Shown: positions 1 to 64,000 of the stretch, piece after piece | Position numbering within the stretch: position 1 is the first letter of the stretch | How the letters are laid out: every line of letters begins with the position of its first letter | Assembly (NCBI RefSeq): GCF_014697105.1 | Contig: NZ_JACJRF010000027.1 | Coordinates: 1 to 64,000, forward strand | Direction of reading: 5' to 3' | From: Anabaena subtropica FACHB-260 | GTDB lineage: Bacteria > Cyanobacteriota > Cyanobacteriia > Cyanobacteriales > Nostocaceae | DNA length: 64,000 nt | Made by a program: the position numbers and the translations under genes | The notes under the pieces: generated by a model | What the model saw: only the letters and a program-made list of their open reading frames with translations | Database searches by the model: none | What the model was told of the DNA's origin: nothing

Positions 1-179
1 ATAGCGTTCCAAAGTTTATGCTAGTCATGGGGGAAGTTTGATTTGAGAAGCTGGTAACTTTCATCTTCTTACTTCTCCCGCCTTTTTTCTTAATTCACAT
101 TAGGCGTAATTCATGAGTTCAAACTTGATCCACTGTGCTTATGCCTAGCCAGTCTTGGATTTAGGCAATGTGAATGAAA

Positions 180-515
180 AGCGATCGCTATGACCGGAAG
201 AGGCAGGGGGGAAGGGAGCAGGGAGCAGGGGGAACAAGCCCTTCCCCTCTGCGTGGAGCGGAGCGGAACATGGGTACAAGCCCCGTCCTTCTAGGACGCT
301 TATACGGGGCGCAGTCCAAGCTCCATCCCGGTCTTCCCCCTTGCCCCCTGCCCCTTTTCCTCTTCTTGACCACCGCCCAGGAAATGACGACTACACCCAA
401 GCCGGAGAACTTTATCGGAGCAGACGTGAATTATGGTCGCCGTGTAGCTGAAGGCTTGGGGATTGCGATCGATCCATCCATGATGCCAAAGTCTCCTCAA
501 GCTGTGGAAGCATAA
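180..515 (+). pseudogene. Remnant of a catalase gene, interrupted and internally deleted
   Basis: Three pieces of the C-terminal part of a clade-3 haem catalase can be read in order but not in one frame. Residues SDRYDR (180-197) resemble the ADRYDHR stretch. After about 170 bases of low-complexity repeat, DHRPGNDDYTQAGELYR (368-418) follows in another frame and matches the catalase GNDDYTQ..LYR motif. From 420 to 515 the first frame resumes with ADVNYGRRVAEGLGI, matching the catalase C-terminal DYGxRVAEALG motif. Roughly 40 residues that normally separate the last two pieces are missing. No start or haem-binding region is visible upstream in the window. The gene is dead. The identification rests on remembered family motifs. 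Confidence 0.7.
205..367. repeat. Low-complexity G-rich/C-rich intergenic repeat
   Basis: A purine-rich run with GGGAGCAGGGAGCAGGGGGA units is followed by its pyrimidine-rich counterpart (CCCCCTTGCCCCCTGCCCC), so the block can fold back on itself. The same GGGAGCAGGGAGCAGGGGGA unit recurs at about 4566-4585 between nifS and nifU. Such short tandem repeats are common between genes in Nostoc genomes. Here the block sits inside the catalase remnant and splits its reading frame. Confidence 0.6.
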
Positions 516-805
516 CAATCTGAAATAGGAAAAAATAGAACATTCGTTCTATTTTTTCTACATTAAGAAAATTAAGTTTTAACCTTTGAGAGTATTTTAA
601 CCTAGAAAAAAAAGAGAGAAAATATTAAATTTATTGAAAATAATCTGCATTAATAATATTCTTTGTATGAGCCTGTATAGCTTGTCATATAAGGTTTACA
701 ACCCTAATTGAATATCATTTTAAATAAAACATTAAAAAAATATGAATTACATTTTTCCCTGAAAAAAAATGATATGTTGGATACAGAATTGAATTTCGCA
801 CGTAT

Positions 806-839
806 CTGGAGTAGTACAACGTAATCTACTCCAGTTTTT
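806..839 (+). terminator. Perfect hairpin followed by T-run
   Basis: CTGGAGTAG (806-814) and CTACTCCAG (826-834) form a 9-bp perfect stem with an 11-base loop, followed by five T. This is a classical intrinsic terminator. No convincing ORF precedes it: 516-805 is very AT-rich. It therefore ends either an untranslated small RNA or read-through from upstream. Confidence 0.65.
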
Positions 840-891
840 CCCTCCTAAATCCCTTGCAAATAATGACTTTCAGCAATATTTAAAGAGGGTC

Positions 892-1098
892 TGAGTACAA
901 AATTGTATAGTTAACAATTAGCCCAAACAGCCCTCAATTACTTGCTGTGATTGGGTTACAAATGAGTACAACTAGATCCTGAACCCCTTGCCATAAATAC
1001 TCGTACCCCAACTAGAAAATACTAGAACCCCTACCTGAAAAAACTTTTAAAATTTCTTGAAATCCCTTCAACATCATCATTTGGGATTTTGAGTACAA
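892..1098 (+). promoter_or_regulatory. Three copies of TGAGTACAA upstream of nifB
   Basis: The exact 9-mer TGAGTACAA occurs at 892-900, 963-971 and 1090-1098; the last two share TGAGTACAACT. Three identical copies within about 210 bases of otherwise AT-rich leader are unlikely by chance. The first copy lies in the palindrome TACAAAATTGTA. Position 360-570 bases upstream of the nifB start suggests binding sites for a nif regulator, but this is inference. I found no clear GTA-N8-TAC NtcA site. The rest of 516-1459 is non-coding leader with no other feature I can support. Confidence 0.4.
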
Positions 1099-1459
1099 CT
1101 CTAATAAATCCAATAAATTCTATTCCAGAGATACAAACTGTAATAGTCAAAGACGACTGCTATAAATCTTATATCGCCAATCACTTAACGCTTCTACATA
1201 AAACGAAAACGAAAAGTGAGTGGAGGGATGAGATAGCACTATGCCATCTGGAATAGAAGTCGCGGCTGTACATATAAATTCTACCAAGACCCCAAGTTGA
1301 CACACACCAGCCGAAACCCAAGGACTTCAAAGCCTGCCCTACTCAGCGAAGCCGCTACAGGCAATGTGGCAGACGCGACTTCAATCCTTAGGGCAAAGAC
1401 CATCAGCAACGGCATCTCCCACAGGGCAGCTAGTCCACTACCGACATTTGCGAAATTCA

Positions 1460-2887
1460 ATGACACTAAAGGTTACAGACTCCTCCGTTACTGAATCGAC
1501 ACCTACCACAGCAAAATCAGGTGGTTGCGGTTGCGACAGCAGCACCACCGTGGAAATGGACGAAAAGCTCCAAGAACGCATTGCTAAACATCCCTGCTAC
1601 AGCGAAGAAGCTCACCATCATTACGCGAGAATGCACGTTGCAGTGGCTCCTGCTTGCAACATTCAATGCAACTACTGCAACCGTAAATATGACTGCGCTA
1701 ACGAAAGCCGTCCTGGGGTAGTTAGTGAATTACTCACACCAGAAGAAGCAGCACATAAAGTCTTAGTAATTGCAGGCAAAATTCCCCAAATGACAGTTTT
1801 GGGAATTGCTGGCCCTGGCGATCCTCTGGCAAACCCAGAAAAGACTTTCCGCACCTTTGAGTTGATTGCAGACAAAGCACCAGATATTAAGCTGTGTCTA
1901 TCAACCAATGGTTTGATGCTGCCGGAATATGTCGATCGCATTAAACAACTAAATATCGACCACGTTACAATTACCCTGAACACCATCGACCCAGAAATCG
2001 GCGCACAGATTTATTCTTGGGTTCACTACAAGCGTAAACGTTACAGGGGTGTAGAAGGTGCGAAAATTCTGCTAGAAAAGCAGATGGAAGGCTTACAAGC
2101 CCTGAGAGAAGCTGATATCTTGTGCAAAGTCAACTCCGTGATGATTCCTGGCATTAACGACCAACATCTAGTTGAAGTCAACAAGATGATTCGGGAAAAC
2201 GGTGCATTCTTGCACAACATCATGCCCCTAATTTCTGCACCAGAACACGGTACACACTTCGGCTTAACCGGTCAACGCGGCCCTTCACAGAAAGAACTCA
2301 AGGGAGTGCAAGACCAATGCTCTGGCAACATGAAAATGATGCGCCATTGCCGCCAGTGCCGCGCCGATGCTGTAGGCTTGTTAGGCGAAGACCGTAGCCA
2401 GGAATTTACCAAAGATAAGTTCCTCGAAATGGCTCCAGAATATGACTTCGACAAACGTCAAGAAGTCCATGAAGGTATTGAGAAATTTAGAGTAGAACTA
2501 AAAGTAGCCAAAGAAAAAGTCCTAGCTGGCAAAGAAAAAACAGCTAACAATCCGAAAATCTTAGTTGCAATAGCAACCAAAGGCGGTGGATTAGTTAACC
2601 AACACTTCGGTCACGCCAAGGAATTCCAGGTTTACGAAGTAGACGGTAGTGAAGTTCGCTTTATCAGTCATCGCAAGGTTGACCATTATTGTCAAGGTGG
2701 ATACGGCGAAGAAGCCACATTTGACAATATTGTTAAAACTATCGCAGATTGTAAAGCAGTTTTGGTTTCCAAGATTGGCGAATCTCCCAAAGAAAAACTG
2801 CTCCAAGCTGGTATACAGACTGTTGAAGCTTACGACGTGATTGAGAAGGTTGCTTTAGAGTTTTACGAGCAATGGAATAAGGGCTAG
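1460..2887 (+). CDS. nifB: NifB, FeMo-cofactor biosynthesis radical SAM protein
   Basis: NifB makes NifB-co, the Fe-S-carbide precursor of FeMo-cofactor, from [4Fe-4S] clusters and S-adenosylmethionine. From the chosen ATG the protein has 475 residues. The radical SAM motif CxxxCxxC lies at C66, C70 and C73, and a NifX-like cofactor-binding domain occupies the C-terminal third from about residue 370. The open frame extends 32 codons upstream to 1364, but the sequence after the ATG at 1460 (MTLKVTDSS) matches remembered cyanobacterial NifB N-termini, so I use that start; no strong ribosome binding site is visible. It is the first gene of the nif operon. Confidence 0.95.
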
Positions 2888-2981
2888 GGACTAGGGACTG
2901 GGGACTAGGCAAATTACCCAATCCCCAATCCTCGATACCCAATCCCCAATCTCCAATCCCCAATCAACAAGGAGAATAATC
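2888..2981 (+). repeat. Short tandem repeats between nifB and fdxN
   Basis: Degenerate heptamer-type units (GGGACTA/GGGACTG, then CCCAATC/CCCCAATC) fill the gap. The left G-rich units can pair with the right C-rich units. The fdxN ribosome binding site (AAGGAG) follows at about 2969. Similar units recur at 4590-4640, 20600-20650 and 30640-30665. Confidence 0.7.
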
Positions 2982-3332
2982 ATGGCTTACACCATCACCA
3001 GCCAATGTATTTCCTGCAAGCTCTGTTCGTCTGTATGTCCCACTGGTGCAATTAAGATCGCTGAAAACGGACAACACTGGATTGACTCCGAACTGTGTAC
3101 AAACTGCGTTGATAGCGTCTACACCGTACCTCAATGTAAAGCTGGTTGTCCCACCTGCGATGGTTGCGTTAAAGTACCTAGCGATTATTGGGAAGGCTGG
3201 TTTGCTAACTACAACCGAGTTATAGCGAAATTGACAAAAAAACAAGACTATTGGGATCGTTGGTTTAATTGTTATTCTCAGAAATTTTCCGAACAGCTAC
3301 AAAAGCATCAGGGTGAAATCTTAGGGGTATAA
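2982..3332 (+). CDS. fdxN: FdxN, bacterial-type 2[4Fe-4S] ferredoxin
   Basis: This 116-residue ferredoxin has two cluster motifs: C9-C12-C15-C19 and C39-C42-C52-C56, the second with the wide nif-type spacing. It is thought to serve NifB or nitrogenase-related electron or cluster transfer. A good AAGGAG site precedes the ATG. The gene stops 2 bases before nifS. In Nostoc sp. PCC 7120 this gene is split by a large excision element; here it is uninterrupted. Confidence 0.93.
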   Translation: MAYTITSQCISCKLCSSVCPTGAIKIAENGQHWIDSELCTNCVDSVYTVPQCKAGCPTCDGCVKVPSDYWEGWFANYNRVIAKLTKKQDYWDRWFNCYSQKFSEQLQKHQGEILGV

Positions 3333-3334
3333 AG

Positions 3335-4537
3335 ATGAGTGTTATTTATCTCGATAATAATGCTACCACTAAGGTAGATCCAGACGTTGTAGAGGCAATC
3401 ATGCCCTACCTGACCGATTATTACGGAAATCCTTCTAGTATGCACACCTTTGGTGGGCAACTAGGAAAGGCAGTCAGAACAGCGAGAGAACAAGTTGCTG
3501 CCCTATTGGGAGCCGATGAATCAGAAATTATCTTTACCAGTTGTGGAACTGAGGGTGATAATGCTGCCATTCGTGCCGCATTGTTAGCCCAACCTGAGAA
3601 GCGCCACATCATTACTACTCAGGTAGAACACCCCGCAGTCTTAAATGTCTGCAAACAACTAGAAACCCAAGGTTATACTGTTACCTATCTTTCCGTAAAT
3701 AGTCACGGGCAATTGGATCTAGATGAACTAGAAGCCTCACTCACAGGTAACACCGCCCTGGTGACAATTATGTATGCGAACAACGAAACCGGGACTGTAT
3801 TCCCAATTGAAGAGATTGGGAAACGGGTAAAGGAACGTGGCGCAATCTTCCATGTGGATGCTGTGCAAGCAGTAGGTAAGATACCTCTGAATATGAAGAC
3901 CAGCACCATCGATATGTTAACCATATCTGGTCACAAAATCCACGCACCTAAAGGGATTGGTGCTTTGTATGTGCGTCGCGGTGTAAGATTCCGCCCCTTA
4001 CTAATTGGTGGACATCAAGAACGCGGTCGCCGTGCAGGTACAGAGAATGTACCGGGAATTATCGGTTTAGGTAAAGCCGCAGAATTAGAATTACTGCACA
4101 TAGAAACAGCGATTAAAAAAGAAACAAGGCTGCGCGATCGCCTAGAACAAACTTTACTCGCTAAAATCCCTAACTGCGAAGTTAACGGCGATATTACGCA
4201 GAGATTGCCCAACACCACTAATATCGGTTTCAAATACATCGAAGGCGAAGCAATTCTGCTCTCCTTAAACAAATATGGCATCTGTGCGTCGTCTGGTTCG
4301 GCTTGTACCTCTGGGTCGCTGGAACCATCCCACGTCCTCCGGGCAATGGGTTTACCATACACCACCCTCCACGGTTCGATTCGCTTCAGTCTTTGTCGCT
4401 ACACTACAGAAGCTCAAATCGATCGCGTCATCGAAGTCATGCCCGAAATTGTCGAACGTCTCCGCGCCCTTTCCCCCTTTAAAAATGATGAAGCGGGTTG
4501 GCTGCAAGCCCAAGAACAGACATTGGCACATCGTTAA
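3335..4537 (+). CDS. nifS: NifS, cysteine desulfurase
   Basis: This pyridoxal-phosphate enzyme removes sulfur from cysteine for nitrogenase Fe-S cluster assembly on NifU. The 400-residue length is normal. The PLP lysine is K201 in SGHKIHAPKG, and the persulfide-forming cysteine is C324 in SSGSACTSGS. The start follows the fdxN stop almost directly, and nifU lies downstream, so the sulfur donor and scaffold are co-transcribed. Confidence 0.96.
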   Translation: MSVIYLDNNATTKVDPDVVEAIMPYLTDYYGNPSSMHTFGGQLGKAVRTAREQVAALLGADESEIIFTSCGTEGDNAAIRAALLAQPEKRHIITTQVEHPAVLNVCKQLETQGYTVTYLSVNSHGQLDLDELEASLTGNTALVTIMYANNETGTVFPIEEIGKRVKERGAIFHVDAVQAVGKIPLNMKTSTIDMLTISGHKIHAPKGIGALYVRRGVRFRPLLIGGHQERGRRAGTENVPGIIGLGKAAELELLHIETAIKKETRLRDRLEQTLLAKIPNCEVNGDITQRLPNTTNIGFKYIEGEAILLSLNKYGICASSGSACTSGSLEPSHVLRAMGLPYTTLHGSIRFSLCRYTTEAQIDRVIEVMPEIVERLRALSPFKNDEAGWLQAQEQTLAHR

Positions 4538-4675
4538 TTAGGGAATAGGAAGAAGCTGAGGGGCAGGGAGCAGGGAGCAGGGGGAAAAAATATCTGTAAT
4601 TCCCAATTCCCAGTACCCAGTCCCCAGTACCCATTCCCCCATTCAGCACTAATTATTAAGCACTCGGAACTAAAT
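4538..4675 (+). repeat. nifS-nifU spacer with short tandem repeats
   Basis: A GGGAGCAGGGAGCAGGGGGA block (about 4566-4585) is followed by CCCAATTCCCAGTACCCAGTCCCC-like units to about 4640. The two halves are partly complementary. No coding potential is seen. Confidence 0.65.
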
Positions 4676-5578
4676 ATGTGGGACTACACAGATAAAGTAT
4701 TAGAACTGTTTTACGATCCCAAGAATCAGGGAGTCATTGAAGAAAACGGCGAACCTGGCGTGAAGGTTGCCACAGGAGAAGTAGGGAGTATTGCTTGCGG
4801 TGATGCACTGAGACTGCACATCAAAGTGGAAGTTGAATCTGATAAGATTGTTGACTCTCGCTTCCAAACCTTTGGCTGCACGAGTGCGATCGCTTCTTCT
4901 AGCGCTTTAACTGAAATGATTAAGGGTCTGACTTTAGATGAAGCCCTAAAAGTTTCTAATAAAGACATTGCTGATTACCTCGGTGGCTTGCCAGAAGCCA
5001 AAATGCACTGCTCTGTCATGGGGCAAGAAGCTCTGGAAGCTGCTATCTATAATTATCGTGGTATTCCTCTCGCAGCCCATGATGAAGATGACGAAGGTGC
5101 ATTAGTTTGTACTTGCTTCGGTGTGAGTGAAAATAAAGTACGTCGCATAGTTATCGAAAATGACCTCACTGATGCGGAACAGGTAACAAATTACATTAAA
5201 GCTGGCGGCGGTTGCGGTTCCTGTTTAGCTAAAATTGATGATATCATTAAAGATGTAAAGGAAAACAAAGCCGCAACAAACCTAAACAATAAAGGCGGAA
5301 GTAAACCTACAAATATTCCTAATTCTGGGCAAAAACGACCCCTCACCAACGTTCAAAAGATTGCCCTCATTCAAAAAGTATTAGACGAAGAAGTAAGACC
5401 CGTATTGATTGCCGACGGTGGAGATGTAGAACTCTACGATGTAGACGGCGATATTGTCAAAGTAGTGCTGCAAGGGGCGTGTGGCTCTTGTTCAAGCTCT
5501 ACAGCCACCTTAAAGATAGCGATTGAATCCAGATTACGCGATCGCATCAACCCCAGCCTAGTAGTAGAAGCAGTTTAG
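4676..5578 (+). CDS. nifU: NifU, Fe-S cluster scaffold protein
   Basis: Modular 300-residue scaffold that assembles [4Fe-4S] clusters for nitrogenase. An IscU-like N-terminal domain carries C41, C68 and C112. The central permanent [2Fe-2S] domain has C145, C147, C180 and C183. A low-complexity linker around 195-220 leads to a C-terminal Nfu domain with C269 and C272. All expected cysteines are present. The gene sits between nifS and nifH. Confidence 0.96.
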
Positions 5579-6687
<1,109 letters not shown>

Positions 6688-6717
6688 GTAATGCCGTAAT
6701 CAGGAGACACGGAGACA

Positions 6718-6749
6718 GGAAGATGAGGAAGCAATTCCTCTTCCCACTC
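6718..6749 (+). promoter_or_regulatory. Hairpin between nifH and nifD
   Basis: GAGGAA (6725-6730) and TTCCTC (6735-6740) around GCAA form the core of a stem that extends with GGAAG/CTTCC. There is no T-run, so it is unlikely to be a full terminator. In other diazotrophs such structures stabilise or process the nifH message, which would fit its higher level. Confidence 0.5.
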
Positions 6750-6819
6750 TCCCTTCCCGACTCCTCACTCTCCCAAATATATTTCTATTTCCCCATTCGT
6801 AAGAGTCACTGAGGCAGAT

Positions 6820-8262
6820 ATGACACCTCCAGAAAACAAGAATCTTGTAGAAGAAAATAAGGAACTTATTCAAGAAGTTCTCAAAGCTTATCCCGAAAAA
6901 TCTCGCAAAAAACGCGAAAAGCACCTCAACGTCCACGAAGAAAACAAGTCTGATTGCGGCGTTAAGTCTAACATCAAATCCGTTCCTGGTGTAATGACCG
7001 CCCGTGGTTGTGCTTATGCAGGTTCTAAGGGTGTGGTTTGGGGTCCTATTAAGGACATGATCCACATCAGCCACGGTCCCGTAGGTTGTGGTTACTGGTC
7101 TTGGTCTGGTCGTCGTAACTACTACGTTGGTGTAACTGGTATCAACTCTTTCGGTACCATGCACTTCACCTCCGACTTCCAAGAACGCGACATCGTGTTT
7201 GGTGGTGACAAAAAACTCATTAAACTCATTGAAGAACTCGACGTTCTTTTCCCTCTCAACCGTGGTGTTTCCATTCAATCTGAATGTCCCATCGGTCTAA
7301 TTGGGGATGACATCGAAGCTGTTGCTAAGAAAACTTCTAAGCAAATTGGTAAGCCTGTTATACCCTTACGTTGCGAAGGTTTCCGTGGTGTATCTCAGTC
7401 TTTAGGACACCACATCGCTAACGACGCTATCCGTGACTGGATTTTCCCAGAATACGACAAGCTCAAGAAAGAAAACAGACTTGACTTCGAGCCAAGCCCT
7501 TATGATGTAGCTCTAATCGGTGACTACAACATCGGTGGTGATGCTTGGGCCAGCCGGATGTTGTTGGAAGAAATGGGCTTACGCGTTGTAGCTCAGTGGT
7601 CTGGTGATGGTACTCTTAACGAGTTGATCCAAGGGCCTGCTGCTAAGTTAGTCCTCATCCACTGCTACCGTTCCATGAACTACATCTGCCGTAGTTTGGA
7701 AGAAAAATATGGTATGCCTTGGATGGAGTTCAACTTCTTCGGTCCTACCAAGATTGCTGCATCTTTGCGTGAAATCGCAGCTAAGTTTGACTCCAAGATT
7801 CAAGAAAACGCTGAGAAGGTAATTGCTAAGTACACACCAGTAATGAACTCTGTACTTGAGAAATACCGTCCTCGCCTAGAAGGTAACACCGTCATGTTGT
7901 ACGTAGGTGGTCTACGTCCTCGTCACGTTGTTCCCGCTTTTGAAGACTTGGGTATCAAAGTAGTTGGTACTGGTTACGAATTCGCTCACAACGACGACTA
8001 CAAACGTACCACCCACTACATCGATAACGCCACCATCATTTACGATGACGTTACCGCCTACGAATTTGAAGAGTTCGTAAAAGCTAAGAAGCCTGATTTA
8101 ATCGCTTCTGGTATTAAAGAGAAGTACGTCTTCCAAAAGATGGGTCTTCCCTTCCGTCAAATGCACTCTTGGGATTACTCCGAACCTAGCGACGGGGTGC
8201 AGATGTCAGATGAGGTAAGATTTTTCGGTGAGGGGAGAAAAAAGAGTCTATTTTTAGCCTAA
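6820..8262 (+). CDS. nifD: NifD, nitrogenase alpha subunit, 5' part truncated by the nifD element
   Basis: Codons 1-455 encode nearly all of the MoFe protein alpha subunit. P-cluster ligands are C64, C90 and C156; FeMo-co ligands are C282 and H449 in RQMHSWDYS. The true gene continues only to the direct repeat GGATTACTCCG (8172-8182). Beyond it the frame runs 26 codons into element DNA and stops at 8262, giving a 480-residue chimera. After excision the frame joins exactly (TAC TCC GGC) to the segment ending at 18824, giving 497 codons. The unexcised product lacks the conserved C-terminus and is presumably inactive. Confidence 0.95.
8172..8182 (+). repeat. Left direct repeat of the nifD element (attL)
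   Basis: GGATTACTCCG here is repeated exactly at 18683-18693. It is the known core sequence of the XisA recombination site in heterocystous cyanobacteria. Crossing over between the copies removes 10,511 bp and restores nifD. Confidence 0.95.
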
Positions 8263-8514
8263 ATACAGGTTGTAGAGTTGGGTAGGGGCAATGTTTGTTT
8301 GAAACTACATATAATATAACTCTCATGAAGACTAGCTTTTAAGATTTTATTAAATTTGTATGAAATTAAAAATATAAATTTAGATACTATTTTAAGTTAT
8401 TTTTTTTAGACTATTATCTCAATTCAATAGCCTGCTTGTGAAAAGTAAAAATCAACACAAATAATTTAGATACAGCAAACAAATTACTAAAAATGTTTAA
8501 ATAGCTAGTCAATA

Positions 8515-9429
8515 CTATGGATTTACTACAGCAATCACATTTAGATTATCGCTGCCAGAATTCTTTAAATCATTAACCAATCCATTAGGATTATTCAGAT
8601 AACCATCTGGATCATAAATAAAACAAAACAAGTATTTACAATCTGGATGATTGTTATACCTAATAATATCAATGGCCAACTCTTCACCAATTTTCTTATC
8701 TGTCAATGTTTCACGAGTTTTTTTCACTTCAATAACTATTTTTTCTGCTTTTAGTAAGAAATCAACTCTTGATGAACTACCAGCGTAGCTAGGAGTCCAC
8801 TCTTCTGAACGAACATCATCAAAATCGACTTTTAAAAGTGAGTTTAGTAAGTCCTGTACATCATATTCATCTTTAATCTTTAAAGTCTCTCTAGCTTTGC
8901 TGTTATCTAAACGCCTTCTCTCTAATTGTCTAGCAACTAAATGAAAACGTCGACAAATTACAACAAGCCTGTTTACAGCTTGTTCTGAAAGCGTTTCTTG
9001 AGCATCTTTTTTATACAAATAAGGGTACACCTCATCTAAAGATAGAGCATAGTTGACTGCGCTAAGAACTTCATTGTTAATTCTATGTATCTCAAATACA
9101 GGAAATGGAGGTTCTTTATTTTCTACTTGATAATGCTCAAATACATCTGCAAAAATAGTGTTTTGGCTTAAAAGAAGATTTTGAAATCTTATTAGAGCAG
9201 TTACAAGTTGTTCTGGAGAGGAAAAACCTTCAGGTATGCGTAAATCACAAAATGTTTCTGATATTGAGAAAAAAGTATTGGACATTATTTGTGAAATTTC
9301 AGAATGTCTATAGTAAAATCCATAACCCTTATTAGGTCTTAATTCTTTCATGTCTTCAAAGTATTCTAAGTATTTAGCTTGAAAAAATCTACCTAAATAG
9401 TTTTGAACTTCAGGTAAGTAACGCTGCAT
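8515..9429 (-). CDS. DpnII/MboI-type PD-(D/E)XK nuclease-domain protein
   Basis: 304 residues. The C-terminal third reads DEYDVQDLLNSLLKV, then EEWTPSYAGSSSRVDFLLK, IVIEVKKTR and HPDCKYLFCFIYDP. This is the core of a restriction-endonuclease-like fold family related to DpnII/MboI, with D (RVDFLL) and ExK (IEVKK) as the likely catalytic residues. The N-terminal 170 residues are helical and unrecognised and may act as sensor. No methyltransferase lies nearby, so an ordinary restriction-modification system is unlikely; a stand-alone defence nuclease is an inference. The ATG lies next to a weak purine stretch. Confidence 0.7.
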   Translation of the reverse strand: MQRYLPEVQNYLGRFFQAKYLEYFEDMKELRPNKGYGFYYRHSEISQIMSNTFFSISETFCDLRIPEGFSSPEQLVTALIRFQNLLLSQNTIFADVFEHYQVENKEPPFPVFEIHRINNEVLSAVNYALSLDEVYPYLYKKDAQETLSEQAVNRLVVICRRFHLVARQLERRRLDNSKARETLKIKDEYDVQDLLNSLLKVDFDDVRSEEWTPSYAGSSSRVDFLLKAEKIVIEVKKTRETLTDKKIGEELAIDIIRYNNHPDCKYLFCFIYDPDGYLNNPNGLVNDLKNSGSDNLNVIAVVNP

Positions 9430-9557
9430 GATTTCTCTGCCCTCGTAAAACGACTGTAATAGTTTAATTTATTTAAACTTATTTTTTATAGAATTAACGA
9501 TTATTTTAAAATATAAAATATAAAGCTACATATAATTAATTTGATAAAATTTATAAT

Positions 9558-10316
9558 CTATAATAACCTCTCTTGCTGCATCTTTTCTACGTTTTCCAAT
9601 ATAAATAATCCAATCTCTGATTTGTTATTTAGTAAAATAAGGTTCCTATAAAGTTCATTAATTAAGAGACTTAATCGGGTGATAAGCATCTGATTATCAG
9701 ATACAGAAAAGTAAGAATTATATGTATCATCCTCACCATACATATTAATAATCAAATTGGCATTTCTATATAGCTCACTTAAATCATTGTATATACCTGA
9801 TTTCATATTAATGATTGATAAAAAAATATTATCATAAGCTTTAGTAGACCATAAAATTCTAAAACACTGAATTGGTTTTTCTTGAAGATTTATATTTGTA
9901 AAATTAGATAGTTGAATTAAAGACAAAATATTATTTGTAGTAAGGTAATTCTGAAATAGTTCAGAAGACAACATATCTTTTGATAGTTGAATTTGCTGAT
10001 CTTTCTTAATTTTATCCAAAAAATATGTACATATAGTTGCCATAGGAATTATCTTGATGACAGTATCTATTACCATGCTAAAATGATTATTTCCGTGCGA
10101 ATTAGTTATTAGTTGATAAATACTTTGATAAGCAATACAAATAAGAAATGGTAGAAAGAAAAAAGAAATTGAAGGTAAAATAACATCCTTTTCATCCTTG
10201 ACTTTCCACCAAATTGCAAGCTTTATAAACCAATTCATTCTATGGCCAATCCATATACTAGGAAATATTAGCCAGCAGATAATAACTACCAACTTAATAA
10301 AGTAATCTTCAAGCAT
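9558..10316 (-). CDS. Unknown membrane-anchored protein
   Basis: 252 residues, AT-rich and Ile/Asn/Leu-rich. The first 25 residues (VVIICWLIFPSIWIG), then about 50-70 and 85-100, are hydrophobic and look like three membrane segments. The remaining 150 residues look soluble and helical. It lies 128 bases upstream of the DpnII-like nuclease gene on the same strand, so the two may be co-transcribed. I do not recognise the family. Confidence 0.6.
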   Translation of the reverse strand: MLEDYFIKLVVIICWLIFPSIWIGHRMNWFIKLAIWWKVKDEKDVILPSISFFFLPFLICIAYQSIYQLITNSHGNNHFSMVIDTVIKIIPMATICTYFLDKIKKDQQIQLSKDMLSSELFQNYLTTNNILSLIQLSNFTNINLQEKPIQCFRILWSTKAYDNIFLSIINMKSGIYNDLSELYRNANLIINMYGEDDTYNSYFSVSDNQMLITRLSLLINELYRNLILLNNKSEIGLFILENVEKMQQERLL

Positions 10317-10625
10317 AGACGCAAATATAAACCCAATATGTAAATATTATACATACTAGGATTAAGACAATGAAAAGTTAATAGAAAATCACATTTATAA
10401 GGTGGAGGCAGAGTAAAATATAGTTAAATATAGCGCAAAGATATAGAGCCTCTTAAATGTTCCTAAATATACACTTAAAAAGTTTCAGTAATGTTGACGG
10501 CGGGCTACGCACCCATGCAAATACTAACTTGACTGCTGCGAAATCTGCAATTTCAGCAGATACAGATAAAGGCATGGCTGGCTGATTGCCAAGGTTCCCG
10601 GTTAATTGAATAATAGCGGGAGTGA
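10317..10625. other. Gap without a convincing gene
   Basis: About 309 bases inside the nifD element. No ORF, RNA or clear repeat can be supported. On the minus strand, downstream of the 85-residue ORF, a short open stretch (PAIIQLTGNLGNQPAMPLS) may be a decayed coding remnant. Confidence 0.4.
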
Positions 10626-10883
10626 TCATTCCAAGTTGACCCTAACTGAGTGTAACTGAGGAATATGTTCATCTTCGTAGTTTTCAATTAAAACACCAAT
10701 AACTTCCATCAGTGAGGCAAGCGGATGATTTTCGTCTTCACCAACTTGATCAATGAGACCATCTAGCATCTCCACTAATCGCTCATATTCCTCTTCAGTA
10801 TGAGGAACAAAAACATTTTCGGCAATGGATGACCAGGCAATGATAGTTTGGTCGATGTTAAAACTTTGCATTATTCCTTCCAC
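10626..10883 (-). CDS. Putative antitoxin partner of HigB, without a visible HTH
   Basis: An acidic 85-residue protein whose start overlaps the end of the upstream toxin-like gene by 13 bases, the usual toxin-first arrangement of higBA. Residues such as HTEEEYERLVEMLDGLIDQVGEDENHPLASLMEVIGVLIENYE match the N-terminal part of HigA-type antitoxins. The expected C-terminal helix-turn-helix is absent; the frame stops at LHSVRVNLE. It may be truncated or a short variant. Confidence 0.6.
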   Translation of the reverse strand: MEGIMQSFNIDQTIIAWSSIAENVFVPHTEEEYERLVEMLDGLIDQVGEDENHPLASLMEVIGVLIENYEDEHIPQLHSVRVNLE

Positions 10884-11164
10884 TTTCCTTCATCATATTC
10901 TGAATGCGTTAACACAGCCCTGATGTAAAGTTTTTGGTGGTTGTAATGAATTGCTGCAATCAGTCTAACTTTGTTTCCCCCAATATTAAATACAGTCAAT
11001 TTACCTACTTTATCTGCGGATGGAAAAATTTCTCGGAGTTCGACAAATGAAGAAAATTCATTCCCCTTTACCAATTGATACCATTGAGTCAGAGCGTTTT
11101 TTGTATCAGGATGAAGTTTGGCAAATTCATTCAGCCGTTTGCGAGTGATTACGTGCATTTGCAA
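10871..11164 (-). CDS. HigB-family toxin (mRNA interferase type)
   Basis: 97 residues. The pattern MHVITRKRLNEFAKLHPDTKNALTQWYQL..., then REIFPSADKVGKLTVFNIGGNKVRLIAAIHYNHQKLYIRAVLTHSEYDEGKWKE, matches the HigB toxin family of RelE-like ribonucleases. These cleave mRNA on the ribosome when the antitoxin is lost. The next gene is its likely antitoxin. Inside an excisable element such a pair could select for retention, or act on heterocysts once the element is gone. Confidence 0.8.
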   Translation of the reverse strand: MQMHVITRKRLNEFAKLHPDTKNALTQWYQLVKGNEFSSFVELREIFPSADKVGKLTVFNIGGNKVRLIAAIHYNHQKLYIRAVLTHSEYDEGKWKE

Positions 11165-11204
11165 GCTCTACATTTCATGATGATTATATCTCTCAAAAAG
11201 CTAT

Positions 11205-11294
11205 TTAAAAAGTCCAATCCTCAATTAACAATCCGGGTACTTTTTTGAAATCTCGATGATTGTGCGTTAATAAAACTAGTTTACGGGATAGAGC
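11205..11294 (-). pseudogene. C-terminal remnant of a PIN-domain (VapC-like) toxin
   Basis: On the minus strand 29 codons read GIALSRKLVLLTHNHRDFKKVPGLLIEDWTF and stop at 11205. This is the standard end of a VapC PIN domain (LTHNxxDFxxVPGLxxEDW). The upstream part, including the catalytic N-terminal aspartate, is missing, and beyond 11294 the frame is unrelated. The rest of the gap 11165-11466 holds a HIP1 octamer (about 11382) and nothing else supportable. Confidence 0.65.
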
Positions 11295-11466
11295 GATACC
11301 TACGGTAAGCTACGCTAACGCAGCCAATAAACATCATGCAATGACCTTGATTAGCTATGCAATGACCGACTGTCGGTTGTAGGCGATCGCCCATTGGTTT
11401 TATAGTGGTTCAATTTAAGCAATTTCGTCTAACTGAGGTAATATGGATAAGATTTTTTGCTGTGGC

Positions 11467-12045
11467 TCAGTCTGGGAAAGCTAAACCAGTCCTGGGGTCA
11501 CGGATATACAGACCCAGTGTGAGACTACGCATCACCTCATCCCAAACGGGTGTCATTTGCTCTGCTTGATCTGCCCAAAACTCGAATGTAATTAAGCATT
11601 GCACATTTGACCCCAAACCAATGCAAATCCGCGAAAAAGCTTCCCGTGGTTCTTCTTGAGTGTCGATGAATTTTAGTTCTGTCCAAACTATTTTGGCGGT
11701 TTGGCGCTTGAGGCTAATGATTTCTCCTTTTTCAATCACATCACGTCCATCGTCTTCTACTACTTTCCTCAAGGTAGGTTTAAGGGGAAATAGACTCCAG
11801 TCGTTAGGGGGAAGTTGATTAAAGGATACTTCCAGACAGCAATCATCGTTAGGCGGTTTTTTATCACTGAACTTGAAAGAGTTTTCTTGTGGCTCAAAAA
11901 ACCAGTCCTGAGGGACGTTGAAGCGCACAGCACCCCGACCAGCAACAAATATTTTGTAGCCATCTGGTGCTTCCCAGTGATGGTCTGGTTTTAGGTCGAG
12001 GGTTTCTTTGATCCACTGGAGATTGCTTTTTTTGCGCTTTGCCAT
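11467..12045 (-). CDS. Conserved hypothetical protein
   Basis: 192 residues, soluble, beginning MAKRKKSNLQWIKETLDLKPDHHWEAPDGYKIFVAGRGAVRFNVPQDW. It is rich in beta-type segments and Trp and resembles small cyanobacterial proteins of unknown function; I do not assign a domain. The ATG is well placed after a spacer. It lies 118 bases downstream of the next membrane-protein gene on the same strand. Confidence 0.65.
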   Translation of the reverse strand: MAKRKKSNLQWIKETLDLKPDHHWEAPDGYKIFVAGRGAVRFNVPQDWFFEPQENSFKFSDKKPPNDDCCLEVSFNQLPPNDWSLFPLKPTLRKVVEDDGRDVIEKGEIISLKRQTAKIVWTELKFIDTQEEPREAFSRICIGLGSNVQCLITFEFWADQAEQMTPVWDEVMRSLTLGLYIRDPRTGLAFPD

Positions 12046-12163
12046 AATGTTTTTGCAAATCTGCTATTGTGGCGATGGTCTCCGACTAGAGGTTTTTGCC
12101 TAGTTTGGGTCGTAAGCAATTCCCTAGTTTTTTAATAGTAGCAAATTGTATATTTGGGGATGG

Positions 12164-12592
12164 CTAAGTTTTTTGACTGGTTTGAAGCAGCCAGTAGATA
12201 AAGACCATCGCATAAAATAAATCCACACACCCAGACAATACAAAACTAAATTTGAGTTCACCAAGCATCCAAAATGTGAAAAATATCAGGGCGATCGCTA
12301 ATTTAGCTGCGGCGGCTACTGCGATGAATAATGGCTCAGGTTTGTCAGCAAAAGCCAGCCACAAGTACGCCACACCAAGTATGAAAATCCAAGACGAGAT
12401 AATCCATAAATACAGGGGATGAGTATTTTGAGGTAGTGCTGAGAGTTTTTCTTGACCAAATATGGGTAATGCAAATATCACTGCTCCAAATAAATTGAAA
12501 ATTGCAGTTGATATCAACACATACCGGAACCATCTGTCCATTATGTTTTGCTTGCTTATGCAGACATCCTGAAGTACATCTAATGTTATCAT
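12164..12592 (-). CDS. Small four-helix membrane protein, unknown
   Basis: 142 residues with four hydrophobic segments at roughly 22-46 (YVLISTAIFNLFGAVIFALPIF), 63-82, 87-108 and 112-135. It belongs in appearance to a group of small uncharacterised cyanobacterial membrane proteins. A start at the internal ATG of MDRWFRYVL (about residue 19) is also possible and would place the first helix close to the N-terminus. No function can be given. Confidence 0.6.
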   Translation of the reverse strand: MITLDVLQDVCISKQNIMDRWFRYVLISTAIFNLFGAVIFALPIFGQEKLSALPQNTHPLYLWIISSWIFILGVAYLWLAFADKPEPLFIAVAAAAKLAIALIFFTFWMLGELKFSFVLSGCVDLFYAMVFIYWLLQTSQKT

Positions 12593-12625
12593 TAGACCGC
12601 GATTAGATAACTGAGATTTTTGGCT

Positions 12626-13726
12626 TTATTCAGATGCTAAAAACTGTTGGTTCATTTGCCGAATCTTAGCAGCCGCATCGTCATACAAAAATGGTAAGTA
12701 AGCATAACGACGACCTTGAGTAACAGCAGTTGCTTCATGCAGTAATGAACAGGAAAACACCACAGCACCTCCGGCTGGAGCATTGTATGTCAACTGTCCA
12801 AACTCAGGAAAACGCAGCAACCCACCTTCATATTCTCCAGTATTCAAATTTAACGATACGGCAAATTTCCTGTGTGCTGTGCCTTTTGTTGTGTTGTCGC
12901 GGTGAGGGCGGAAAAAACCACCAGTAGTACTGTCATAGCAAGATATAATATGTCGTTCAATGCGAGTTGCATCAAACTGAAATGCCTTCTTAATTTCTGG
13001 AACCAGACGGTCATGAATACGATACATAGCCGCATTTTTCAGCTTTTCATCCAAAATTTCCTGGTCTCGGCGACGCTTAAAACTGTCGTCGCTGACAGCA
13101 ACGGTAAGTTCCTCAACCTGGCGCATGAATCCTGATTTTTCTCCTCCATGTTGATTGTAGTAAGCAATCAACGCTTGACACAATTCTGGTTCAAATATGC
13201 GTGGCACAACTAGAATAGGAGCTTGTATGACAGCATTCCCAACTGGTAGTGCAGGTAAACGAGAGAGAATAGAGATCAATTGAGCGACGTGGGTTTCAGG
13301 TTGGGAATTAAAGGGAAAGACTTCTAAAACCCTTAAACGTTCATCGAGTAGATAAGTACATTGAAGATAAGTACCTGATGGCTCCAAGACACCAAATTTT
13401 TGGCTAATATTCTGGTCAAAATCCCAGAAAAATCGTATTCCGGGTAACTGGGGTTGCACTCGTGCTAATTGCTGATCATCAGGGTCAATACTTACGCCGA
13501 AGAAACAGCATTTGTCGTCATCAAAAATATCTCGATGCTGCATAAAATCTTGCAGTATCATCTGGCTAACTGGATTGTTAGCTGAACCGAAGAAACAGAG
13601 CAAGACGTAACGACCGGCAATCGAGTTAAAGTGATAAGTTGGATTGCTTGTACAAACCGCTTGAAACCACGGAGCCGGTACTCCCTCTGGTAAAAACATT
13701 CCGGTTTTCCACCTAAATAATGTCAA
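12626..13726 (-). CDS. Redoxin-like / 2-oxoglutarate-Fe(II) oxygenase fusion
   Basis: 366 residues in two parts. Residues 10-160 have the AhpC/thioredoxin-like fold pattern (GDxxP-like start, YVLLCFFGSANNPVSQ, FFGVSIDPDDQQ, FGVLEP), but no cysteine stands at the usual peroxidatic site, where GSANN is found. Residues 170-350 are a prolyl-4-hydroxylase-type dioxygenase with iron ligands H275, D277 (PHRDN) and H330 (LLHEA) and the 2-oxoglutarate arginine R340. The likely activity is hydroxylation of a peptide or small molecule; the substrate is unknown. Such fusions occur in other bacteria. Confidence 0.8.
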   Translation of the reverse strand: MTLFRWKTGMFLPEGVPAPWFQAVCTSNPTYHFNSIAGRYVLLCFFGSANNPVSQMILQDFMQHRDIFDDDKCCFFGVSIDPDDQQLARVQPQLPGIRFFWDFDQNISQKFGVLEPSGTYLQCTYLLDERLRVLEVFPFNSQPETHVAQLISILSRLPALPVGNAVIQAPILVVPRIFEPELCQALIAYYNQHGGEKSGFMRQVEELTVAVSDDSFKRRRDQEILDEKLKNAAMYRIHDRLVPEIKKAFQFDATRIERHIISCYDSTTGGFFRPHRDNTTKGTAHRKFAVSLNLNTGEYEGGLLRFPEFGQLTYNAPAGGAVVFSCSLLHEATAVTQGRRYAYLPFLYDDAAAKIRQMNQQFLASE

Positions 13727-13790
13727 AAATTTACTTCAGAATCATATCTTTTCTCAAGTTTCATTCAACTAGATGCGATCGCTCGCTTAA

Positions 13791-15032
13791 CTAAATAAAA
13801 CTCCAGGGAATATCCGGGAGACTACTAATATTCTTGTCTGCTTCAATGATAATCTCTGCGATCTTTTCGATGATTGCTGGAGCATCGAAATAGTCACCGT
13901 GGTCGATTGGTCGATTGGTCAAGGCTGTTGCATTGTAGCTGTACATATTGTTGGGAGCTAAGGCTGGTAAGGGATTAAGACCTAAGCTGCTCTCCCAGCG
14001 TTTTTTCAGGTCGGGGCCTGTGAATAACTCCAACCCCTTCTGTAATGATTCACGGATAGTATCTTTTTCAACTACGGAGGCCTTTAACGCATTATCGTAA
14101 CGAGAGTAGAACACATGAGTTTTCTGCACTAGATGTTCAAGTCCAGAATAAAATTCACCAATAAAAGGATTTCCCACAGAACTATTCACATAGCATTTGG
14201 TCACTTCCCGACGTTCTACATCAGGAGCCAGCATTACATAACTATCAACAAAGTAAGAATTATCTCCACCCTTATCTAGTCTCTTTAATTCTTGTTCTAT
14301 TTCGTCATTGATGTAAATCGGTCTAAACCTTTCTTCAACTAAGCTATTCAACATCTTGCAGACAAGATAACTGCCCATGCTATGAGCAATAATGTGAATT
14401 TTAGTTTGGGTTTTTTTGGTACGGATATAGCTGATCAAGTTAGCTAAAGCAGGGGCTGTTTGTATAGATTCAGCTCGATCAGATTGGTAATCCAAAACTC
14501 TGCCATTGGAAGGCCAGGAAAATCCCACAAAAGCAGTCAGGTCTTGTTTAGCGTCGTCGAGGTTTCCTGGAAAAGTTTTGTCTGGGTCTGTTACCACAGT
14601 ATAATCGTGTTTCTTCAGGGCTAAACTTAAGCTGTCTGCAAGGACTGAAAAAGAAGTTAATGCACCATGAAAAGGAACATTGTAACCATGAACGCCAATG
14701 ATAATTCGCTTGACAGCATCTTTGCACAGAAAGTTTTCAAATACGGTTTCTTGAGAATTTTCGATGATCACTTCGCTCGGCATACTTGATGGATCAGTAG
14801 TCTCCAGATAGTGAGACATATATTTCTTCATGTCAACCCAGTGATAACCACCTTTTTGTAATTTAATGCGTGTATCACGATCAATATTACGTCCTAGATT
14901 TTGGCGATCGCGGTTGGTCGCAAAGAAGCGAATTTGCATAATATTAATTAAGTACTTTTTCCTCAGTATAATTCTTTTTTTAGTAACAAATAATAACTTT
15001 TGCAAGCAATTATTACGGTAATTACATATCAA
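13791..15032 (-). CDS. Alpha/beta hydrolase (DUF900-type)
   Basis: 413 residues. GVHGYNVPFHGALTSF is the oxyanion-loop region. IIAHSMGSYLVCKML carries the nucleophile serine in AHSMG, and the histidine late in the protein (RPIDHGDYFD) may complete the triad. This fits the DUF900 class of esterase/lipase-like hydrolases. The first 30 residues look unlike the family; a start at MQIRFFATNRD (about residue 32, near 14939) is more likely. There is no signal peptide. Confidence 0.75.
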   Translation of the reverse strand: MICNYRNNCLQKLLFVTKKRIILRKKYLINIMQIRFFATNRDRQNLGRNIDRDTRIKLQKGGYHWVDMKKYMSHYLETTDPSSMPSEVIIENSQETVFENFLCKDAVKRIIIGVHGYNVPFHGALTSFSVLADSLSLALKKHDYTVVTDPDKTFPGNLDDAKQDLTAFVGFSWPSNGRVLDYQSDRAESIQTAPALANLISYIRTKKTQTKIHIIAHSMGSYLVCKMLNSLVEERFRPIYINDEIEQELKRLDKGGDNSYFVDSYVMLAPDVERREVTKCYVNSSVGNPFIGEFYSGLEHLVQKTHVFYSRYDNALKASVVEKDTIRESLQKGLELFTGPDLKKRWESSLGLNPLPALAPNNMYSYNATALTNRPIDHGDYFDAPAIIEKIAEIIIEADKNISSLPDIPWSFI

Positions 15033-15314
15033 TAGTAGTCTAACTCAGGCTTTTGCAATAATAAAGACCAGCAAACTTACAACACAACTCACGAAAGGCA
15101 TAAGTTATGCGATGACATTCATACATACTTGATTTCTGAAATAAAAGTAGGGGAGTCACTGTGTTGAAGGGGGTTTCCCGGATTATTCGCTCGTAGTGCT
15201 CCCGCAGGGTAGCAAGTGGCGTTGGGTATTGCCCACCCTACAGATACTTGGATTGTGTCAAACATCAAATAAGATTCCTCTGTCTACACTTCAAGTTTTG
15301 CAGCGTCAGTAGTG

Positions 15315-15980
15315 TTATTTATTATATTCTCCAAATTTAATGTTCTTCAGATACTCATACCTATTTTGCAACTCCCGAAAATTACTTTCAATCAATGGAA
15401 AAAGTTTGTCAGGAAATGGTTCATTTAAATCAACTGGATTAATTTTTTGTAGTTCTTTTACAGAACGAATTGTTTTATAAACTGCAACGTGTTTAATATA
15501 TTTTAATAATTCATTCATCAATTCTTTGCTGTTATTTTGCTTTTCTGCTAAATGAATTTTTGACTCTATGATTTCTACTATTTCTTGATGATTTTTCAAG
15601 ATAAATTCTTTTTCTATTGCATCACTTGCAGCTTCAGGTAAAACATTTTGTTCAGGACTCAAAGATTTGATTCGCTTCCACATAACATTATCTTTCTCTA
15701 GCCTCAAATATATAGGCCAGTAGAACTCAGATATTTGTCTTTCTATAAAACCAATCTCTGCATTATGGCGAGCGATAGAAATCTGATTCTCTAGCTCGGA
15801 GACTTGTTGCTTCTGTTGATTCTCTAATTCGGCAATTAATTGTCTTTGATGATATTTTTCATTAGTTTCATTTTTAAATATTTCAAATCTTTGATTAAGC
15901 CAGTGTCCTGCTACCAAAACAATGCCACCAAGCAAAATTTTATCAAGAACTAATTCAATAATTTTTTCAGTAAGAGCCAT
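15315..15980 (-). CDS. Unknown protein with N-terminal membrane segment and coiled coil
   Basis: 221 residues. Residues 8-28 (LVLDKILLGGIVLVAGHWL) form a membrane anchor. Residues 30-75 are a charged coiled coil (NEKYHQRQLIAELENQQKQQVSELENQ). The remainder is helical and polar. It is probably an anchored cytoplasmic protein. Family not recognised. Position 280 bases upstream of the hydrolase gene does not prove a link. Confidence 0.6.
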   Translation of the reverse strand: MALTEKIIELVLDKILLGGIVLVAGHWLNQRFEIFKNETNEKYHQRQLIAELENQQKQQVSELENQISIARHNAEIGFIERQISEFYWPIYLRLEKDNVMWKRIKSLSPEQNVLPEAASDAIEKEFILKNHQEIVEIIESKIHLAEKQNNSKELMNELLKYIKHVAVYKTIRSVKELQKINPVDLNEPFPDKLFPLIESNFRELQNRYEYLKNIKFGEYNK

Positions 15981-16275
15981 TTAGCAATTTTCTCCTCTAT
16001 CCAATTTGAGAATACAAATAATCTCACAATTGTAACTAGGGGTAATAAGGATTTGCCTACGTAATATTACATAGGTTTTAATATTTAGATGCAGGCAAAA
16101 CATTACAACTGAATTTGTGACAAAATATGATTGTTGTCCTAGAGCCAATGCGATTCATCTGTATGGTTCAATTCAGAGTTTTAGCGAATATTTATTAGTA
16201 GAGCAGGATGAGCCTTAGTGTAAGTTAAAATTTTTGCTCTTAAAATGAAATAATGCTGAGATAATATACTAAACT

Positions 16276-16827
16276 ATGTCTAATTATCGCAGAGTTATAG
16301 CCTCTGGAGGTACTTTCTTTTTTACACAGGTAACTTACCAAAGAATCCCTTGGTTATGTAGCGATATAGGAAGAGACAGTTTGAGAAAAGCTATTAAGCG
16401 AGTTCAGCAACTTTATCCTTTTTCTCTTGATGCGATCGCTCTTATGCCAGAACATATTCATTGTATCTGGACTTTACCAGAAAATGATAGTAATTATGCA
16501 ATCCGTTGGCGATTAATTAAAAGCTTTGTTACCCAAAGTTGTGCAGAACAGTTAAACATAACAGCCGAAATTAGTGAATCTCGCAAAAAACGCCAAGAAG
16601 GGAATTTATGGCAAAGGCGATATTGGGAACATTTAATTAGAGATGAAAAAGATTTTGCTAACCATTGCGATTATATTCATTACAATCCTGTCAAACATGG
16701 TTTATGTGAATCTCCCAAAGAATGGCAATATTCAAGTTTTCACCGTTTTGTTAAACAAGGAACTTATCCAGCAGATTGGGGAACAATTCAAACACCAAAT
16801 ATCCCTAACTACATCGGTCGAGAATAA
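16276..16827 (+). CDS. REP-associated tyrosine transposase (Y1, IS200-like)
   Basis: 183 residues. The start MSNYRRVIASGGTFFFTQVTYQR and the HUH motif in LMPEHIHCIWTLP, then YWEHLIRDEKDFANHCDYIHYNPVKHGL and WQYSSFHRFV, are the signature of the RayT/TnpA-REP family. Single-copy domesticated members act on REP palindromes. A GTAGGGTGCGTCAG palindrome lies 10 bases downstream of the gene, and relatives of it occur at 37686 and 56983. Confidence 0.9.
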   Translation: MSNYRRVIASGGTFFFTQVTYQRIPWLCSDIGRDSLRKAIKRVQQLYPFSLDAIALMPEHIHCIWTLPENDSNYAIRWRLIKSFVTQSCAEQLNITAEISESRKKRQEGNLWQRRYWEHLIRDEKDFANHCDYIHYNPVKHGLCESPKEWQYSSFHRFVKQGTYPADWGTIQTPNIPNYIGRE

Positions 16828-16836
16828 CCATATATT

Positions 16837-16901
16837 GTAGGGTGCGTCAGCATAGATTCATTTTCGTGATGAAATAATCTACTCAAGCTGACGCACCCTA
16901 C
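16837..16901. repeat. REP-like palindrome next to the transposase
   Basis: GTAGGGTGCGTCAG (16837-16850) and its reverse complement (16888-16901) enclose 37 bases. The same arms recur at 37686-37750 and 56983-57050. Adjacency to the Y1 transposase suggests it is the substrate. It may also act as the terminator of that gene. Confidence 0.8.
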
Positions 16902-16904
16902 TTT

Positions 16905-17033
16905 TTACTGCTGAGTTTTGACATGAGCAGTACCAATAACCTCACCATAATCTAGAATATCAAATTTGTACTCTTCATCTGGCTGTAAAGGTGGGTAATC
17001 ACGAAATTCAATGCTATCGAGAGGGTCATTCAT
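16905..17033 (-). CDS. Small hypothetical protein (42 residues)
   Basis: The minus strand encodes MNDPLDSIEFRDYPPLQPD, then EEYKFDILDYGEVIGTAHVKTQQ. Its acidic, protein-like composition and complete start and stop make it a plausible short gene. It ends 3 bases from the REP palindrome. It could be a remnant of a longer protein. Function unknown. Confidence 0.45.
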   Translation of the reverse strand: MNDPLDSIEFRDYPPLQPDEEYKFDILDYGEVIGTAHVKTQQ

Positions 17034-17145
17034 AACAAAACTTTTCTCTGTTTAGAGACTAAGAGTAACTACTGTTAAACATAACGCCCCTTTGTACAAA
17101 TTTTTATCATATATATCCTTAATTTTGCTTATTTTGTACTTAAAT

Positions 17146-18567
17146 TTAACTCTGCTTATAAACTAATTCCATCTTTAACTTCTCAATCTCCAACTTCAAC
17201 CTTTCATTCTCCATCCTCAACTTAGCATTCTCCTCTCTAATAACATCAATCTCATTCCTCTTAGTCAAAGCCTGATTAATCGCTAACTTCCGCATATCGA
17301 GGGAAAACCAACGCTGATAGGTTTGCGTGTGAACCTGCATACTATGACCTAAATTATCCGCCGCCGCTTTGATTGGTATTCCTAAAATATGCGCTCGAAT
17401 TGCCCAGGCGTGACGTAAATCATAGGGTTTAAAATCTAATTTAATTTTACGAAACCACCAACTAATACGCTGAGTTAATGCTGTTATTTCCGCATGATTA
17501 GTTTTATCTTTTTTACTAATTGCTGTTGCCAGCATCTCTAAATATTTGGAATTTCTTAAATCAAACTCATCAATCCATTCTTTATGTAAGGGTAATGCTT
17601 GTCTTTCCCCAGTTTTACACTCTTTGTCTACCTTCCATGTCAAGTCTATATTCTCTTTGCTTAACCACCAATCAATATTAGGGTTAATGAAAATTTCTCT
17701 GGGGCGTAAACCAAAAACTGCTAACATTCCATACGTCCAACGCCACAGTTGCCAGCTATCTTTCACATCTTGATTAACTTGATTTCCTCTGGTAGTTAAA
17801 TAGTCTTCAAATTTGGTAATTCCTAATAGTATTTCTGAATCTGTGGGGATGTTGCGAGAATTACGATTGGGCATTTTGGAATACTGAGACAAATCAATTT
17901 CTATATTGAAGGTTTGACAAAATGCAGATATGGCTCTGGCTGCATTGTATCTAGCCCATTCTTTATCGATTTGCTCAATTGAATTGATGAGATTTTCCGC
18001 CGTCGCTAAATCTTTGGGATTTGTGTATCGCTGGGTGCGGGAAAAATAGTAAAAGAAAGTATGTTCGCTTTTGGTGGTGCGTTTATGGGTTTTAAAATAC
18101 TCTTCTGCAAATTTTTCTAGTAAATCAGCTATTGTTTGTGAATCTTTTTTAGTGGCTTCTTTGCCTAAATATTTATCGTTCCATTCAAAGGTTTTACGAG
18201 CGATTAATTTACCTAATTCATAAGCTTCTTCCTCAGCCGTCTTCAGTCCATCTAAGTTGGCTGGGATATTCAAGCTGAGATTGTATTGTTTTCTACCAGT
18301 GCTGTTTGTGTCCTTGTCGCCTGGTTTAATTGGTAACGTCGCTCGTAATTGCAGACTTCCGTTTGATTCCCGAATTGATACTTTTGTCTTTGCAGACTTC
18401 AAACGCAGATTTACCTTTTCTAACTCTTGTAGTACTTTTGTTCTCATGTGTTCTCTTTGCTGCTGTGCTTGCAGACTTGAGCCGAGAAAGCTGCCGTCGG
18501 TAGATGAGATTGGCTCTAAGTCTGCAAAGGCTTGCTGATATTTGTCTTGACCCTGATTTTGCATCAC
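17146..18567 (-). CDS. xisA: XisA, nifD-element site-specific recombinase
   Basis: This 473-residue tyrosine recombinase excises the nifD element during heterocyst differentiation. Arginines in GLRPREI (288, 290), the YDLRHAWAIR block (382-391), LGHSM (H408) and the probable nucleophile Y417 in HTQTYQRW form the catalytic region. A C-terminal coiled coil (430-470) follows. Tyrosine stands where most family members have histidine in the HxxR box (Y382-R385). The gene points inward from the right repeat, 115 bases away, as in other nifD elements. The ATG two codons in (MMQ) is an equally good start. Confidence 0.93.
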   Translation of the reverse strand: MMQNQGQDKYQQAFADLEPISSTDGSFLGSSLQAQQQREHMRTKVLQELEKVNLRLKSAKTKVSIRESNGSLQLRATLPIKPGDKDTNSTGRKQYNLSLNIPANLDGLKTAEEEAYELGKLIARKTFEWNDKYLGKEATKKDSQTIADLLEKFAEEYFKTHKRTTKSEHTFFYYFSRTQRYTNPKDLATAENLINSIEQIDKEWARYNAARAISAFCQTFNIEIDLSQYSKMPNRNSRNIPTDSEILLGITKFEDYLTTRGNQVNQDVKDSWQLWRWTYGMLAVFGLRPREIFINPNIDWWLSKENIDLTWKVDKECKTGERQALPLHKEWIDEFDLRNSKYLEMLATAISKKDKTNHAEITALTQRISWWFRKIKLDFKPYDLRHAWAIRAHILGIPIKAAADNLGHSMQVHTQTYQRWFSLDMRKLAINQALTKRNEIDVIREENAKLRMENERLKLEIEKLKMELVYKQS

Positions 18568-18682
18568 TGTGGTATTAGCCTATATTTAGCCTAAAAATTA
18601 ATGTGTTATCAGCAAACAATGTTCATCACTAACACTGCTCAGTGCAAACATTCAACTGTTAAAAGCCATTAAATCACAAAAA

Positions 18683-18693
18683 GGATTACTCCG
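18683..18693 (+). repeat. Right direct repeat of the nifD element (attR)
   Basis: GGATTACTCCG, identical to 8172-8182. In frame it encodes part of the conserved [12 protein letters not shown] of NifD. Confidence 0.95.
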
Positions 18694-18824
18694 GCCCTTA
18701 TCACGGTTACGACGGATTCGCTATCTTCGCCCGCGATATGGATTTAGCCCTCAACAGCCCCACTTGGAGCTTGATTGGCGCTCCTTGGAAGAAAGCTGCT
18801 GCAAAGGCTAAGGCTGCTGCCTAA
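18683..18824 (+). CDS. nifD: NifD, 3' part beyond the element
   Basis: This segment encodes the missing end of the alpha subunit: [28 protein letters not shown], then [18 protein letters not shown] and stop at 18822-18824. It has no start of its own and is translated only after excision of the element joins it to codon 455. The combined gene is 1494 nt with stop. An alanine/lysine-rich tail ends the protein. Confidence 0.93.
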
Positions 18825-18843
18825 TTAATTCCAGGGAAATAGA

Positions 18844-18980
18844 GGGATAGCCTGGGGTTATTGCCCCAGGAAACCAGGGAAGAATGGTGAATGCTGAATG
18901 CTGGATGAATATTTTTATTCAATATTCATGATTCATCTCTCGTTACTACCTTGGTAGGAGTGAACCCCCCAGGCTATCCC
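18844..18980 (+). promoter_or_regulatory. Two competing RNA stems in the nifD-nifK spacer
   Basis: GGGATAGCCTGGGG (18844-18857) is a perfect 14-bp match to CCCCAGGCTATCCC (18967-18980), closing a loop of about 110 bases. The same left arm can instead pair locally: CCTGGGG (18851-18857) with CCCCAGG (18864-18870), a perfect 7-bp hairpin. Inside the loop GATGAATATT and AATATTCAT form another stem. The pairings are mutually exclusive, so this could tune read-through or stability between nifD and nifK. The nifK ribosome site (GAGAGAGA) follows at about 19016. Confidence 0.6.
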
Positions 18981-19026
18981 AACTCATCACTTACAAACCA
19001 ACCAGCAAGCGTAAAGAGAGAGAGAA

Positions 19027-20565
19027 ATGCCTCAGAATCCAGAAAGAATTGTAGACCACGTTGATCTGTTCAAACAGCCAGAATACACCGAGCTATTTGA
19101 AAACAAGAGAAAGAACTTTGAAGGCGCTCATTCTCCTGAAGAAGTTGAAAGAGTGTCTGAGTGGACAAAATCTTGGGACTACCGCGAAAAGAACTTCGCT
19201 CGCCAAGCTTTAACCGTTAACCCTGCTAAAGGTTGCCAACCTGTAGGCGCAATGTTTGCTGCTTTGGGTTTTGAAGGTACTTTACCTTTTGTCCAAGGTT
19301 CTCAAGGTTGCGTTGCTTACTTCCGTACCCACCTCAGCCGTCACTACAAAGAGCCTTGTTCCGCAGTTTCTTCTTCTATGACAGAAGACGCAGCAGTATT
19401 CGGTGGCTTGAACAACATGATCGAAGGTATGCAGGTTGCTTATCAACTGTACAAACCCAAGATGATTGCTGTTTGCACCACCTGTATGGCGGAAGTTATC
19501 GGTGATGACTTGGGCGCGTTCATCACCAACTCTAAGAACGCTGGTTCTATTCCTCAAGATTTCCCCGTACCCTTTGCTCACACCCCCAGTTTCGTTGGTT
19601 CTCACGTAACTGGTTACGACAACATGATGAAGGGTATTCTGTCTAACCTGACAGAAGGCAAGAAGAAAGCTACCAGCAACGGTAAGATTAACTTCATTCC
19701 TGGTTTTGATACCTATGTAGGTAACAACCGCGAATTGAAGCGGATGCTTGGTGTAATGGGTGTTGACTACACAATTCTGTCTGATAGCAGCGACTACTTT
19801 GATTCACCAAATAACGGTGAATATGAAATGTACCCAGGTGGTACTAAGTTGGAAGATGCGGCTGATTCTATCAACGCTAAGGCAACAGTTGCTCTCCAAG
19901 CTTACACCACACCCAAAACCCGCGAATACATTACAACTCAATGGAAGCAAGAAACAAAAGTTCTGCGCCCATTCGGTGTTAAGGGTACTGACGAGTTCTT
20001 GACTGCTGTTTCTGAATTGACCGGTAAAGCGATTCCTGAAGAATTGGAAATCGAACGCGGTCGTTTAGTTGATGCTATCACCGACTCCTACGCTTGGATT
20101 CATGGTAAGAAGTTCGCTATCTACGGCGATCCAGATTTGATCATCTCCATTACCAACTTCTTGTTAGAGATGGGTGCTGAACCAGTACACATCCTCTGCA
20201 ACAATGGTGATGAAAGCTTCAAGAAAGAAATGGAAGCTATCCTCGCTGCTAGCCCATTCGGTAAAGAAGCTAAAGTCTGGATTCAAAAAGACTTGTGGCA
20301 CTTCCGTTCCTTGTTGTTCACCGAGCCTGTAGACTTCTTCATCGGTAACTCTTACGGTAAGTACCTGTGGCGCGATACCAATATCCCAATGGTGCGGATT
20401 GGTTATCCTCTCTTCGATCGCCACCACTTACACCGCTATTCTACCCTCGGCTACCAAGGTGGTCTAAATATTCTTAACTGGGTTGTTAACACCCTGTTGG
20501 ATGAAATGGATCGCAACACCAACATCACTGGTAAGACCGATATTTCCTTCGACTTGATTCGCTAG
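19027..20565 (+). CDS. nifK: NifK, nitrogenase beta subunit
   Basis: Beta subunit of the MoFe protein; with NifD it binds the P-cluster. 512 residues, the usual cyanobacterial length. P-cluster ligands are C70 (NPAKGCQP), C95 (GSQGCVA) and C153 (CTTCMAE). The codon bias matches nifH and nifD. It lies 202 bases after the nifD stop and is followed by short tandem repeats. Confidence 0.97.
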   Translation: MPQNPERIVDHVDLFKQPEYTELFENKRKNFEGAHSPEEVERVSEWTKSWDYREKNFARQALTVNPAKGCQPVGAMFAALGFEGTLPFVQGSQGCVAYFRTHLSRHYKEPCSAVSSSMTEDAAVFGGLNNMIEGMQVAYQLYKPKMIAVCTTCMAEVIGDDLGAFITNSKNAGSIPQDFPVPFAHTPSFVGSHVTGYDNMMKGILSNLTEGKKKATSNGKINFIPGFDTYVGNNRELKRMLGVMGVDYTILSDSSDYFDSPNNGEYEMYPGGTKLEDAADSINAKATVALQAYTTPKTREYITTQWKQETKVLRPFGVKGTDEFLTAVSELTGKAIPEELEIERGRLVDAITDSYAWIHGKKFAIYGDPDLIISITNFLLEMGAEPVHILCNNGDESFKKEMEAILAASPFGKEAKVWIQKDLWHFRSLLFTEPVDFFIGNSYGKYLWRDTNIPMVRIGYPLFDRHHLHRYSTLGYQGGLNILNWVVNTLLDEMDRNTNITGKTDISFDLIR

Positions 20566-20599
20566 AAATTGTTGACAGTTTGCTATTGACAGGTAGAAC

Positions 20600-20650
20600 T
20601 TAGGGACTGGGGACTGGGACTAATACCCAATCCCCAGTACCCAATATCTA
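20600..20650 (+). repeat. Short tandem repeats after nifK
   Basis: GGGACTGGGGACTGGGACT is followed by CCCAATCCCCAGTACCCAAT; the halves are complementary and can form a hairpin. Same family as the repeats in the other nif spacers. Confidence 0.6.
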
Positions 20651-20678
20651 ACACTCTATTCACCTCAAATTCCTCAGT

Positions 20679-21008
20679 ATGTCATCAACTCACACTCATC
20701 ACCATCATCCTAATTTTCATCCACCAAACTATAAGAAACCAGGCGCATTTGATGTTTTGCTGCGTCCTGTGCGTGGTTGGGTTGACAATTTTCCGGTTAA
20801 AAATGCTCGTTTCGCTCATCTTGTTTGTCGGGTAATTCCTTGCTGTTGTCCTTTTGAGCGAAATATTAGTTTATTTGGGCGGACTCTGCACATTCCACCA
20901 CTGTGTAAACTCAATCCTTTGTATGACGAGTTTGTGGGGTTGCGGTTTCGGGCTTTGTCTTATCTGGCTGATGAATGTGGGGTAGATGTGACGAAGTACA
21001 TTTGCTAG
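20679..21008 (+). CDS. Mo-dependent nitrogenase C-terminal-domain protein
   Basis: 109 residues starting with a His-rich segment (SSTHTHHHHPNFHPPN), then FDVLLRPVRGWVDNFPVKNARFAHLVCRVIPCCCPFERNI, IPPLCKLNPLYDEFVGLRFRALSYLAD. This matches the small family named after a C-terminal extension of some nitrogenase proteins and found between nifK and nifE in cyanobacteria. The His-rich start and the cysteines (VCRVIPCCCP) suggest metal binding. Its exact role is unknown. Confidence 0.8.
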   Translation: MSSTHTHHHHPNFHPPNYKKPGAFDVLLRPVRGWVDNFPVKNARFAHLVCRVIPCCCPFERNISLFGRTLHIPPLCKLNPLYDEFVGLRFRALSYLADECGVDVTKYIC

Positions 21009-21019
21009 AGACGAAGGTT

Positions 21020-21075
21020 GAGATTTTAAACGCAAAGTTTCGCGGAGGTTAGCGCGGAGGTACGCGGAGTATTTC
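21020..21075 (+). repeat. GCGGAGG-type intergenic repeat
   Basis: Degenerate units TTTAAACGCAAAG, GCGGAGGTTAGCGCGGAGGT and ACGCGGAGTA fill the gap before nifE. A closely related block lies at 24931-24995 after the nifX-associated gene. These are dispersed Nostoc-type repeats. Confidence 0.6.
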
Positions 21076-21218
21076 TTTGTGTATGTCGCGTGGTGAGAGA
21101 AGATTTTTGCTGGAAGTTTATGATGAACGGTCATCAGTGGGCAGATTGATAGTTTTTAACTGTTTGCTGATGACTGATAAATGACAATTAACAATAGCGA
21201 TCGCTTGCGAGAAGAGAG

Positions 21219-22661
21219 ATGAAGAACACCCAAGGCAAAATCAACGAGCTACTGAATGAGTCGGGATGCGAACATAATCAGCACAAGCATGGTGAGAAGA
21301 AGAATAAGTCTTGTACGCAACAAGCACAACCAGGGGCGGCTCAAGGGGGCTGTGCTTTTGATGGGGCGATGATTTCTCTTGTCCCGATTGTGGATGCGGC
21401 TCATTTGGTGCATGGGCCGATCGCCTGTGCTGGTAATTCTTGGGGTAGTCGTGGTAGTCTCTCTTCTGGCCCCCAGCTTTACAAAATGGGTTTTACTACC
21501 GATATGTCAGAAAATGATGTAATTTTCGGTGGTGAGAAGAAACTCTATAAGGCAATTCTAGAAATTCACAAACGTTACAATCCATCGGCGGTGTTTGTCT
21601 ACGCTACTTGTGTGACGGCTTTGATTGGTGATGATGTTGATGCTGTTTGCAAGACTGCGGCAGAAAAAATTGGTACTCCTGTAATCCCGGTGATTGCGCC
21701 TGGTTTTATTGGGAGTAAAAATCTAGGCAACCGCTTTGGTGGTGAATCTTTATTAGAATATGTTGTCGGTACAGCAGAACCGGAGTACACCACACCCTAT
21801 GATATAAACTTAATCGGCGAATATAACATCGCCGGGGAAATGTGGGGAGTCCTGCCGTTACTAGAAAAATTGGGTATTCGCGTCCTGTCGAAAATCACAG
21901 GCGATGCTCGGTTTGAGGAAATCCGCTATGCACACCGCGCCAAGCTGAATGTGATGATCTGTTCACGGGCGCTGCTCAATATGGCGAGAAAGATGGAGGA
22001 ACAATACGGCATCCCCTACATTGAAGAGTCTTTTTATGGCATCGATGATATGAATCGGTGTTTGCGGAATATTGCTGCTAAGTTGGGCTGTCCTGATTTG
22101 CAAGCGCGGACAGAAAAGCTGATTGCTGAGGAAACGGCGGCGCTAGATTTGGCACTGGCTCCTTACCGCGATCGCCTCAAAGGTAAGCGAGTAGTTTTAT
22201 ACACTGGTGGTGTCAAGAGTTGGTCGATTATCTCGGCAGCGAAGGACTTGGGTATTGAAGTAGTTGCTACCAGTACCAGAAAGAGTACGGAAGAAGATAA
22301 AGCTAAAATCAAACGGTTGTTGGGTGCTGATGGCATCATGCTAGAAAAAGGCAACGCCAAGGAACTCTTACAACTGGTAAAAGATACGCAAGCTGATATG
22401 TTAATTGCTGGTGGTCGTAACCAATACACCGCCTTGAAAGCCCGGATTCCTTTCCTAGATATCAACCAAGAACGCCATCATCCTTATGCTGGTTATGTCG
22501 GCATGATTGAGATGGCGCGGGAGTTATACGAAGCCCTCTACAGCCCGATTTGGGAACAAATTCGTAAGCCTGCACCTTGGGAAGAAGATACAGGAACATG
22601 GATACCCGGATATACAAATAATCAAAACGATATCTTGGCATCTATCGAGGAGTTAATTTGA
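21219..22661 (+). CDS. nifE: NifE, FeMo-cofactor scaffold subunit
   Basis: NifE pairs with NifN to form the scaffold on which NifB-co matures to FeMo-co. It is a NifD paralogue of 480 residues with cluster cysteines in [19 protein letters not shown] and [12 protein letters not shown]. An N-terminal stretch rich in His and Lys ([14 protein letters not shown]) precedes the domain. The stop overlaps the nifN start by 4 bases, so translation is coupled. Confidence 0.96.
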
Positions 22662-23998
22662 TGGCGATTGTTAATCTCCCCAATAAATCAGTTGCAGTCA
22701 ATCCTCTCAAGCAAAGTCAAGCCTTGGGCGCATCTCTAGCCTTCTTGGGATTGAAGGGGATGATTCCTCTGTTTCACGGTTCCCAAGGTTGTACAGCTTT
22801 TGCCAAGGTGGTGTTAGTCCGGCATTTTCGGGAAGCGATTCCCTTAGCTACGACGGCGATGACGGAAGTAACTACCATTTTGGGTGGTGAAGATAACATT
22901 GAGCAAGCGATTCTCACTTTGGTGGAGAAGTCCAACCCAGACGTTATTGGTTTGTGTAGCACTGGATTGACAGAAACCAGAGGTGATGATATTGAACGCT
23001 TTCTTAAGGATATCCGCGATCGCCATCCCGAAATATCTCACCTGCCAATTGTATTCGCGCCTACACCAGATTTTAAAGGGGCGTTGCAAGATGGATTTGC
23101 GGCAGCTGTGGAAAGCATTGTCAAAGAAATTCCCCAACCAGGTACAACCAGAAGCGAACAAGTCACCATTTTGGCTGGTTCTGCTTTCACCCCTGGAGAT
23201 TTGCAGGAAATCAAAGAGATTGTCACCGCTTTTGGTCTAGTACCTATCTTCGTTCCTGACATTGGTGCTTCCCTAGATGGACACCTAGAAGATGAATATA
23301 GCTCGGTGACAACTAGTGGCACAACCGTCACACAACTCAAAGAAGTTGGTTGTTCTGCTTTCACTATCGCCTTGGGTGAGAGTATGCGGGGGGCGGCGAG
23401 GATTCTGGAAGACAGGTTTAACATTCCCTACGAAGTCTTTAGCGAACTCACTGGTTTAGAACCTGTAGACGAGTTTATCCAAGCCTTAGCGATTCTCAGC
23501 AGCAATCCAGTACCAGAAAAGTATTGCCGTCAACGTCGCCAGTTGCAAGATGCGATGTTAGACACACACTTTTACTTCGGTGCAAAACGCATCTCCTTGG
23601 CGTTGGAACCGGACTTGTTGTGGTCGATGGTGCGGTTTCTGCAATCAATGGGGACACAAATTCACGCAGCCGTCACCACCACACGCTCACCCCTGTTAGA
23701 ACAACTCCCCATCAAGAGTGTAACTATTGGTGATTTAGAAGACTTTGAACAACTGGCAATGGGATCTGATCTGCTCATTGGTAATTCTAACGTAGCAGCG
23801 ATCGCCAAACGTCTTTCCATCCCTCACTATCGTCTGGGTATCCCCATTTATGACCGTTTAGGCAATGGTCATTTTACCAAAGTCGGCTATCGCGGTTCAA
23901 TGGAAGTTTTGTTTGCGATCGGCAACTTATTTATAGATGCGGAAGAAGCAAGAGTCAAGAACTTTCACGAGAATTTTGTAACTGGTTATCAGTTATAG
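22658..23998 (+). CDS. nifN: NifN, FeMo-cofactor scaffold subunit
   Basis: This NifK paralogue of 446 residues is the partner of NifE. Conserved cysteine-bearing motifs [11 protein letters not shown] and [13 protein letters not shown] match NifN. The ATG overlaps the nifE stop (ATGA); the next codon is ATG-like as well (MMAIV), so the start could be one codon later. nifX follows 41 bases downstream after an AGGAG site. Confidence 0.95.
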
Positions 23999-24039
23999 AT
24001 AATAGCCAATTACCAACCCCCCATGCAGGAGTAATCAGA

Positions 24040-24453
24040 ATGAAAATTGCCTTTACAACCAGTGACAGGATTCATATTAATTCGCACTTCGGTTCTGCTA
24101 AAGAAATTGATGTCTACGAAATTAATGCAGAAGGATATCAATTCTTAGAAACATTGAACTTTGAAGGCGACCTCAAAGAAGACGGTAACGAGGATAAAGT
24201 AGCCCCAAAATTAGCAGCATTAGCTGATTGTGCCATTGTTTATGTTGTGGCTATTGGTGGGACTGCTGCTGCTAAATTGATCAAAAAAGGTGTGACTCCT
24301 GTAAAGGCGCGATCTGAAGAAGAAAGTATCAGCGAACTCTTAAATAAATTAGTCCAAACCTTGAAAGGAAATCCTCCTCCTTGGTTGCGGAAAGCATTGC
24401 TACCAAAAACCAAAAATTTTGCTGATGAAATTGAGGATGAAGCAACAGTATGA
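24040..24453 (+). CDS. nifX: NifX, FeMo-cofactor carrier
   Basis: 137 residues with the dinitrogenase FeMo-cofactor-binding fold (MKIAFTTSDRIHINSHFGSAKEIDVYEI), the same domain as the end of NifB. It binds NifB-co or VK-cluster and passes it to NifEN. The conserved NSHFG histidine is present. The stop overlaps the next gene by 4 bases. Confidence 0.94.
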   Translation: MKIAFTTSDRIHINSHFGSAKEIDVYEINAEGYQFLETLNFEGDLKEDGNEDKVAPKLAALADCAIVYVVAIGGTAAAKLIKKGVTPVKARSEEESISELLNKLVQTLKGNPPPWLRKALLPKTKNFADEIEDEATV

Positions 24454-24926
24454 CACCAGAAAATAATTTAAATGGCACTGCTGAGAGTGTAGTTTCTACA
24501 TCACCATTTTTGAAAGCATTAGTCTTACAAATTCGCGGACAAGATGCTTATGGGGTTTATCGTAGCTGGTCTGATGATTTACTTTTGAAGGGCTTTGTTG
24601 TCACTAAACAAAAGAAACGGGAAATTTCTGTGCAAGGAGAAGTTGACCCGGTAACTATAGCGCGGATTATGTCTTTTTTTAAGGCGATCGCTGCGAGAAT
24701 TGAACAAGAAACAGGCTTAATTTCTCAAGTTGTTCTTGATTTAAGTCATGAGGGTTTTGGCTGGGCGTTAGTTTTTTCTGGTCGTTTGATACTGACAGTT
24801 AAAACTTTAAGAGATGCTCATCGTTTTGGTTTTGATTCTTTGGAGAAGTTGGCGGAAGAAGGCGATAGGTATGTCGAAAGAGGGGTTGATTTAGCTAATC
24901 GCTATAAAGAAGTGAGTAAGTTGTAA
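24450..24926 (+). CDS. NifX-associated nitrogen fixation protein (DUF269)
   Basis: 158 residues. The segment FLKALVLQIRGQDAYGVYRSWSDDLLLKGFVVTKQKKREI, then GFGWALVFSGRLILTVKTLRDAHRFGFDSLEKL, is typical of the DUF269 family that sits next to nifX in most diazotrophs. It is translationally coupled to nifX. The biochemical role is not settled. Confidence 0.88.
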   Translation: MTPENNLNGTAESVVSTSPFLKALVLQIRGQDAYGVYRSWSDDLLLKGFVVTKQKKREISVQGEVDPVTIARIMSFFKAIAARIEQETGLISQVVLDLSHEGFGWALVFSGRLILTVKTLRDAHRFGFDSLEKLAEEGDRYVERGVDLANRYKEVSKL

Positions 24927-24930
24927 GAGA

Positions 24931-24998
24931 GGTTTTAAACGCAGAGGAGCGCTGAGGTTTACGCGGAGGAACGCAGAGTTTTACTTTCTTCTCTGCGC
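24931..24998 (+). repeat. Second GCGGAGG/GCAGAGG-type intergenic repeat
   Basis: TTTTAAACGCAGAGGAGCGC, GAGGTTTACGCGGAGGAACG and CTTCTCTGCGCCTCT recall the block at 21020-21075. The GCAGAGG and CTCTGCG ends can pair and may act as a weak terminator between the two gene groups. Confidence 0.55.
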
Positions 24999-25129
24999 CT
25001 CTATGTGATACCAATTCACTAAAATTCTGAAACAGATCCAACTTCGGAAGTTCTTGTCAATCTGGGATTTTTCAATTGCGAACTGCGAATTGCAAATTGG
25101 TATAAGATGTTCAGAAATTATTCAACAGT

Positions 25130-25345
25130 ATGCAAGTAGAAGAAACAAGTATTGAGCAAATACAAACTAAAATCAAACGCCTCAATAGTAAAGCTGGGCA
25201 AATGAAAATGGATCTGCATGATTTAGCAGAGGGTTTGCCAACAGATTACACCCAACTGATGGATGTTGCAGCCGCAACTTATGAGATTTATCGTCAGCTA
25301 GATGAACTCAAGCAAGAGCTGAAGAAATTGGAGAGTGGTAAATGA
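25130..25345 (+). CDS. Small nif-associated protein (DUF683, CCE_0567 type)
   Basis: This 71-residue helical protein begins QVEETSIEQIQTKIKRLNSKAGQMKMDLHDLAEGLPTDY and ends in a coiled coil. It matches the Rop-like DUF683 family found beside nifX and nifW; a cyanobacterial homologue is described as a metalloprotein. The 4-base overlap with nifW shows translational coupling. Confidence 0.85.
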   Translation: MQVEETSIEQIQTKIKRLNSKAGQMKMDLHDLAEGLPTDYTQLMDVAAATYEIYRQLDELKQELKKLESGK

Positions 25346-25659
25346 CTAAGAATCTAGAAGAATTTAAAAAGCTCGTAGATGCAGAAGAATATTTTAAATT
25401 CTTTGAGCTAGATTACGATGTGAAAATTGTCAATGTTAATCGTTTGCATATTTTGAAAAAGTTCTCACAATTAATCAGTGAGATTGATACTAATTATCCA
25501 GACTTAAGTGCAGAGGAAAAGTTAAACCAATATTCATTAGCTTTGCAATCAGCTTATGAAGTATTTCTGGACTCATCACCCCAAGAACAAAAGTTATTCA
25601 AGGTGTTTAATGACAAGCCAAAAAATGTAATCACGCTGACAGAATTATCGTCTGATTAG
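25342..25659 (+). CDS. nifW: NifW, nitrogenase stabilising/protective protein
   Basis: 105 residues, the normal size. The start (LEEFKKLVDAEEYFKFFELDYDVKIVNVNRLHILKKFSQLI) is characteristic. NifW associates with the MoFe protein and helps protect or assemble it in the presence of oxygen. Confidence 0.92.
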   Translation: MTKNLEEFKKLVDAEEYFKFFELDYDVKIVNVNRLHILKKFSQLISEIDTNYPDLSAEEKLNQYSLALQSAYEVFLDSSPQEQKLFKVFNDKPKNVITLTELSSD

Positions 25660-25669
25660 GAGGTATAAA

Positions 25670-26473
25670 GTGATCAACCTAACGCCTACCGAGTTAGAAC
25701 GTTATAGCCGCCAAATGATGCTTCCTAATTTTGGCGAAGCGGCTCAAAAACGTCTGAAGTCAGCGACAGTTTTAGTGACAGGTGTGGGGGGATTGGGTGG
25801 TACGGCGGCGCTTTACTTAGCAGTAGCGGGCGTTGGGCGACTAATCCTCGTCCGAGGCGGTGATTTGCGACTGGATGATATGAATCGTCAGGTGTTGATG
25901 ACTGATGATTGGGTTGGTAAACCAAGGGTATTTAAGGCTAAGGAAACTCTACAAGCTATCAATCCCGATATCCAGATAGAAACAATTCACGACTATATCA
26001 CCCCGGACAACGTAGATTCATTGGTACAATCGGCTGATATGGCGCTGGATTGCGCTCACAATTTTACTGAGCGTGATTTGTTAAATACGGCTTGTGTACG
26101 CTGGCGTAAGCCTATGGTGGAAGCAGCGATGGACGGGATGGAGGCTTACCTGACAACAATTGTTCCTGGTGTGACTCCTTGTTTGTCTTGTATCTTCCCC
26201 GAAAAACCAGAGTGGGATCGGCGTGGCTTTTCTGTGTTGGGCGCTGTCTCTGGGACACTAGCTTGTCTAACAGCCCTGGAAGCAATTAAGTTGATCACTG
26301 GTTTTAGTCAGCCCCTATTGTCGCAATTACTCACCATAGACTTGAATCGGATGGAATTTGCCAAGCGTCGTTTATACCGCGATCGCTCTTGTCCAGTATG
26401 CGGTAATAATGCACCTTGGCGATATGCACAATCCAATTCAATGGAAACCAGCAGTAATTGCACACATAGTTGA
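25670..26473 (+). CDS. hesA: HesA, ThiF/MoeB-like adenylating enzyme
   Basis: 267 residues. GVGGLGGTAALYLAVAGVG is the nucleotide-binding loop, and the DxNRQ-like DDMNRQVL motif follows. Zinc-type cysteines are CLSCIFPEK and CPVCGNN near the end. This is the heterocyst nif-cluster E1-like enzyme; it likely activates a sulfur carrier or helps cofactor assembly. GTG at 25670 follows an AGGAGGT site, which decides the start. Confidence 0.9.
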   Translation: MINLTPTELERYSRQMMLPNFGEAAQKRLKSATVLVTGVGGLGGTAALYLAVAGVGRLILVRGGDLRLDDMNRQVLMTDDWVGKPRVFKAKETLQAINPDIQIETIHDYITPDNVDSLVQSADMALDCAHNFTERDLLNTACVRWRKPMVEAAMDGMEAYLTTIVPGVTPCLSCIFPEKPEWDRRGFSVLGAVSGTLACLTALEAIKLITGFSQPLLSQLLTIDLNRMEFAKRRLYRDRSCPVCGNNAPWRYAQSNSMETSSNCTHS

Positions 26474-26541
26474 TACAAATGCAAATCACTACAAACACCA
26501 CACCTGAAAACATAATAACTATTCGCTACTAATCAGGAGAT

Positions 26542-26916
26542 TTGATGACTGTTACTTTAACAGAAAAAGCTGAATTTCGTCTGCGAGCCTTTCTTCGAGG
26601 TTCTGCTACAGAAGCTAACGAAACCACAAAAGGTATTCGCGTCTCTGTCAAAGATGGTGGTTGCAGTGGCTATGAGTACACAATGGATGTCACCAGTCAG
26701 CCGCAATCAGATGATTTAGTAATTCAACAAGGTAGTGTGTTGGTTTACGTCGATGCGAAAAGCGCACCTTTGTTAGAAGGAATAGTCATTGATTTCGTTG
26801 AAGGGGTTGTAGAAAGTGGATTTAAATTTACTAACCCCAATGCAACTAGCACCTGCGGTTGTGGAAAATCTTTCAAAGTAGGTGACTGTTCACCCGAAGG
26901 TGTACCTTGCAGCTAA
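26542..26916 (+). CDS. hesB: HesB, A-type Fe-S carrier protein
   Basis: 124 residues of the IscA/HesB family with ligand cysteines C40 (GGCSGYEY), C104 and C106 (CGCGKSF). It carries Fe-S clusters from scaffold to nitrogenase targets. The start is likely the second Met (MTVTL). An AGGAG site lies just upstream. Confidence 0.93.
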   Translation: MMTVTLTEKAEFRLRAFLRGSATEANETTKGIRVSVKDGGCSGYEYTMDVTSQPQSDDLVIQQGSVLVYVDAKSAPLLEGIVIDFVEGVVESGFKFTNPNATSTCGCGKSFKVGDCSPEGVPCS

Positions 26917-27055
26917 ATAAAGTCTTCCTGTAAACAAAACGGATACTTGCTTCCCATCAAATGCAGTGTCCATATCCGGCTTACTTCTCGAAGACATCAG
27001 GGAGATTTAACTTCGAGAAATCAATCGATCCTATAAATCTGAGGAGAATCGGAAA

Positions 27056-27355
27056 ATGGCTACCTATCAAGTTAGATTGATCAACAAGAAAGAAGACCTC
27101 GACACCACTATCGAAATTGATGAAGAAACCACAATTTTAGATGGTGCAGAAGAAAACGGTATTGAGTTACCTTTCTCTTGCCATTCTGGTTCTTGTTCTA
27201 GCTGTGTAGGCAAAATTGTTGAAGGTGAAGTTGATCAATCTGATCAAATTTTCTTGGATGACGAACAAATGGGTAAAGGATTCGCTTTACTTTGCGTTAC
27301 CTATCCCCGTTCTAACTGCACAATCAAAACCCACCAAGAGCCATATTTAGTTTAA
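27056..27355 (+). CDS. fdxH: FdxH, heterocyst [2Fe-2S] ferredoxin
   Basis: A 99-residue plant-type ferredoxin with cluster ligands C42, C47, C50 and C80. It is the direct electron donor to NifH in heterocysts. Lysines near the N-terminus (INKKEDLD, residues 10-15), a known FdxH trait for nitrogenase binding, are present. AGGAGAAT precedes the ATG. Confidence 0.95.
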
Positions 27356-27471
27356 TCAATTGCTGTAGTCGCTACCTATTTACAGCTTTTATTAGCATGG
27401 CTGAAATCAGGATGGAGGATGCTTTTCATCCTGATTTTCTATGATGATTAATTCTAAATTTCTTAATACCA

Positions 27472-27723
27472 ATGTTTACTCCATTTACTATAACTGGCAG
27501 TTCTTTGGATTTGCTGAAAGTAGGCGATCGCGCCATAGTCAAGTTTTGCAATATTGAAGATAAAAATATTCTCAAAAAGCTTAATTCTTTGGGTTTAAAC
27601 ACAGGGGTCACTATCACCATAGAACAAGAATTTCCTTCTTTAATTATTCAAGTAGGAAGCATTCTTTTAGAGATAGATAAAGAACTTGCTCGCAATATCT
27701 ACGTTCGTGTAATTAATAATTGA
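27472..27723 (+). CDS. feoA: FeoA-family protein
   Basis: This 83-residue SH3-like protein carries LLKVGDRAIVKFCNIEDKNILKKLNSLGLNTGVTITIEQEFPSLIIQVGSILLEIDKELARNIYVRVI, the FeoA pattern. It probably modulates ferrous iron uptake, although no feoB is in the window. It lies at the end of the nif group. Confidence 0.85.
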   Translation: MFTPFTITGSSLDLLKVGDRAIVKFCNIEDKNILKKLNSLGLNTGVTITIEQEFPSLIIQVGSILLEIDKELARNIYVRVINN

Positions 27724-27852
27724 TTTAAGAAGACTCTTATTTTACAGTCTTAGACTACTTTAAATCATTAAAATATTAGAAAATAAATAGAGACTTGAAT
27801 ATATAACATCTCTATTTAGGCAATAAAGGTGAGCCACCTAATTAGTTTTGCT

Positions 27853-28062
27853 TTAATCAACAGCCACTATCACATCTGAAGCTTTTATTAAGGCATAAGC
27901 CTGTTTACCTTCAGCAAGTTGTAATTTGTCTGCTGAGGATTTGGTGATAATCGAAACTATCTCTATTCCAGGAGCTAGTTCTAATGTCACTTCGGTATTA
28001 ACTGTTCCAGTAACGACTTTTTTAACAGTGGTTTTCAAGAAATTACGTGCGCTAACTTCCAT
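27853..28062 (-). CDS. mop: Mop-type molybdate-binding protein (molbindin)
   Basis: 69 residues consisting of a single TOBE/Mop domain: MEVSARNFLKTTVKKVVTGTVNTEVTLELAPGIEIVSIITKSSADKLQLAEGKQAYALIKASDVIVAVD. Hexamers of such proteins store molybdate, needed for FeMo-co. It faces feoA convergently with a 129-base gap. Confidence 0.93.
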   Translation of the reverse strand: MEVSARNFLKTTVKKVVTGTVNTEVTLELAPGIEIVSIITKSSADKLQLAEGKQAYALIKASDVIVAVD

Positions 28063-28178
28063 ATTTATTAACCTTAGCTGTTTACACCTGATACCATACC
28101 AACATTTGCAGTAAATTAAATCACCCCTTTAGAATTTTTTAATTATTTCAATAGATATAAATTTAAATCCAGATACCT

Positions 28179-28211
28179 GACTTATTTAAGAAGTCGGGTA
28201 TCTACATACAA
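28179..28211. terminator. Long inverted repeat, probable terminator
   Basis: GATACCTGACTT and AAGTCGGGTATC form a nearly perfect stem around a short loop. A related pair, AGATACCCGA ... TCAGGTATCT, occurs at about 31310-31340, so it may also be a dispersed repeat. Confidence 0.5.
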
Positions 28212-28562
28212 GATAACCGTCAAAATAGCTGCTCTTGTTGTAATTTGTAAGCACAGTTAATCAATGTATATGGCGATCGTTATAAACATTCATAATTTAA
28301 ACTTATCAGAGTGATAATATATAAGTAAGCTAAACTGTTGCTAGTGAACCTAGACCTCAGCAAAAAGCGATTACAGGGTTATCTCAGACATTCCTACCTT
28401 AATAACGGTCAAACTTAGAAATTGGGTAGATGGTCATATATCTTCAAGACGATACTCTCGGAAAGCTGCATAAATATTCAAACAAGAATAACCAGATTTA
28501 TTAGGGTTTGCCATAAGTTCAATACTTATCATTAGGTGTGTCTAAATTGTTAGCAAAGGTGA

Positions 28563-28706
28563 TTGTATTCCTATTCTAAAAGAGCCATTGAAGCTTGGGA
28601 TTTAGTAGATGAACTGGAAGTAGAAGCCTGCTTTTATGGCTTACAAAAACCAGACAAATCTGCTAGAGAGCTATTTGCTGATAAACCAGAGCTAGTTACA
28701 GTTTAG
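28563..28706 (+). pseudogene. Short coding remnant
   Basis: A 47-codon frame reads LYSYSKRAIEAWDLVDELEVEACFYGLQKPDKSARELFADKPELVTV. It looks like protein but starts only with TTG, has no ribosome site and resembles no complete family I know. It is probably debris left in the 865-base gap 28063-28927. Confidence 0.3.
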
Positions 28707-28788
28707 AGTATAGTTTTACAACTCTAATCACTAGAATTTCATAGCATTTTAGTAATGGTGGGCATTGTCCACCATTACAACTGTTTTA

Positions 28789-28941
28789 ATGTATGCCGCA
28801 TCAGCAGGTAAAACAGAAGTAGTGAAGTTACTCCTACAATATCATCCTAACTTATATTTAAAAAATTTAGATGATTTTAAAGCTATAGATTTTGCTAGTA
28901 ATGTAGAAGTTTTAAGGTTACTGAAAAATGCTGCAAAATGA
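28789..28941 (+). pseudogene. Ankyrin-repeat remnant
   Basis: About 50 codons read MYAASAGKTEVVKLLLQYHP and then NLYLKNLDDFKAIDFASNVEVLRLLKNAAK. AASAGKTEVVKLLL is a clear ankyrin repeat. The protein normally has several repeats, so this is the last part of a decayed gene, or a very short protein. Its end overlaps the SagB-like gene start by 14 bases. The first base is uncertain by one. Confidence 0.5.
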
Positions 28942-30214
28942 TATTTTCGGTAAAGCTTATCATGATGCAACTAAGCATTCTTACTTGTCGGTGCAGCTTG
29001 ATCCAAATTATGTAGATGCTTCAACTCAACCATCTTCATTTAAAGTTTATCCAAAATTTTATCGCCGAGTGAAATTAAATCTCGATAATCCAATTCACTC
29101 TTTTATCTGGTTAACCAGTGCTGTCACCTTTGAGAAGGTATATAACAATGTCGCCTACAAACTCAGGGTAAATCCGTCAGCAGGCGCACTGTATCCCACT
29201 GAGATGTACGTACAGATTCGGGGAATGCCGGAAATAGTAGATGGGATCTATCATTTAGAAGTTGAGAATAATTGTCTAACACTCATCTATGAATTAATTG
29301 ATGATGGTTTAGAGAGTTACGTTATACCAAGCAAATGTATCGCCGGATTCATTTTTTTAATTAGTTCTGTTTATTATAGGTCTAGCTGGAAATATCAACA
29401 AAGGAGCTTGAGATATTGCTTGTTGGATAGCGGACACCATTTAGGTGCTGTTGCTGCTTCAGCATATCTCCATAACCGCAATATTCAGCTACTTTTTGAT
29501 TTTGATAAACTCACACTCAATACAGATTTAGGTTTTGAGAATAAAGAGTTTATTACTGGTTGTGCGATATCTGGCAAAATACACGAGAAACAGATTAGAA
29601 AATTAAGGCTGAAAGTTCCTTTTGTTTGTGGTACAGATTATTTTGAAGCTAATCAATTTGTTGAAGATAGCTATCAAACAACAGCTTGTCAAACAAGTCG
29701 CCAGCAGCAATTAGAACAGCCTAAATTTAATTTTGAGCAGGATAAATTCTACCAAACTGTCTGGAATAGACGTTCAATTAGACGTTTCCGGAAAGAGTTG
29801 ATTTCGCAAGAACATTACTTATATGTCTTGCAACTACTAGAACAGCCAATCCCAACAGAAAATGGTGAGGAGATAGAACTTTACTCGGTAGTGCATCGAG
29901 TAGAGGGGATGAAATCAGGGTTATATAAAGGCGCAAATTTGATTAAAGCCGGTGACTTTAGTGAACACACTGGTTACTTGTGTGTGAATCAAGCTCTTGC
30001 CAGAGATTGTGCTGTAGTTTTCTTTTTCGTATCTGAACATACCAGTTATCAAACTGCAATGCAAATAGCTGGTTTTTTAGGACAAAGAATTTATCTGGTG
30101 AGTAATTATATAGGCATTCAATGTAGTGGAATTGGTGCTTTTTATGATGATGAAACCCAGGAATTCTTAGAAATACATAAAGATGTACTTTATGCAACGG
30201 CAATTGGAATCTGA
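28928..30214 (+). CDS. SagB-type dehydrogenase / nitroreductase-family protein
   Basis: 428 residues with two nitroreductase-like halves. VNPSAGALYPTEMYVQIRG and YCLLDSGHHLGAVAASAYLHN (first half) and WNRRSIRRFRKELIS and TAMQIAGFLGQRIYLVSNYIGIQCSGIGAFYDDETQEFL (second half) match SagB-type FMN oxidoreductases. Classical SagB oxidises azolines in peptide natural products, but no precursor, SagC or SagD gene is seen here, so the substrate is unknown. The start at 28928 overlaps the ankyrin remnant. Confidence 0.8.
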   Translation: MLQNDIFGKAYHDATKHSYLSVQLDPNYVDASTQPSSFKVYPKFYRRVKLNLDNPIHSFIWLTSAVTFEKVYNNVAYKLRVNPSAGALYPTEMYVQIRGMPEIVDGIYHLEVENNCLTLIYELIDDGLESYVIPSKCIAGFIFLISSVYYRSSWKYQQRSLRYCLLDSGHHLGAVAASAYLHNRNIQLLFDFDKLTLNTDLGFENKEFITGCAISGKIHEKQIRKLRLKVPFVCGTDYFEANQFVEDSYQTTACQTSRQQQLEQPKFNFEQDKFYQTVWNRRSIRRFRKELISQEHYLYVLQLLEQPIPTENGEEIELYSVVHRVEGMKSGLYKGANLIKAGDFSEHTGYLCVNQALARDCAVVFFFVSEHTSYQTAMQIAGFLGQRIYLVSNYIGIQCSGIGAFYDDETQEFLEIHKDVLYATAIGI

Positions 30215-30232
30215 ATAGGATTGTAAAGAGAA

Positions 30233-30607
30233 ATGAGTAATCAGAGGTATTATTTTAGCGGAGATGATTCTCATCCCATGCAGCCAAGTTCTGCTGACAT
30301 TATATTAAGACAGCAATTAGAGTATTCCTTGAGTAAATACTTTTATGAAGGATGCGATCGCACCTTACAAAATCTCCTCTCTAATTGCAGATGGTATGTC
30401 ACAACCCAAGCCAATGCAATGACGTTGGTAATTGAATGTCCAGATCAAGTTACCAACTGGCGGGTGTTGCAAAAACTTGTGCCAATGGGTAAATTAATTA
30501 ATCAAATCGTCAGTAGCGCCAAAATTCGCGTCTGTCCCCCAGAAAGCGAAGGCGTACCTTTTGAAATGAGGGTAGATGAACTCTCTGTGTATCGAGACAT
30601 GGCGTGA
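30233..30607 (+). CDS. Conserved cyanobacterial hypothetical protein
   Basis: 124 residues: MSNQRYYFSGDDSHPMQPSSADIILRQQLEYSLSKYFYEGCDRTLQNLL, then WYVTTQANAMTLVIECPDQVTNWRVLQKLVPMGKLINQI. It is soluble, alpha/beta, with no motif I recognise. It starts 19 bases after the SagB-like gene and is probably co-transcribed with it. It converges on hupW across a short tandem-repeat spacer (30608-30665). Confidence 0.65.
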   Translation: MSNQRYYFSGDDSHPMQPSSADIILRQQLEYSLSKYFYEGCDRTLQNLLSNCRWYVTTQANAMTLVIECPDQVTNWRVLQKLVPMGKLINQIVSSAKIRVCPPESEGVPFEMRVDELSVYRDMA

Positions 30608-30665
30608 TGAGGGAGATAAAGGGGATGAGGGAGTAAAACTAATACCTAATCCCCAGTCCCCAATC

Positions 30666-31127
30666 CTAATTACCAATTATTTCCACGATTTTATCAAAAA
30701 CCAAATCAGCAGATTGTTGAACTATAGGACTTAATTCTAGTCCAAAATCAAGATTTGCTGCCTCAATTAAATAAACTGTCACGTCTTGAGGAAAATCATT
30801 TTGAAAGATTTTCTTTCCGGCGGCTAAAGCATGATCCCAACGAAAATCGTGTAAGTTATAACTAGGTTCTGGTAAAGCTGTCAATTCTTCACCAGGGACT
30901 TTAAATACTGCGCCAGGTTCTGAACCAGTGGAACTTGCATCAATAATTACTAATTGTTTGCTACCTCTAGCTTGAAACATTACTTCCATTCCTGCGGTTC
31001 CACAGTCATAAACTTGTACATTGGGATGAGGATTTTCCGCTAGATATTTTTGTAAGCGTTGCGCTATAATCACGCCTACAGCATCATCACTGCGATTAAA
31101 ATTTCCGCAACCAATAATAGTCAACAT
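30666..31127 (-). CDS. hupW: HupW, uptake hydrogenase maturation protease
   Basis: This 153-residue endopeptidase cleaves the C-terminus of the [NiFe] uptake hydrogenase large subunit. The start MLTIIGCGNFNRSDDAVG has the family GCGNxxRxDDxxG motif. DCGTAGMEVMFQ and LHDFRWDHALAAG carry the further metal-contact acidic and His residues. In heterocysts the uptake hydrogenase recycles H2 from nitrogenase. hupS and hupL are not in the window. Confidence 0.9.
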   Translation of the reverse strand: MLTIIGCGNFNRSDDAVGVIIAQRLQKYLAENPHPNVQVYDCGTAGMEVMFQARGSKQLVIIDASSTGSEPGAVFKVPGEELTALPEPSYNLHDFRWDHALAAGKKIFQNDFPQDVTVYLIEAANLDFGLELSPIVQQSADLVFDKIVEIIGN

Positions 31128-31363
31128 TTTGTGATTAAGAAATTATTTATAAAATAAATCTTCCATAGGCTTTGTTATGAGCTTTAGCCTAGCAGATGAT
31201 ATAGCGGTATATTAGGCGCTCAAATTATCGTTCTTGTGACCAATCATATCGAAATACGCTCCTAACAAACCCTACAAAAATTCTATTTTCAATACACAAA
31301 ATCTTAGATACCCGAATTTTTGGCAAAATCAGGTATCTTACCACCAGCCAAAGCTGCTATTAA

Positions 31364-31786
31364 CTAGAACTGTACATTATACTTGTCAGCCAGTTCAGAA
31401 AGCTTCTCATACTGCTGAATAGCGGCTTCCAAAATTAATTGTTTCGCTTCTTCTGGCGTATTGCCATTTTCGGGAATTAAATACTTCACATAAAGAGCTA
31501 TGAAATCAACCATAATTGCTGAACCTAGCAAACCATGACTATCAGCTTCTTGCCCTGCGATCGCTGATACTAATCCTGCTTTAATAGCATCTGGTTTTAC
31601 TTTCATAAACTGGTCAATCAGTTGCCAGATATACTCATTTGGAATCAACTTTTCTAGCTTGCTTTTGTCAGGAATAAATTCTATTCCTGCTGCTCTCGAC
31701 TGCTCTACAACACACCATTCTGTAAATTCTTGTAGTGCTATTTCGGGAAGTTTGGGGAGATATTTGTGTAGTTCTAAATCAGACAC
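31364..31786 (-). CDS. Hypothetical protein, all-helical
   Basis: 140 residues, acidic and predicted helical: MSDLELHKYLPKLPEIALQEFTEWCVVEQSRAAGIEF ... LILEAAIQQYEKLSELADKYNVQF. I recognise no family. The gene is upstream of hupW on the same strand but separated by 236 bases that hold an inverted repeat (about 31310-31340), so it is probably independent. Confidence 0.65.
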   Translation of the reverse strand: MSDLELHKYLPKLPEIALQEFTEWCVVEQSRAAGIEFIPDKSKLEKLIPNEYIWQLIDQFMKVKPDAIKAGLVSAIAGQEADSHGLLGSAIMVDFIALYVKYLIPENGNTPEEAKQLILEAAIQQYEKLSELADKYNVQF

Positions 31787-31918
31787 AAGCTTACCTATAA
31801 AGTTCAGTTTTGTTGGAGTGCATTAAGGCAAGCCTAACTTACTGTTTCTATAAGTTTTAGTGTGTTATGCTACGAGTTTTAGATAAATAGTTAAACAGTT
31901 AGATTTGCATAGATTTGG

Positions 31919-32294
31919 ATGATAGACAAGCCAGCTAGGGCAAACTATTATCCTTTCCGAAGTGGGGACGATTACCAAAGCTATTTGGAAGTGGAAACTT
32001 TTATCACCGCCTTTGATAAGGTTAATAACCTATTAGGTACTTTCTCTGTGTTAAGTACTTCGTCCTTAGCGTTAGATAATTCGGCGTATTTTTATAGATA
32101 GGTGGACAAAACGTACTATCTACGCAGTTTTTTTAGTGAGTGTATTAGCTGTTTATGGATTGACTGGACGTGGTTTGGGCAGAATTTACGAAGTCACCTA
32201 TATCCCTTTGATTGAGTTTGGGCTAGTTGGCGTGATTTACTTAGGCTTTATGCTGATTTTATGGACGATTTCCCGTCTACCTGTCAAAACATAA
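31919..32294 (+). pseudogene. Small membrane-protein gene broken by a 4-bp tandem duplication
   Basis: Frame one reads MIDKPARANYYPFRSGDDYQSYLEVETFITAFDKVNNLL ... LDNSAYFYR and stops at TAG. Directly after it, in the next frame, comes RWTKRTIYAVFLVSVLAVYGLTG ... LIEFGLVGVIYLGFMLILWTISRLPVKT, stop 32292-32294, with two membrane segments. At the junction lies ATAGATAG (32094-32101). Removing one ATAG fuses both halves into one plausible 124-residue protein (FYRWTKRT). The simplest reading is a recent frameshift. Family not recognised. Confidence 0.6.
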
Positions 32295-32408
32295 ATATAG
32301 GGCAAAATTTTAACAGGCGATCGCTCCCAAAATCCCCCAAAGGTTAGCGACGGTCAAGGCAGGGCTAAAATAGTAATCTACGTGTAAATTGCTTGAACTA
32401 TTGATTCT

Positions 32409-33884
32409 ATGACTTCTGCTACGACTGTAAAAACTGAGTATGAAGCGATTATTGGTTTAGAAACCCATTGTCAGCTGAGTACTAACACCAAAATCTTCTC
32501 TAGTAGCTCGACAGCATTCGGGGCTGACCCTAATACTAACATTGACCCGGTGTGCATGGGTTTACCTGGTGTTTTGCCTGTACTTAATGAAAAGGTTCTA
32601 GAATACGCTGTCAAGGCAGGTTTGGCGTTGAATTGCCAAATTGCTAAATATAGTAAATTTGACCGGAAACAGTACTTTTATCCTGATTTACCGAAAAATT
32701 ACCAAATTTCTCAATATGACTTGCCTATAGCTGAACATGGCTGGTTAGAAATTGAATTATTAGATGCTGATGGTAACCCAAAACGTAAGCGGATTGGGAT
32801 TACCCGTCTGCACATGGAAGAGGACGCAGGAAAACTGGTACACGCGGGGAGCGATCGCATCTCTGGTTCTACCTATTCTCTGGTAGACTACAACCGTGCG
32901 GGTGTGCCATTGGTTGAAATCGTCTCGGAACCAGACATACGTTCTGGGCAAGAAGCCGCCGAATATGCCCAAGAATTACGCCGGGTTTTACGCTATCTCG
33001 GTGTCAGTGATGGCAATATGCAGGAAGGTTCTCTGCGTTGTGATGTCAATATATCTGTGCGTCCTGTAGGACAAGAGAAGTTTGGCACGAAGGTAGAAAT
33101 TAAAAATATGAACTCCTTCAGCGCCATTCAAAAAGCTATTGAACACGAAATTGAACGGCAAATAGCAGCTATCGAAGCTGGTGAACGCATCATCCAAGAA
33201 ACCCGGCTGTGGGAGGAAGGTTCACAACGCACCATTAGTATGCGGACTAAAGAAGGTTCTAGCGATTATCGCTATTTCCCTGAACCAGATTTAGCACCGA
33301 TTGAGGTGACGGATGCACAACTCCATCAATGGCAAAGCGAATTACCAGAACTACCAGCCCAAAAACGCCATCGTTACGAAACTGAATTGGGACTGTCAGC
33401 TTATGATACACGAGTCCTGACAGAAGATGTGGTTGTATCTGAATATTTTGAAGCAGCGATCGCATCTGGTGCAAGTCCCAAAGCTGCGGCTAACTGGATT
33501 ACCCAAGATATCGCCGCCTATCTCAATAAGCAAAAACTCACCATCACCGAAATTGGCTTAACTCCCGCTAACTTAGCTGATGTGATTACCCGGATTGAAA
33601 CTGGCAAAATTAGCAACGCCCAAGCCAAACAAAAGTTACCAGAGTTACTCACAGGATTATCTCCTGAAAAAGCCTTTGCAGGTCAAGAACTCATCACCGA
33701 CCCCAGTGTATTGGAACCCATCGTTGAGGAAGTGATAGCCGCTAACCCCAAAGAACTGGAAAAGTACCGCAATGGTAACATCAATCTTAAGGGCTTCTTT
33801 GTTGGTCAGGTGCTGAAAAAGACTAACAAACGTGCTGACCCCAAACTCACCAACGAATTGGTAGAAAAGAAACTAAATGGCTAA
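32409..33884 (+). CDS. gatB: GatB, Asp-tRNA(Asn)/Glu-tRNA(Gln) amidotransferase subunit B
   Basis: 491 residues, full length. IGLETHCQLSTNTKIFSSSSTAFGADPNTNIDPVCMGLPGVLPVLN is the conserved GatB start; YFYPDLPKNYQISQYDLPI and the C-terminal YqeY-like tail (GFFVGQVLKKTNKRADPKLTNELV) follow. It transfers ammonia to misacylated Glu-tRNA(Gln), replacing glutaminyl-tRNA synthetase. It is a stand-alone housekeeping gene. Confidence 0.97.
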   Translation: MTSATTVKTEYEAIIGLETHCQLSTNTKIFSSSSTAFGADPNTNIDPVCMGLPGVLPVLNEKVLEYAVKAGLALNCQIAKYSKFDRKQYFYPDLPKNYQISQYDLPIAEHGWLEIELLDADGNPKRKRIGITRLHMEEDAGKLVHAGSDRISGSTYSLVDYNRAGVPLVEIVSEPDIRSGQEAAEYAQELRRVLRYLGVSDGNMQEGSLRCDVNISVRPVGQEKFGTKVEIKNMNSFSAIQKAIEHEIERQIAAIEAGERIIQETRLWEEGSQRTISMRTKEGSSDYRYFPEPDLAPIEVTDAQLHQWQSELPELPAQKRHRYETELGLSAYDTRVLTEDVVVSEYFEAAIASGASPKAAANWITQDIAAYLNKQKLTITEIGLTPANLADVITRIETGKISNAQAKQKLPELLTGLSPEKAFAGQELITDPSVLEPIVEEVIAANPKELEKYRNGNINLKGFFVGQVLKKTNKRADPKLTNELVEKKLNG

Positions 33885-34001
33885 CACCAGGCTTTTTTCA
33901 GTCATTTTTTCACAATAGTTTTACATAAACTATAAAAAATTGGGTGTCAATAATTACAGCCATGCAGTTATTATAAATGTATTATATGCACCCTAATAAA
34001 C

Positions 34002-34027
34002 AGGAGAGTTACGTAAGTGACTCTCCT
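34002..34027 (+). terminator. Probable terminator after gatB
   Basis: AGGAGAGT (34002-34009) and ACTCTCCT (34020-34027) pair perfectly, followed by TATTTCTT. It sits 118 bases after the gatB stop. Confidence 0.55.
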
Positions 34028-34165
34028 TATTTCTTGCCACTCTACAGATGTTGAATTTTGGATTATCTATCAGCATTCCTTGACTAACGACCAATGACTA
34101 TTGACTATGAAATGAGCGAAATCAGTCATTTCACCACTCAATAATAAATGTTGATTAAGAGCCTA

Positions 34166-34314
34166 TTTATAAAGTAAATATTAAGTAGGGTGTGTTACGG
34201 CGGTGAGAAGATTTGAGTATGAGCGACAGTATAAATTGCCGTAACGCACCATAATCACACGGTGCGTTACGCGTTGCTTTAATGCACCCTACAATTTAAG
34301 CTTTACTTTATAAA
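34166..34314. mobile_element. MITE with 13-bp terminal inverted repeats and REP-like interior
   Basis: TTTATAAAGTAAA (34166-34178) and TTTACTTTATAAA (34302-34314) are perfect inverted repeats 149 bp end to end. Inside, GTAGGGTG (from 34185) and CACCCTAC (to 34292) form a second inverted pair, and TTACGGC/GCCGTAA a third. No transposase is encoded. The right end supplies the stop codon of the 66-residue ORF on the minus strand. Confidence 0.75.
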
Positions 34315-34508
34315 GTATCTCTAAGTCTGCCTTTAAATTCTCCTTCAATATATTTTTGGTTATATCCTGTTGCTACAGTCCATAAATTAGTTGTATATTT
34401 TGACTTCGTGTAACCGCGTAAAAAATTAGCAATTTCATCAGCAGATTTACCAACTTTTTCACTTTCAATTTTTTCAAGAAAACTCACTACTTTTTTTAAG
34501 TCCGTCAT
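34308..34508 (-). pseudogene. Short ORF cut at its 3' end by the MITE
   Basis: 66 codons: MTDLKKVVSFLEKIESEKVG, KSADEIANFLRGYTKSKYTTNLWTVATGYNQKYIEGEFKGRLRDTL. The last Leu codon and stop lie in the MITE terminal repeat, so the original gene probably continued. I do not recognise the family. The upstream stretch 34509-34745 has no gene I can support. Confidence 0.5.
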
Positions 34509-34745
34509 AAATGTAACAAAGGTATTTTAGATTATGGTGATTTTTATACAATAATCTACCCATCTTCATTGCTACTTTCCGCATTGGTGTTGAGTGAAGC
34601 AAGTCTCCCAAATAAAATCGAAGTATACCCAGTTTTATGTAAAAAACGGTGAAAAGATAAAAAGCCCAGGTTTGAAGGCTTACCCTTCTCATATAATGCT
34701 CTGATTGTCATCCTTTGAAGTAAATTACCAGCACTCACAGACAGT

Positions 34746-35018
34746 ATGGAAATTAAAGAAATTAAAAAATCTTACAAGCCAAAAACTCAAGACAATGAAA
34801 CTAAGAACTTTCAACACGTTAAAATAATCGACTGTAACCAAGCAGTGAGCAGAGTTATTTTTGAATGTTGGCACTGTAAACAAGGTTTATTAAGTGAGGT
34901 TGAAGGAGTATCTCCACAAGTTCTAGAAGTTACTTGTCCTAGTTGTGGTAGAGCAGCAATTAGGTTGATGGCTAATCAGGTACTTTCAACAACAGCCATT
35001 CCTTCACCTTGGAACTGA
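34746..35018 (+). CDS. Small zinc-ribbon-like hypothetical protein
   Basis: 90 residues with two CxxC knuckles: CWHC near residue 39 and CPSC near residue 64. It is probably a zinc ribbon binding nucleic acid or protein. The hairpin at 35046-35077 terminates it. Function unknown. Confidence 0.6.
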   Translation: MEIKEIKKSYKPKTQDNETKNFQHVKIIDCNQAVSRVIFECWHCKQGLLSEVEGVSPQVLEVTCPSCGRAAIRLMANQVLSTTAIPSPWN

Positions 35019-35045
35019 TAAAAGCATAAGCTTTTAGAAGACAAA

Positions 35046-35077
35046 AACTCCTCTAGCTCGGAAAAGAGGAGTTTTTA
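35046..35077 (+). terminator. Intrinsic terminator
   Basis: AAAACTCCTCT and AGAGGAGTTTTT form a stem ending in a T-run, 28 bases after the zinc-ribbon gene. Confidence 0.85.
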
Positions 35078-35931
35078 AGTATTTTTTCAACATCTGTTTT
35101 GGGTATTATTTTTTACTACAAATACACAGGAATACAAAATCTTGTTAAGGCATTCATTCCCACAAAAATTTTACAACCAAGAATGAAAAAGTGTTTTTCT
35201 CCACTCTCCACTGCCAATTCCGCAATTACAACTTAAGAGGAAAACCCCTTTTAACCTGATTCATATTCTATGCTCTACGTATCCTGATACATATTTTACT
35301 ACTTAATAAATAAGGTTACTTCTGTATATATCATATTTTGTAAGTTTATCTATTAGATAAACTTATCCATTTTTCTGAAAAATTGTCCTTATTCCATGAT
35401 CCCTATAGGTATTTCAGGTAAAACAATGGTGTACAACGGGAATAGCAAATGAGCAAGGAGACTAAATTATTGTTTGTCTACTTCTTAAAGTTAAGGAAAG
35501 CTTATGCTGTCATAATCCTAATTTATTAAATAACCCAGCATTATATATTGATAAAAGCTAAAATTATTAAAGATGTATAAGCTTTTATCTATGCAAGCAA
35601 TTTAATATTCTTTTAATAATAACAATTACAAATTTACAAACTTGAATCAAAAGGCTGTAAGCTATTGTCAGTGAATATCAATAACTACCCATAAAAAACT
35701 ACTGCTTAAATAAGTCCTAATCGGACTTTTTTTGATCTATCTCCAGCAAGAGCTTTTTTTGTTGGATATTCGCACTATAGCGAGTCGCCTATAGCTAGTA
35801 GCCATCACCTCCGAGAACGCCAGAAATTTATTCTTTCTTGGCTAAAGTTTCTATGCCTATGAAATCAAACCTTTTTAAAAGCGACTCAAATTGTTCTTTA
35901 TTTTCCAACTTCTTTTATTGCTTTAGCCAAA
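35078..35931 (+). promoter_or_regulatory. Long AT-rich leader upstream of the SulP gene
   Basis: 854 bases without a gene. Noted inside are AAGTCCTAATCGGACTTTTTTT (about 35711-35732), a hairpin with T-run, AAGAGCTTTTTTT just after it, and CTATAG repeated around CGAGTCGC (about 35775-35795). Two terminator-like hairpins in the leader allow premature termination control of the transporter, but this is inference. Confidence 0.35.
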
Positions 35932-37644
35932 ATGTCCTTAACTAATACTATCAATTTTAATAATCTGCGAGGCGATCTATTCGGTGGTCTAACTGCCGCA
36001 ATTGTATCTTTGCCTCTAGCTTTGGCATTTGGTGTTGCTTCTGGTGCTGGGCCTGTAGCTGGTCTGTATGGCGCGGTTTGCGTTGGTTTTTTTGCGGCAT
36101 TATTTGGGGGAACGCCAACCTTAATTTCTGAACCAACCGGGCCGATGACTGTTGTCATGACTGCAATTGTCAGTTCCATGACTGCAAGTAATCCAGAAAA
36201 CGGTTTAGCAATGGCGTTTACCGTAGTCATGTTAGCCGGATTATTTCAAATTTTCTTTGGGGTATTTAAGTTAGGTAAATATATTACTTTGATGCCCTAC
36301 AGTGTGATTTCCGGCTTTATGTCGGGAATTGGGGTGATTTTGATCATTTTACAAATTGCACCTTTTGTTGGGCAACCCAATCCTAAAGGGGGCGTGCTGG
36401 GAATCGTGCAGAACTTACCAGATTTATTGACAAAAATAAATCCGGCAGAAACAATTTTGGGTGCGTTGACGTTGGCAATTATTTTCTTAATGCCAAGCAA
36501 AATTAAGCGTTATGCGCCCCCTCAATTGGTAGCACTAATTGTAGTTACGTTAGTTTCTCTATTTTTCTTTGGCAACGTTGAGATTAGACGAATTGGCGAA
36601 ATCCCAATGGGGCTACCCCAATTACGATTACCTACATTTACGCCATCACAAGTCACAGTCATGCTTGTTGATGGTGCAATGTTGGGACTTCTGGGATGTA
36701 TCGATACTTTGTTAACTGCGGTAATAGCGGATAGTTTGACTCGTACCGAACACAAATCTGATAAAGAATTGATTGGTCAAGGTATTGCTAACGTGGTATC
36801 TGGTTTGTGTGGTGGGTTACCAGGTGCAGGTGCGACAATGGGAACAGTGGTTAACATCCAGACTGGTGCAAGAACAGCTCTATCTGGTATTACTCGCGCC
36901 TTAATTTTGTTAGTTGTAGTTTTGTGGGCTGCGAATATAACTGAAACTATCCCGATGGCTGTGTTGGCTGGGATTGCCCTAAAGGTGGGAATTGACATTC
37001 TGGATTGGAGCTTCTTAAAACGCGCTCATAAGGTATCCCTCAAGGGTACAATCATCATGTACGGCGTATTATTTTTAACCGTATTTGTTGATTTGATTGT
37101 TGCCGTCGGCGTGGGCGTGTTCATTGCGAATATCTTGACTATCGAGCGTCTTTCCGAATTACAAGCCCAAGAAGTGAAGACAATTAGTGATACTGATGAT
37201 GCAATTGTCTTAACTGATGAAGAAAAGGGATTACTCGATCAAGCCAATGGACGCATTCTGCTATTTTACCTGAGTGGACCGATGATCTTTGGGGTATCTA
37301 AAGCGATCGCCCGCGAACATACAGCAATGGCAGACTCCGATGTGCTGATTGTAGACTTGAGCGATGTACCTATGTTGGGTGTAACTGCTTCCCTAGCAAT
37401 TGAAAATGCCATTAAAGACGCTAGTGAACAAGGTCGTCAAGTGTTAATTGTTGGTGCAACAGGTAAAGTCAAACGACGCTTAGAGAAGTTTGGCATCATG
37501 AGGTTTGTACCTCCACATTATATGTTTGTCGATCGTGTAGAAGCTCTTAAGCAAGCTGTTGTCTTAGTGAAGGCTCAGGAAACTGGGGTGAATGCTTTTA
37601 CTAGTCAAGGTCATGACCCTGATACTTACGCCTATCCCAACTAA
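35932..37644 (+). CDS. SulP-family anion transporter, BicA-like
   Basis: 570 residues: about ten to twelve membrane segments (GGLTAAIVSLPLALAFGVASG first, then the SulP signature region GPMTVVMTAIVSSM) and a cytoplasmic C-terminal STAS domain (GRILLFYLSGPMIFGV, LIVDLSDVPMLGVTASLAI). In cyanobacteria, this family includes the Na+-dependent bicarbonate transporter BicA and sulfate permeases; sequence alone does not decide. The next gene, a cation/proton antiporter, would re-export Na+ and favours bicarbonate uptake. Confidence 0.85.
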   Translation: MSLTNTINFNNLRGDLFGGLTAAIVSLPLALAFGVASGAGPVAGLYGAVCVGFFAALFGGTPTLISEPTGPMTVVMTAIVSSMTASNPENGLAMAFTVVMLAGLFQIFFGVFKLGKYITLMPYSVISGFMSGIGVILIILQIAPFVGQPNPKGGVLGIVQNLPDLLTKINPAETILGALTLAIIFLMPSKIKRYAPPQLVALIVVTLVSLFFFGNVEIRRIGEIPMGLPQLRLPTFTPSQVTVMLVDGAMLGLLGCIDTLLTAVIADSLTRTEHKSDKELIGQGIANVVSGLCGGLPGAGATMGTVVNIQTGARTALSGITRALILLVVVLWAANITETIPMAVLAGIALKVGIDILDWSFLKRAHKVSLKGTIIMYGVLFLTVFVDLIVAVGVGVFIANILTIERLSELQAQEVKTISDTDDAIVLTDEEKGLLDQANGRILLFYLSGPMIFGVSKAIAREHTAMADSDVLIVDLSDVPMLGVTASLAIENAIKDASEQGRQVLIVGATGKVKRRLEKFGIMRFVPPHYMFVDRVEALKQAVVLVKAQETGVNAFTSQGHDPDTYAYPN

Positions 37645-37685
37645 CTAAAGGGACTTTAACAATTCAAAATTAAAGACAGTGAAAT

Positions 37686-37790
37686 GTAGGGTGCGTCAGT
37701 GCCATAAAACCTAGCCGTACTAAGAAAATATTTCTACTGACGCACCCTACTAACCGTCAATTTGGAACAATTTATTTTTTGGTCTTCCCA
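37686..37790. repeat. REP-like palindrome with conserved flank (copy 2)
   Basis: GTAGGGTGCGTCAG (37686-37699) and CTGACGCACCCTAC (37737-37750) are followed by a flank, CCGTCAATTTGG ... TTTATTTTTTGGT, that is also present at the copy near 57050. It lies between the SulP and antiporter genes. Confidence 0.75.
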
Positions 37791-37898
37791 AAATAGGTTG
37801 AAATTTGACCGATTTTAATCCGTAATTCATCATCTAATTACGAATTGCGTATTATCGTAAATAAATTCAAACAATCATCAGCAAAATAGACGAACAAC

Positions 37899-39311
37899 AT
37901 GATATTTGCACAACCAATAATTAATTCGATTACATGGGTAAATTCCCTAGCTTTAACCTTACAATCCCCCTTGTTGGCAACAACAAACGAGGCAGAAAAC
38001 GCACCCATTGTCTTGACTGGCGTACTACTAAGTTTAGTATTCATTTATTTAGCTAGTAAGATTGGCGGTGAATTATCTCGGATGCTGGATTTACCTCCAG
38101 TTTTGGGCGAATTAGTTGCTGGTGTAGTAGTTGGTGCTTCCGCCTTACATCTGGTTGTGTTTCCTGAAAGCGGTGCAGTTGCAAGCGACTCCGTTGTCAT
38201 GACCATCCTGCAATTTATTAACAATCTCAGTCCAGATGCAGTCACATCAATTTTCCAAAGCCAGAGTGAAGCGGTTTCTATTCTGGCTGAATTGGGTGTC
38301 ATCATTCTGTTATTTGAGATTGGTCTGGAATCGGACTTAAAAGAATTACAGAAAGTTGGTTATCAAGCCACAATCGTTGCGTGTGTGGGGGTAGCAGTTC
38401 CTTTTACTGCTGGTACTGTAGGTTTGATTTATTTATTTCACGCTCCCGTCATTCCCGCGATTTTCGCAGGTGCAGCACTGACAGCTACTAGCATTGGCAT
38501 TACCTCTAAAGTCCTGTCAGAATTGGGACAGCTAAAATCTAGAGAAGGACAAATTATTGTCGGCGCAGCTGTCATTGATGACATTTTAGGAATTATTGTC
38601 TTGGCTGTGGTGGCAAGTTTGGCAAAAACTGGCGAAGTTGATATTTTCAACGTGATTTATTTGATTATCAGCGCCACTGTTTTTCTGATTGGCTCGATTC
38701 TTCTGGGTAAATATTTCAATCAAAGTTTTGTTGCTATTGCCAACAAATTGCAAACCAGAGGTAACTTAATTATCCCAGCATTTATCTTTGCATTCTTCAT
38801 GGCCTTCTTGGGTAATGCCATTCATTTAGAAGCCATTTTAGGAGCTTTTGCGGCTGGTTTAGTTTTGGATGAAACTGATAAGCGTAAAGAACTAGATGAG
38901 CAAGTTAAACCCATTGCTGATATCTTAGTGCCAATTTTCTTTGTCACCGTTGGAACTAAGGTTGATTTAAGTGTACTGAATCCCGTGGTTCCAGAAAATA
39001 GAGAGGGTTTGATTATTGCCACTTTCTTAATTGTGGTAGCGATTATCGGTAAAATTGTCACTGGTTGGGCTGTTTTTGGTCAACCGGGAATTAACCGCTT
39101 GGCAGTTGGTATAGGCATGATTCCCAGAGGTGAAGTTGGGTTAGTATTTGCTGGTATTGGTTCTGCTAGTGGTGCTTTAGATAAACCGTTGCAAGCAGCA
39201 ATCATTATTATGGTGATTTTGACAACATTTTTAGCACCACCTTTGTTACGTTTCGCGTTTAAACAATCTGAAGAAATCAAAGAATTAGAAAAAGCTGATT
39301 TGCTTGGATAA
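37899..39311 (+). CDS. Cation/proton antiporter (CPA2, KefB/NhaS3-like)
   Basis: 470 residues with about twelve membrane segments. DLPPVLGELVAGVVVG, GLESDLKEL, TSIGITSKVLSELG and GAAVIDDILGIIVLAVV (the ion-binding Asp pair, VIDD) are typical of CPA2 Na+ or K+/H+ antiporters. There is no RCK/TrkA domain, so it is not a full KefB. It follows the SulP gene by 254 bases on the same strand. Confidence 0.88.
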   Translation: MIFAQPIINSITWVNSLALTLQSPLLATTNEAENAPIVLTGVLLSLVFIYLASKIGGELSRMLDLPPVLGELVAGVVVGASALHLVVFPESGAVASDSVVMTILQFINNLSPDAVTSIFQSQSEAVSILAELGVIILLFEIGLESDLKELQKVGYQATIVACVGVAVPFTAGTVGLIYLFHAPVIPAIFAGAALTATSIGITSKVLSELGQLKSREGQIIVGAAVIDDILGIIVLAVVASLAKTGEVDIFNVIYLIISATVFLIGSILLGKYFNQSFVAIANKLQTRGNLIIPAFIFAFFMAFLGNAIHLEAILGAFAAGLVLDETDKRKELDEQVKPIADILVPIFFVTVGTKVDLSVLNPVVPENREGLIIATFLIVVAIIGKIVTGWAVFGQPGINRLAVGIGMIPRGEVGLVFAGIGSASGALDKPLQAAIIIMVILTTFLAPPLLRFAFKQSEEIKELEKADLLG

Positions 39312-39360
39312 TTTTGATGGTATTTAGTAATAGGTAATGGGTAATTTTTTTATTTCCTCA

Positions 39361-39939
39361 TTACCTATTTTCGTTTTCTTGCCATTTGGGGTTGATAAGA
39401 CTTGTTAAAATATGGTCTTCCCATTTACCGTTAATTAATAAATAATCTCTGGCATAACCTTCAACAACAAAGCCTAATCTCCTCAGTACGTTACCACTGC
39501 GTTGATTATGTGGCATATAATTTGCCATGACGCGATGAAAATTTAACTCTTGAAATACATAATCAATTGCTGCTTGTAAAGCCTCTGTCATATAGCCTTT
39601 ACCTTGTTCAGCCTCTGCCAAGCTATATCCTACATAGCAAAAATGGGCAGCACCTTTGATAAAATTATTAAAATTGATCGTACCAATAATTTTAGTTGGT
39701 TTTTTTTTCGGGAAGATAAACAGCTTTAAAGATTGGTCGTGGATAAATTCTAGAAAATTATTTTCTATTTGATAATGCCAATATTCTGCTGTAAAGAAAT
39801 GGTCTACCCAAGTAGGATAAAATGGTGTGAGGTAATCTTGATTATCAAGAAAGTATTTGATAATTTCCGGTATATCTTCTTGAATACCTACACGTAATAA
39901 TAGGCGATCGCTTGTGATTATCGGCAGTTCTGACTTCAT
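39361..39939 (-). CDS. GNAT-family N-acetyltransferase (RimJ/RimL-like)
   Basis: 192 residues. SDRLLLRVGIQEDIPEIIKYF is the usual start. GYSLAEAEQGKGYMTEALQAAIDYVFQELNFHRVMANYMPHNQRSGNVLRRLGFVVEGYARDYLLINGKWEDHI carries the acetyl-CoA-binding loop (QGKGYM) and the NxxSxxxLxxLGF block. The substrate is unknown; protein N-termini or small amines are possible. Confidence 0.88.
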   Translation of the reverse strand: MKSELPIITSDRLLLRVGIQEDIPEIIKYFLDNQDYLTPFYPTWVDHFFTAEYWHYQIENNFLEFIHDQSLKLFIFPKKKPTKIIGTINFNNFIKGAAHFCYVGYSLAEAEQGKGYMTEALQAAIDYVFQELNFHRVMANYMPHNQRSGNVLRRLGFVVEGYARDYLLINGKWEDHILTSLINPKWQENENR

Positions 39940-40027
39940 AACCTAGATGGGCAAATACAATATCTTCATCTATGTTACTTAGTAGCGATCGCTTTCTGGT
40001 ACATATTATCGGGTACAATAGCGTAAC

Positions 40028-40705
40028 TCACCACCCACTGCGGGGTAATCGAAAGTTTGGTTGTATGGACTTGTAAGCTTCTATGTTGTTTGATTGCAGC
40101 CAACCTAAAAATTTTTCCGTGCTGGTAAGATACTTTATACCAACTCCCTGCAATATTTCCTTGATTTCTTTTGTACCAAAGTCTTTAGAGTTTGCAGTTA
40201 ATAAAATCTTCTTCTCATCTGGAGATGTGTTCTGATGAGTTCGAGCATGATCAAGAATACAATGCAAAATTAGGTTATCTGTTTGATCAGTGATAAGTAT
40301 TTGTTGAAGACTTGCGCTTAGTATATCTGGTTTTAATTTTATTAACTCTACATTCTTACTAGCCCATTCAAGAACTTGAAAAAGGCGATTGTTTATTTCA
40401 TTCAATCGTGCTTTATTTTTAATTTTGGCTTGTTCAAGGTATTTTTGAATTTCTTGGGAATATGGGGAGTTTTTATCCCCTTTGAGTTTATTTCTTTCAA
40501 AATCTAAATTATCTTGAAATCGATTGCTTATGCTAATTTCAGCATTTAGTACAGAAAGAGATTCCATACAACACACTGAAGGAGTCACAATTTTAATCAG
40601 TGTATTTCTATCTGGCGATATGTTAGTGACTAATTTTTCAGAATCCTCATCTTGGCTTTTAGCAAAACCAATAAAAAAATTAGTTTCGATATAAAGCGTT
40701 ATCAC
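40028..40705 (-). CDS. PIN-like-domain protein
   Basis: 225 residues. The start ITLYIETNFFIGFAK resembles a PIN domain, with E replacing the usual first Asp (YxETN); DLILHCILDH and LLTANSKDFGTKEI match the later PIN acidic and xNxxDF motifs. It is longer than typical VapC because of a charged helical insertion at about 55-115. It may be an RNase. It starts 15 bases after the upstream 158-residue gene, suggesting a two-gene unit. Confidence 0.6.
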   Translation of the reverse strand: MITLYIETNFFIGFAKSQDEDSEKLVTNISPDRNTLIKIVTPSVCCMESLSVLNAEISISNRFQDNLDFERNKLKGDKNSPYSQEIQKYLEQAKIKNKARLNEINNRLFQVLEWASKNVELIKLKPDILSASLQQILITDQTDNLILHCILDHARTHQNTSPDEKKILLTANSKDFGTKEIKEILQGVGIKYLTSTEKFLGWLQSNNIEAYKSIQPNFRLPRSGW

Positions 40706-40720
40706 TGAAATTACTGCCCT

Positions 40721-41197
40721 TTACTGTAGCGCATCTGCAAGCTTTTCCACGAAACCGATCTGCGTTAATTCTTGTGATTTAGGTGGATTATCAGTTTTCC
40801 AGTGTTCAGCTAAATCTCTTAACCATCCCTCAACTAATGTTTCCAGATAATACTCAAAAATTCTCTTATTACTAAATTCTGAATCGTACTCAGACATAAC
40901 TTCATTAGTTGGAAAGGTATAGATATCCTTGAGTATTTTCCCATCCCATTCAAAAATATTAATTTCTTTACGGGTAGCAGTCATAGCATAAGGCACTATA
41001 ACTCCATTATGCTCATACTCAAATTCGAGAATTTCTGCCAATTTAGATTTAATATCTTCTTGAATGTCTCTGGCTCTAATTTTTGATACTAAAAGTTTTT
41101 GCCCATTTTTATCCCAGGCTGTAATGTCTGATATCTCTATTGTTTCGTCACGGAGTTTTTCAACATCCATTTTTATGCTCCTTGTGACATTCGTCAT
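40721..41197 (-). CDS. Hypothetical partner of the PIN-like gene
   Basis: 158 residues, acidic; ISDITAWDKNGQKLLVSKIRARDIQEDIKSKLAEILEFEYEHNGVIVPYAM is the most structured part. No DNA-binding motif is seen, so it is not a usual antitoxin. Tight spacing with the PIN-like gene implies joint expression. Family not recognised. Confidence 0.5.
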   Translation of the reverse strand: MTNVTRSIKMDVEKLRDETIEISDITAWDKNGQKLLVSKIRARDIQEDIKSKLAEILEFEYEHNGVIVPYAMTATRKEINIFEWDGKILKDIYTFPTNEVMSEYDSEFSNKRIFEYYLETLVEGWLRDLAEHWKTDNPPKSQELTQIGFVEKLADALQ

Positions 41198-41320
41198 ATT
41201 AATAATAAGTCAATTATAATCTGAAGATAATGCTTGCATCATTTCATGTTTGGTTTAGGGTATGAGCATTTTAAGGGACTTCGGCAATTCTTTTTTTTTC
41301 CTGTAGTCAGCAACTACTCA

Positions 41321-42490
41321 CTAAATAATGTGAATCTTACTCGCCGCTATTGTTGCTTTCTCCCTAGCTGCTTGCACATTCTCGGCTTTGGCTAAAGCTA
41401 CACCCATGCGGCGATAAGGGTGTGCTGTAGGTTTACCAAATAATCTAATATCTACATCTGGTTCGGCTAAAGCTTCGGCGACACCTGTAAACATGGGTGC
41501 ATCTAATTTTTCTGAGGCTAAAATTACGGCACTGGCTGATGATCCCAACTGTTCTATCTTGGGAATGGGTAAGCCTAAAATTGCTCGCAGATGTAACTCA
41601 AATTCGTTCAAGTTTTGTGAAATTAATGTTACCATTCCCGTGTCGTGGGGACGGGGTGAAAGTTCAGAAAAAATGACTTCATCTTTGGTGATAAAAAATT
41701 CTACACCAAATATACCTGCTCCGCCTAAAGCATCGGTGACTTTTTGAGCTATGGCTTGTGCTGCTAATATCTTATCTTCACTGATGTCGGCTGGTTGCCA
41801 AGATTCTTGATAATCGCCTCTTTCTTGGCGGTGTCCGATGGGTGAACAGAAAATTGTAGGACTATTCCATTGTTTAATGGTGAGGAGGGTGATTTCAATT
41901 TCAAAGTTGATAAATTCTTCGACTATGACTTTTTGACTATCACCACGAGAATTAGCGATCGCATAATTCCAAGCTTTCTCTACTTCCTCTTTTGAGGCTA
42001 CCACTGATTGTCCTTTACCTGAGGACGACATTACTGGTTTGACTACATTGGGAAAGCCTATCTGATCAGAAACAGCAATCAATTCTTCTAATGTGACCGC
42101 ATACCCATATTTCGCTGTTCTAATACCTAATTCTTCATGGGCTAATTCCCGGATGCGATCGCGGTTCATCGTGTAATTTGTAGCCGCAGCCGTCGGAATT
42201 ACAGTGATACCTCGCTGCTCAAATTCCTGCAATTTCTCAGTTCTAATTGCTTCTATTTCTGGTATAATAAAGTCTGGTTCATGCTTAGTCACAACGGCTT
42301 CTAAATCATCAGCACTAAGCATCGATATAACTTCAGAGCGATCGGCAACCTGCATAGCTGGGGCGTTGGCATAGCGGTCAACGGCTATCACATAATTCCC
42401 AAGACGTTGAGCCGCAATGACAAATTCTTTGCCCAATTCCCCTGATCCCAATAACATTAGTTTTTGGGGTAACTTCATCGCCTTACTCAT
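41321..42490 (-). CDS. purT: PurT, formate-dependent GAR transformylase
   Basis: This 389-residue ATP-grasp enzyme makes formylglycinamide ribonucleotide from GAR, formate and ATP in purine synthesis. KLMLLGSGELGKEFVIAAQRLG is the N-terminal nucleotide-binding motif. FPNVVKPVMSSSGKGQSVV and EEFINFEIEITLLT lie in the ATP-grasp core, and FSELSPRPHDTGMVTL is near the metal site. Confidence 0.96.
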   Translation of the reverse strand: MSKAMKLPQKLMLLGSGELGKEFVIAAQRLGNYVIAVDRYANAPAMQVADRSEVISMLSADDLEAVVTKHEPDFIIPEIEAIRTEKLQEFEQRGITVIPTAAATNYTMNRDRIRELAHEELGIRTAKYGYAVTLEELIAVSDQIGFPNVVKPVMSSSGKGQSVVASKEEVEKAWNYAIANSRGDSQKVIVEEFINFEIEITLLTIKQWNSPTIFCSPIGHRQERGDYQESWQPADISEDKILAAQAIAQKVTDALGGAGIFGVEFFITKDEVIFSELSPRPHDTGMVTLISQNLNEFELHLRAILGLPIPKIEQLGSSASAVILASEKLDAPMFTGVAEALAEPDVDIRLFGKPTAHPYRRMGVALAKAENVQAAREKATIAASKIHII

Positions 42491-42541
42491 GCACCTTTCC
42501 CAGATAATTAAAATTCAGCAATCTGCTCACTATGCTGCATT

Positions 42542-43054
<513 letters not shown>

Positions 43055-43109
43055 CTATATCTAACTATTGGATGCACGGCTAAAGTTATCAATAGCCCGA
43101 TGAAAAGCA

Positions 43110-43301
43110 CTAACCTGAAAACCTAGTCAAACTTCCACTCAGACAAAGAGTAACATCTGATGGTAAATAGTAAGGCAAACTTTTGGTAAACTCAGTTGCA
43201 GAATTCTTAAAGAATTGGTTTGTGTTGGCAAACTGAGCATCAGTTAATGCCCAGTTTGGTGGTAAATTCTGCTTTAGCGCTATCATTTTGCCCTCACCCA
43301 T
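43110..43301 (-). CDS. Small ORF, possibly an Uma2 N-terminal remnant
   Basis: 63 codons overlapping the ABC-F stop by 8 bases. The start MIALKQNLPPNWALTDAQF resembles the opening of Uma2-family (nuclease-like) proteins, but the remainder does not follow the family. It may be a short leftover after deletion. Confidence 0.35.
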   Translation of the reverse strand: MGEGKMIALKQNLPPNWALTDAQFANTNQFFKNSATEFTKSLPYYLPSDVTLCLSGSLTRFSG

Positions 43302-45234
43302 TCTCGGAAGACTCTATCTCAGCTAATTCTAACCAGCGCTCAGTTGCTGCATCAATTGCTTTTTTGAGCGCTTCTATTTGTTCGTAGAGTTTTTGTACTT
43401 GGGTATAATTACCAGGAGAGACATGAGCTAGTGCTTGCTCGGTTTGGGCTTTTTCGTCCTCTATTTGAGCGATTTTGCCTTCTAGCTGTTCAAATTCCCG
43501 CTTTTCCCAATTAGATAGTCTACGCCGCTTTTTAGTTTCTACATCTTTAGTTTGCGATGTAACTTTTGTTTCTGGGGAATTTTTTGTCTTTTCTTTAGTG
43601 TTGGCTGTTGTTTGTTCTGCTTCTTCGGCTTTCCTGTAGTCTAGATAAACGGAGTAATTACCTGGATATTGCCGTAGGTTGCCACCTTCTTCTAGAGCAA
43701 ATATTGTATCAACAGTGCGGTCTAAAAAGTAGCGATCGTGGGAAACTACGATGACACATCCGCTAAAATCCTCTAAATAGTCTTCCAATACTGCCAATGT
43801 TTGCACATCTAAATCGTTTGTCGGTTCATCCAAAATCAAGACGTTGGGCGCACTGATGAGGATACGCAGCAGGAACAGTCGGCGTTTTTCTCCACCAGAT
43901 AGTTTATGGATTGGTGCATACTGCTGATTCCCTGGAAACAGAAAACGCTCTAACATTTGGGAAGCAGTAATTTTTGTGCCATCGGCTATTTGAACAAATT
44001 CCCCCTCTTCTTTAATGTAGTCAATCACGCGCTGATTTTCATCTAAAGCTGTGAGTAATTCTTCCGAATGTTGGTCAAAATAACCGATGTGAATAGTGGA
44101 ACCAATATCTACACTACCGGAATCTGGTTCTACACGTCCCGTAATAATATTCATTAAGGTGGACTTTCCTGCACCATTTCCACCAATGATCCCGATACGG
44201 TCTTCTGGACTAAATTCGTAGGTAAAATCTTTAATTAAGGTGCGATCATTATAGGCTTTAGCAATGTTATTTAAGTCAATAACTTTCTTGCCAATGCGGC
44301 GGCTAACTGTGGAGATGTCAACTTTACCCTGAGCTTGTTTAAACTCAGTTTCTCGCATGGCGTGGACGCGCTGAATTCTGGCTTTTTGTTTGGTGCTTCT
44401 GGCTTTGGGACCACGTTTAAGCCATTCTAATTCTCGCCGTAATACACCTTGATGTTTGCGTTGAGTGCTGATTGCTGATTCTTCGGCTAAGGCTTTCTTT
44501 TCCAGGTAATATGAGTAGTTACCTGCATAGCTGTAAATATCACCCCGGTCAATTTCGATGATGCGGTTGGTGACTTTATCTAAAAAGTAGCGATCGTGTG
44601 TGATGAGAAATAATGCGCCGCGAAAGCGGTTAAGATAGCTTTGTAACCATTCAACGGACAGAGCATCGAGATGGTTTGTTGGCTCATCCATGAGTAAAAC
44701 ATCTGGTTCAGAAAGTAAAGCAGTTGCTAAAGCAATACGTTTACGATAGCCACCAGATAAACTGCTTATTGGTGCATCAAAATCAGTAATTCCTAATTTG
44801 CTAAGGATGATTTTGGCATTGGTTTCTAATTCCCAAGCACCAGTCGCATCCATACGCTGCATGACAGAAGAAAGGCGAGACATTAATTGGCTATCTTCTG
44901 GGTAATGAGTTAGTTTATCAGAAAGTTCTTCATACTCACGGACTAAAGCCATTTGTTCGCCACTGTCAGCGAAAATCTGTTCTAAAACTGTATGGTTTTC
45001 ATCTAAATCTGGCTGTTGGGGTAAGTAGATGATTTTAGAACCGGAAGTGCATAAAATTTGACCACTGTCTACTGGTTCTATGCCGGCAATCATTTTTAAT
45101 AAGGTGGATTTGCCAGAACCATTTGTACCGATTAAACCAACTTTATCGGTAACATCTAAACTAAAGCTCGCATCTTTTAAAATTTCTTTGATTCCAAAAT
45201 CTTTTTTAACTGATTGTAATGTGATGATGCTCAT
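43294..45234 (-). CDS. ABC-F family ATPase (Uup/EttA type)
   Basis: 646 residues with two ABC domains: Walker A GTNGSGKST and GGNGAGKST, signatures LSGGYRKR and LSGGEKRR, Walker B VLLMDEPTNHLD and VLILDEPTNDLD, and a C-terminal coiled coil (about 565-640). There are no membrane segments. ABC-F proteins act on ribosomes or, for Uup, on DNA/ribosome quality control. The coiled-coil end favours Uup. Confidence 0.92.
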   Translation of the reverse strand: MSIITLQSVKKDFGIKEILKDASFSLDVTDKVGLIGTNGSGKSTLLKMIAGIEPVDSGQILCTSGSKIIYLPQQPDLDENHTVLEQIFADSGEQMALVREYEELSDKLTHYPEDSQLMSRLSSVMQRMDATGAWELETNAKIILSKLGITDFDAPISSLSGGYRKRIALATALLSEPDVLLMDEPTNHLDALSVEWLQSYLNRFRGALFLITHDRYFLDKVTNRIIEIDRGDIYSYAGNYSYYLEKKALAEESAISTQRKHQGVLRRELEWLKRGPKARSTKQKARIQRVHAMRETEFKQAQGKVDISTVSRRIGKKVIDLNNIAKAYNDRTLIKDFTYEFSPEDRIGIIGGNGAGKSTLMNIITGRVEPDSGSVDIGSTIHIGYFDQHSEELLTALDENQRVIDYIKEEGEFVQIADGTKITASQMLERFLFPGNQQYAPIHKLSGGEKRRLFLLRILISAPNVLILDEPTNDLDVQTLAVLEDYLEDFSGCVIVVSHDRYFLDRTVDTIFALEEGGNLRQYPGNYSVYLDYRKAEEAEQTTANTKEKTKNSPETKVTSQTKDVETKKRRRLSNWEKREFEQLEGKIAQIEDEKAQTEQALAHVSPGNYTQVQKLYEQIEALKKAIDAATERWLELAEIESSENG

Positions 45235-45424
45235 AGCAATTTTAAAAGATACAGTTTAATTTACTGTTGATTGGCTGATTATGTAAAGTATAAATTTTGA
45301 TGGAAAGCTGACACAGAGCAGCATATTAAGATATACAAGAGAGATTATGACTCTTGACAAGTAATATTTTAGGGGGAAGAGGTACGTTTACTTAGTGTAG
45401 CGTACCTCAGATTATTGCTTGACT

Positions 45425-45841
45425 TTAAACAAATAAGTCGAGGGGTAGATGTCCATACATTTCGTTGATTCCTCCTTCATAGTAAGATTGGCAAGATACT
45501 AGGACACCGCGATGATGTCCGGCGTAGGAATCGAGGTAACACAAGCCGTTTTTGCCATTTAGTTTGATATATACTGGGCCTTCAACTACAGGCAAATCAA
45601 TAGGAACTTCATAACCTAAAGCATGGGAATAAGTTCTCATGGCGAGTAATCCTTCCTCGGCTGTATCAGCACAAATTCCTAATATTTGATAATCAGAAAG
45701 TTTGGTGATAAAAATCAATGCCCGACGAATTGATTCCTTTTCTGAGGGCTTGAGAATCGGGGCGATATCTAAACAGTTGAATTTGTTGAGGATTTTTTTC
45801 GCGTCGGCGGTGGTAAGATTGGGATGGTTGGGCATTGACAT
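45425..45841 (-). CDS. DUF1824 cyanobacterial protein
   Basis: 138 residues. LTTADAKKILNKFNCLD and LGICADTAEEGLLAMRTYSHALGYEVP, with VEGPVYIKLNGKNGLCYLDSYAGHHRGVLVSCQS, match the DUF1824 family, known almost only from cyanobacteria. Function unknown. The ATG two codons later (MPNHPN) is also possible. Confidence 0.8.
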   Translation of the reverse strand: MSMPNHPNLTTADAKKILNKFNCLDIAPILKPSEKESIRRALIFITKLSDYQILGICADTAEEGLLAMRTYSHALGYEVPIDLPVVEGPVYIKLNGKNGLCYLDSYAGHHRGVLVSCQSYYEGGINEMYGHLPLDLFV

Positions 45842-45891
45842 AAACTAGTTTAATGATGTTTTGCGGTTGTGTTTGTGTGTGATTAGGCAAA

Positions 45892-46740
45892 TTAGTTTAA
45901 ATTTTGGGTGTTTCCTAGATTAAAAATGAAAGGTACACTACCTTGTGATTCTCCACCCATAACTAGTACTTTTGGCATTTGAGCGCCACCAGTTTTCCAC
46001 GCTTCGATTGCTTCTTTTTGCAGTACTAACTGTCCACCTTGGGCTTTGAGAGTTTCTGCTAAAAGTCTTTGGGCTTCTGCTTTACCTTTGGCACGATTAA
46101 TTTCTGCTTGCGCTTCTTGTTCGGCTTCTCGCGCTACATAGACTGCTCTTTGGGCGCGTTGTTCAGCAATTTGTTTTTCTTCTACGGCTCTGGCAAATTC
46201 CGGCGAGAATGTCAAGTCAACTACGCTAGTATCTAATACTATTATTCCATATTTATCCAGGCGATCGCCTAGAGCATTGTCAAAGTCTTCTTTTAACTCA
46301 CTCCGTTTGGTAATTGCCTCTTCCACTGTTCTTCTGGCTGCGGCAATTTTAAATGCTTCTTGTGTTTGGGGAGCGATAATTTTTGAGACAATATTTTCTA
46401 AGGTTCCTTGCTTTCTTCTCACATCCACTACTTGAATGGGATCAAGACGAAAGTTAATCGCAAATCTAGCAGATAAATTTTGCAAATCCTTGGTGGAACT
46501 TTCTGCTGGTACTTCAAATTTCTGTACCGTCAAATCATAAACATCCATCACCGAGATGAAAGGCGGTTTCAAGTGAATACCCTCCAGTAACGCACCATCC
46601 CTAGCTTTACCTAAGATACTCAACACTCCTGCTTGCCCTGGGTTGATAATAACAAAGGAATTTAACCCGACAATCACAATTATTGCCAAGAAAATTCCTA
46701 AAACAGTAGTTTGCCAGTTTCCCAATTGCTGATCTTTCAA
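45892..46740 (-). CDS. SPFH/prohibitin-family membrane protein
   Basis: 282 residues: an N-terminal membrane anchor (TVLGIFLAIIVIVGLNSFVII, 11-32), a Band-7/prohibitin domain (35-200) and a coiled-coil end (AEQRAQRAVYVAREAEQEAQAEINRAKGKAEAQRLL). It forms membrane rings or scaffolds that modulate proteases such as FtsH. A repeat-rich, gene-free stretch follows upstream. Confidence 0.92.
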   Translation of the reverse strand: MKDQQLGNWQTTVLGIFLAIIVIVGLNSFVIINPGQAGVLSILGKARDGALLEGIHLKPPFISVMDVYDLTVQKFEVPAESSTKDLQNLSARFAINFRLDPIQVVDVRRKQGTLENIVSKIIAPQTQEAFKIAAARRTVEEAITKRSELKEDFDNALGDRLDKYGIIVLDTSVVDLTFSPEFARAVEEKQIAEQRAQRAVYVAREAEQEAQAEINRAKGKAEAQRLLAETLKAQGGQLVLQKEAIEAWKTGGAQMPKVLVMGGESQGSVPFIFNLGNTQNLN

Positions 46741-47261
46741 GCTAGTTTCTCCTTGTGAGTAGTGAGTACTGAGCGCTGAGTAGTAAGTACTGAGTCAGAA
46801 GTTAAGTCTCCCTCATCTCCCACCCTGCGGGTTCGCGGTAGCGTCTGTGTTCGCGTAGTGTCCCGTAGGGAAGGAGAAGGTAAAGCTTATATCCCTCATT
46901 CTCTCATCCCCTCATCCTTGACTCTGTGGTAATATCAGTTGCACACAACTTTCAACATCTGTTGCCATAGCATCTAAATATTAGCGGGAGTTCAAATATA
47001 TCTTTGGGCAATTTTGAATTGTGGTGCTGCTCAAAGCCATCACTAGGATACTAGAGTCATTTTTTGAGTATTGTTGTCATCTTGTTATGGCGTAACCTGG
47101 CACAGAATATCCAGCATAGCTTACCTTTGGACGCATATAGTCACCTAGAGGAGTGGGAATTAGCATATTATTTTGAGGAATGCAGCATAGGTAGTTTCAT
47201 ATCCATCCTCAGTGATGATGTTAACTAACTAGGACGTTTTTCGGACGTGGAAGCAAACAGT
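46741..47261. other. Repeat-rich gap, no gene
   Basis: Short repeats of the GAGTAGTGAGTACTGAGCGC type (about 46755-46790) and a GCGGGTTCGCGGTAGCGTCT block (about 46826-46880), common dispersed Nostoc repeats, are present. GGTCATCTTG-type promoter elements cannot be fixed. Confidence 0.4.
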
Positions 47262-47345
47262 ATGATCCAGCTAGTCACGACTATTGTAGTTGTTGGTGGT
47301 GCATTCTTTGTTTTGGCTCCTGCTTTCCTTGAATGCCTATTTTAG
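47262..47345 (+). CDS. Possible 27-residue single-helix membrane peptide
   Basis: MIQLVTTIVVVGGAFFVLAP plus AFLECLF is a compact hydrophobic helix with clean start and stop, of the size of small photosystem or cytochrome subunits, but it matches none I recall. It has no strong ribosome site (AAGCAAACAG precedes). It could be a leader peptide of the next gene. Confidence 0.35.
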   Translation: MIQLVTTIVVVGGAFFVLAPAFLECLF

Positions 47346-47397
47346 CAACATTGGCTGGAAAATAGAGGTTAGAGTTTAGAGGCTTCAGGAGTGGATT

Positions 47398-47829
47398 ATG
47401 ATCTTTAGTAATACCCAACCGGAATCAAGTAATAACAAGTGGCGCAGTCAGTTGGATAGATTTGTCAAAGAACACCAACCAGAATTGGCAGCGTTATCAT
47501 GGGCTTTATGGTTAGAAAATGGTGATAGTCAAGGTAGTATTGGCATCGATTTACAACCTACACCACGTTTTGTTTATTGTCCTCAAGAAGCGGTAGAAAA
47601 ATTAAATAGTAATGTGGAAAATCGGCTTCAGGAACTTTTGGGAATTATTGAACATAATCAACCAGAAGTAGAAGTATTGATGATTGGTATTGGTAAGGGT
47701 GAAATTAAGTTAATTCAGTTTGCACCAGAGCCAGCGCCGCCAGTTTGTTTTGAGCAAGTTGGTAAAGATGTTAATGAATTGTTAGAAGTGTTGGAACAGC
47801 GCATGAGTGAGCAGATCAGTCTTGCTTAG
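47398..47829 (+). CDS. Conserved cyanobacterial hypothetical protein
   Basis: 143 residues: KWRSQLDRFVKEHQPELAALSWALWLENGDSQGSIGIDLQPTPRFVYCPQEAVEKLN, then QLLGII-type helix and a C-terminal coiled segment. Soluble, no catalytic motif seen. It resembles small unassigned proteins of filamentous cyanobacteria. Confidence 0.65.
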   Translation: MIFSNTQPESSNNKWRSQLDRFVKEHQPELAALSWALWLENGDSQGSIGIDLQPTPRFVYCPQEAVEKLNSNVENRLQELLGIIEHNQPEVEVLMIGIGKGEIKLIQFAPEPAPPVCFEQVGKDVNELLEVLEQRMSEQISLA

Positions 47830-48042
47830 GTGAATTAAAGCAGGGTACGTCAGTCCTAGATATTGGGAGTGAAGCAGTTTGATTAACGTGCGCCTCCCTG
47901 GAAGACTTACACTGTATTAGGAAGTCCAAGAAAAAATCATCCAATTTTGAGAATGAACTCAAACACAAGCAAGATGTGAGTGTTTTGTATCTAAATTAAT
48001 TTTGTTTGCATAGATCCCAACTGAAAAAGGAGATTACAAACA

Positions 48043-48804
48043 ATGATTGAACAGCAATTTTCTGGGGAAACCACAGTCATATTTGAGCAGTTGTGGAATA
48101 TTACCAAAGAACTCCGCCAGAAACTAGACGCACGTTTTGAGTTACAACCAGATCAGTCTACCAAAGATTTACAAAGTTATTCTGCTCAGGTAGGAGCAGC
48201 CCACGGTTCACTGAATACTTTCTCTGGTGCAGAAATTGATTGGCTAGTGCATTCATGGTTGCGCGAACCCAACTCAGGTTTTTGCAATATGCACTTAACT
48301 ATTTGGTTGGATTCACACATTCGTGTTCCCCATTTAGCTTTTGCCTTTGCTACCGTACCACACTTATTCTTCTACATGGATTATATTGCACGTAGCGATT
48401 TATTCACCGATTTAGATTATTTAGACCGTTACTACGCACCTGCAAACGACCGATATTTAGCATTTGCCAATGACGATCGCTTCCAGCAATATATCAGCAA
48501 AACTCTCTACATTCGTCAGGTACAATCTCAGACAAGCCTTTGTTATACTAGCCCAGTCACAGATGAAACCATTGCGGCTCTAAGTTCAGTAGCTCATGAG
48601 ATGATAGATCGTTGGTTGGGTTGGGTAGATGAAGCAGAACCTGTACCAGAATCAGAACGCACTGCTTTAGCAGAACGTGATTTAATTGTCCGTCGAGCGA
48701 TCGCCGAACGCGACCCAGATAATAAAATTGCAGTACGGCTATTCGGCGAACAGATGACAGATAAATTAGTGCGATCGCTTTGGGGAGGCGACAGAATAAA
48801 ATAA
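48043..48804 (+). CDS. Red chlorophyll catabolite reductase-like protein
   Basis: 253 residues. GAEIDWLVHSWLREPNSGFCNMHLTIWLDSHIRVPHLAFAFATVPHLFFYMDYIARSDLFTDLDYLDRYYAP aligns by eye with the ferredoxin-dependent bilin reductase fold of plant RCC reductase, including the PHxxFxxxxxPxxxxxxDxxxRxDL pattern. Plant enzymes reduce an open-chain chlorophyll breakdown product; a cyanobacterial substrate is not established. GGAG (about 48030) precedes the start. The nitrilase-like and aldehyde dehydrogenase genes follow on the same strand. Confidence 0.65.
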   Translation: MIEQQFSGETTVIFEQLWNITKELRQKLDARFELQPDQSTKDLQSYSAQVGAAHGSLNTFSGAEIDWLVHSWLREPNSGFCNMHLTIWLDSHIRVPHLAFAFATVPHLFFYMDYIARSDLFTDLDYLDRYYAPANDRYLAFANDDRFQQYISKTLYIRQVQSQTSLCYTSPVTDETIAALSSVAHEMIDRWLGWVDEAEPVPESERTALAERDLIVRRAIAERDPDNKIAVRLFGEQMTDKLVRSLWGGDRIK

Positions 48805-48851
48805 TTCGTAATTCTTAATTTTACTTTTCCCCACTCCCTATTTACAAAAGC

Positions 48852-49895
48852 ATGGCAGATAACTCTAGTAATCTCAACTCATTTCGAGCTTTGGCGCTGC
48901 AAGTTACCTGTCATGCAGTGAATCAAGCAAGCGATCGCCAAGAAGCTGGATTGATGATGCACAATACTATTAACCGCTTGGCACAACAAATCGCTGCGAG
49001 TATTGCTTTCATTGGTTTTGACTGTCGCTTAATTGTCCTACCAGAATATTTCCTGACAGGTTTCCCGATGGGAGAACCCTTGCAATTATGGGCGGATAAA
49101 GCCTGTTTGGAAATTGACGGTGCTGAATACGAAGCATTGGGGAAAATTGCCCAGAAACATCAAATATTTTTGGCTGGTAACGCCTACGAACTTGACCCCA
49201 ACTTTCCCCAACTTTACTTTCAAACCTGCTTTGTTATTGACCCATCGGGATCAGTAATTTTACGTTATCGAAGGTTAAATTCTTTATTTGCTCCCACACC
49301 CCATGATGTCTGGGATAAATACCTTGATTGTTACGGCTTAGAGGGTGTGTTTCCCGTGGCTAAAACTGCCATTGGTAACTTAGCAGCTTTAGCATCAGAA
49401 GAAATTTTATACCCAGAAGTGGCGAGATGTTTAGCAATGCGAGGAGCAGAAATTTTCCTCCACTCCACCTCTGAAGTGTATAGCCAAAACCTCACCCCCA
49501 AAGATGCAGCCAAAATTACTCGCGCCGTCGAGAATATGGCTTATGTGGTTTCAGCTAATACCGCAGGTCTAGCTAATAGCCCCATTCCCATTGCTTCCGT
49601 TGATGGCGGCTCAAAAATCATTGACCATCGGGGCATAATTTTAGCAGAGACTGGTGCAGGCGAGAGTATGGCAGCCTTTGCCGAAATAGACCTAGCCGCA
49701 TTAAGACGCGATCGCCAAAGACCAGGGTTATATAATTTACTATCTCGTCAAAGATTTGAGATGTATGCTCAAAGCTATAGTCAGTCACAATTTTACCCAG
49801 CCAATACTATGCTGGATCAGGAAGTAGACCGCAAACATTTTATACAAACACAACAACAAACCATTAAACGCCTAACTGAGTTAGGAATTATTTGA
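48852..49895 (+). CDS. Nitrilase-superfamily protein lacking the catalytic Cys and Lys
   Basis: 347 residues with the carbon-nitrogen hydrolase fold: RALALQVTCHAVNQ at the start, the catalytic-type Glu in LIVLPEYFLTG, and GAEIFLHSTSEVY. At the Lys site (normally YRK) it reads YRRLNSL; at the nucleophile site (normally ICxDxxYPE) it reads LASEEILYPE, with Ser instead of Cys. Both substitutions lie in well-aligned blocks, so it is either a pseudoenzyme or uses other chemistry. It begins 47 bases after the RCCR-like gene. Confidence 0.75.
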   Translation: MADNSSNLNSFRALALQVTCHAVNQASDRQEAGLMMHNTINRLAQQIAASIAFIGFDCRLIVLPEYFLTGFPMGEPLQLWADKACLEIDGAEYEALGKIAQKHQIFLAGNAYELDPNFPQLYFQTCFVIDPSGSVILRYRRLNSLFAPTPHDVWDKYLDCYGLEGVFPVAKTAIGNLAALASEEILYPEVARCLAMRGAEIFLHSTSEVYSQNLTPKDAAKITRAVENMAYVVSANTAGLANSPIPIASVDGGSKIIDHRGIILAETGAGESMAAFAEIDLAALRRDRQRPGLYNLLSRQRFEMYAQSYSQSQFYPANTMLDQEVDRKHFIQTQQQTIKRLTELGII

Positions 49896-49926
49896 TGGTT
49901 GACCAATGACTCATGACTATTGACAA

Positions 49927-51345
49927 ATGACCAAAACAATAGAAGTTCGTAACCCACGGACTGGAAAATTTGATTATGTGATTATACCGCCACCGCCGAG
50001 GTTGCTGGCACAGCAATGTAACCGGGCGCGGCGGGCGCAATCTCGTTGGCAACAATTGGGCGTAGAAGGCAGAATTAGCGCCTTACAGCAATGGAAACAA
50101 GGCATACTATCTAGGCGAGAACAGCTAACAGATGCGTTGGTGAATGATACGGGCAGATTATCTACAACTGTATTAGAAATTGATTCGTTCCTGGCCAGCA
50201 TCGATCGCTGGTGTGGTTTAGCGCCAGAATTACTGCAAGAATCTGCCAAAAATACCAGTATTCCGTTTATCGCCTTACAACAAGCATCTGTTCCCTACTC
50301 CTTAGTTGGTGTCATCAGTCCGTGGAATTTTCCCTTGTTACTATCGATGATTGATACAATTCCGGCATTGCTGGCGGGTTGTGCGGTAGTTGTCAAACCC
50401 AGTGAAATTGCACCCCGGTTTGTAGCACCACTGTTGATAGCACTAAATACAGTTCCTGACTTACGAGATATCTTAATTTTTGTGGAGGGAGCCGGGGAAA
50501 CTGGGGCTGCATTGATTGATTGTGTAGATTTGGTATGTTTTACAGGTAGTGTCGCCACTGGACGAGAAGTAGCAGAAGTTGCAGCCAGACGCTTTATTCC
50601 AGCTTATCTGGAATTGGGAGGCAAAGATCCGGCGATCGTTTTAGAATCAGCCGATTTAGACTTAGCAACCTCAGCTATTTTATGGGGCGCAGTCGTCAAT
50701 ACAGGACAGTCTTGTTTATCTATTGAACGAATTTACGTCGCTGAATCTATATTTGAAGAGTTTTATCATCAACTAATAGCCAAAGCCCATCGTCTACAAC
50801 TAGCTTACCCCTCAGTTGAAGATGGAGCGATCGGCCCCATCATTGCCGAAAGACAAGCGGGAATTATTAACAATCATATTTTAGAGGCAGTGGAGAAAGG
50901 AGCAGTAATTCACTGCGGCGGTAAAGTTGAGGAATTAGGCGGCGGTTGGTGGTGTCGTCCCACAGTGCTAACTCAAGTCAACCATTCCATGAAGGTGATG
51001 ACCGAAGAGACTTTCGGCCCCATTATGCCAGTAATGCCCTTTCCCACCGTTGAGGAAGCGATATATTTAGCCAACGACTCAATTTATGGACTTAGTGCGG
51101 CGGTATTTGCTGGATCAGAAGATGAAGCCTTAACAGTAGCCCGCCAATTAAATGTAGGTGCTATTAGTATTAATGATGCTGCCCTCACCGCCATTATGCA
51201 GGAGGGAGAGAAAAATGCCTTCAAATTTTCTGGCATGGGTGGTTCGCGCATGGGTGCAGCAGGTTTGAAGCGGTTCCTGCGAAAACAGGCATTTTTGATT
51301 AAAACCAACTCTGCCAGGAACCCTTGGTGGTTTGATGTCCATTAA
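49927..51345 (+). CDS. Aldehyde dehydrogenase family protein
   Basis: This 472-residue NAD(P)-dependent dehydrogenase has GVISPWNFPLLLSM for coenzyme binding, PSEIAP, FTGSVATGREVA, the Glu of YLELGGKDPAIV and the nucleophile Cys of NTGQSCLSIERIYV. It oxidises an aldehyde to an acid. It follows the nitrilase-like gene by 31 bases, so the three genes probably form one operon. The substrate is unknown. Confidence 0.9.
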   Translation: MTKTIEVRNPRTGKFDYVIIPPPPRLLAQQCNRARRAQSRWQQLGVEGRISALQQWKQGILSRREQLTDALVNDTGRLSTTVLEIDSFLASIDRWCGLAPELLQESAKNTSIPFIALQQASVPYSLVGVISPWNFPLLLSMIDTIPALLAGCAVVVKPSEIAPRFVAPLLIALNTVPDLRDILIFVEGAGETGAALIDCVDLVCFTGSVATGREVAEVAARRFIPAYLELGGKDPAIVLESADLDLATSAILWGAVVNTGQSCLSIERIYVAESIFEEFYHQLIAKAHRLQLAYPSVEDGAIGPIIAERQAGIINNHILEAVEKGAVIHCGGKVEELGGGWWCRPTVLTQVNHSMKVMTEETFGPIMPVMPFPTVEEAIYLANDSIYGLSAAVFAGSEDEALTVARQLNVGAISINDAALTAIMQEGEKNAFKFSGMGGSRMGAAGLKRFLRKQAFLIKTNSARNPWWFDVH

Positions 51346-51349
51346 ATAA
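51333..51349 (+). repeat. 17-bp direct repeat, copy 1
   Basis: TGATGTCCATTAAATAA is the end of the aldehyde dehydrogenase gene and is repeated exactly at 52573-52589 inside the WD40 remnant. The stretch 51350-51659 between the copies has no gene I can support. Confidence 0.75.
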
Positions 51350-51659
51350 ATAATGTCCAAATTAAAGAATTATTGTCATATTTACTTTAAACAGTAGAAG
51401 TCGCTGAAAGTCTTAATTGATAAGGCTTTAGGTAATTTTTCTATCAAAGCACTCAATCAAATAAATTTAAAGTAAATGGTGTCATAAATGCCGTAAGCTT
51501 TTAAGTTAAATGATGACATATTTTTTTAGAAAAGCTTATGCTCATAACGCTCATCAGCAAAGCATTTTCAGCTTTATATGCCGAGGTTGAATAACTTTTA
51601 GTACCCGAAGGCAATGACTTGACTTTCAAGACATCGCCACAAACAGAAATAATTTAAAA

Positions 51660-52616
51660 TTAAAGCTGATTGAGGAATTTCTTAACCTCCAGGTACTCCT
51701 CAGTTTCAGTTTTTCCTTGCTGCCGATAGAGAGTCGCAGCCGTGTTAAAATCCACTATCGTTTTGTGCTTATTATGAAAATCAGCATAGCACTTGCCCCG
51801 ATGGTAATAAGCATCAGCATGATCTGGATTAAACTGAATCACTAGATTCAAGATTAAGATCGCGTCTGAAAAATTTTTTTCTTCTGCTGCGGGAAAGTTT
51901 TCTTCGTCCTTAATCCTTTGTAGTGCTTGCTCATATAACTTTTGAGTACCTTTTTCTGGTTCCCACACATAATTTTGACAAGTTTCCCAAGCTTGTCTCT
52001 CTACTTCAGTTTGAGGATTCTTGAGAACAGGATGGTAGCGGAGGCGATCGCATCCTACTTGCAACCAATATACCCAATCAACTGGCCACAAACGCACTGT
52101 GCCATCCACACCGCTACTGACAACCTGCTTTCCAGTTGGATCAAAATCTACAGATGTAACACGAAATTTGTGACCAATAAACGGTGAACCAACAGCATTC
52201 CCCTGTTGATCCCAAAGTCTAACAGTGCCATCAACACTACCACTAATTATTAGTGTGCCATCAGGACTAAAAGCTACGCAAGTAACACTGTCTTCATGAC
52301 CAGTGAAGGGATTACCGATAATGTTACCTTCTAAATCCCAAAGTTTCAGTACACCAGCAAAACCACGACCACTGAGAGGATCATTATTGATACTACTTAT
52401 GATGTATTTTCCATCTGGACTAAAGGCTAGACAATCAACCCAACAACCATCAACTCTAGAAGGTTGAATGATAGATTGACCATTAATGTTCCATAGTCCA
52501 AGACTACCATCAGAACTTCCACTGGCAAGCATTGCTCCATCAGGACTAAAGGCGATAGAAGTAATCCGTGACTGATGTCCATTAAATAATTCTTTAAAAC
52601 TGACAATAATTATTTA
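51660..52616 (-). pseudogene. WD40-TPR protein missing its N-terminal part
   Basis: The minus-strand frame opens after a stop near 52617 with no ATG and reads IIIVSFKELFNGHQSRITSIAFSPDGAMLASGSSDGSLGLWN; the first ATG is at 52532. Four WD40 repeats follow (SPDGKYIISS, SPDGTLIISGSVDGTVRLWD, DPTGKQVVSSGVDGTVRLWP), then a C-terminal TPR-like region (HADAYYHRGKCYADFHNKHKT). Full proteins of this class have many more repeats and often an N-terminal NTPase or peptidase domain. The loss point is next to tRNA-Ala. Confidence 0.7.
52573..52589 (+). repeat. 17-bp direct repeat, copy 2
   Basis: Second copy of TGATGTCCATTAAATAA, in the first visible codons of the WD40 remnant (LFNGHQ on the minus strand). 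Confidence 0.75.
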
Positions 52617-52625
52617 ATGTACAAA

Positions 52626-52698
52626 TGGAGAATAGGAGACTCGAACCCCTGACCTCTGCGGTGCGATCGCAGCACTCTACCAACTGAGCTAATTCCCC
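52626..52698 (-). tRNA. tRNA-Ala (anticodon CGC)
   Basis: The minus strand folds into a full cloverleaf: acceptor GGGGAAT with ATTCTCC, D-arm GCTCAGTTGGTAGAGT, anticodon stem CTGCG/CGCAG with loop ATCGCAC (anticodon CGC, reading GCG), and T-arm GGTTCGAGTC. CCA is not encoded. The anticodon arm overlaps a HIP1 octamer. Confidence 0.93.
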
Positions 52699-52740
52699 TT
52701 GTGAATGCAGAGTTATACACCCTGATACACTTATCATATT

Positions 52741-53469
52741 TTAACACTCAGGTACACTAGGTTTCATCTCTTTTTGCGAATAAACTTCCTGAACTCGTTC
52801 TAGTTCCAAATCAGTAAGATAATCCACGGTCCAATTACAGCAACGCTGAAGCATATGAAAGGGGTAAGTATTCGCCACACCAGCTACTTGCATTTGTGCT
52901 TGTTTAGCTGCTTGTATTCCTGGTGGAGTATCTTCAATGGCTAGACACTCTTGTGGTTGTAGATGCAAATCAGAATATTTTTGATTAAATTTTTCCACTG
53001 CCAACAAATAACCATCGGGTTGGGGTTTACTGGTGGTGATATCATCACCCGCTACAATAACAGTAAAATATTCAGCCAAATTGGCGCGTTCAAACACCAG
53101 TTCTATTTCTTGGCGAACAGCACCACTGACTAACCCTAGTTGCAGATTACTCGATCGCGCTTGATATATTAAGTCTTCTACACCTGGATACAACGGTAGT
53201 TTGTCAAGCTTTCCGAGTTCTTGCACATAAGCTTGGGCTTTACGGTGCAGCAACTGAGTTAAATACTCTTCTGTAGCTACTCTACCGCGATTCATGAGCA
53301 GTTCTTGAAAATAAGCGCGATCGCTCCTTCCTAATGAAGCTTGACGTTCTTGCACTTTTTGGGGTTGGAGATTTTCTTGAATGAGAATCTCATCTATCAG
53401 TTGTAGGTGGATGCGCTCATCGTTAATGATTACGCCATTAAAATCAAACAGAATTGCCTTTAAACTCAT
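52741..53469 (-). CDS. HAD-superfamily hydrolase, beta-phosphoglucomutase-like
   Basis: 242 residues. The first HAD motif is LFDFNGVIINDE: the second acidic residue that usually makes the DxD motif is Asn (DFN). LGLVSGAVRQEIE and STSKPQPDGY with EDTPPGIQAA complete motifs II-IV. The DxN exchange is unusual for sugar-phosphate phosphatases and may lower activity or alter the specificity. It overlaps the methyltransferase gene by 4 bases. Confidence 0.85.
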   Translation of the reverse strand: MSLKAILFDFNGVIINDERIHLQLIDEILIQENLQPQKVQERQASLGRSDRAYFQELLMNRGRVATEEYLTQLLHRKAQAYVQELGKLDKLPLYPGVEDLIYQARSSNLQLGLVSGAVRQEIELVFERANLAEYFTVIVAGDDITTSKPQPDGYLLAVEKFNQKYSDLHLQPQECLAIEDTPPGIQAAKQAQMQVAGVANTYPFHMLQRCCNWTVDYLTDLELERVQEVYSQKEMKPSVPEC

Positions 53470-54368
53470 GCCGTTATGCCAAAAGCTGGAGACTCTAAAC
53501 CCTCCAAATTATTATTATCTATTGCTGGTATATGTTGTCTGACTTTTGCTTGTGTAGTTCCATCTTTTACAGGAATGGGTTTTACACCACTACTTACTTG
53601 ATGTATCCACCAAACTTCTTCAGTTCGCACCGCCTCAAATCCCACCGCACCCATCCGCGCATCTACACTATCAGCAGCATACTCACGAATGTAAGGCTCT
53701 TCAAAAATATCGTTGAGCCAATCTAGCTGACGTAGGCTTTTCTGACTCCCATCAAGAATCAATACTTGTCCACCAGCTACCAACAATCGGAAACATTCCT
53801 GTAGAATTGTCTGGCATACTACAACTGGTGTTTCGTGGAACAACAAAGAAGCTGTCACTAAATCAAAAGAAGCATCTGGGAAACTGGTGGTTTCTGCGTT
53901 CCCATGTCGCCAGCTGATATCTAAACCCTCAATTTTGGCTTTATCTTCTGCCCTTATCAGCATATAGGGTGATAAATCCAAACCAATGACATCCGCTTGA
54001 GGGAAAGCCTGCTTTAACATTAATGTGGTGGAACCCGTACCACAGCCTAAGTCAAGTATGCGTCTTGGCTGGACTTTCACCGCATCAATTAACGCTTGAC
54101 GCACCCAAGTCTCATTGGGTGGTAGAGCGTATTCCGTAATTGGGTCGTAGCTGACGGCTGCACTAGAATTGAGATATCCCCCCTCAATACCGTGAAAGTT
54201 CTGGTGATTGTAGTACGAGGGAATTATGACATCAGTTCTGCGGAAGCGATCGCTTTCTTTCTCCCAGTCGATACTTTGAGCATAACGTCGCCACTTATCC
54301 TCATCCATCAAAAACCGGACTACAGGAGATAGAAAATTGCCCCAAATTGTATTTGGACGCGCTGCCAT
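53466..54368 (-). CDS. Class I SAM-dependent methyltransferase
   Basis: 300 residues. RRILDLGCGTGSTTLMLKQAFP is motif I, ADVIGLDLSPYML motif II, and DLVTASLLFHETP and LLVAGGQVLILDG motifs III-IV. The N-terminal 90 residues contain a helical cap (VRFLMDEDKWRRYAQSIDWEKESDRFRRTDVIIPSYYNHQNFHGIEGGYLN) shared with cyanobacterial homologues. Substrate unknown. The stop is coupled to the HAD gene. Confidence 0.88.
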   Translation of the reverse strand: MAARPNTIWGNFLSPVVRFLMDEDKWRRYAQSIDWEKESDRFRRTDVIIPSYYNHQNFHGIEGGYLNSSAAVSYDPITEYALPPNETWVRQALIDAVKVQPRRILDLGCGTGSTTLMLKQAFPQADVIGLDLSPYMLIRAEDKAKIEGLDISWRHGNAETTSFPDASFDLVTASLLFHETPVVVCQTILQECFRLLVAGGQVLILDGSQKSLRQLDWLNDIFEEPYIREYAADSVDARMGAVGFEAVRTEEVWWIHQVSSGVKPIPVKDGTTQAKVRQHIPAIDNNNLEGLESPAFGITA

Positions 54369-54664
54369 AAAGTTGAGTTAGCCTTGGTTATCTTGTATCT
54401 TACACCTTCTGCGATGAATTTTAAATTCACGTAATTTGCTGGCAAATTAGTATCATAAACTACTTCTTGACACACAATTCATTCTGTATTATGTTTGTAG
54501 TATAAAAATAGAGCAAATCAATGTTAAGTCATCTAAATTCATTACAATCAAGTTCTTAGTTAGGACTTTAGTCCTTCTTTTGAAATTAAAATCCTGACTA
54601 CAAATCTTTAACTATCTCTAATAAAAACCTTCTCTAGAAAATCCCAACTCATAAATTTGAAAAT

Positions 54665-56812
54665 ATGCCTTACGAACAATTAGAAATTAAAACACCAGCA
54701 CCTGTATTATCTTGGGCAAATCATGAACTAGGTTCAGAAGAAACCAAGATGGCTAAAAATGTGGCATCCCTACCATTTGTATTTAAACACGTAGCATTAA
54801 TGCCAGATGTTCATTTAGGAAAAGGTGCTTTAGTTGGTTCTGTAATTGCTACTAAAGAAGCAATCATTCCTGCTGCTGTAGGCGTGGATATCGGCTGTTT
54901 TGTTGGAGATACTTTAGTTCCTCTAGTTGATGGTCAATGTTATCGAATTCAAGACCTAGCAGAACAGGGAAACGAATTTATTATTTATACTTGTACTCCA
55001 ACTGGGAAAATAGTTGCAGCTCAAGCAAATGCCAAGTTAACCAGAAAAAATGCTCCACTGGTCAAAGTAATTTTAGACAATGACGAGGAAATTATTTGTA
55101 CTCCTGACCATCAATTTATGTTGCGAGATGGGACTTATAAAAAAGCTGAGTTACTGCAACCAGAAACTTCCTTAATGCCTTTTTACTCTCGGATTGACAA
55201 AGATGGTTATACTCTAATTTCTCAACCATATTCAAGTCGATGGCACAAAGCACATTGGATTGTTGCTAGATCAGGTTTACTGGGTAAAATTCCTAGATTT
55301 GAAGGTCAAATAACAGTCATTCATCACCGTAATTTCCAAACCTCTGATAACCGACCAGAAAATTTGGAATTTATGGGTAATAATGAACATTCTGCTTACC
55401 ATCGTTCTTTAGTAGAAAATAATCAACATTGGCAATCTCCTGAATTTGAACAAAAAAGAATTGCTTCCCTAGCTCACAAAGCAACAACTCCAGAAGGATA
55501 CCAATATTATGCAGAACGAGGAACTAGAAACATCCTTCAATATATGCAGCAGCAACCGGAACATTTTAAAAATGCAGTTGCAGATAATGGAATGCGGGGT
55601 AAGCAATATTTAATTGCCTACAATACTAGCGAGAAAGGAAAAGCAAAATCTCAAGAAATTGCTAACCGATACTATAAATGCGAAATTTGTGGAGCATCTA
55701 TTAAAACTCCTATTGGGCTGCACAACCACCGCAAGAAAGAACATCAATGTAATCACAAAGTAGTGGCAGTAATTCCTCTCAATTATACAGAGGATGTTTA
55801 CTGTCTCTCAGTGCCAGAATATCATAACTTTGCTCTCAAAGCTGGCGTTTTTGTACACAATTGCGGTATGAGTGCTATAAAAACACCATTTACTGGTGAA
55901 CAATTAGAAGGCAAACTAAAGAAAATACGCCTAGATATTGAAGCCGCAATTCCTACAGGTTTTAATGAAAATAAAGAAGTAGAAAAATCAGTCACTAACT
56001 GGCAACATTGGCATGACTTTAAAAACTTACACAAAGGTGTCCAAGACTTACAATCTAAAGCTATGAGACAAATGGGTTCTCTTGGCGGTGGAAATCATTT
56101 TGTAGAAGTTTGCCTAGACACAGAAAATCAAGTTTGGTTGATGCTGCACTCTGGTTCACGCAATATCGGCAATCAACTTGCTCAGTGTCATATTAGTACA
56201 GCAAAGGAGTTAGCAAAATTGGCTGGTAATAAATTACCTGATCCTGATTTAGCTTACTTTATAACTGGTACACCAGAATTTCAAGCATACTGGCATGATT
56301 TACAATGGGCGCAAGATTATGCTCGTGTCAATCGTGATGTAATGATGGCGCGTTTCAAACGCATCATTGAAAAGCATTTGGCTGGAGGAAAACTGACAAA
56401 ATCTCTATTGCAGGTTAACTGTCATCATAACTACGCCGAAAAAGAAGTACATTTTGGAGAAGATATCTATGTAACGCGTAAAGGTGCAGTCCGCGCTCAG
56501 ACAGAAGATTATGGCATTATTCCCGGTTCAATGGGAGCAAAATCTTTCATTGTTAAAGGTAAAGGTAATGCACATAGCTTTTGTTCTTGCTCTCACGGCG
56601 CTGGTCGTTTATTGTCGAGGAATAAGGCAAAAAATACTTATACACTTGATGATTTAATTGAGCAAACAAAGGGTGTAGAATGCCGGAAAGATACTGGCGT
56701 TTTAGATGAAATACCTGGTGCATATAAACCAATTGATCAAGTAATGAACAATCAAGCCGATTTAGTCGAAGTTGTAGCTACACTTAAGCAAGTTGTTTGT
56801 GTAAAAGGCTGA
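54665..56812 (+). CDS. rtcB: RtcB RNA ligase containing an intein
   Basis: The 715-residue precursor is a 393-residue RtcB ligase interrupted at the catalytic metal-binding Cys. N-extein residues 1-77 end in AAVGVDIG. The C-extein starts CGMSAIKTPF at residue 400, and includes GSLGGGNHFVEV and HNYAEKEVHF. RtcB joins 2',3'-cyclic-phosphate or 3'-phosphate RNA ends to 5'-OH ends using GTP, in tRNA repair. Splicing is required for activity because the intein separates the active-site Cys from the DIG motif. No rtcA is nearby. Confidence 0.95.
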   Translation: MPYEQLEIKTPAPVLSWANHELGSEETKMAKNVASLPFVFKHVALMPDVHLGKGALVGSVIATKEAIIPAAVGVDIGCFVGDTLVPLVDGQCYRIQDLAEQGNEFIIYTCTPTGKIVAAQANAKLTRKNAPLVKVILDNDEEIICTPDHQFMLRDGTYKKAELLQPETSLMPFYSRIDKDGYTLISQPYSSRWHKAHWIVARSGLLGKIPRFEGQITVIHHRNFQTSDNRPENLEFMGNNEHSAYHRSLVENNQHWQSPEFEQKRIASLAHKATTPEGYQYYAERGTRNILQYMQQQPEHFKNAVADNGMRGKQYLIAYNTSEKGKAKSQEIANRYYKCEICGASIKTPIGLHNHRKKEHQCNHKVVAVIPLNYTEDVYCLSVPEYHNFALKAGVFVHNCGMSAIKTPFTGEQLEGKLKKIRLDIEAAIPTGFNENKEVEKSVTNWQHWHDFKNLHKGVQDLQSKAMRQMGSLGGGNHFVEVCLDTENQVWLMLHSGSRNIGNQLAQCHISTAKELAKLAGNKLPDPDLAYFITGTPEFQAYWHDLQWAQDYARVNRDVMMARFKRIIEKHLAGGKLTKSLLQVNCHHNYAEKEVHFGEDIYVTRKGAVRAQTEDYGIIPGSMGAKSFIVKGKGNAHSFCSCSHGAGRLLSRNKAKNTYTLDDLIEQTKGVECRKDTGVLDEIPGAYKPIDQVMNNQADLVEVVATLKQVVCVKG
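54896..55861 (+). mobile_element. Intein with HNH homing endonuclease in rtcB
   Basis: 322 residues (78-399 of the precursor). It starts with Cys78 (CFVGDTLVPL), has the B-block histidine in CTPDHQF, and ends VFVHN before Cys400, so all splice residues (C1, TxxH-like block, HN, C+1) are present. The insert carries VIHHRNFQTSDNRPENLEFMGNNEHSAYH, an HNH endonuclease, and a C2H2-like zinc knuckle (CEICGASIKTPIGLHNHRKKEH). It is likely active in splicing. Homing activity is plausible. Confidence 0.93.
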
Positions 56813-56956
56813 CACTACTCGGCGTAAATAAATGCAAAGTTGGTGGTTACTCCAGCCATTTAGGAGAGGTTCTTGTCGTTTAGGGGCAATAATACCTTTT
56901 CCAAATAAATCAGAAATTTTTCAATTTCTGATTTATACCCTATCTTTGATATGAGA

Positions 56957-57091
56957 CTTCCAAATAAAAAAATATTCAAAATGTAGGGTGCATCAGTATA
57001 AATAATTTCTTGGCGATACAGCTAAGTTTTTTCTCACTGACGCACCCTACTGACCGTCAATTTGGCATAGTTTATTTTTTGGTGTTCCCTA
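56957..57091. repeat. REP-like palindrome with flanks (copy 3), MITE-like
   Basis: GTAGGGTGCATCAG (56983-56996) and CTGACGCACCCTAC (57037-57050) flank about 40 bases. The right flank matches the copy at 37686-37790. The left flank (ACTTCCAAATAAAAAAAT) and the right end (TTTATTTTTTGGTGTTCC) are imperfectly complementary, so the unit may be a MITE. The remaining gap 57092-57373 has only the AT-rich promoter of the amidase gene. Confidence 0.65.
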
Positions 57092-57373
57092 TGGGACTCA
57101 TATTTAATTTTTTCAAAACTTAAATATCTCGCTACTTCCTTATTTCCTGTTTCTACCTACATAGATAATTTCAGTCATCCAATTGGATGAGTATATATCT
57201 TAAACTATTGTTGAGCAATCATGTAAAGTTATTTTTTTTGTTACAATACGAACTTGATTAATCGACGATTTACACAGGTAGTATCTTGCTCAACTTTGCT
57301 GTAATAACGATGAGATTAATTTAACATCAAAATAGCAATTGCAGCAGTGAGGAAATAATTAGAGGATGTATCT

Positions 57374-58315
57374 ATGAGATATGGAATTGATATTGGTCAC
57401 AATTGCCCACCAGACACTGGAGCTAGAGGCATCAAAGTTGAGGATAGTCTCACGTTAGATGTAGGCAATCGAGTGACATCTAAGTTAAAGGCTTTAGGGC
57501 ATGAAGTAATTTCGTGTAAACCAGATAGAGCAACTTCAGTCAAGGATTCTCTTTCTCAAAGATGTAACAAAGCAAATGCCAGCAAAGTAGAGGTTTTTGT
57601 TTCTATACATTTTAATGCCTTTAATGGACAAGCCAACGGTACAGAAGTATTTGCAGCTAGTGATAATGGTAGGAGAATAGCTAAACCAGTATTAGACGAA
57701 ATTGTAAAATTAGGATATTTTAACCGTGGGGTGAAAAATGGTTCTCACCTTTTTGTTTTGCGAAATACAAATATGCCAGCGATTCTGGTAGAGTGCTGCT
57801 TCATTGATTCGCAAAAAGACATGAATATATATGATTCAGAAGCAACAGCCAACGCAATTGTTAAAGGATTAACAGGTAAATTACCTAGTACTCCTGTAGC
57901 TTCTGTACCAGATGAAGAACAGAATATAGATACAAGTATCTTGAGACTACAAAAATCATTAAATCGTCTCAAAATTACCGATAGAAACAATAGACCTCTC
58001 GTAGAAAATAGCCAACTTAATTCTGAGACAAAATTTGCGATAGAGAAATTTCAAGGCATTGTGGGGATTGAAAAAACTGGAATTGTAAACGAAGCAACAT
58101 GGAACTCGATTAATCTGATTTTAGCTAAAAGAATTATCAGACCTAATCATGCCGGAGGCCCAGTTGTCAGATACTTACAATTTCGAGTAGGTGTTGGCGT
58201 TGATGGTATTTATGGCCCGCAAACAGAAGCAGCAATTAAGAGATTTCAAAGGCAGAATGGTTTGCTGGCTGATGGAATTGTGGGGCCAATGAGCTGGCAA
58301 AAATTAATCGGTTAG
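57374..58315 (+). CDS. N-acetylmuramoyl-L-alanine amidase with two peptidoglycan-binding domains
   Basis: 313 residues. An Amidase_3 domain (2-170) has the zinc ligands in IDIGHN, and the acidic residue in AILVECCFID. FVSIHFNAFNG and NGTEVF are typical. Two peptidoglycan-binding repeats follow (190-245, LNSETKFAIEKFQGIVGIEKTGIVNEATW; 250-312, GVGVDGIYGPQTEAAIKRFQRQNGLLADGIVGPMSW). There is no signal peptide, so it may leave by a holin-like or other route, or be a phage-type endolysin relative. Confidence 0.88.
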   Translation: MRYGIDIGHNCPPDTGARGIKVEDSLTLDVGNRVTSKLKALGHEVISCKPDRATSVKDSLSQRCNKANASKVEVFVSIHFNAFNGQANGTEVFAASDNGRRIAKPVLDEIVKLGYFNRGVKNGSHLFVLRNTNMPAILVECCFIDSQKDMNIYDSEATANAIVKGLTGKLPSTPVASVPDEEQNIDTSILRLQKSLNRLKITDRNNRPLVENSQLNSETKFAIEKFQGIVGIEKTGIVNEATWNSINLILAKRIIRPNHAGGPVVRYLQFRVGVGVDGIYGPQTEAAIKRFQRQNGLLADGIVGPMSWQKLIG

Positions 58316-58372
58316 TTTTAGTGAATGGCTAGAGGCTAGTAAAATTTTCTTTTGCTTCTAGCCTTCTTATCA

Positions 58373-58957
58373 CTAGCCACGATTTCGTTCTAATAAAAGC
58401 ATCATCATTAAGCTTAATAAAATTTGTTGCTCTTCGCGATCGCTAATTTGATCGATAGGTTTGATGGTAAACTTTCTGGAGAAGAACGAAGGGATTTTCT
58501 CCAAACGCATTACAACTGTACCATCAGATCGGCTGACTAAATAAACTGGGTTAAATACGTAACCAGTGAACATACCTAAAATGGGGATTTCTGCAAATAA
58601 GGCATCCGCAATCTTCACCCAAGGATTTTTTTCTTGAATATTTAAATTAGTTATCTCGCCATCAAAAATATCATAACGCGCACGCCACAGGGATTTTAAG
58701 CCACGTCGTTTAACAGCACCAATATTAGCACCGTTACTGTCGGTGAAGTCATAGCGAGCAGAAAAATCAATAATGCGATCGGCTTTGATGTAGTATAAGG
58801 GACGAGTGCGATCGGCATCGGCAAAAATGGTAATTGCTTCTTTGAGCTTGAACAGTTTCTGTTTGACGTAGAAAACCAAGTTGCTTTGAGCATCAACAAC
58901 AGAAATTTGCGGTGCTAAAGCCCAAAATTTGAAGGTAAGTTCTAGTGGATACTGCAT
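58373..58957 (-). CDS. LURP-one/scramblase-like hypothetical protein
   Basis: 194 residues: YPLELTFKFWALAPQISVVDAQSNLVFYVKQKLFKLKEAITIFADADRTRPLYYIKADRIIDF, then RYDIFDGEITNLNIQEKNPW and DGTVVMRLEKIPSFFSRKFTI. The repeated strand pattern resembles the tubby-like LURP-one-related beta barrel. A membrane-close stretch (IPILGMFTGYVFNPVYLV) is present. Function unknown. Confidence 0.55.
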   Translation of the reverse strand: MQYPLELTFKFWALAPQISVVDAQSNLVFYVKQKLFKLKEAITIFADADRTRPLYYIKADRIIDFSARYDFTDSNGANIGAVKRRGLKSLWRARYDIFDGEITNLNIQEKNPWVKIADALFAEIPILGMFTGYVFNPVYLVSRSDGTVVMRLEKIPSFFSRKFTIKPIDQISDREEQQILLSLMMMLLLERNRG

Positions 58958-59086
58958 AGTGACGGTAAAAAAACAGAATTTCTCACCTTCTTATTAATCC
59001 CTCTTAGTCCTAATATGCAACACAGAAAGAATTAAATAATGTAAACACAGCTTCGGACTATCTGTTTAAGTGTCTAATACACCCTA

Positions 59087-60490
59087 TTATGTAGCGGAAT
59101 GCTGTATCAACCTTCTTTTGATTTCTGCCGCCAAGTTTTCCAAAGTCACTTCTACTTGTTCGCCTGATTTTAAATCTTTGAGGGATGATTTTTGTGCTGC
59201 GGCTTCATCGGCGCCAATAATTACACAAAATTGAATGCCTTGTTTATCTGCTGCTTGAAATTGCTTACCTAACTGGCGTTTTTCAAAATTTGTAATTACA
59301 TTAATGCCTACTTGACGCAACTGTTGTGACACTTTTAAATAAGTTGGCATTAAGTCATCTTGCATATTGACTACTACTACCTGGGCTGGCGTAGCAGGTA
59401 AGGTATTTAAAATACCTGCTTTAAGTAATCGGCTAATTAAGCGAGTTAAGCCGATAGAAATGCCCACTCCGGGCATTTTTTCACCTAAAAAAGTTCCCAC
59501 TAATTCTTCGTATCTGCCTCCAGAACAGATACTACCTAAAGCTTCATGACCGATAAGAGTTGTTTCGTAGACTGTGCCTGTATAGTAATTTAACCCACGA
59601 GCGATTGATAAATCAATACAAAAACGTTTTTCGGGAACTTCCAGATTCCGCACGCCTGTAATCACTGTTTCTAATTCGCTGACACCTAAATTAAATTGTT
59701 TTGATTCTGGTAGATTTTGTGATAGATGTTTGAGTTTATTTAATACGTCATTAACGCTGCCATCAATTTTGATAAAGTCTATAATTTTTTGTGTCTGTTC
59801 TACTGATATACCTTCTTTTTCTAATTCTTGTTTTACTTTAGTTTCACCGATTTTTTCTAAATTATCAATGATGCCAATACAAGTCTTAATTTGATTTTCG
59901 GCAATTTCTAACGATTGAAAGAATCCTGTAAGAAGTTTGCGGTTATTAATGCGGATTAAAAAATCACCAATATTAACTGCTTCAAATATTTGGGTAATAA
60001 TTGCAGGCATTTGAGCATCATAAAGCAAGCTGAGTTCACGTCGCCCAACTACATCAATATCACACTGACGAAACTGACGAAAACGTCCATCTTTTGCTCG
60101 CTCTCCTCGAAAAACCACATCCATTTGATAACGAGCAAAGGGAAAGGTTAATTCATTTAAGTGACGGGCAATATACGCTGCTAAAGGAACAGTTTGGTCA
60201 AATTTTAAGGCTCTGGCTTCTGAACCTGTTTCCCCAGATTTATCTCTTTCTGCTTGACGATTTGGTGGCAAAATCGGGTCGATACCATAAATAATATTAT
60301 CACCTTGATTGCCTTTAGCTTGTAATACTTCTAAGCGTTCAACTGCGGGAGTTTCAATAGGTGTAAATCCGTAGCTTTCATAAACTCTACGGATGGTATC
60401 TAGTAAATATAATTCTAGGCGTTTTTCGCTAGGCAGAAATTCGGGAAATCCGCTAGGAGTTGAGAAGTTGATTTTGTCACTTTTTGCCAT
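59087..60490 (-). CDS. hisS: HisS, histidyl-tRNA synthetase
   Basis: 467 residues, class II synthetase. Motif 2 is FRGERAKDGRFRQFRQCDIDVVG; the histidine-specific ARGLNYYTGTVYE and the motif 3 region GVGISIGLTRL follow; the anticodon-binding domain begins at about residue 365 (PAQVVVVNMQDDL). All catalytic motifs look intact. Confidence 0.97.
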   Translation of the reverse strand: MAKSDKINFSTPSGFPEFLPSEKRLELYLLDTIRRVYESYGFTPIETPAVERLEVLQAKGNQGDNIIYGIDPILPPNRQAERDKSGETGSEARALKFDQTVPLAAYIARHLNELTFPFARYQMDVVFRGERAKDGRFRQFRQCDIDVVGRRELSLLYDAQMPAIITQIFEAVNIGDFLIRINNRKLLTGFFQSLEIAENQIKTCIGIIDNLEKIGETKVKQELEKEGISVEQTQKIIDFIKIDGSVNDVLNKLKHLSQNLPESKQFNLGVSELETVITGVRNLEVPEKRFCIDLSIARGLNYYTGTVYETTLIGHEALGSICSGGRYEELVGTFLGEKMPGVGISIGLTRLISRLLKAGILNTLPATPAQVVVVNMQDDLMPTYLKVSQQLRQVGINVITNFEKRQLGKQFQAADKQGIQFCVIIGADEAAAQKSSLKDLKSGEQVEVTLENLAAEIKRRLIQHSAT

Positions 60491-60609
60491 GCGTGTACCT
60501 TTTCAAGTTTCTAGGGTGCAAATTTCTCCACCCTTTCTATTTCATTCTTTCAGAAAATTGTGCGCCCACTCAGTGAACGCACCCTAGAGATTTTACATCT
60601 GGTGGATTA

Positions 60610-61056
60610 TTATTTTAGCCGTTCTTCTTGAATCAGAGTACGTTGGTATATTTGATCATTTTTAAACCAGTGCCAAGTTCTCGCACGATGGTTATTATCA
60701 GGACTAATTTGAATCATTTCATACAAGTACATTGCTGGGACTGTCTTATAAGAAAACCACAAAATTACGCTAGAGTCATCTATTTCCCAGGCTTTGCCTT
60801 GAATGCGATCGCTATCAAACCACAGTATTTTATCTTGATACGTCCCAGGAAATTTATGTTCTTCTTGTTTCCCATCAGCCCATGTGTAGCGATTAATTTG
60901 ATAATAGGGATAGGGGCCATCTTCAGGAAATTGGCAGCTTAAGTGAGATTCATGGTGGTCAAGAATTTTTCCTGAGGTATCAATTAATGTATATGTGCCT
61001 ACCCATTCACCTTCATGACGAGCAAGCACGGGCATTTCTTCGCGGATGTTAGACAT
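60610..61056 (-). CDS. DUF3598-type hypothetical protein
   Basis: 148 residues from MSNIREEMPVLARHEGEW. The open frame extends 21 codons upstream, but those read through a short intergenic repeat and would overlap aroA, so the ATG at 61056 is better. WVGTYTLIDTSGKILDHHESHLSC, YYQINRYTWADGKQEEHKFPG and WFSYKTVPAMYLYEMIQISPD give a lipocalin-like barrel pattern seen in DUF3598 proteins. Confidence 0.72.
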   Translation of the reverse strand: MSNIREEMPVLARHEGEWVGTYTLIDTSGKILDHHESHLSCQFPEDGPYPYYQINRYTWADGKQEEHKFPGTYQDKILWFDSDRIQGKAWEIDDSSVILWFSYKTVPAMYLYEMIQISPDNNHRARTWHWFKNDQIYQRTLIQEERLK

Positions 61057-61108
61057 AATTTGGGTACAGGGTACAGGAGATGGAGTGAGAAAAACTAATG
61101 ACCAATGA

Positions 61109-62389
61109 CTATTGACCAATCATCTTCAAGAATCGGGTAAAGTAGTCTGGAAAGGTTTTTGCTGTACAACTGGGATCTTGAATCACAATACCCGGAGCTT
61201 TTAAGCCTGTAACGGCAAAAGCCATTGCCATTCTATGGTCGTGGTAGGTTTCGATGGCGGCTGGGGTAATGGGGCTTGGCTCAATTTTCATCCCATCGGC
61301 AAATTCTTCTACTTTGACACCTAAGCGACGTAATTCAGTAACAACAGCGCGGATGCGTTCGGTTTCTTTGTAGCGGATATGCTCTACATTACGGATGGTA
61401 ACAGGTGAACTGGCAAATGGTGCGATCGCTCCCAATGTTTGCACTAAATCCGACATATCATTCATATCAATGTCGATACCCTGTAATTGTTCTGGGCCGA
61501 TAACTTCGGTGTAATTTTCACCCTCATGCACCTGACAACCCATCTGTTCTAAAACATTGAGCCAGAGAATATCACCTTGGCAGGATTGTTTGGTCAAATG
61601 GTTAACCCGCACCCTTCCCCCAGTGACGGCGGCGGCGGCGAAAAAGTAAGACGCATTCGACGCATCGGGTTCTATAGTATAGTGTCGGGCTTGGTAACGT
61701 TGACCCGCTTTGATATGAAATTGATTGTCGTCGGTTTGGGTAACATCTACGCCAAAATCAGCCATGAGACGACAAGTCATTTTGACGTAAGACTGGGAAA
61801 CTAATGTACCCTCAACCTCAATAGTTGTATCCTGTTGAGCGTAGGGTGCAATCATCAGCAATGCGGAAAGTTGCTGACTGGTTTGGTTAGCTTTTAAGCG
61901 AAAATGCCCACCAGCAAACTGCTGACCGTAAATAGTATAGGGCATAAAACCAGGGTTGCCTTCAAAGTTGATTTTTGCTCCACCAGCTTGTAGGGCTGTC
62001 AGCAAATCCCCCATAGGTCGTTCCCGCATCCGTGGAACACCATCTAAGCGATATTCACCATTTCCTAGTGCTACCAGAGCCGAGATAAACCTTGCTGCTG
62101 TACCCGCCAGTCCAACAAACAAATCTGCTTGTTTAGCTGGAATTTCCCCTCCCTTTCCTGAAACTTGGATTTGAGCCAGATGAGCATTTAGTGTAATGGG
62201 AATGCCCAACTGCTCTACACATTTAGCAAAATACTCACTGTCTTCACTAAATAAAGCATTTTCTAAAGTAGAGTCACCTTGCGCTAAAGCAGCAACAAGT
62301 AATGCCCGATTAGTGATACTTTTAGAACCAGGAATCTCTACTGTGGCATCCACAGAACGATTCAGGGCGGGGATGGCGATAGTATCCAC
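61109..62389 (-). CDS. AroA, EPSP synthase (or MurA)
   Basis: 426 residues of the EPT superfamily. PGSKSITNRALLVAALAQGDSTLENAL, the LFVGLAGTAARFISAL loop, and YRLDGVPRMRERPMGDLLTALQAGGA are EPSP synthase motifs, and SKSITNR with GTAARF favours AroA over MurA. It makes 5-enolpyruvylshikimate-3-phosphate in the aromatic pathway. Active-site DHRMAMAFAV is present near the end. Confidence 0.9.
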   Translation of the reverse strand: MDTIAIPALNRSVDATVEIPGSKSITNRALLVAALAQGDSTLENALFSEDSEYFAKCVEQLGIPITLNAHLAQIQVSGKGGEIPAKQADLFVGLAGTAARFISALVALGNGEYRLDGVPRMRERPMGDLLTALQAGGAKINFEGNPGFMPYTIYGQQFAGGHFRLKANQTSQQLSALLMIAPYAQQDTTIEVEGTLVSQSYVKMTCRLMADFGVDVTQTDDNQFHIKAGQRYQARHYTIEPDASNASYFFAAAAVTGGRVRVNHLTKQSCQGDILWLNVLEQMGCQVHEGENYTEVIGPEQLQGIDIDMNDMSDLVQTLGAIAPFASSPVTIRNVEHIRYKETERIRAVVTELRRLGVKVEEFADGMKIEPSPITPAAIETYHDHRMAMAFAVTGLKAPGIVIQDPSCTAKTFPDYFTRFLKMIGQ

Positions 62390-62555
62390 GTAAAACCTCT
62401 TTGTGGGTGGTCAGCTACATACAACTTATATATGTTCCCATATCATGAAGGTTGCTTGAACAGTCATATTTTTTGGTTTTCTGTTAACGAAGAGGCTGGG
62501 GGTAAGAGTAAAATCGGGGCTTGATACCCAGTAGCAGCAATCGTGTCAACCAGAC

Positions 62556-62592
62556 AAATAACCCACACACTATGTTAGTGTGTGGGTTATTT
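62556..62592 (-). terminator. Strong terminator hairpin after the tRNA-Phe fragment
   Basis: AAATAACCCACACAC and GTGTGTGGGTTATTT form a perfect 15-bp stem with a 7-base loop, with A and T runs at both ends, so it may work on either strand. It lies 18 bases past the tRNA fragment, as a normal tRNA terminator would. Confidence 0.85.
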
Positions 62593-62609
62593 GCTTTATA
62601 GTGATTGAA

Positions 62610-62654
62610 TGCCAGGAACCAGACTTGAACTGGTGACACGAGGATTTTCAGTCC
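62610..62654 (-). pseudogene. 3' part of a tRNA-Phe gene
   Basis: On the minus strand AGGACTGAAAATCCTCGTGT, then CACCAGTTCAAGTCTGGTTCCTGGCA, is the anticodon loop (GAA), T-arm and acceptor end of tRNA-Phe. The D-arm and 5' acceptor strand are missing; upstream of the anticodon stem the sequence is unrelated (TTTGGAC). Such half tRNAs are left at ends of integrated elements. The interval 62655-63146 contains no gene I can support except AT-rich DNA and a HIP1 site (about 63003). Confidence 0.8.
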
Positions 62655-63146
62655 TGTCCAAATTCTTTCTATATCAAGGGTTTCAGGTAAATAAATTATA
62701 AATTACACCATTTTTACACCATTTATTAGAAATTATTAAAAGTAGCTTTCACACATAAGTAAAGAAACCCAAAATCTAAAGAGAAAAGTTCATTCTAATT
62801 AAAATGTAAAATTTTATTTCCTAATTAGTTTAGGACTTTTATCTTGACAAAGATAGTTAAATGGGTAGGTAAAATTTAAGAATTAGGGTTAAATTTAGCC
62901 GATCAATGAAGTGTCAATATGAGAACCAAAACAGCGAAAATCTTGGTTCGCACAAAGCACTATATATTTTTAGTGATGGCAATGGACTACGCTCCGCCGT
63001 AGGCGATCGCTACTCATCAACCTGCCAACCACTAATCAAGCAATGCTTGAGAAAGTATAAAATAAAACTTTTATAGCTCAGATATGCCTTGTAATAATAG
63101 TAATTAACCATAGTTTAGCAAGGTTACTCTGCATTTTTGGGGTGTC

Positions 63147-63611
63147 ATGATGAGCTTAATTAATCTGGATCTAGTAATCAACGCAGTTACGGGCATTGCT
63201 AATCTTTTGATTAAAGAAAAAATTCTGCGTAGTGAAACAGTAATTAAGTTACTCCAGCAATTTAACCTTGATCCAGAGCATCCACCTGCGGATTTTAGCG
63301 GTGTTTACGCCTATGCCTTAGTCGAGTAAGGTGTTGGTAAACCAAAAGCATTTCTGGAATTATTCAGACAAGAGGCCATTAAACAGGCTTTTCGCAAAGC
63401 ATTAGACCATAATAACCCCTCAATTCTGCTGTCTGAGGTTGATGTTAGTGGTAGTTTGGATGAAACAATGAAATTTTGGGATGTTCAGTCTGGTAATTGT
63501 TTCAAGACCCTTGATAATAGACCCTATGCTGGTATGAACATTACAGGCATTAAGGGTTTAACCTTATCGGAGATCGCTACCCTCAAAGCACTTAGCGCAG
63601 TGGAAGAATAA
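63147..63611 (+). pseudogene. NACHT/WD40 protein with in-frame stop and internal deletion
   Basis: One frame carries the N-terminal helper region (VIKLLQQFNLDPEHPPADFSGVYAYALVE), then TAA at 63327-63329, then GVGKPKAFLELFRQEAIKQAFRKALDHNNPSILLSEVD. It jumps straight to the end of a WD40 repeat (SGSLDETMKFWDVQSGNCFKTLDNRPYAGMNITGIKGL) and stops at 63611. In intact Nostoc proteins an NTPase and many WD40 units lie between. The stop replaces a Tyr codon. Confidence 0.75.
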
Positions 63612-63678
63612 TAAATGTAAAATTAAAAATGCAGTAGAAACAAGTTGTGAATTTATAATCATCAAACCTCCACAACAT

Positions 63679-63942
63679 ATGGAAATAACAAAAGTATCAA
63701 ATGAAGGACAAGTGATTATTCCTGAAGAATTACTAAAAGCCTCTGGCTGGGAAATCGGACAGGAATTAATAGCAATTAACATGGGTGATGGCATTCTTCT
63801 CAAACCTAAGAAACTCTTTGCAGAAACTACATTAAATGATGTTGCAGGCTGCTTGAAATATCAAGGCGAACCCAAATCTTTAGAAGATATGAATGATGCC
63901 ATCCGTCAAGGTATAGAGGAATCGTGGCATGGTGGCAGTTGA
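63679..63942 (+). CDS. AbrB-family antitoxin
   Basis: 87 residues. ITKVSNEGQVIIPEELLKASGWEIGQELIAINMGDGILLKPK is a SpoVT/AbrB swapped-hairpin DNA-binding domain. The C-terminal tail would wrap the toxin. It overlaps the PIN gene by 14 bases. Confidence 0.88.
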   Translation: MEITKVSNEGQVIIPEELLKASGWEIGQELIAINMGDGILLKPKKLFAETTLNDVAGCLKYQGEPKSLEDMNDAIRQGIEESWHGGS

Positions 63943-64000
63943 TACTAATATAATTGTGCGCCTATTGACCCAAGATGATGAATTACAGTACCACAAGAGT
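63929..64000 (+). CDS. PIN-domain toxin (VapC-like), cut by window end
   Basis: MVAVDTNIIVRLLTQDDELQ is the standard VapC start with the first catalytic Asp in VDTN. The gene runs off the window at 24 codons. With the preceding AbrB gene it forms a type II toxin-antitoxin module. Confidence 0.85.
   Translation, partial: MVAVDTNIIVRLLTQDDELQYHKS

Follow-up and report, generated by a model that had tools for sequence, protein, structure and literature searches.

A CN-hydrolase-family gene with a Ser-Arg-Glu centre adjoins an aldehyde dehydrogenase gene in cyanobacteria, with an RCCR-like gene upstream in some

Background

Three closely spaced genes in the window (the whole stretch of 64,000 nucleotides of Anabaena subtropica FACHB-260 DNA that was analysed) raise the question of whether they serve one pathway and whether that pathway involves chlorophyll. 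The first-pass annotation suggested a single pathway and an RCCR-like protein that may act on a bilin or chlorophyll product, and noted that the middle protein has Ser and Arg in place of a catalytic Cys and Lys and so might bind a ligand and not hydrolyse it.

The three ORFs (253, 347 and 472 aa) lie on the same strand and are separated by 47 and 31 bp. The first (48043..48804, + strand) encodes an RCCR-like protein, identified by the Pfam RCC_reductase profile (PF06405, 83.6 bits against a cut-off of 24.9), by alignment and by a predicted model. The second (48852..49895, + strand) encodes a CN-hydrolase-family protein (NIT), which is placed in this family by alignments and by a Pfam CN_hydrolase score of 107.8 bits (cut-off 23.2). 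The third (49927..51345, + strand) encodes an aldehyde dehydrogenase (ALDH) with a Pfam Aldedh score of 350.7 bits (cut-off 23). Promoter and terminator scans show no excess over shuffled sequence, with 7 promoter sites against a shuffle mean of 8.1 and 3 terminator sites against 3.6.

Distribution of the three genes

A survey of 386 cyanobacterial genomes found the ALDH more widely (43 genomes, E 1e-150) than NIT (22 genomes, E 1e-40), and 21 of the 43 ALDH genomes have no NIT. NIT adjoins the ALDH in all 22 NIT-bearing genomes, one of which has a truncated NIT. RCCR is present in 14 of the 386 genomes. The full trio occurs together in nine of these 14, so the arrangement is real and conserved. 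The RCCR was not detected in 12 of the 22 NIT-bearing genomes, all of which keep the NIT-ALDH pair. Conversely, an intact NIT is absent from four of the 14 RCCR genomes; no NIT was found in three and only a fragment in the fourth (G125).

A scan of named genomes gave the best 80 of 355 relatives. All 80 are cyanobacterial, and a NIT ORF was called in 79. In 71 of these 79 loci a same-strand ALDH is within 300 bp of NIT; in four the distance is 303-706 bp, and in the remaining four no ALDH ORF was called. A tblastn search finds the ALDH in 77 of the best 80 loci; in the other three (L129, L140 and L150) the sequence ends at or just past NIT. NIT and the ALDH are therefore neighbours wherever an intact NIT had enough flanking sequence in cyanobacteria, mainly Nostocales. 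In slightly fewer than half of the cyanobacterial cases an RCCR-like gene lies directly upstream: it is within 350 bp of NIT in 37 of the 79 loci (best 80 of 355) and within 50 bp in 24 of those 37, and three rows show an overlap of 13-20 bp.

The median dN/dS is 0.077 for both NIT and the ALDH, and 0.233 for the RCCR. Purifying selection on NIT is strong and equal to that on the ALDH. The RCCR is probably an optional, faster-evolving cyanobacterial extra. The suggestion of one pathway thus stands only in part: the genes are conserved as neighbours, but NIT-ALDH does occur without the RCCR.

Active sites of the ALDH and NIT

The ALDH has Asn134, Glu229 and Cys263, which we take to be its active-site residues. 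Across 118 cyanobacterial rows the Cys is present in 115, the Glu in 118 and the Asn in 115. The closest known system for this protein is PDB 4h7n, presumably from Anabaena variabilis, which is a close full-length relative (968 bits).

When NIT is aligned to the Nit-Fhit chain 1ems, Ser182 (codon 49395-49397, + strand), Arg141 (49272-49274) and Glu65 (49044-49046) fall on a Cys, a Lys and a Glu, which presumably form the catalytic triad. NIT therefore lacks the catalytic Cys and Lys of an active nitrilase or amidase and keeps the Glu. Each of the three residues is kept in 100 of the 101 rows from cyanobacteria, which are partly non-independent since some genomes are present twice; the odd row is a truncated gene. 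The same residues are kept in the NIT of one actinomycete, Nonomuraea. The window NIT has six Cys residues (positions 20, 58, 85, 126, 160 and 193), none of which is kept in the Nonomuraea relative, where five are substituted and position 20 is a gap. There is therefore no shared displaced nucleophile, and a search of the cyanobacterial rows and Nonomuraea found no conserved displaced catalytic Cys. The replacements read by the first-pass annotation are thus borne out, and the genes are indeed neighbours in other genomes.

Within seven residues of Glu65, Arg141 and Ser182, identity to the Nonomuraea NIT is 80%, 67% and 80%, compared with 49-51% for the whole protein. This better conservation of the motifs would fit a pocket that is in use, whether for binding or for catalysis. 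Sixteen plasmid matches to NIT were found, of which eight were examined. Seven more distant plasmid relatives have Ala (3), Gly (1) or Cys (3) at the Ser182 position; the wider family therefore tolerates loss of the nucleophile.

The nitrilase superfamily amidases (1ems, formamidase 2dyu/2e2k and aliphatic amidase 2uxy) resemble NIT in belonging to the CN_hydrolase family by sequence and in the triad Glu. They differ from it at Ser182 and Arg141, and although NIT matches nine NCBIfam models, none reaches its cut-off. The AlphaFold model of NIT (pLDDT 46.7) is of too low quality to be used.

RCCR-like protein

The predicted model of the RCCR has a pLDDT of 90.0, and its nine best PDB matches are all Arabidopsis RCCR chains, with a TM of 0.79 (query-normalised) to 3agb_A. 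The window copy thus resembles plant RCCR (PDB 2zxk, 3aga and 3agb) in family and predicted fold, but it is only 21-24% identical to the nine chains and its gene is linked to NIT-ALDH. Glu154 and Asp291 of plant RCCR reportedly lie near the substrate. In the alignment, the window copy has Asp224 at Asp291 and Ala101 (codon 48343-48345, + strand) at Glu154; the plant-type pair is therefore incomplete, with the Asp present and the Glu replaced. The Asp is kept in 59 of 59 rows. The Glu154 column is variable among 54 distinct cyanobacterial RCCRs (E 35, A 11, V 5, G 3), 19 of which, including the window copy, lack the Glu. Its absence shows no link with closeness to NIT, which is within 250 bp in 28 of 38 Glu-type and 16 of 21 non-Glu RCCR rows, these rows coming partly from the same genomes.

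Among 38 chosen genomes, PaO (PF08417) was found in 12 of the 14 that have an RCCR and in 17 of the 24 that do not. PaO therefore follows the RCCR weakly if at all, and chlorophyll breakdown was rejected as a common theme. The RCCR homologues Npun_R3277/R3279 and that of Anabaena variabilis, members of the same protein family as the window RCCR, have already been reported, and one cyanobacterial copy has hormogonium-linked expression (Thomas et al. 2009, PMC2716323). The relevant passages of that paper do not mention NIT, the ALDH, DUF3598 or the Glu154 variation.

DUF3598_N and the Nonomuraea run

A DUF3598_N protein is encoded downstream of NIT in 56 of the 80 named cyanobacterial loci (best 80 of 355), and lies within 400 bp of the ALDH in 23 of these 56. 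In the window it is inverted and about 9 kb from NIT-ALDH (60610..61119, - strand, start probably 61056). Histidyl-tRNA synthetase (HisS; 59087..60490, - strand in the window) is downstream of NIT-ALDH in 43 of the same best 80, but is a likely bystander since it is a housekeeping gene.

Nonomuraea gerenzanensis has a tight run of the ALDH (6150-7574), DUF3598_N (7579-8013) and NIT (8010-8981), and its record has no RCCR match. Identity to the window proteins is 52% for the ALDH, 49-51% for NIT and 42% for DUF3598_N, the last also being 43% identical to that of locus L089. To our knowledge, this actinomycete makes no chlorophyll and is not a phototroph. It is the one case of the three-gene run found outside cyanobacteria, where plasmid records were covered. 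Relatives of DUF3598_N also occur on Embleya and two Novosphingobium plasmids, but the 18 kb around them contains no NIT, and a partial ALDH match in just one case.

The RCCR-less NIT-ALDH pairs, the Nonomuraea run and the downstream DUF3598_N suggest that the older unit is probably NIT-ALDH-DUF3598. Since the RCCR is a changeable extra on the NIT-ALDH core, the trio probably does not serve a chlorophyll pathway.

Interpretation

The preferred explanation, which as a whole falls a little short of an even chance, is a NIT-ALDH-DUF3598_N metabolic module to which the RCCR was added later. The ALDH, with its active site intact, would oxidise a small aldehyde to an acid. NIT would keep the CN-hydrolase fold with its Cys-Lys-Glu centre turned into Ser-Arg-Glu, and its pocket may hold, pass on or slowly turn over an amide or carboxylate that feeds or leaves the ALDH. 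The small DUF3598_N protein may play an auxiliary part, either carrying a ligand or serving as a subunit. The RCCR would have joined later, in cyanobacteria, retaining the ferredoxin-bilin-reductase fold but varying at Glu154; it probably binds or acts on an open-chain tetrapyrrole or similar ligand, and the core module would not depend on it.

A tetrapyrrole pathway for the whole trio is improbable. In such a pathway a bilin or chlorophyll product would be reduced by the RCCR and bound by NIT, either itself or as its amide, and a formyl or aldehyde fragment would be the substrate of the ALDH. The upstream RCCR in 37 of 79 loci (best 80 of 355), the retained fold of the predicted model and the invariant Asp291 speak for it. 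The 12 NIT-ALDH genomes without a detected RCCR, the four RCCR genomes without an intact NIT, the run in a non-phototroph, the PaO association that is weak if present at all, and the lack of Glu154 in 19 of 54 distinct cyanobacterial RCCRs, among them the window copy, all argue against it, and with it against the bilin or chlorophyll role first suggested for the trio. If the preferred explanation is true, it weakens the view that RCCR homologues in cyanobacteria are markers of plant-like chlorophyll breakdown.

Two further explanations concern NIT. It is unlikely to be an active serine-type amidase or esterase with Ser182 as nucleophile, Glu65 as base and Arg141 binding the oxyanion or carboxylate, with the ALDH as the next step. 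The invariance of the three residues in 100 full-length cyanobacterial rows and Nonomuraea, the conservation of the motifs across phyla and a constraint equal to that of the ALDH favour such an enzyme, but the Lys-to-Arg change is a second departure, Ala or Gly occurs in four of the seven distant plasmid relatives, and formamidase 2e2k, presumably an engineered and inactive Cys-to-Ser mutant, also has Ser in this column. A purely scaffolding or regulatory role, with NIT as a pseudoenzyme that stabilises the ALDH and has only a relic of a pocket, is also unlikely. Replacement of both Cys and Lys, and an adjoining ALDH in 22 of 22 genomes, would be expected of it; the pocket motifs are nevertheless more conserved than the rest of NIT, Ser has not drifted to Ala or Gly in the 100 full-length rows, and 21 of 43 ALDH genomes manage without NIT.

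It is quite unlikely that NIT is the founding example of a clade of serine-based CN-hydrolases (Glu-Arg-Ser) and that, with a dedicated ALDH and the small DUF3598_N protein, it forms an undescribed metabolic module found in both cyanobacteria and actinomycetes. On this reading, some cyanobacteria would have added to the module a repurposed RCCR whose active site has changed. The module is not mentioned in the titles or abstract openings returned by literature searches. If the preferred explanation is true, a conserved clade of the nitrilase superfamily gave up both Cys and Lys, kept its pocket under ALDH-like selection and became tied to one ALDH, and the solved structure 4h7n gains a gene context. 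Whether Ser is a working residue or the fold a ligand binder would then be a question that can be tested directly in cyanobacteria that are easy to handle in the laboratory.

Wider neighbourhood

Some relatives have a hydantoinase/allantoinase-like amidohydrolase, a DUF4437 cupin, an Asp/Asn-hydroxylase-like oxygenase, SnoaL, an alpha/beta hydrolase, RidA or BKACE nearby. Such neighbours suggest that a small nitrogen-containing compound, not chlorophyll, is broken down or tailored. Any given accessory gene is close to NIT in just 3-14 of the 80 loci (best 80 of 355), a minority, and these genes may be neighbours by chance. Calothrix PCC 7103 has a compact run of NIT-ALDH-DUF3598-hydrolase-DUF4437-MDR-SnoaL. 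In the window genome there is no alpha/beta-hydrolase relative above threshold; relatives of the hydantoinase, the hydroxylase-like protein and SnoaL, and a weak cupin relative, lie together on its contig C17.

Distribution and gene order

The window carries three plus-strand open reading frames separated by gaps of 47 and 31 bp; the first-pass annotation, which described three tightly spaced genes, is correct in this. They encode an RCCR-like protein (RCCR, 48043-48804), a CN-hydrolase family protein (NIT, 48852-49895) and an aldehyde dehydrogenase (ALDH, 49927-51345). Each exceeds the curated cut-off of its family in a profile search (PF06405, RCC reductase; PF00795, CN hydrolase; PF00171, Aldedh), and the solved chain 4h7n is a close relative of the ALDH (968 bits).

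In 386 cyanobacterial genomes sampled across the phylum, RCCR is present in 14, NIT in 22 (E 1e-40) and ALDH in 43 (E 1e-150; 42 in the window's family and the last in a different family of its class). The trio recurs outside the window, with RCCR, NIT and ALDH together in 9/14 RCCR genomes including the window's own. In one more genome, G125, a NIT remnant accompanies RCCR and ALDH, and four of the 14 have RCCR without NIT or ALDH within the fetched stretch; of these, G167 has NIT-ALDH elsewhere, while G030 and G174 have an ALDH elsewhere. ALDH adjoins NIT in all 22 NIT genomes, and RCCR occurs anywhere in the genome in 10 of them. The NIT remnant of G125 (locus L028, 7746-7898) and a truncated NIT in G300 (L088) both still adjoin ALDH, which shows that loss of NIT need not entail loss of ALDH.

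A scan of named genomes with NIT examined the best 80 of 355 relatives, these 80 all being cyanobacterial according to their record titles. By tblastn, these best 80 loci contain ALDH (77/80), the small protein gene DUF3598_N (56/80), RCCR (44/80) and histidyl-tRNA synthetase, HisS (43/80). At 79 of these best 80 of 355, ORFs were called: 71 of them have ALDH no more than 300 bp from NIT, and 37 have RCCR at most 350 bp upstream of NIT. The constant pairing is that of NIT and ALDH, which DUF3598_N joins in many cyanobacteria and one actinomycete. Since RCCR is the most variable of the three genes and NIT-ALDH the steady unit, the first-pass suggestion of a single pathway for the trio is mostly not supported.

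The gene for the carboxysome chaperone CcmS sits 213 bp upstream of RCCR in the window. It is absent from all 13 other RCCR neighbourhoods and from all 80 NIT loci, so it is probably a bystander.

A proposed NIT-ALDH-DUF3598_N module

The actinomycete is Nonomuraea gerenzanensis (NZ_LT559118), where ALDH (6150-7574), DUF3598_N (7579-8013) and NIT (8010-8981) are separated by a 4 bp gap and a 4 bp overlap, respectively, with starts called mechanically. RCCR has no match in the entire plasmid collection, this record included (E 1e-5). In the window, DUF3598_N (60610-61119, minus strand) lies about 9 kb downstream of ALDH on the opposite strand beside HisS (59087-60490, minus strand); the two look to have been parted from ALDH by a rearrangement. 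Two results run counter to these three genes forming a strict unit: of the 56 loci with DUF3598_N among the best 80 of 355, just 23 have it 400 bp or less from ALDH, and three other plasmids have DUF3598_N without NIT in the 18 kb fetched.

Calothrix sp. PCC 7103 has a tight run of NIT, ALDH, DUF3598_N, alpha/beta hydrolase, DUF4437 cupin, MDR and SnoaL. Hydantoinase/allantoinase-like, Asp/Asn-hydroxylase-like, RidA and BKACE genes occur near NIT elsewhere, each in a minority of the best 80 of 355. Contig C17 of the window's genome groups relatives of the hydantoinase (88%), hydroxylase-like protein (82%) and SnoaL (79%) with a weak relative of the cupin (33%); no alpha/beta-hydrolase relative in that genome exceeded the threshold. 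The titles and abstract openings covered by a literature search make no mention of a NIT-ALDH(-DUF3598) module.

On a Novosphingobium sp. RL4 plasmid (L208), a DUF3598_N relative lies near lookalikes, identified by eye, of an isochorismatase-type hydrolase, a PuuE-like/polysaccharide deacetylase, an MFS transporter and a TonB receptor.

The NIT active site

In the alignment to Nit-Fhit (1ems), Ser182 and Arg141 of the window NIT replace Cys and Lys at positions which, with that of the retained Glu65, we take to be catalytic. The substitutions noted in the first pass hold widely: Glu65, Arg141 and Ser182 are each found in 100 of 101 cyanobacterial rows, which are not all independent because some genomes stand in two overlapping sets, and the exception is the truncated gene of G300. 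The Nonomuraea NIT, 49% identical to the window's, carries the same three residues. A displaced Cys was also looked for, and none of the six Cys of the window NIT is retained in Nonomuraea in the alignment. Eight of 16 plasmid matches were fetched, Nonomuraea included; in the other seven, aligned as more distant relatives, the Ser182 position holds Ala (3), Gly (1) or Cys (3). Identity between the window and Nonomuraea proteins is 80%, 67% and 80% within seven residues of Glu65, Arg141 and Ser182, and 51% over the whole NIT. We think it more likely that the pocket is still in use, with altered chemistry or to bind a ligand, than that it is a relic.

Median pairwise dN/dS (Nei-Gojobori; 14 hand-chosen locus pairs, of which L135-L139 is not close) is 0.077 for NIT (14 pairs), 0.077 for ALDH (13), 0.233 for RCCR (13), 0.065 for DUF3598_N (8) and 0.060 for HisS (5). 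A gene has fewer than 14 pairs where it was absent from a locus or dS reached 1.5, and the first copy was taken at loci with two RCCRs.

RCCR and its neighbours

The predicted RCCR model (pLDDT 90.0) best matches Arabidopsis RCCR (3agb_A; query-normalised TM 0.79, 24% identity), followed by phytochromobilin synthase, PebB, PebA and PcyA. Arabidopsis numbering was anchored on the F218V mutant chain, in which residue 218 is Val in the alignment. Asp291 (window Asp224) is retained in 59/59 rows, three of the 62 found being left out as shorter than 235 aa. Glu154, presumably catalytic in plant RCCR, is replaced by Ala (Ala101) in the window. Among 54 distinct cyanobacterial rows in the tree this position is Glu in 35, Ala in 11, Val in 5 and Gly in 3, with at least two changes, whatever their direction, required between Glu and non-Glu on a quick tree that has many weak branches and Arabidopsis on a very long one. 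Nearness of RCCR to NIT shows no dependence on Glu154. RCCR may have originated as a cyanobacterial addition; the search for it outside cyanobacteria covered 14 control genomes and plasmids.

RCCR homologues in cyanobacteria were described in a 2009 study, which notes strong expression of one Nostoc copy in hormogonia and offers gene transfer between host and symbiont as a guess (PMC2716323). Bilin-reductase phylogenies use RCCRs as the outgroup (PMC10151467, PMC13193486).

The stretch directly upstream of RCCR or NIT frequently holds an NmrA-like SDR gene on the opposite strand (L019, L020, L023, L027 and 31 of L122-L201). These 31 are the tblastn matches among the 80 named NIT loci (best 80 of 355), and the strand of the gene is opposite to that of NIT in 29/29 placed. 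Since it is often upstream and persists at L023 and L027, where NIT is absent, its position suggests a second partner of RCCR or a promoter shared with RCCR. At four loci (L020 of G376, L128, L129 and L140, of which L020 and L128 may be one and the same genome) the NmrA-like gene stands between two RCCR paralogues that differ at the position of Glu154, with Glu in one copy and Val in the other.

Elsewhere in the window (54665-56812), the RtcB RNA ligase gene is split by an in-frame intein (Intein_splicing 75.7 bits, cut-off 35.8) that contains an HNH endonuclease match under its cut-off.
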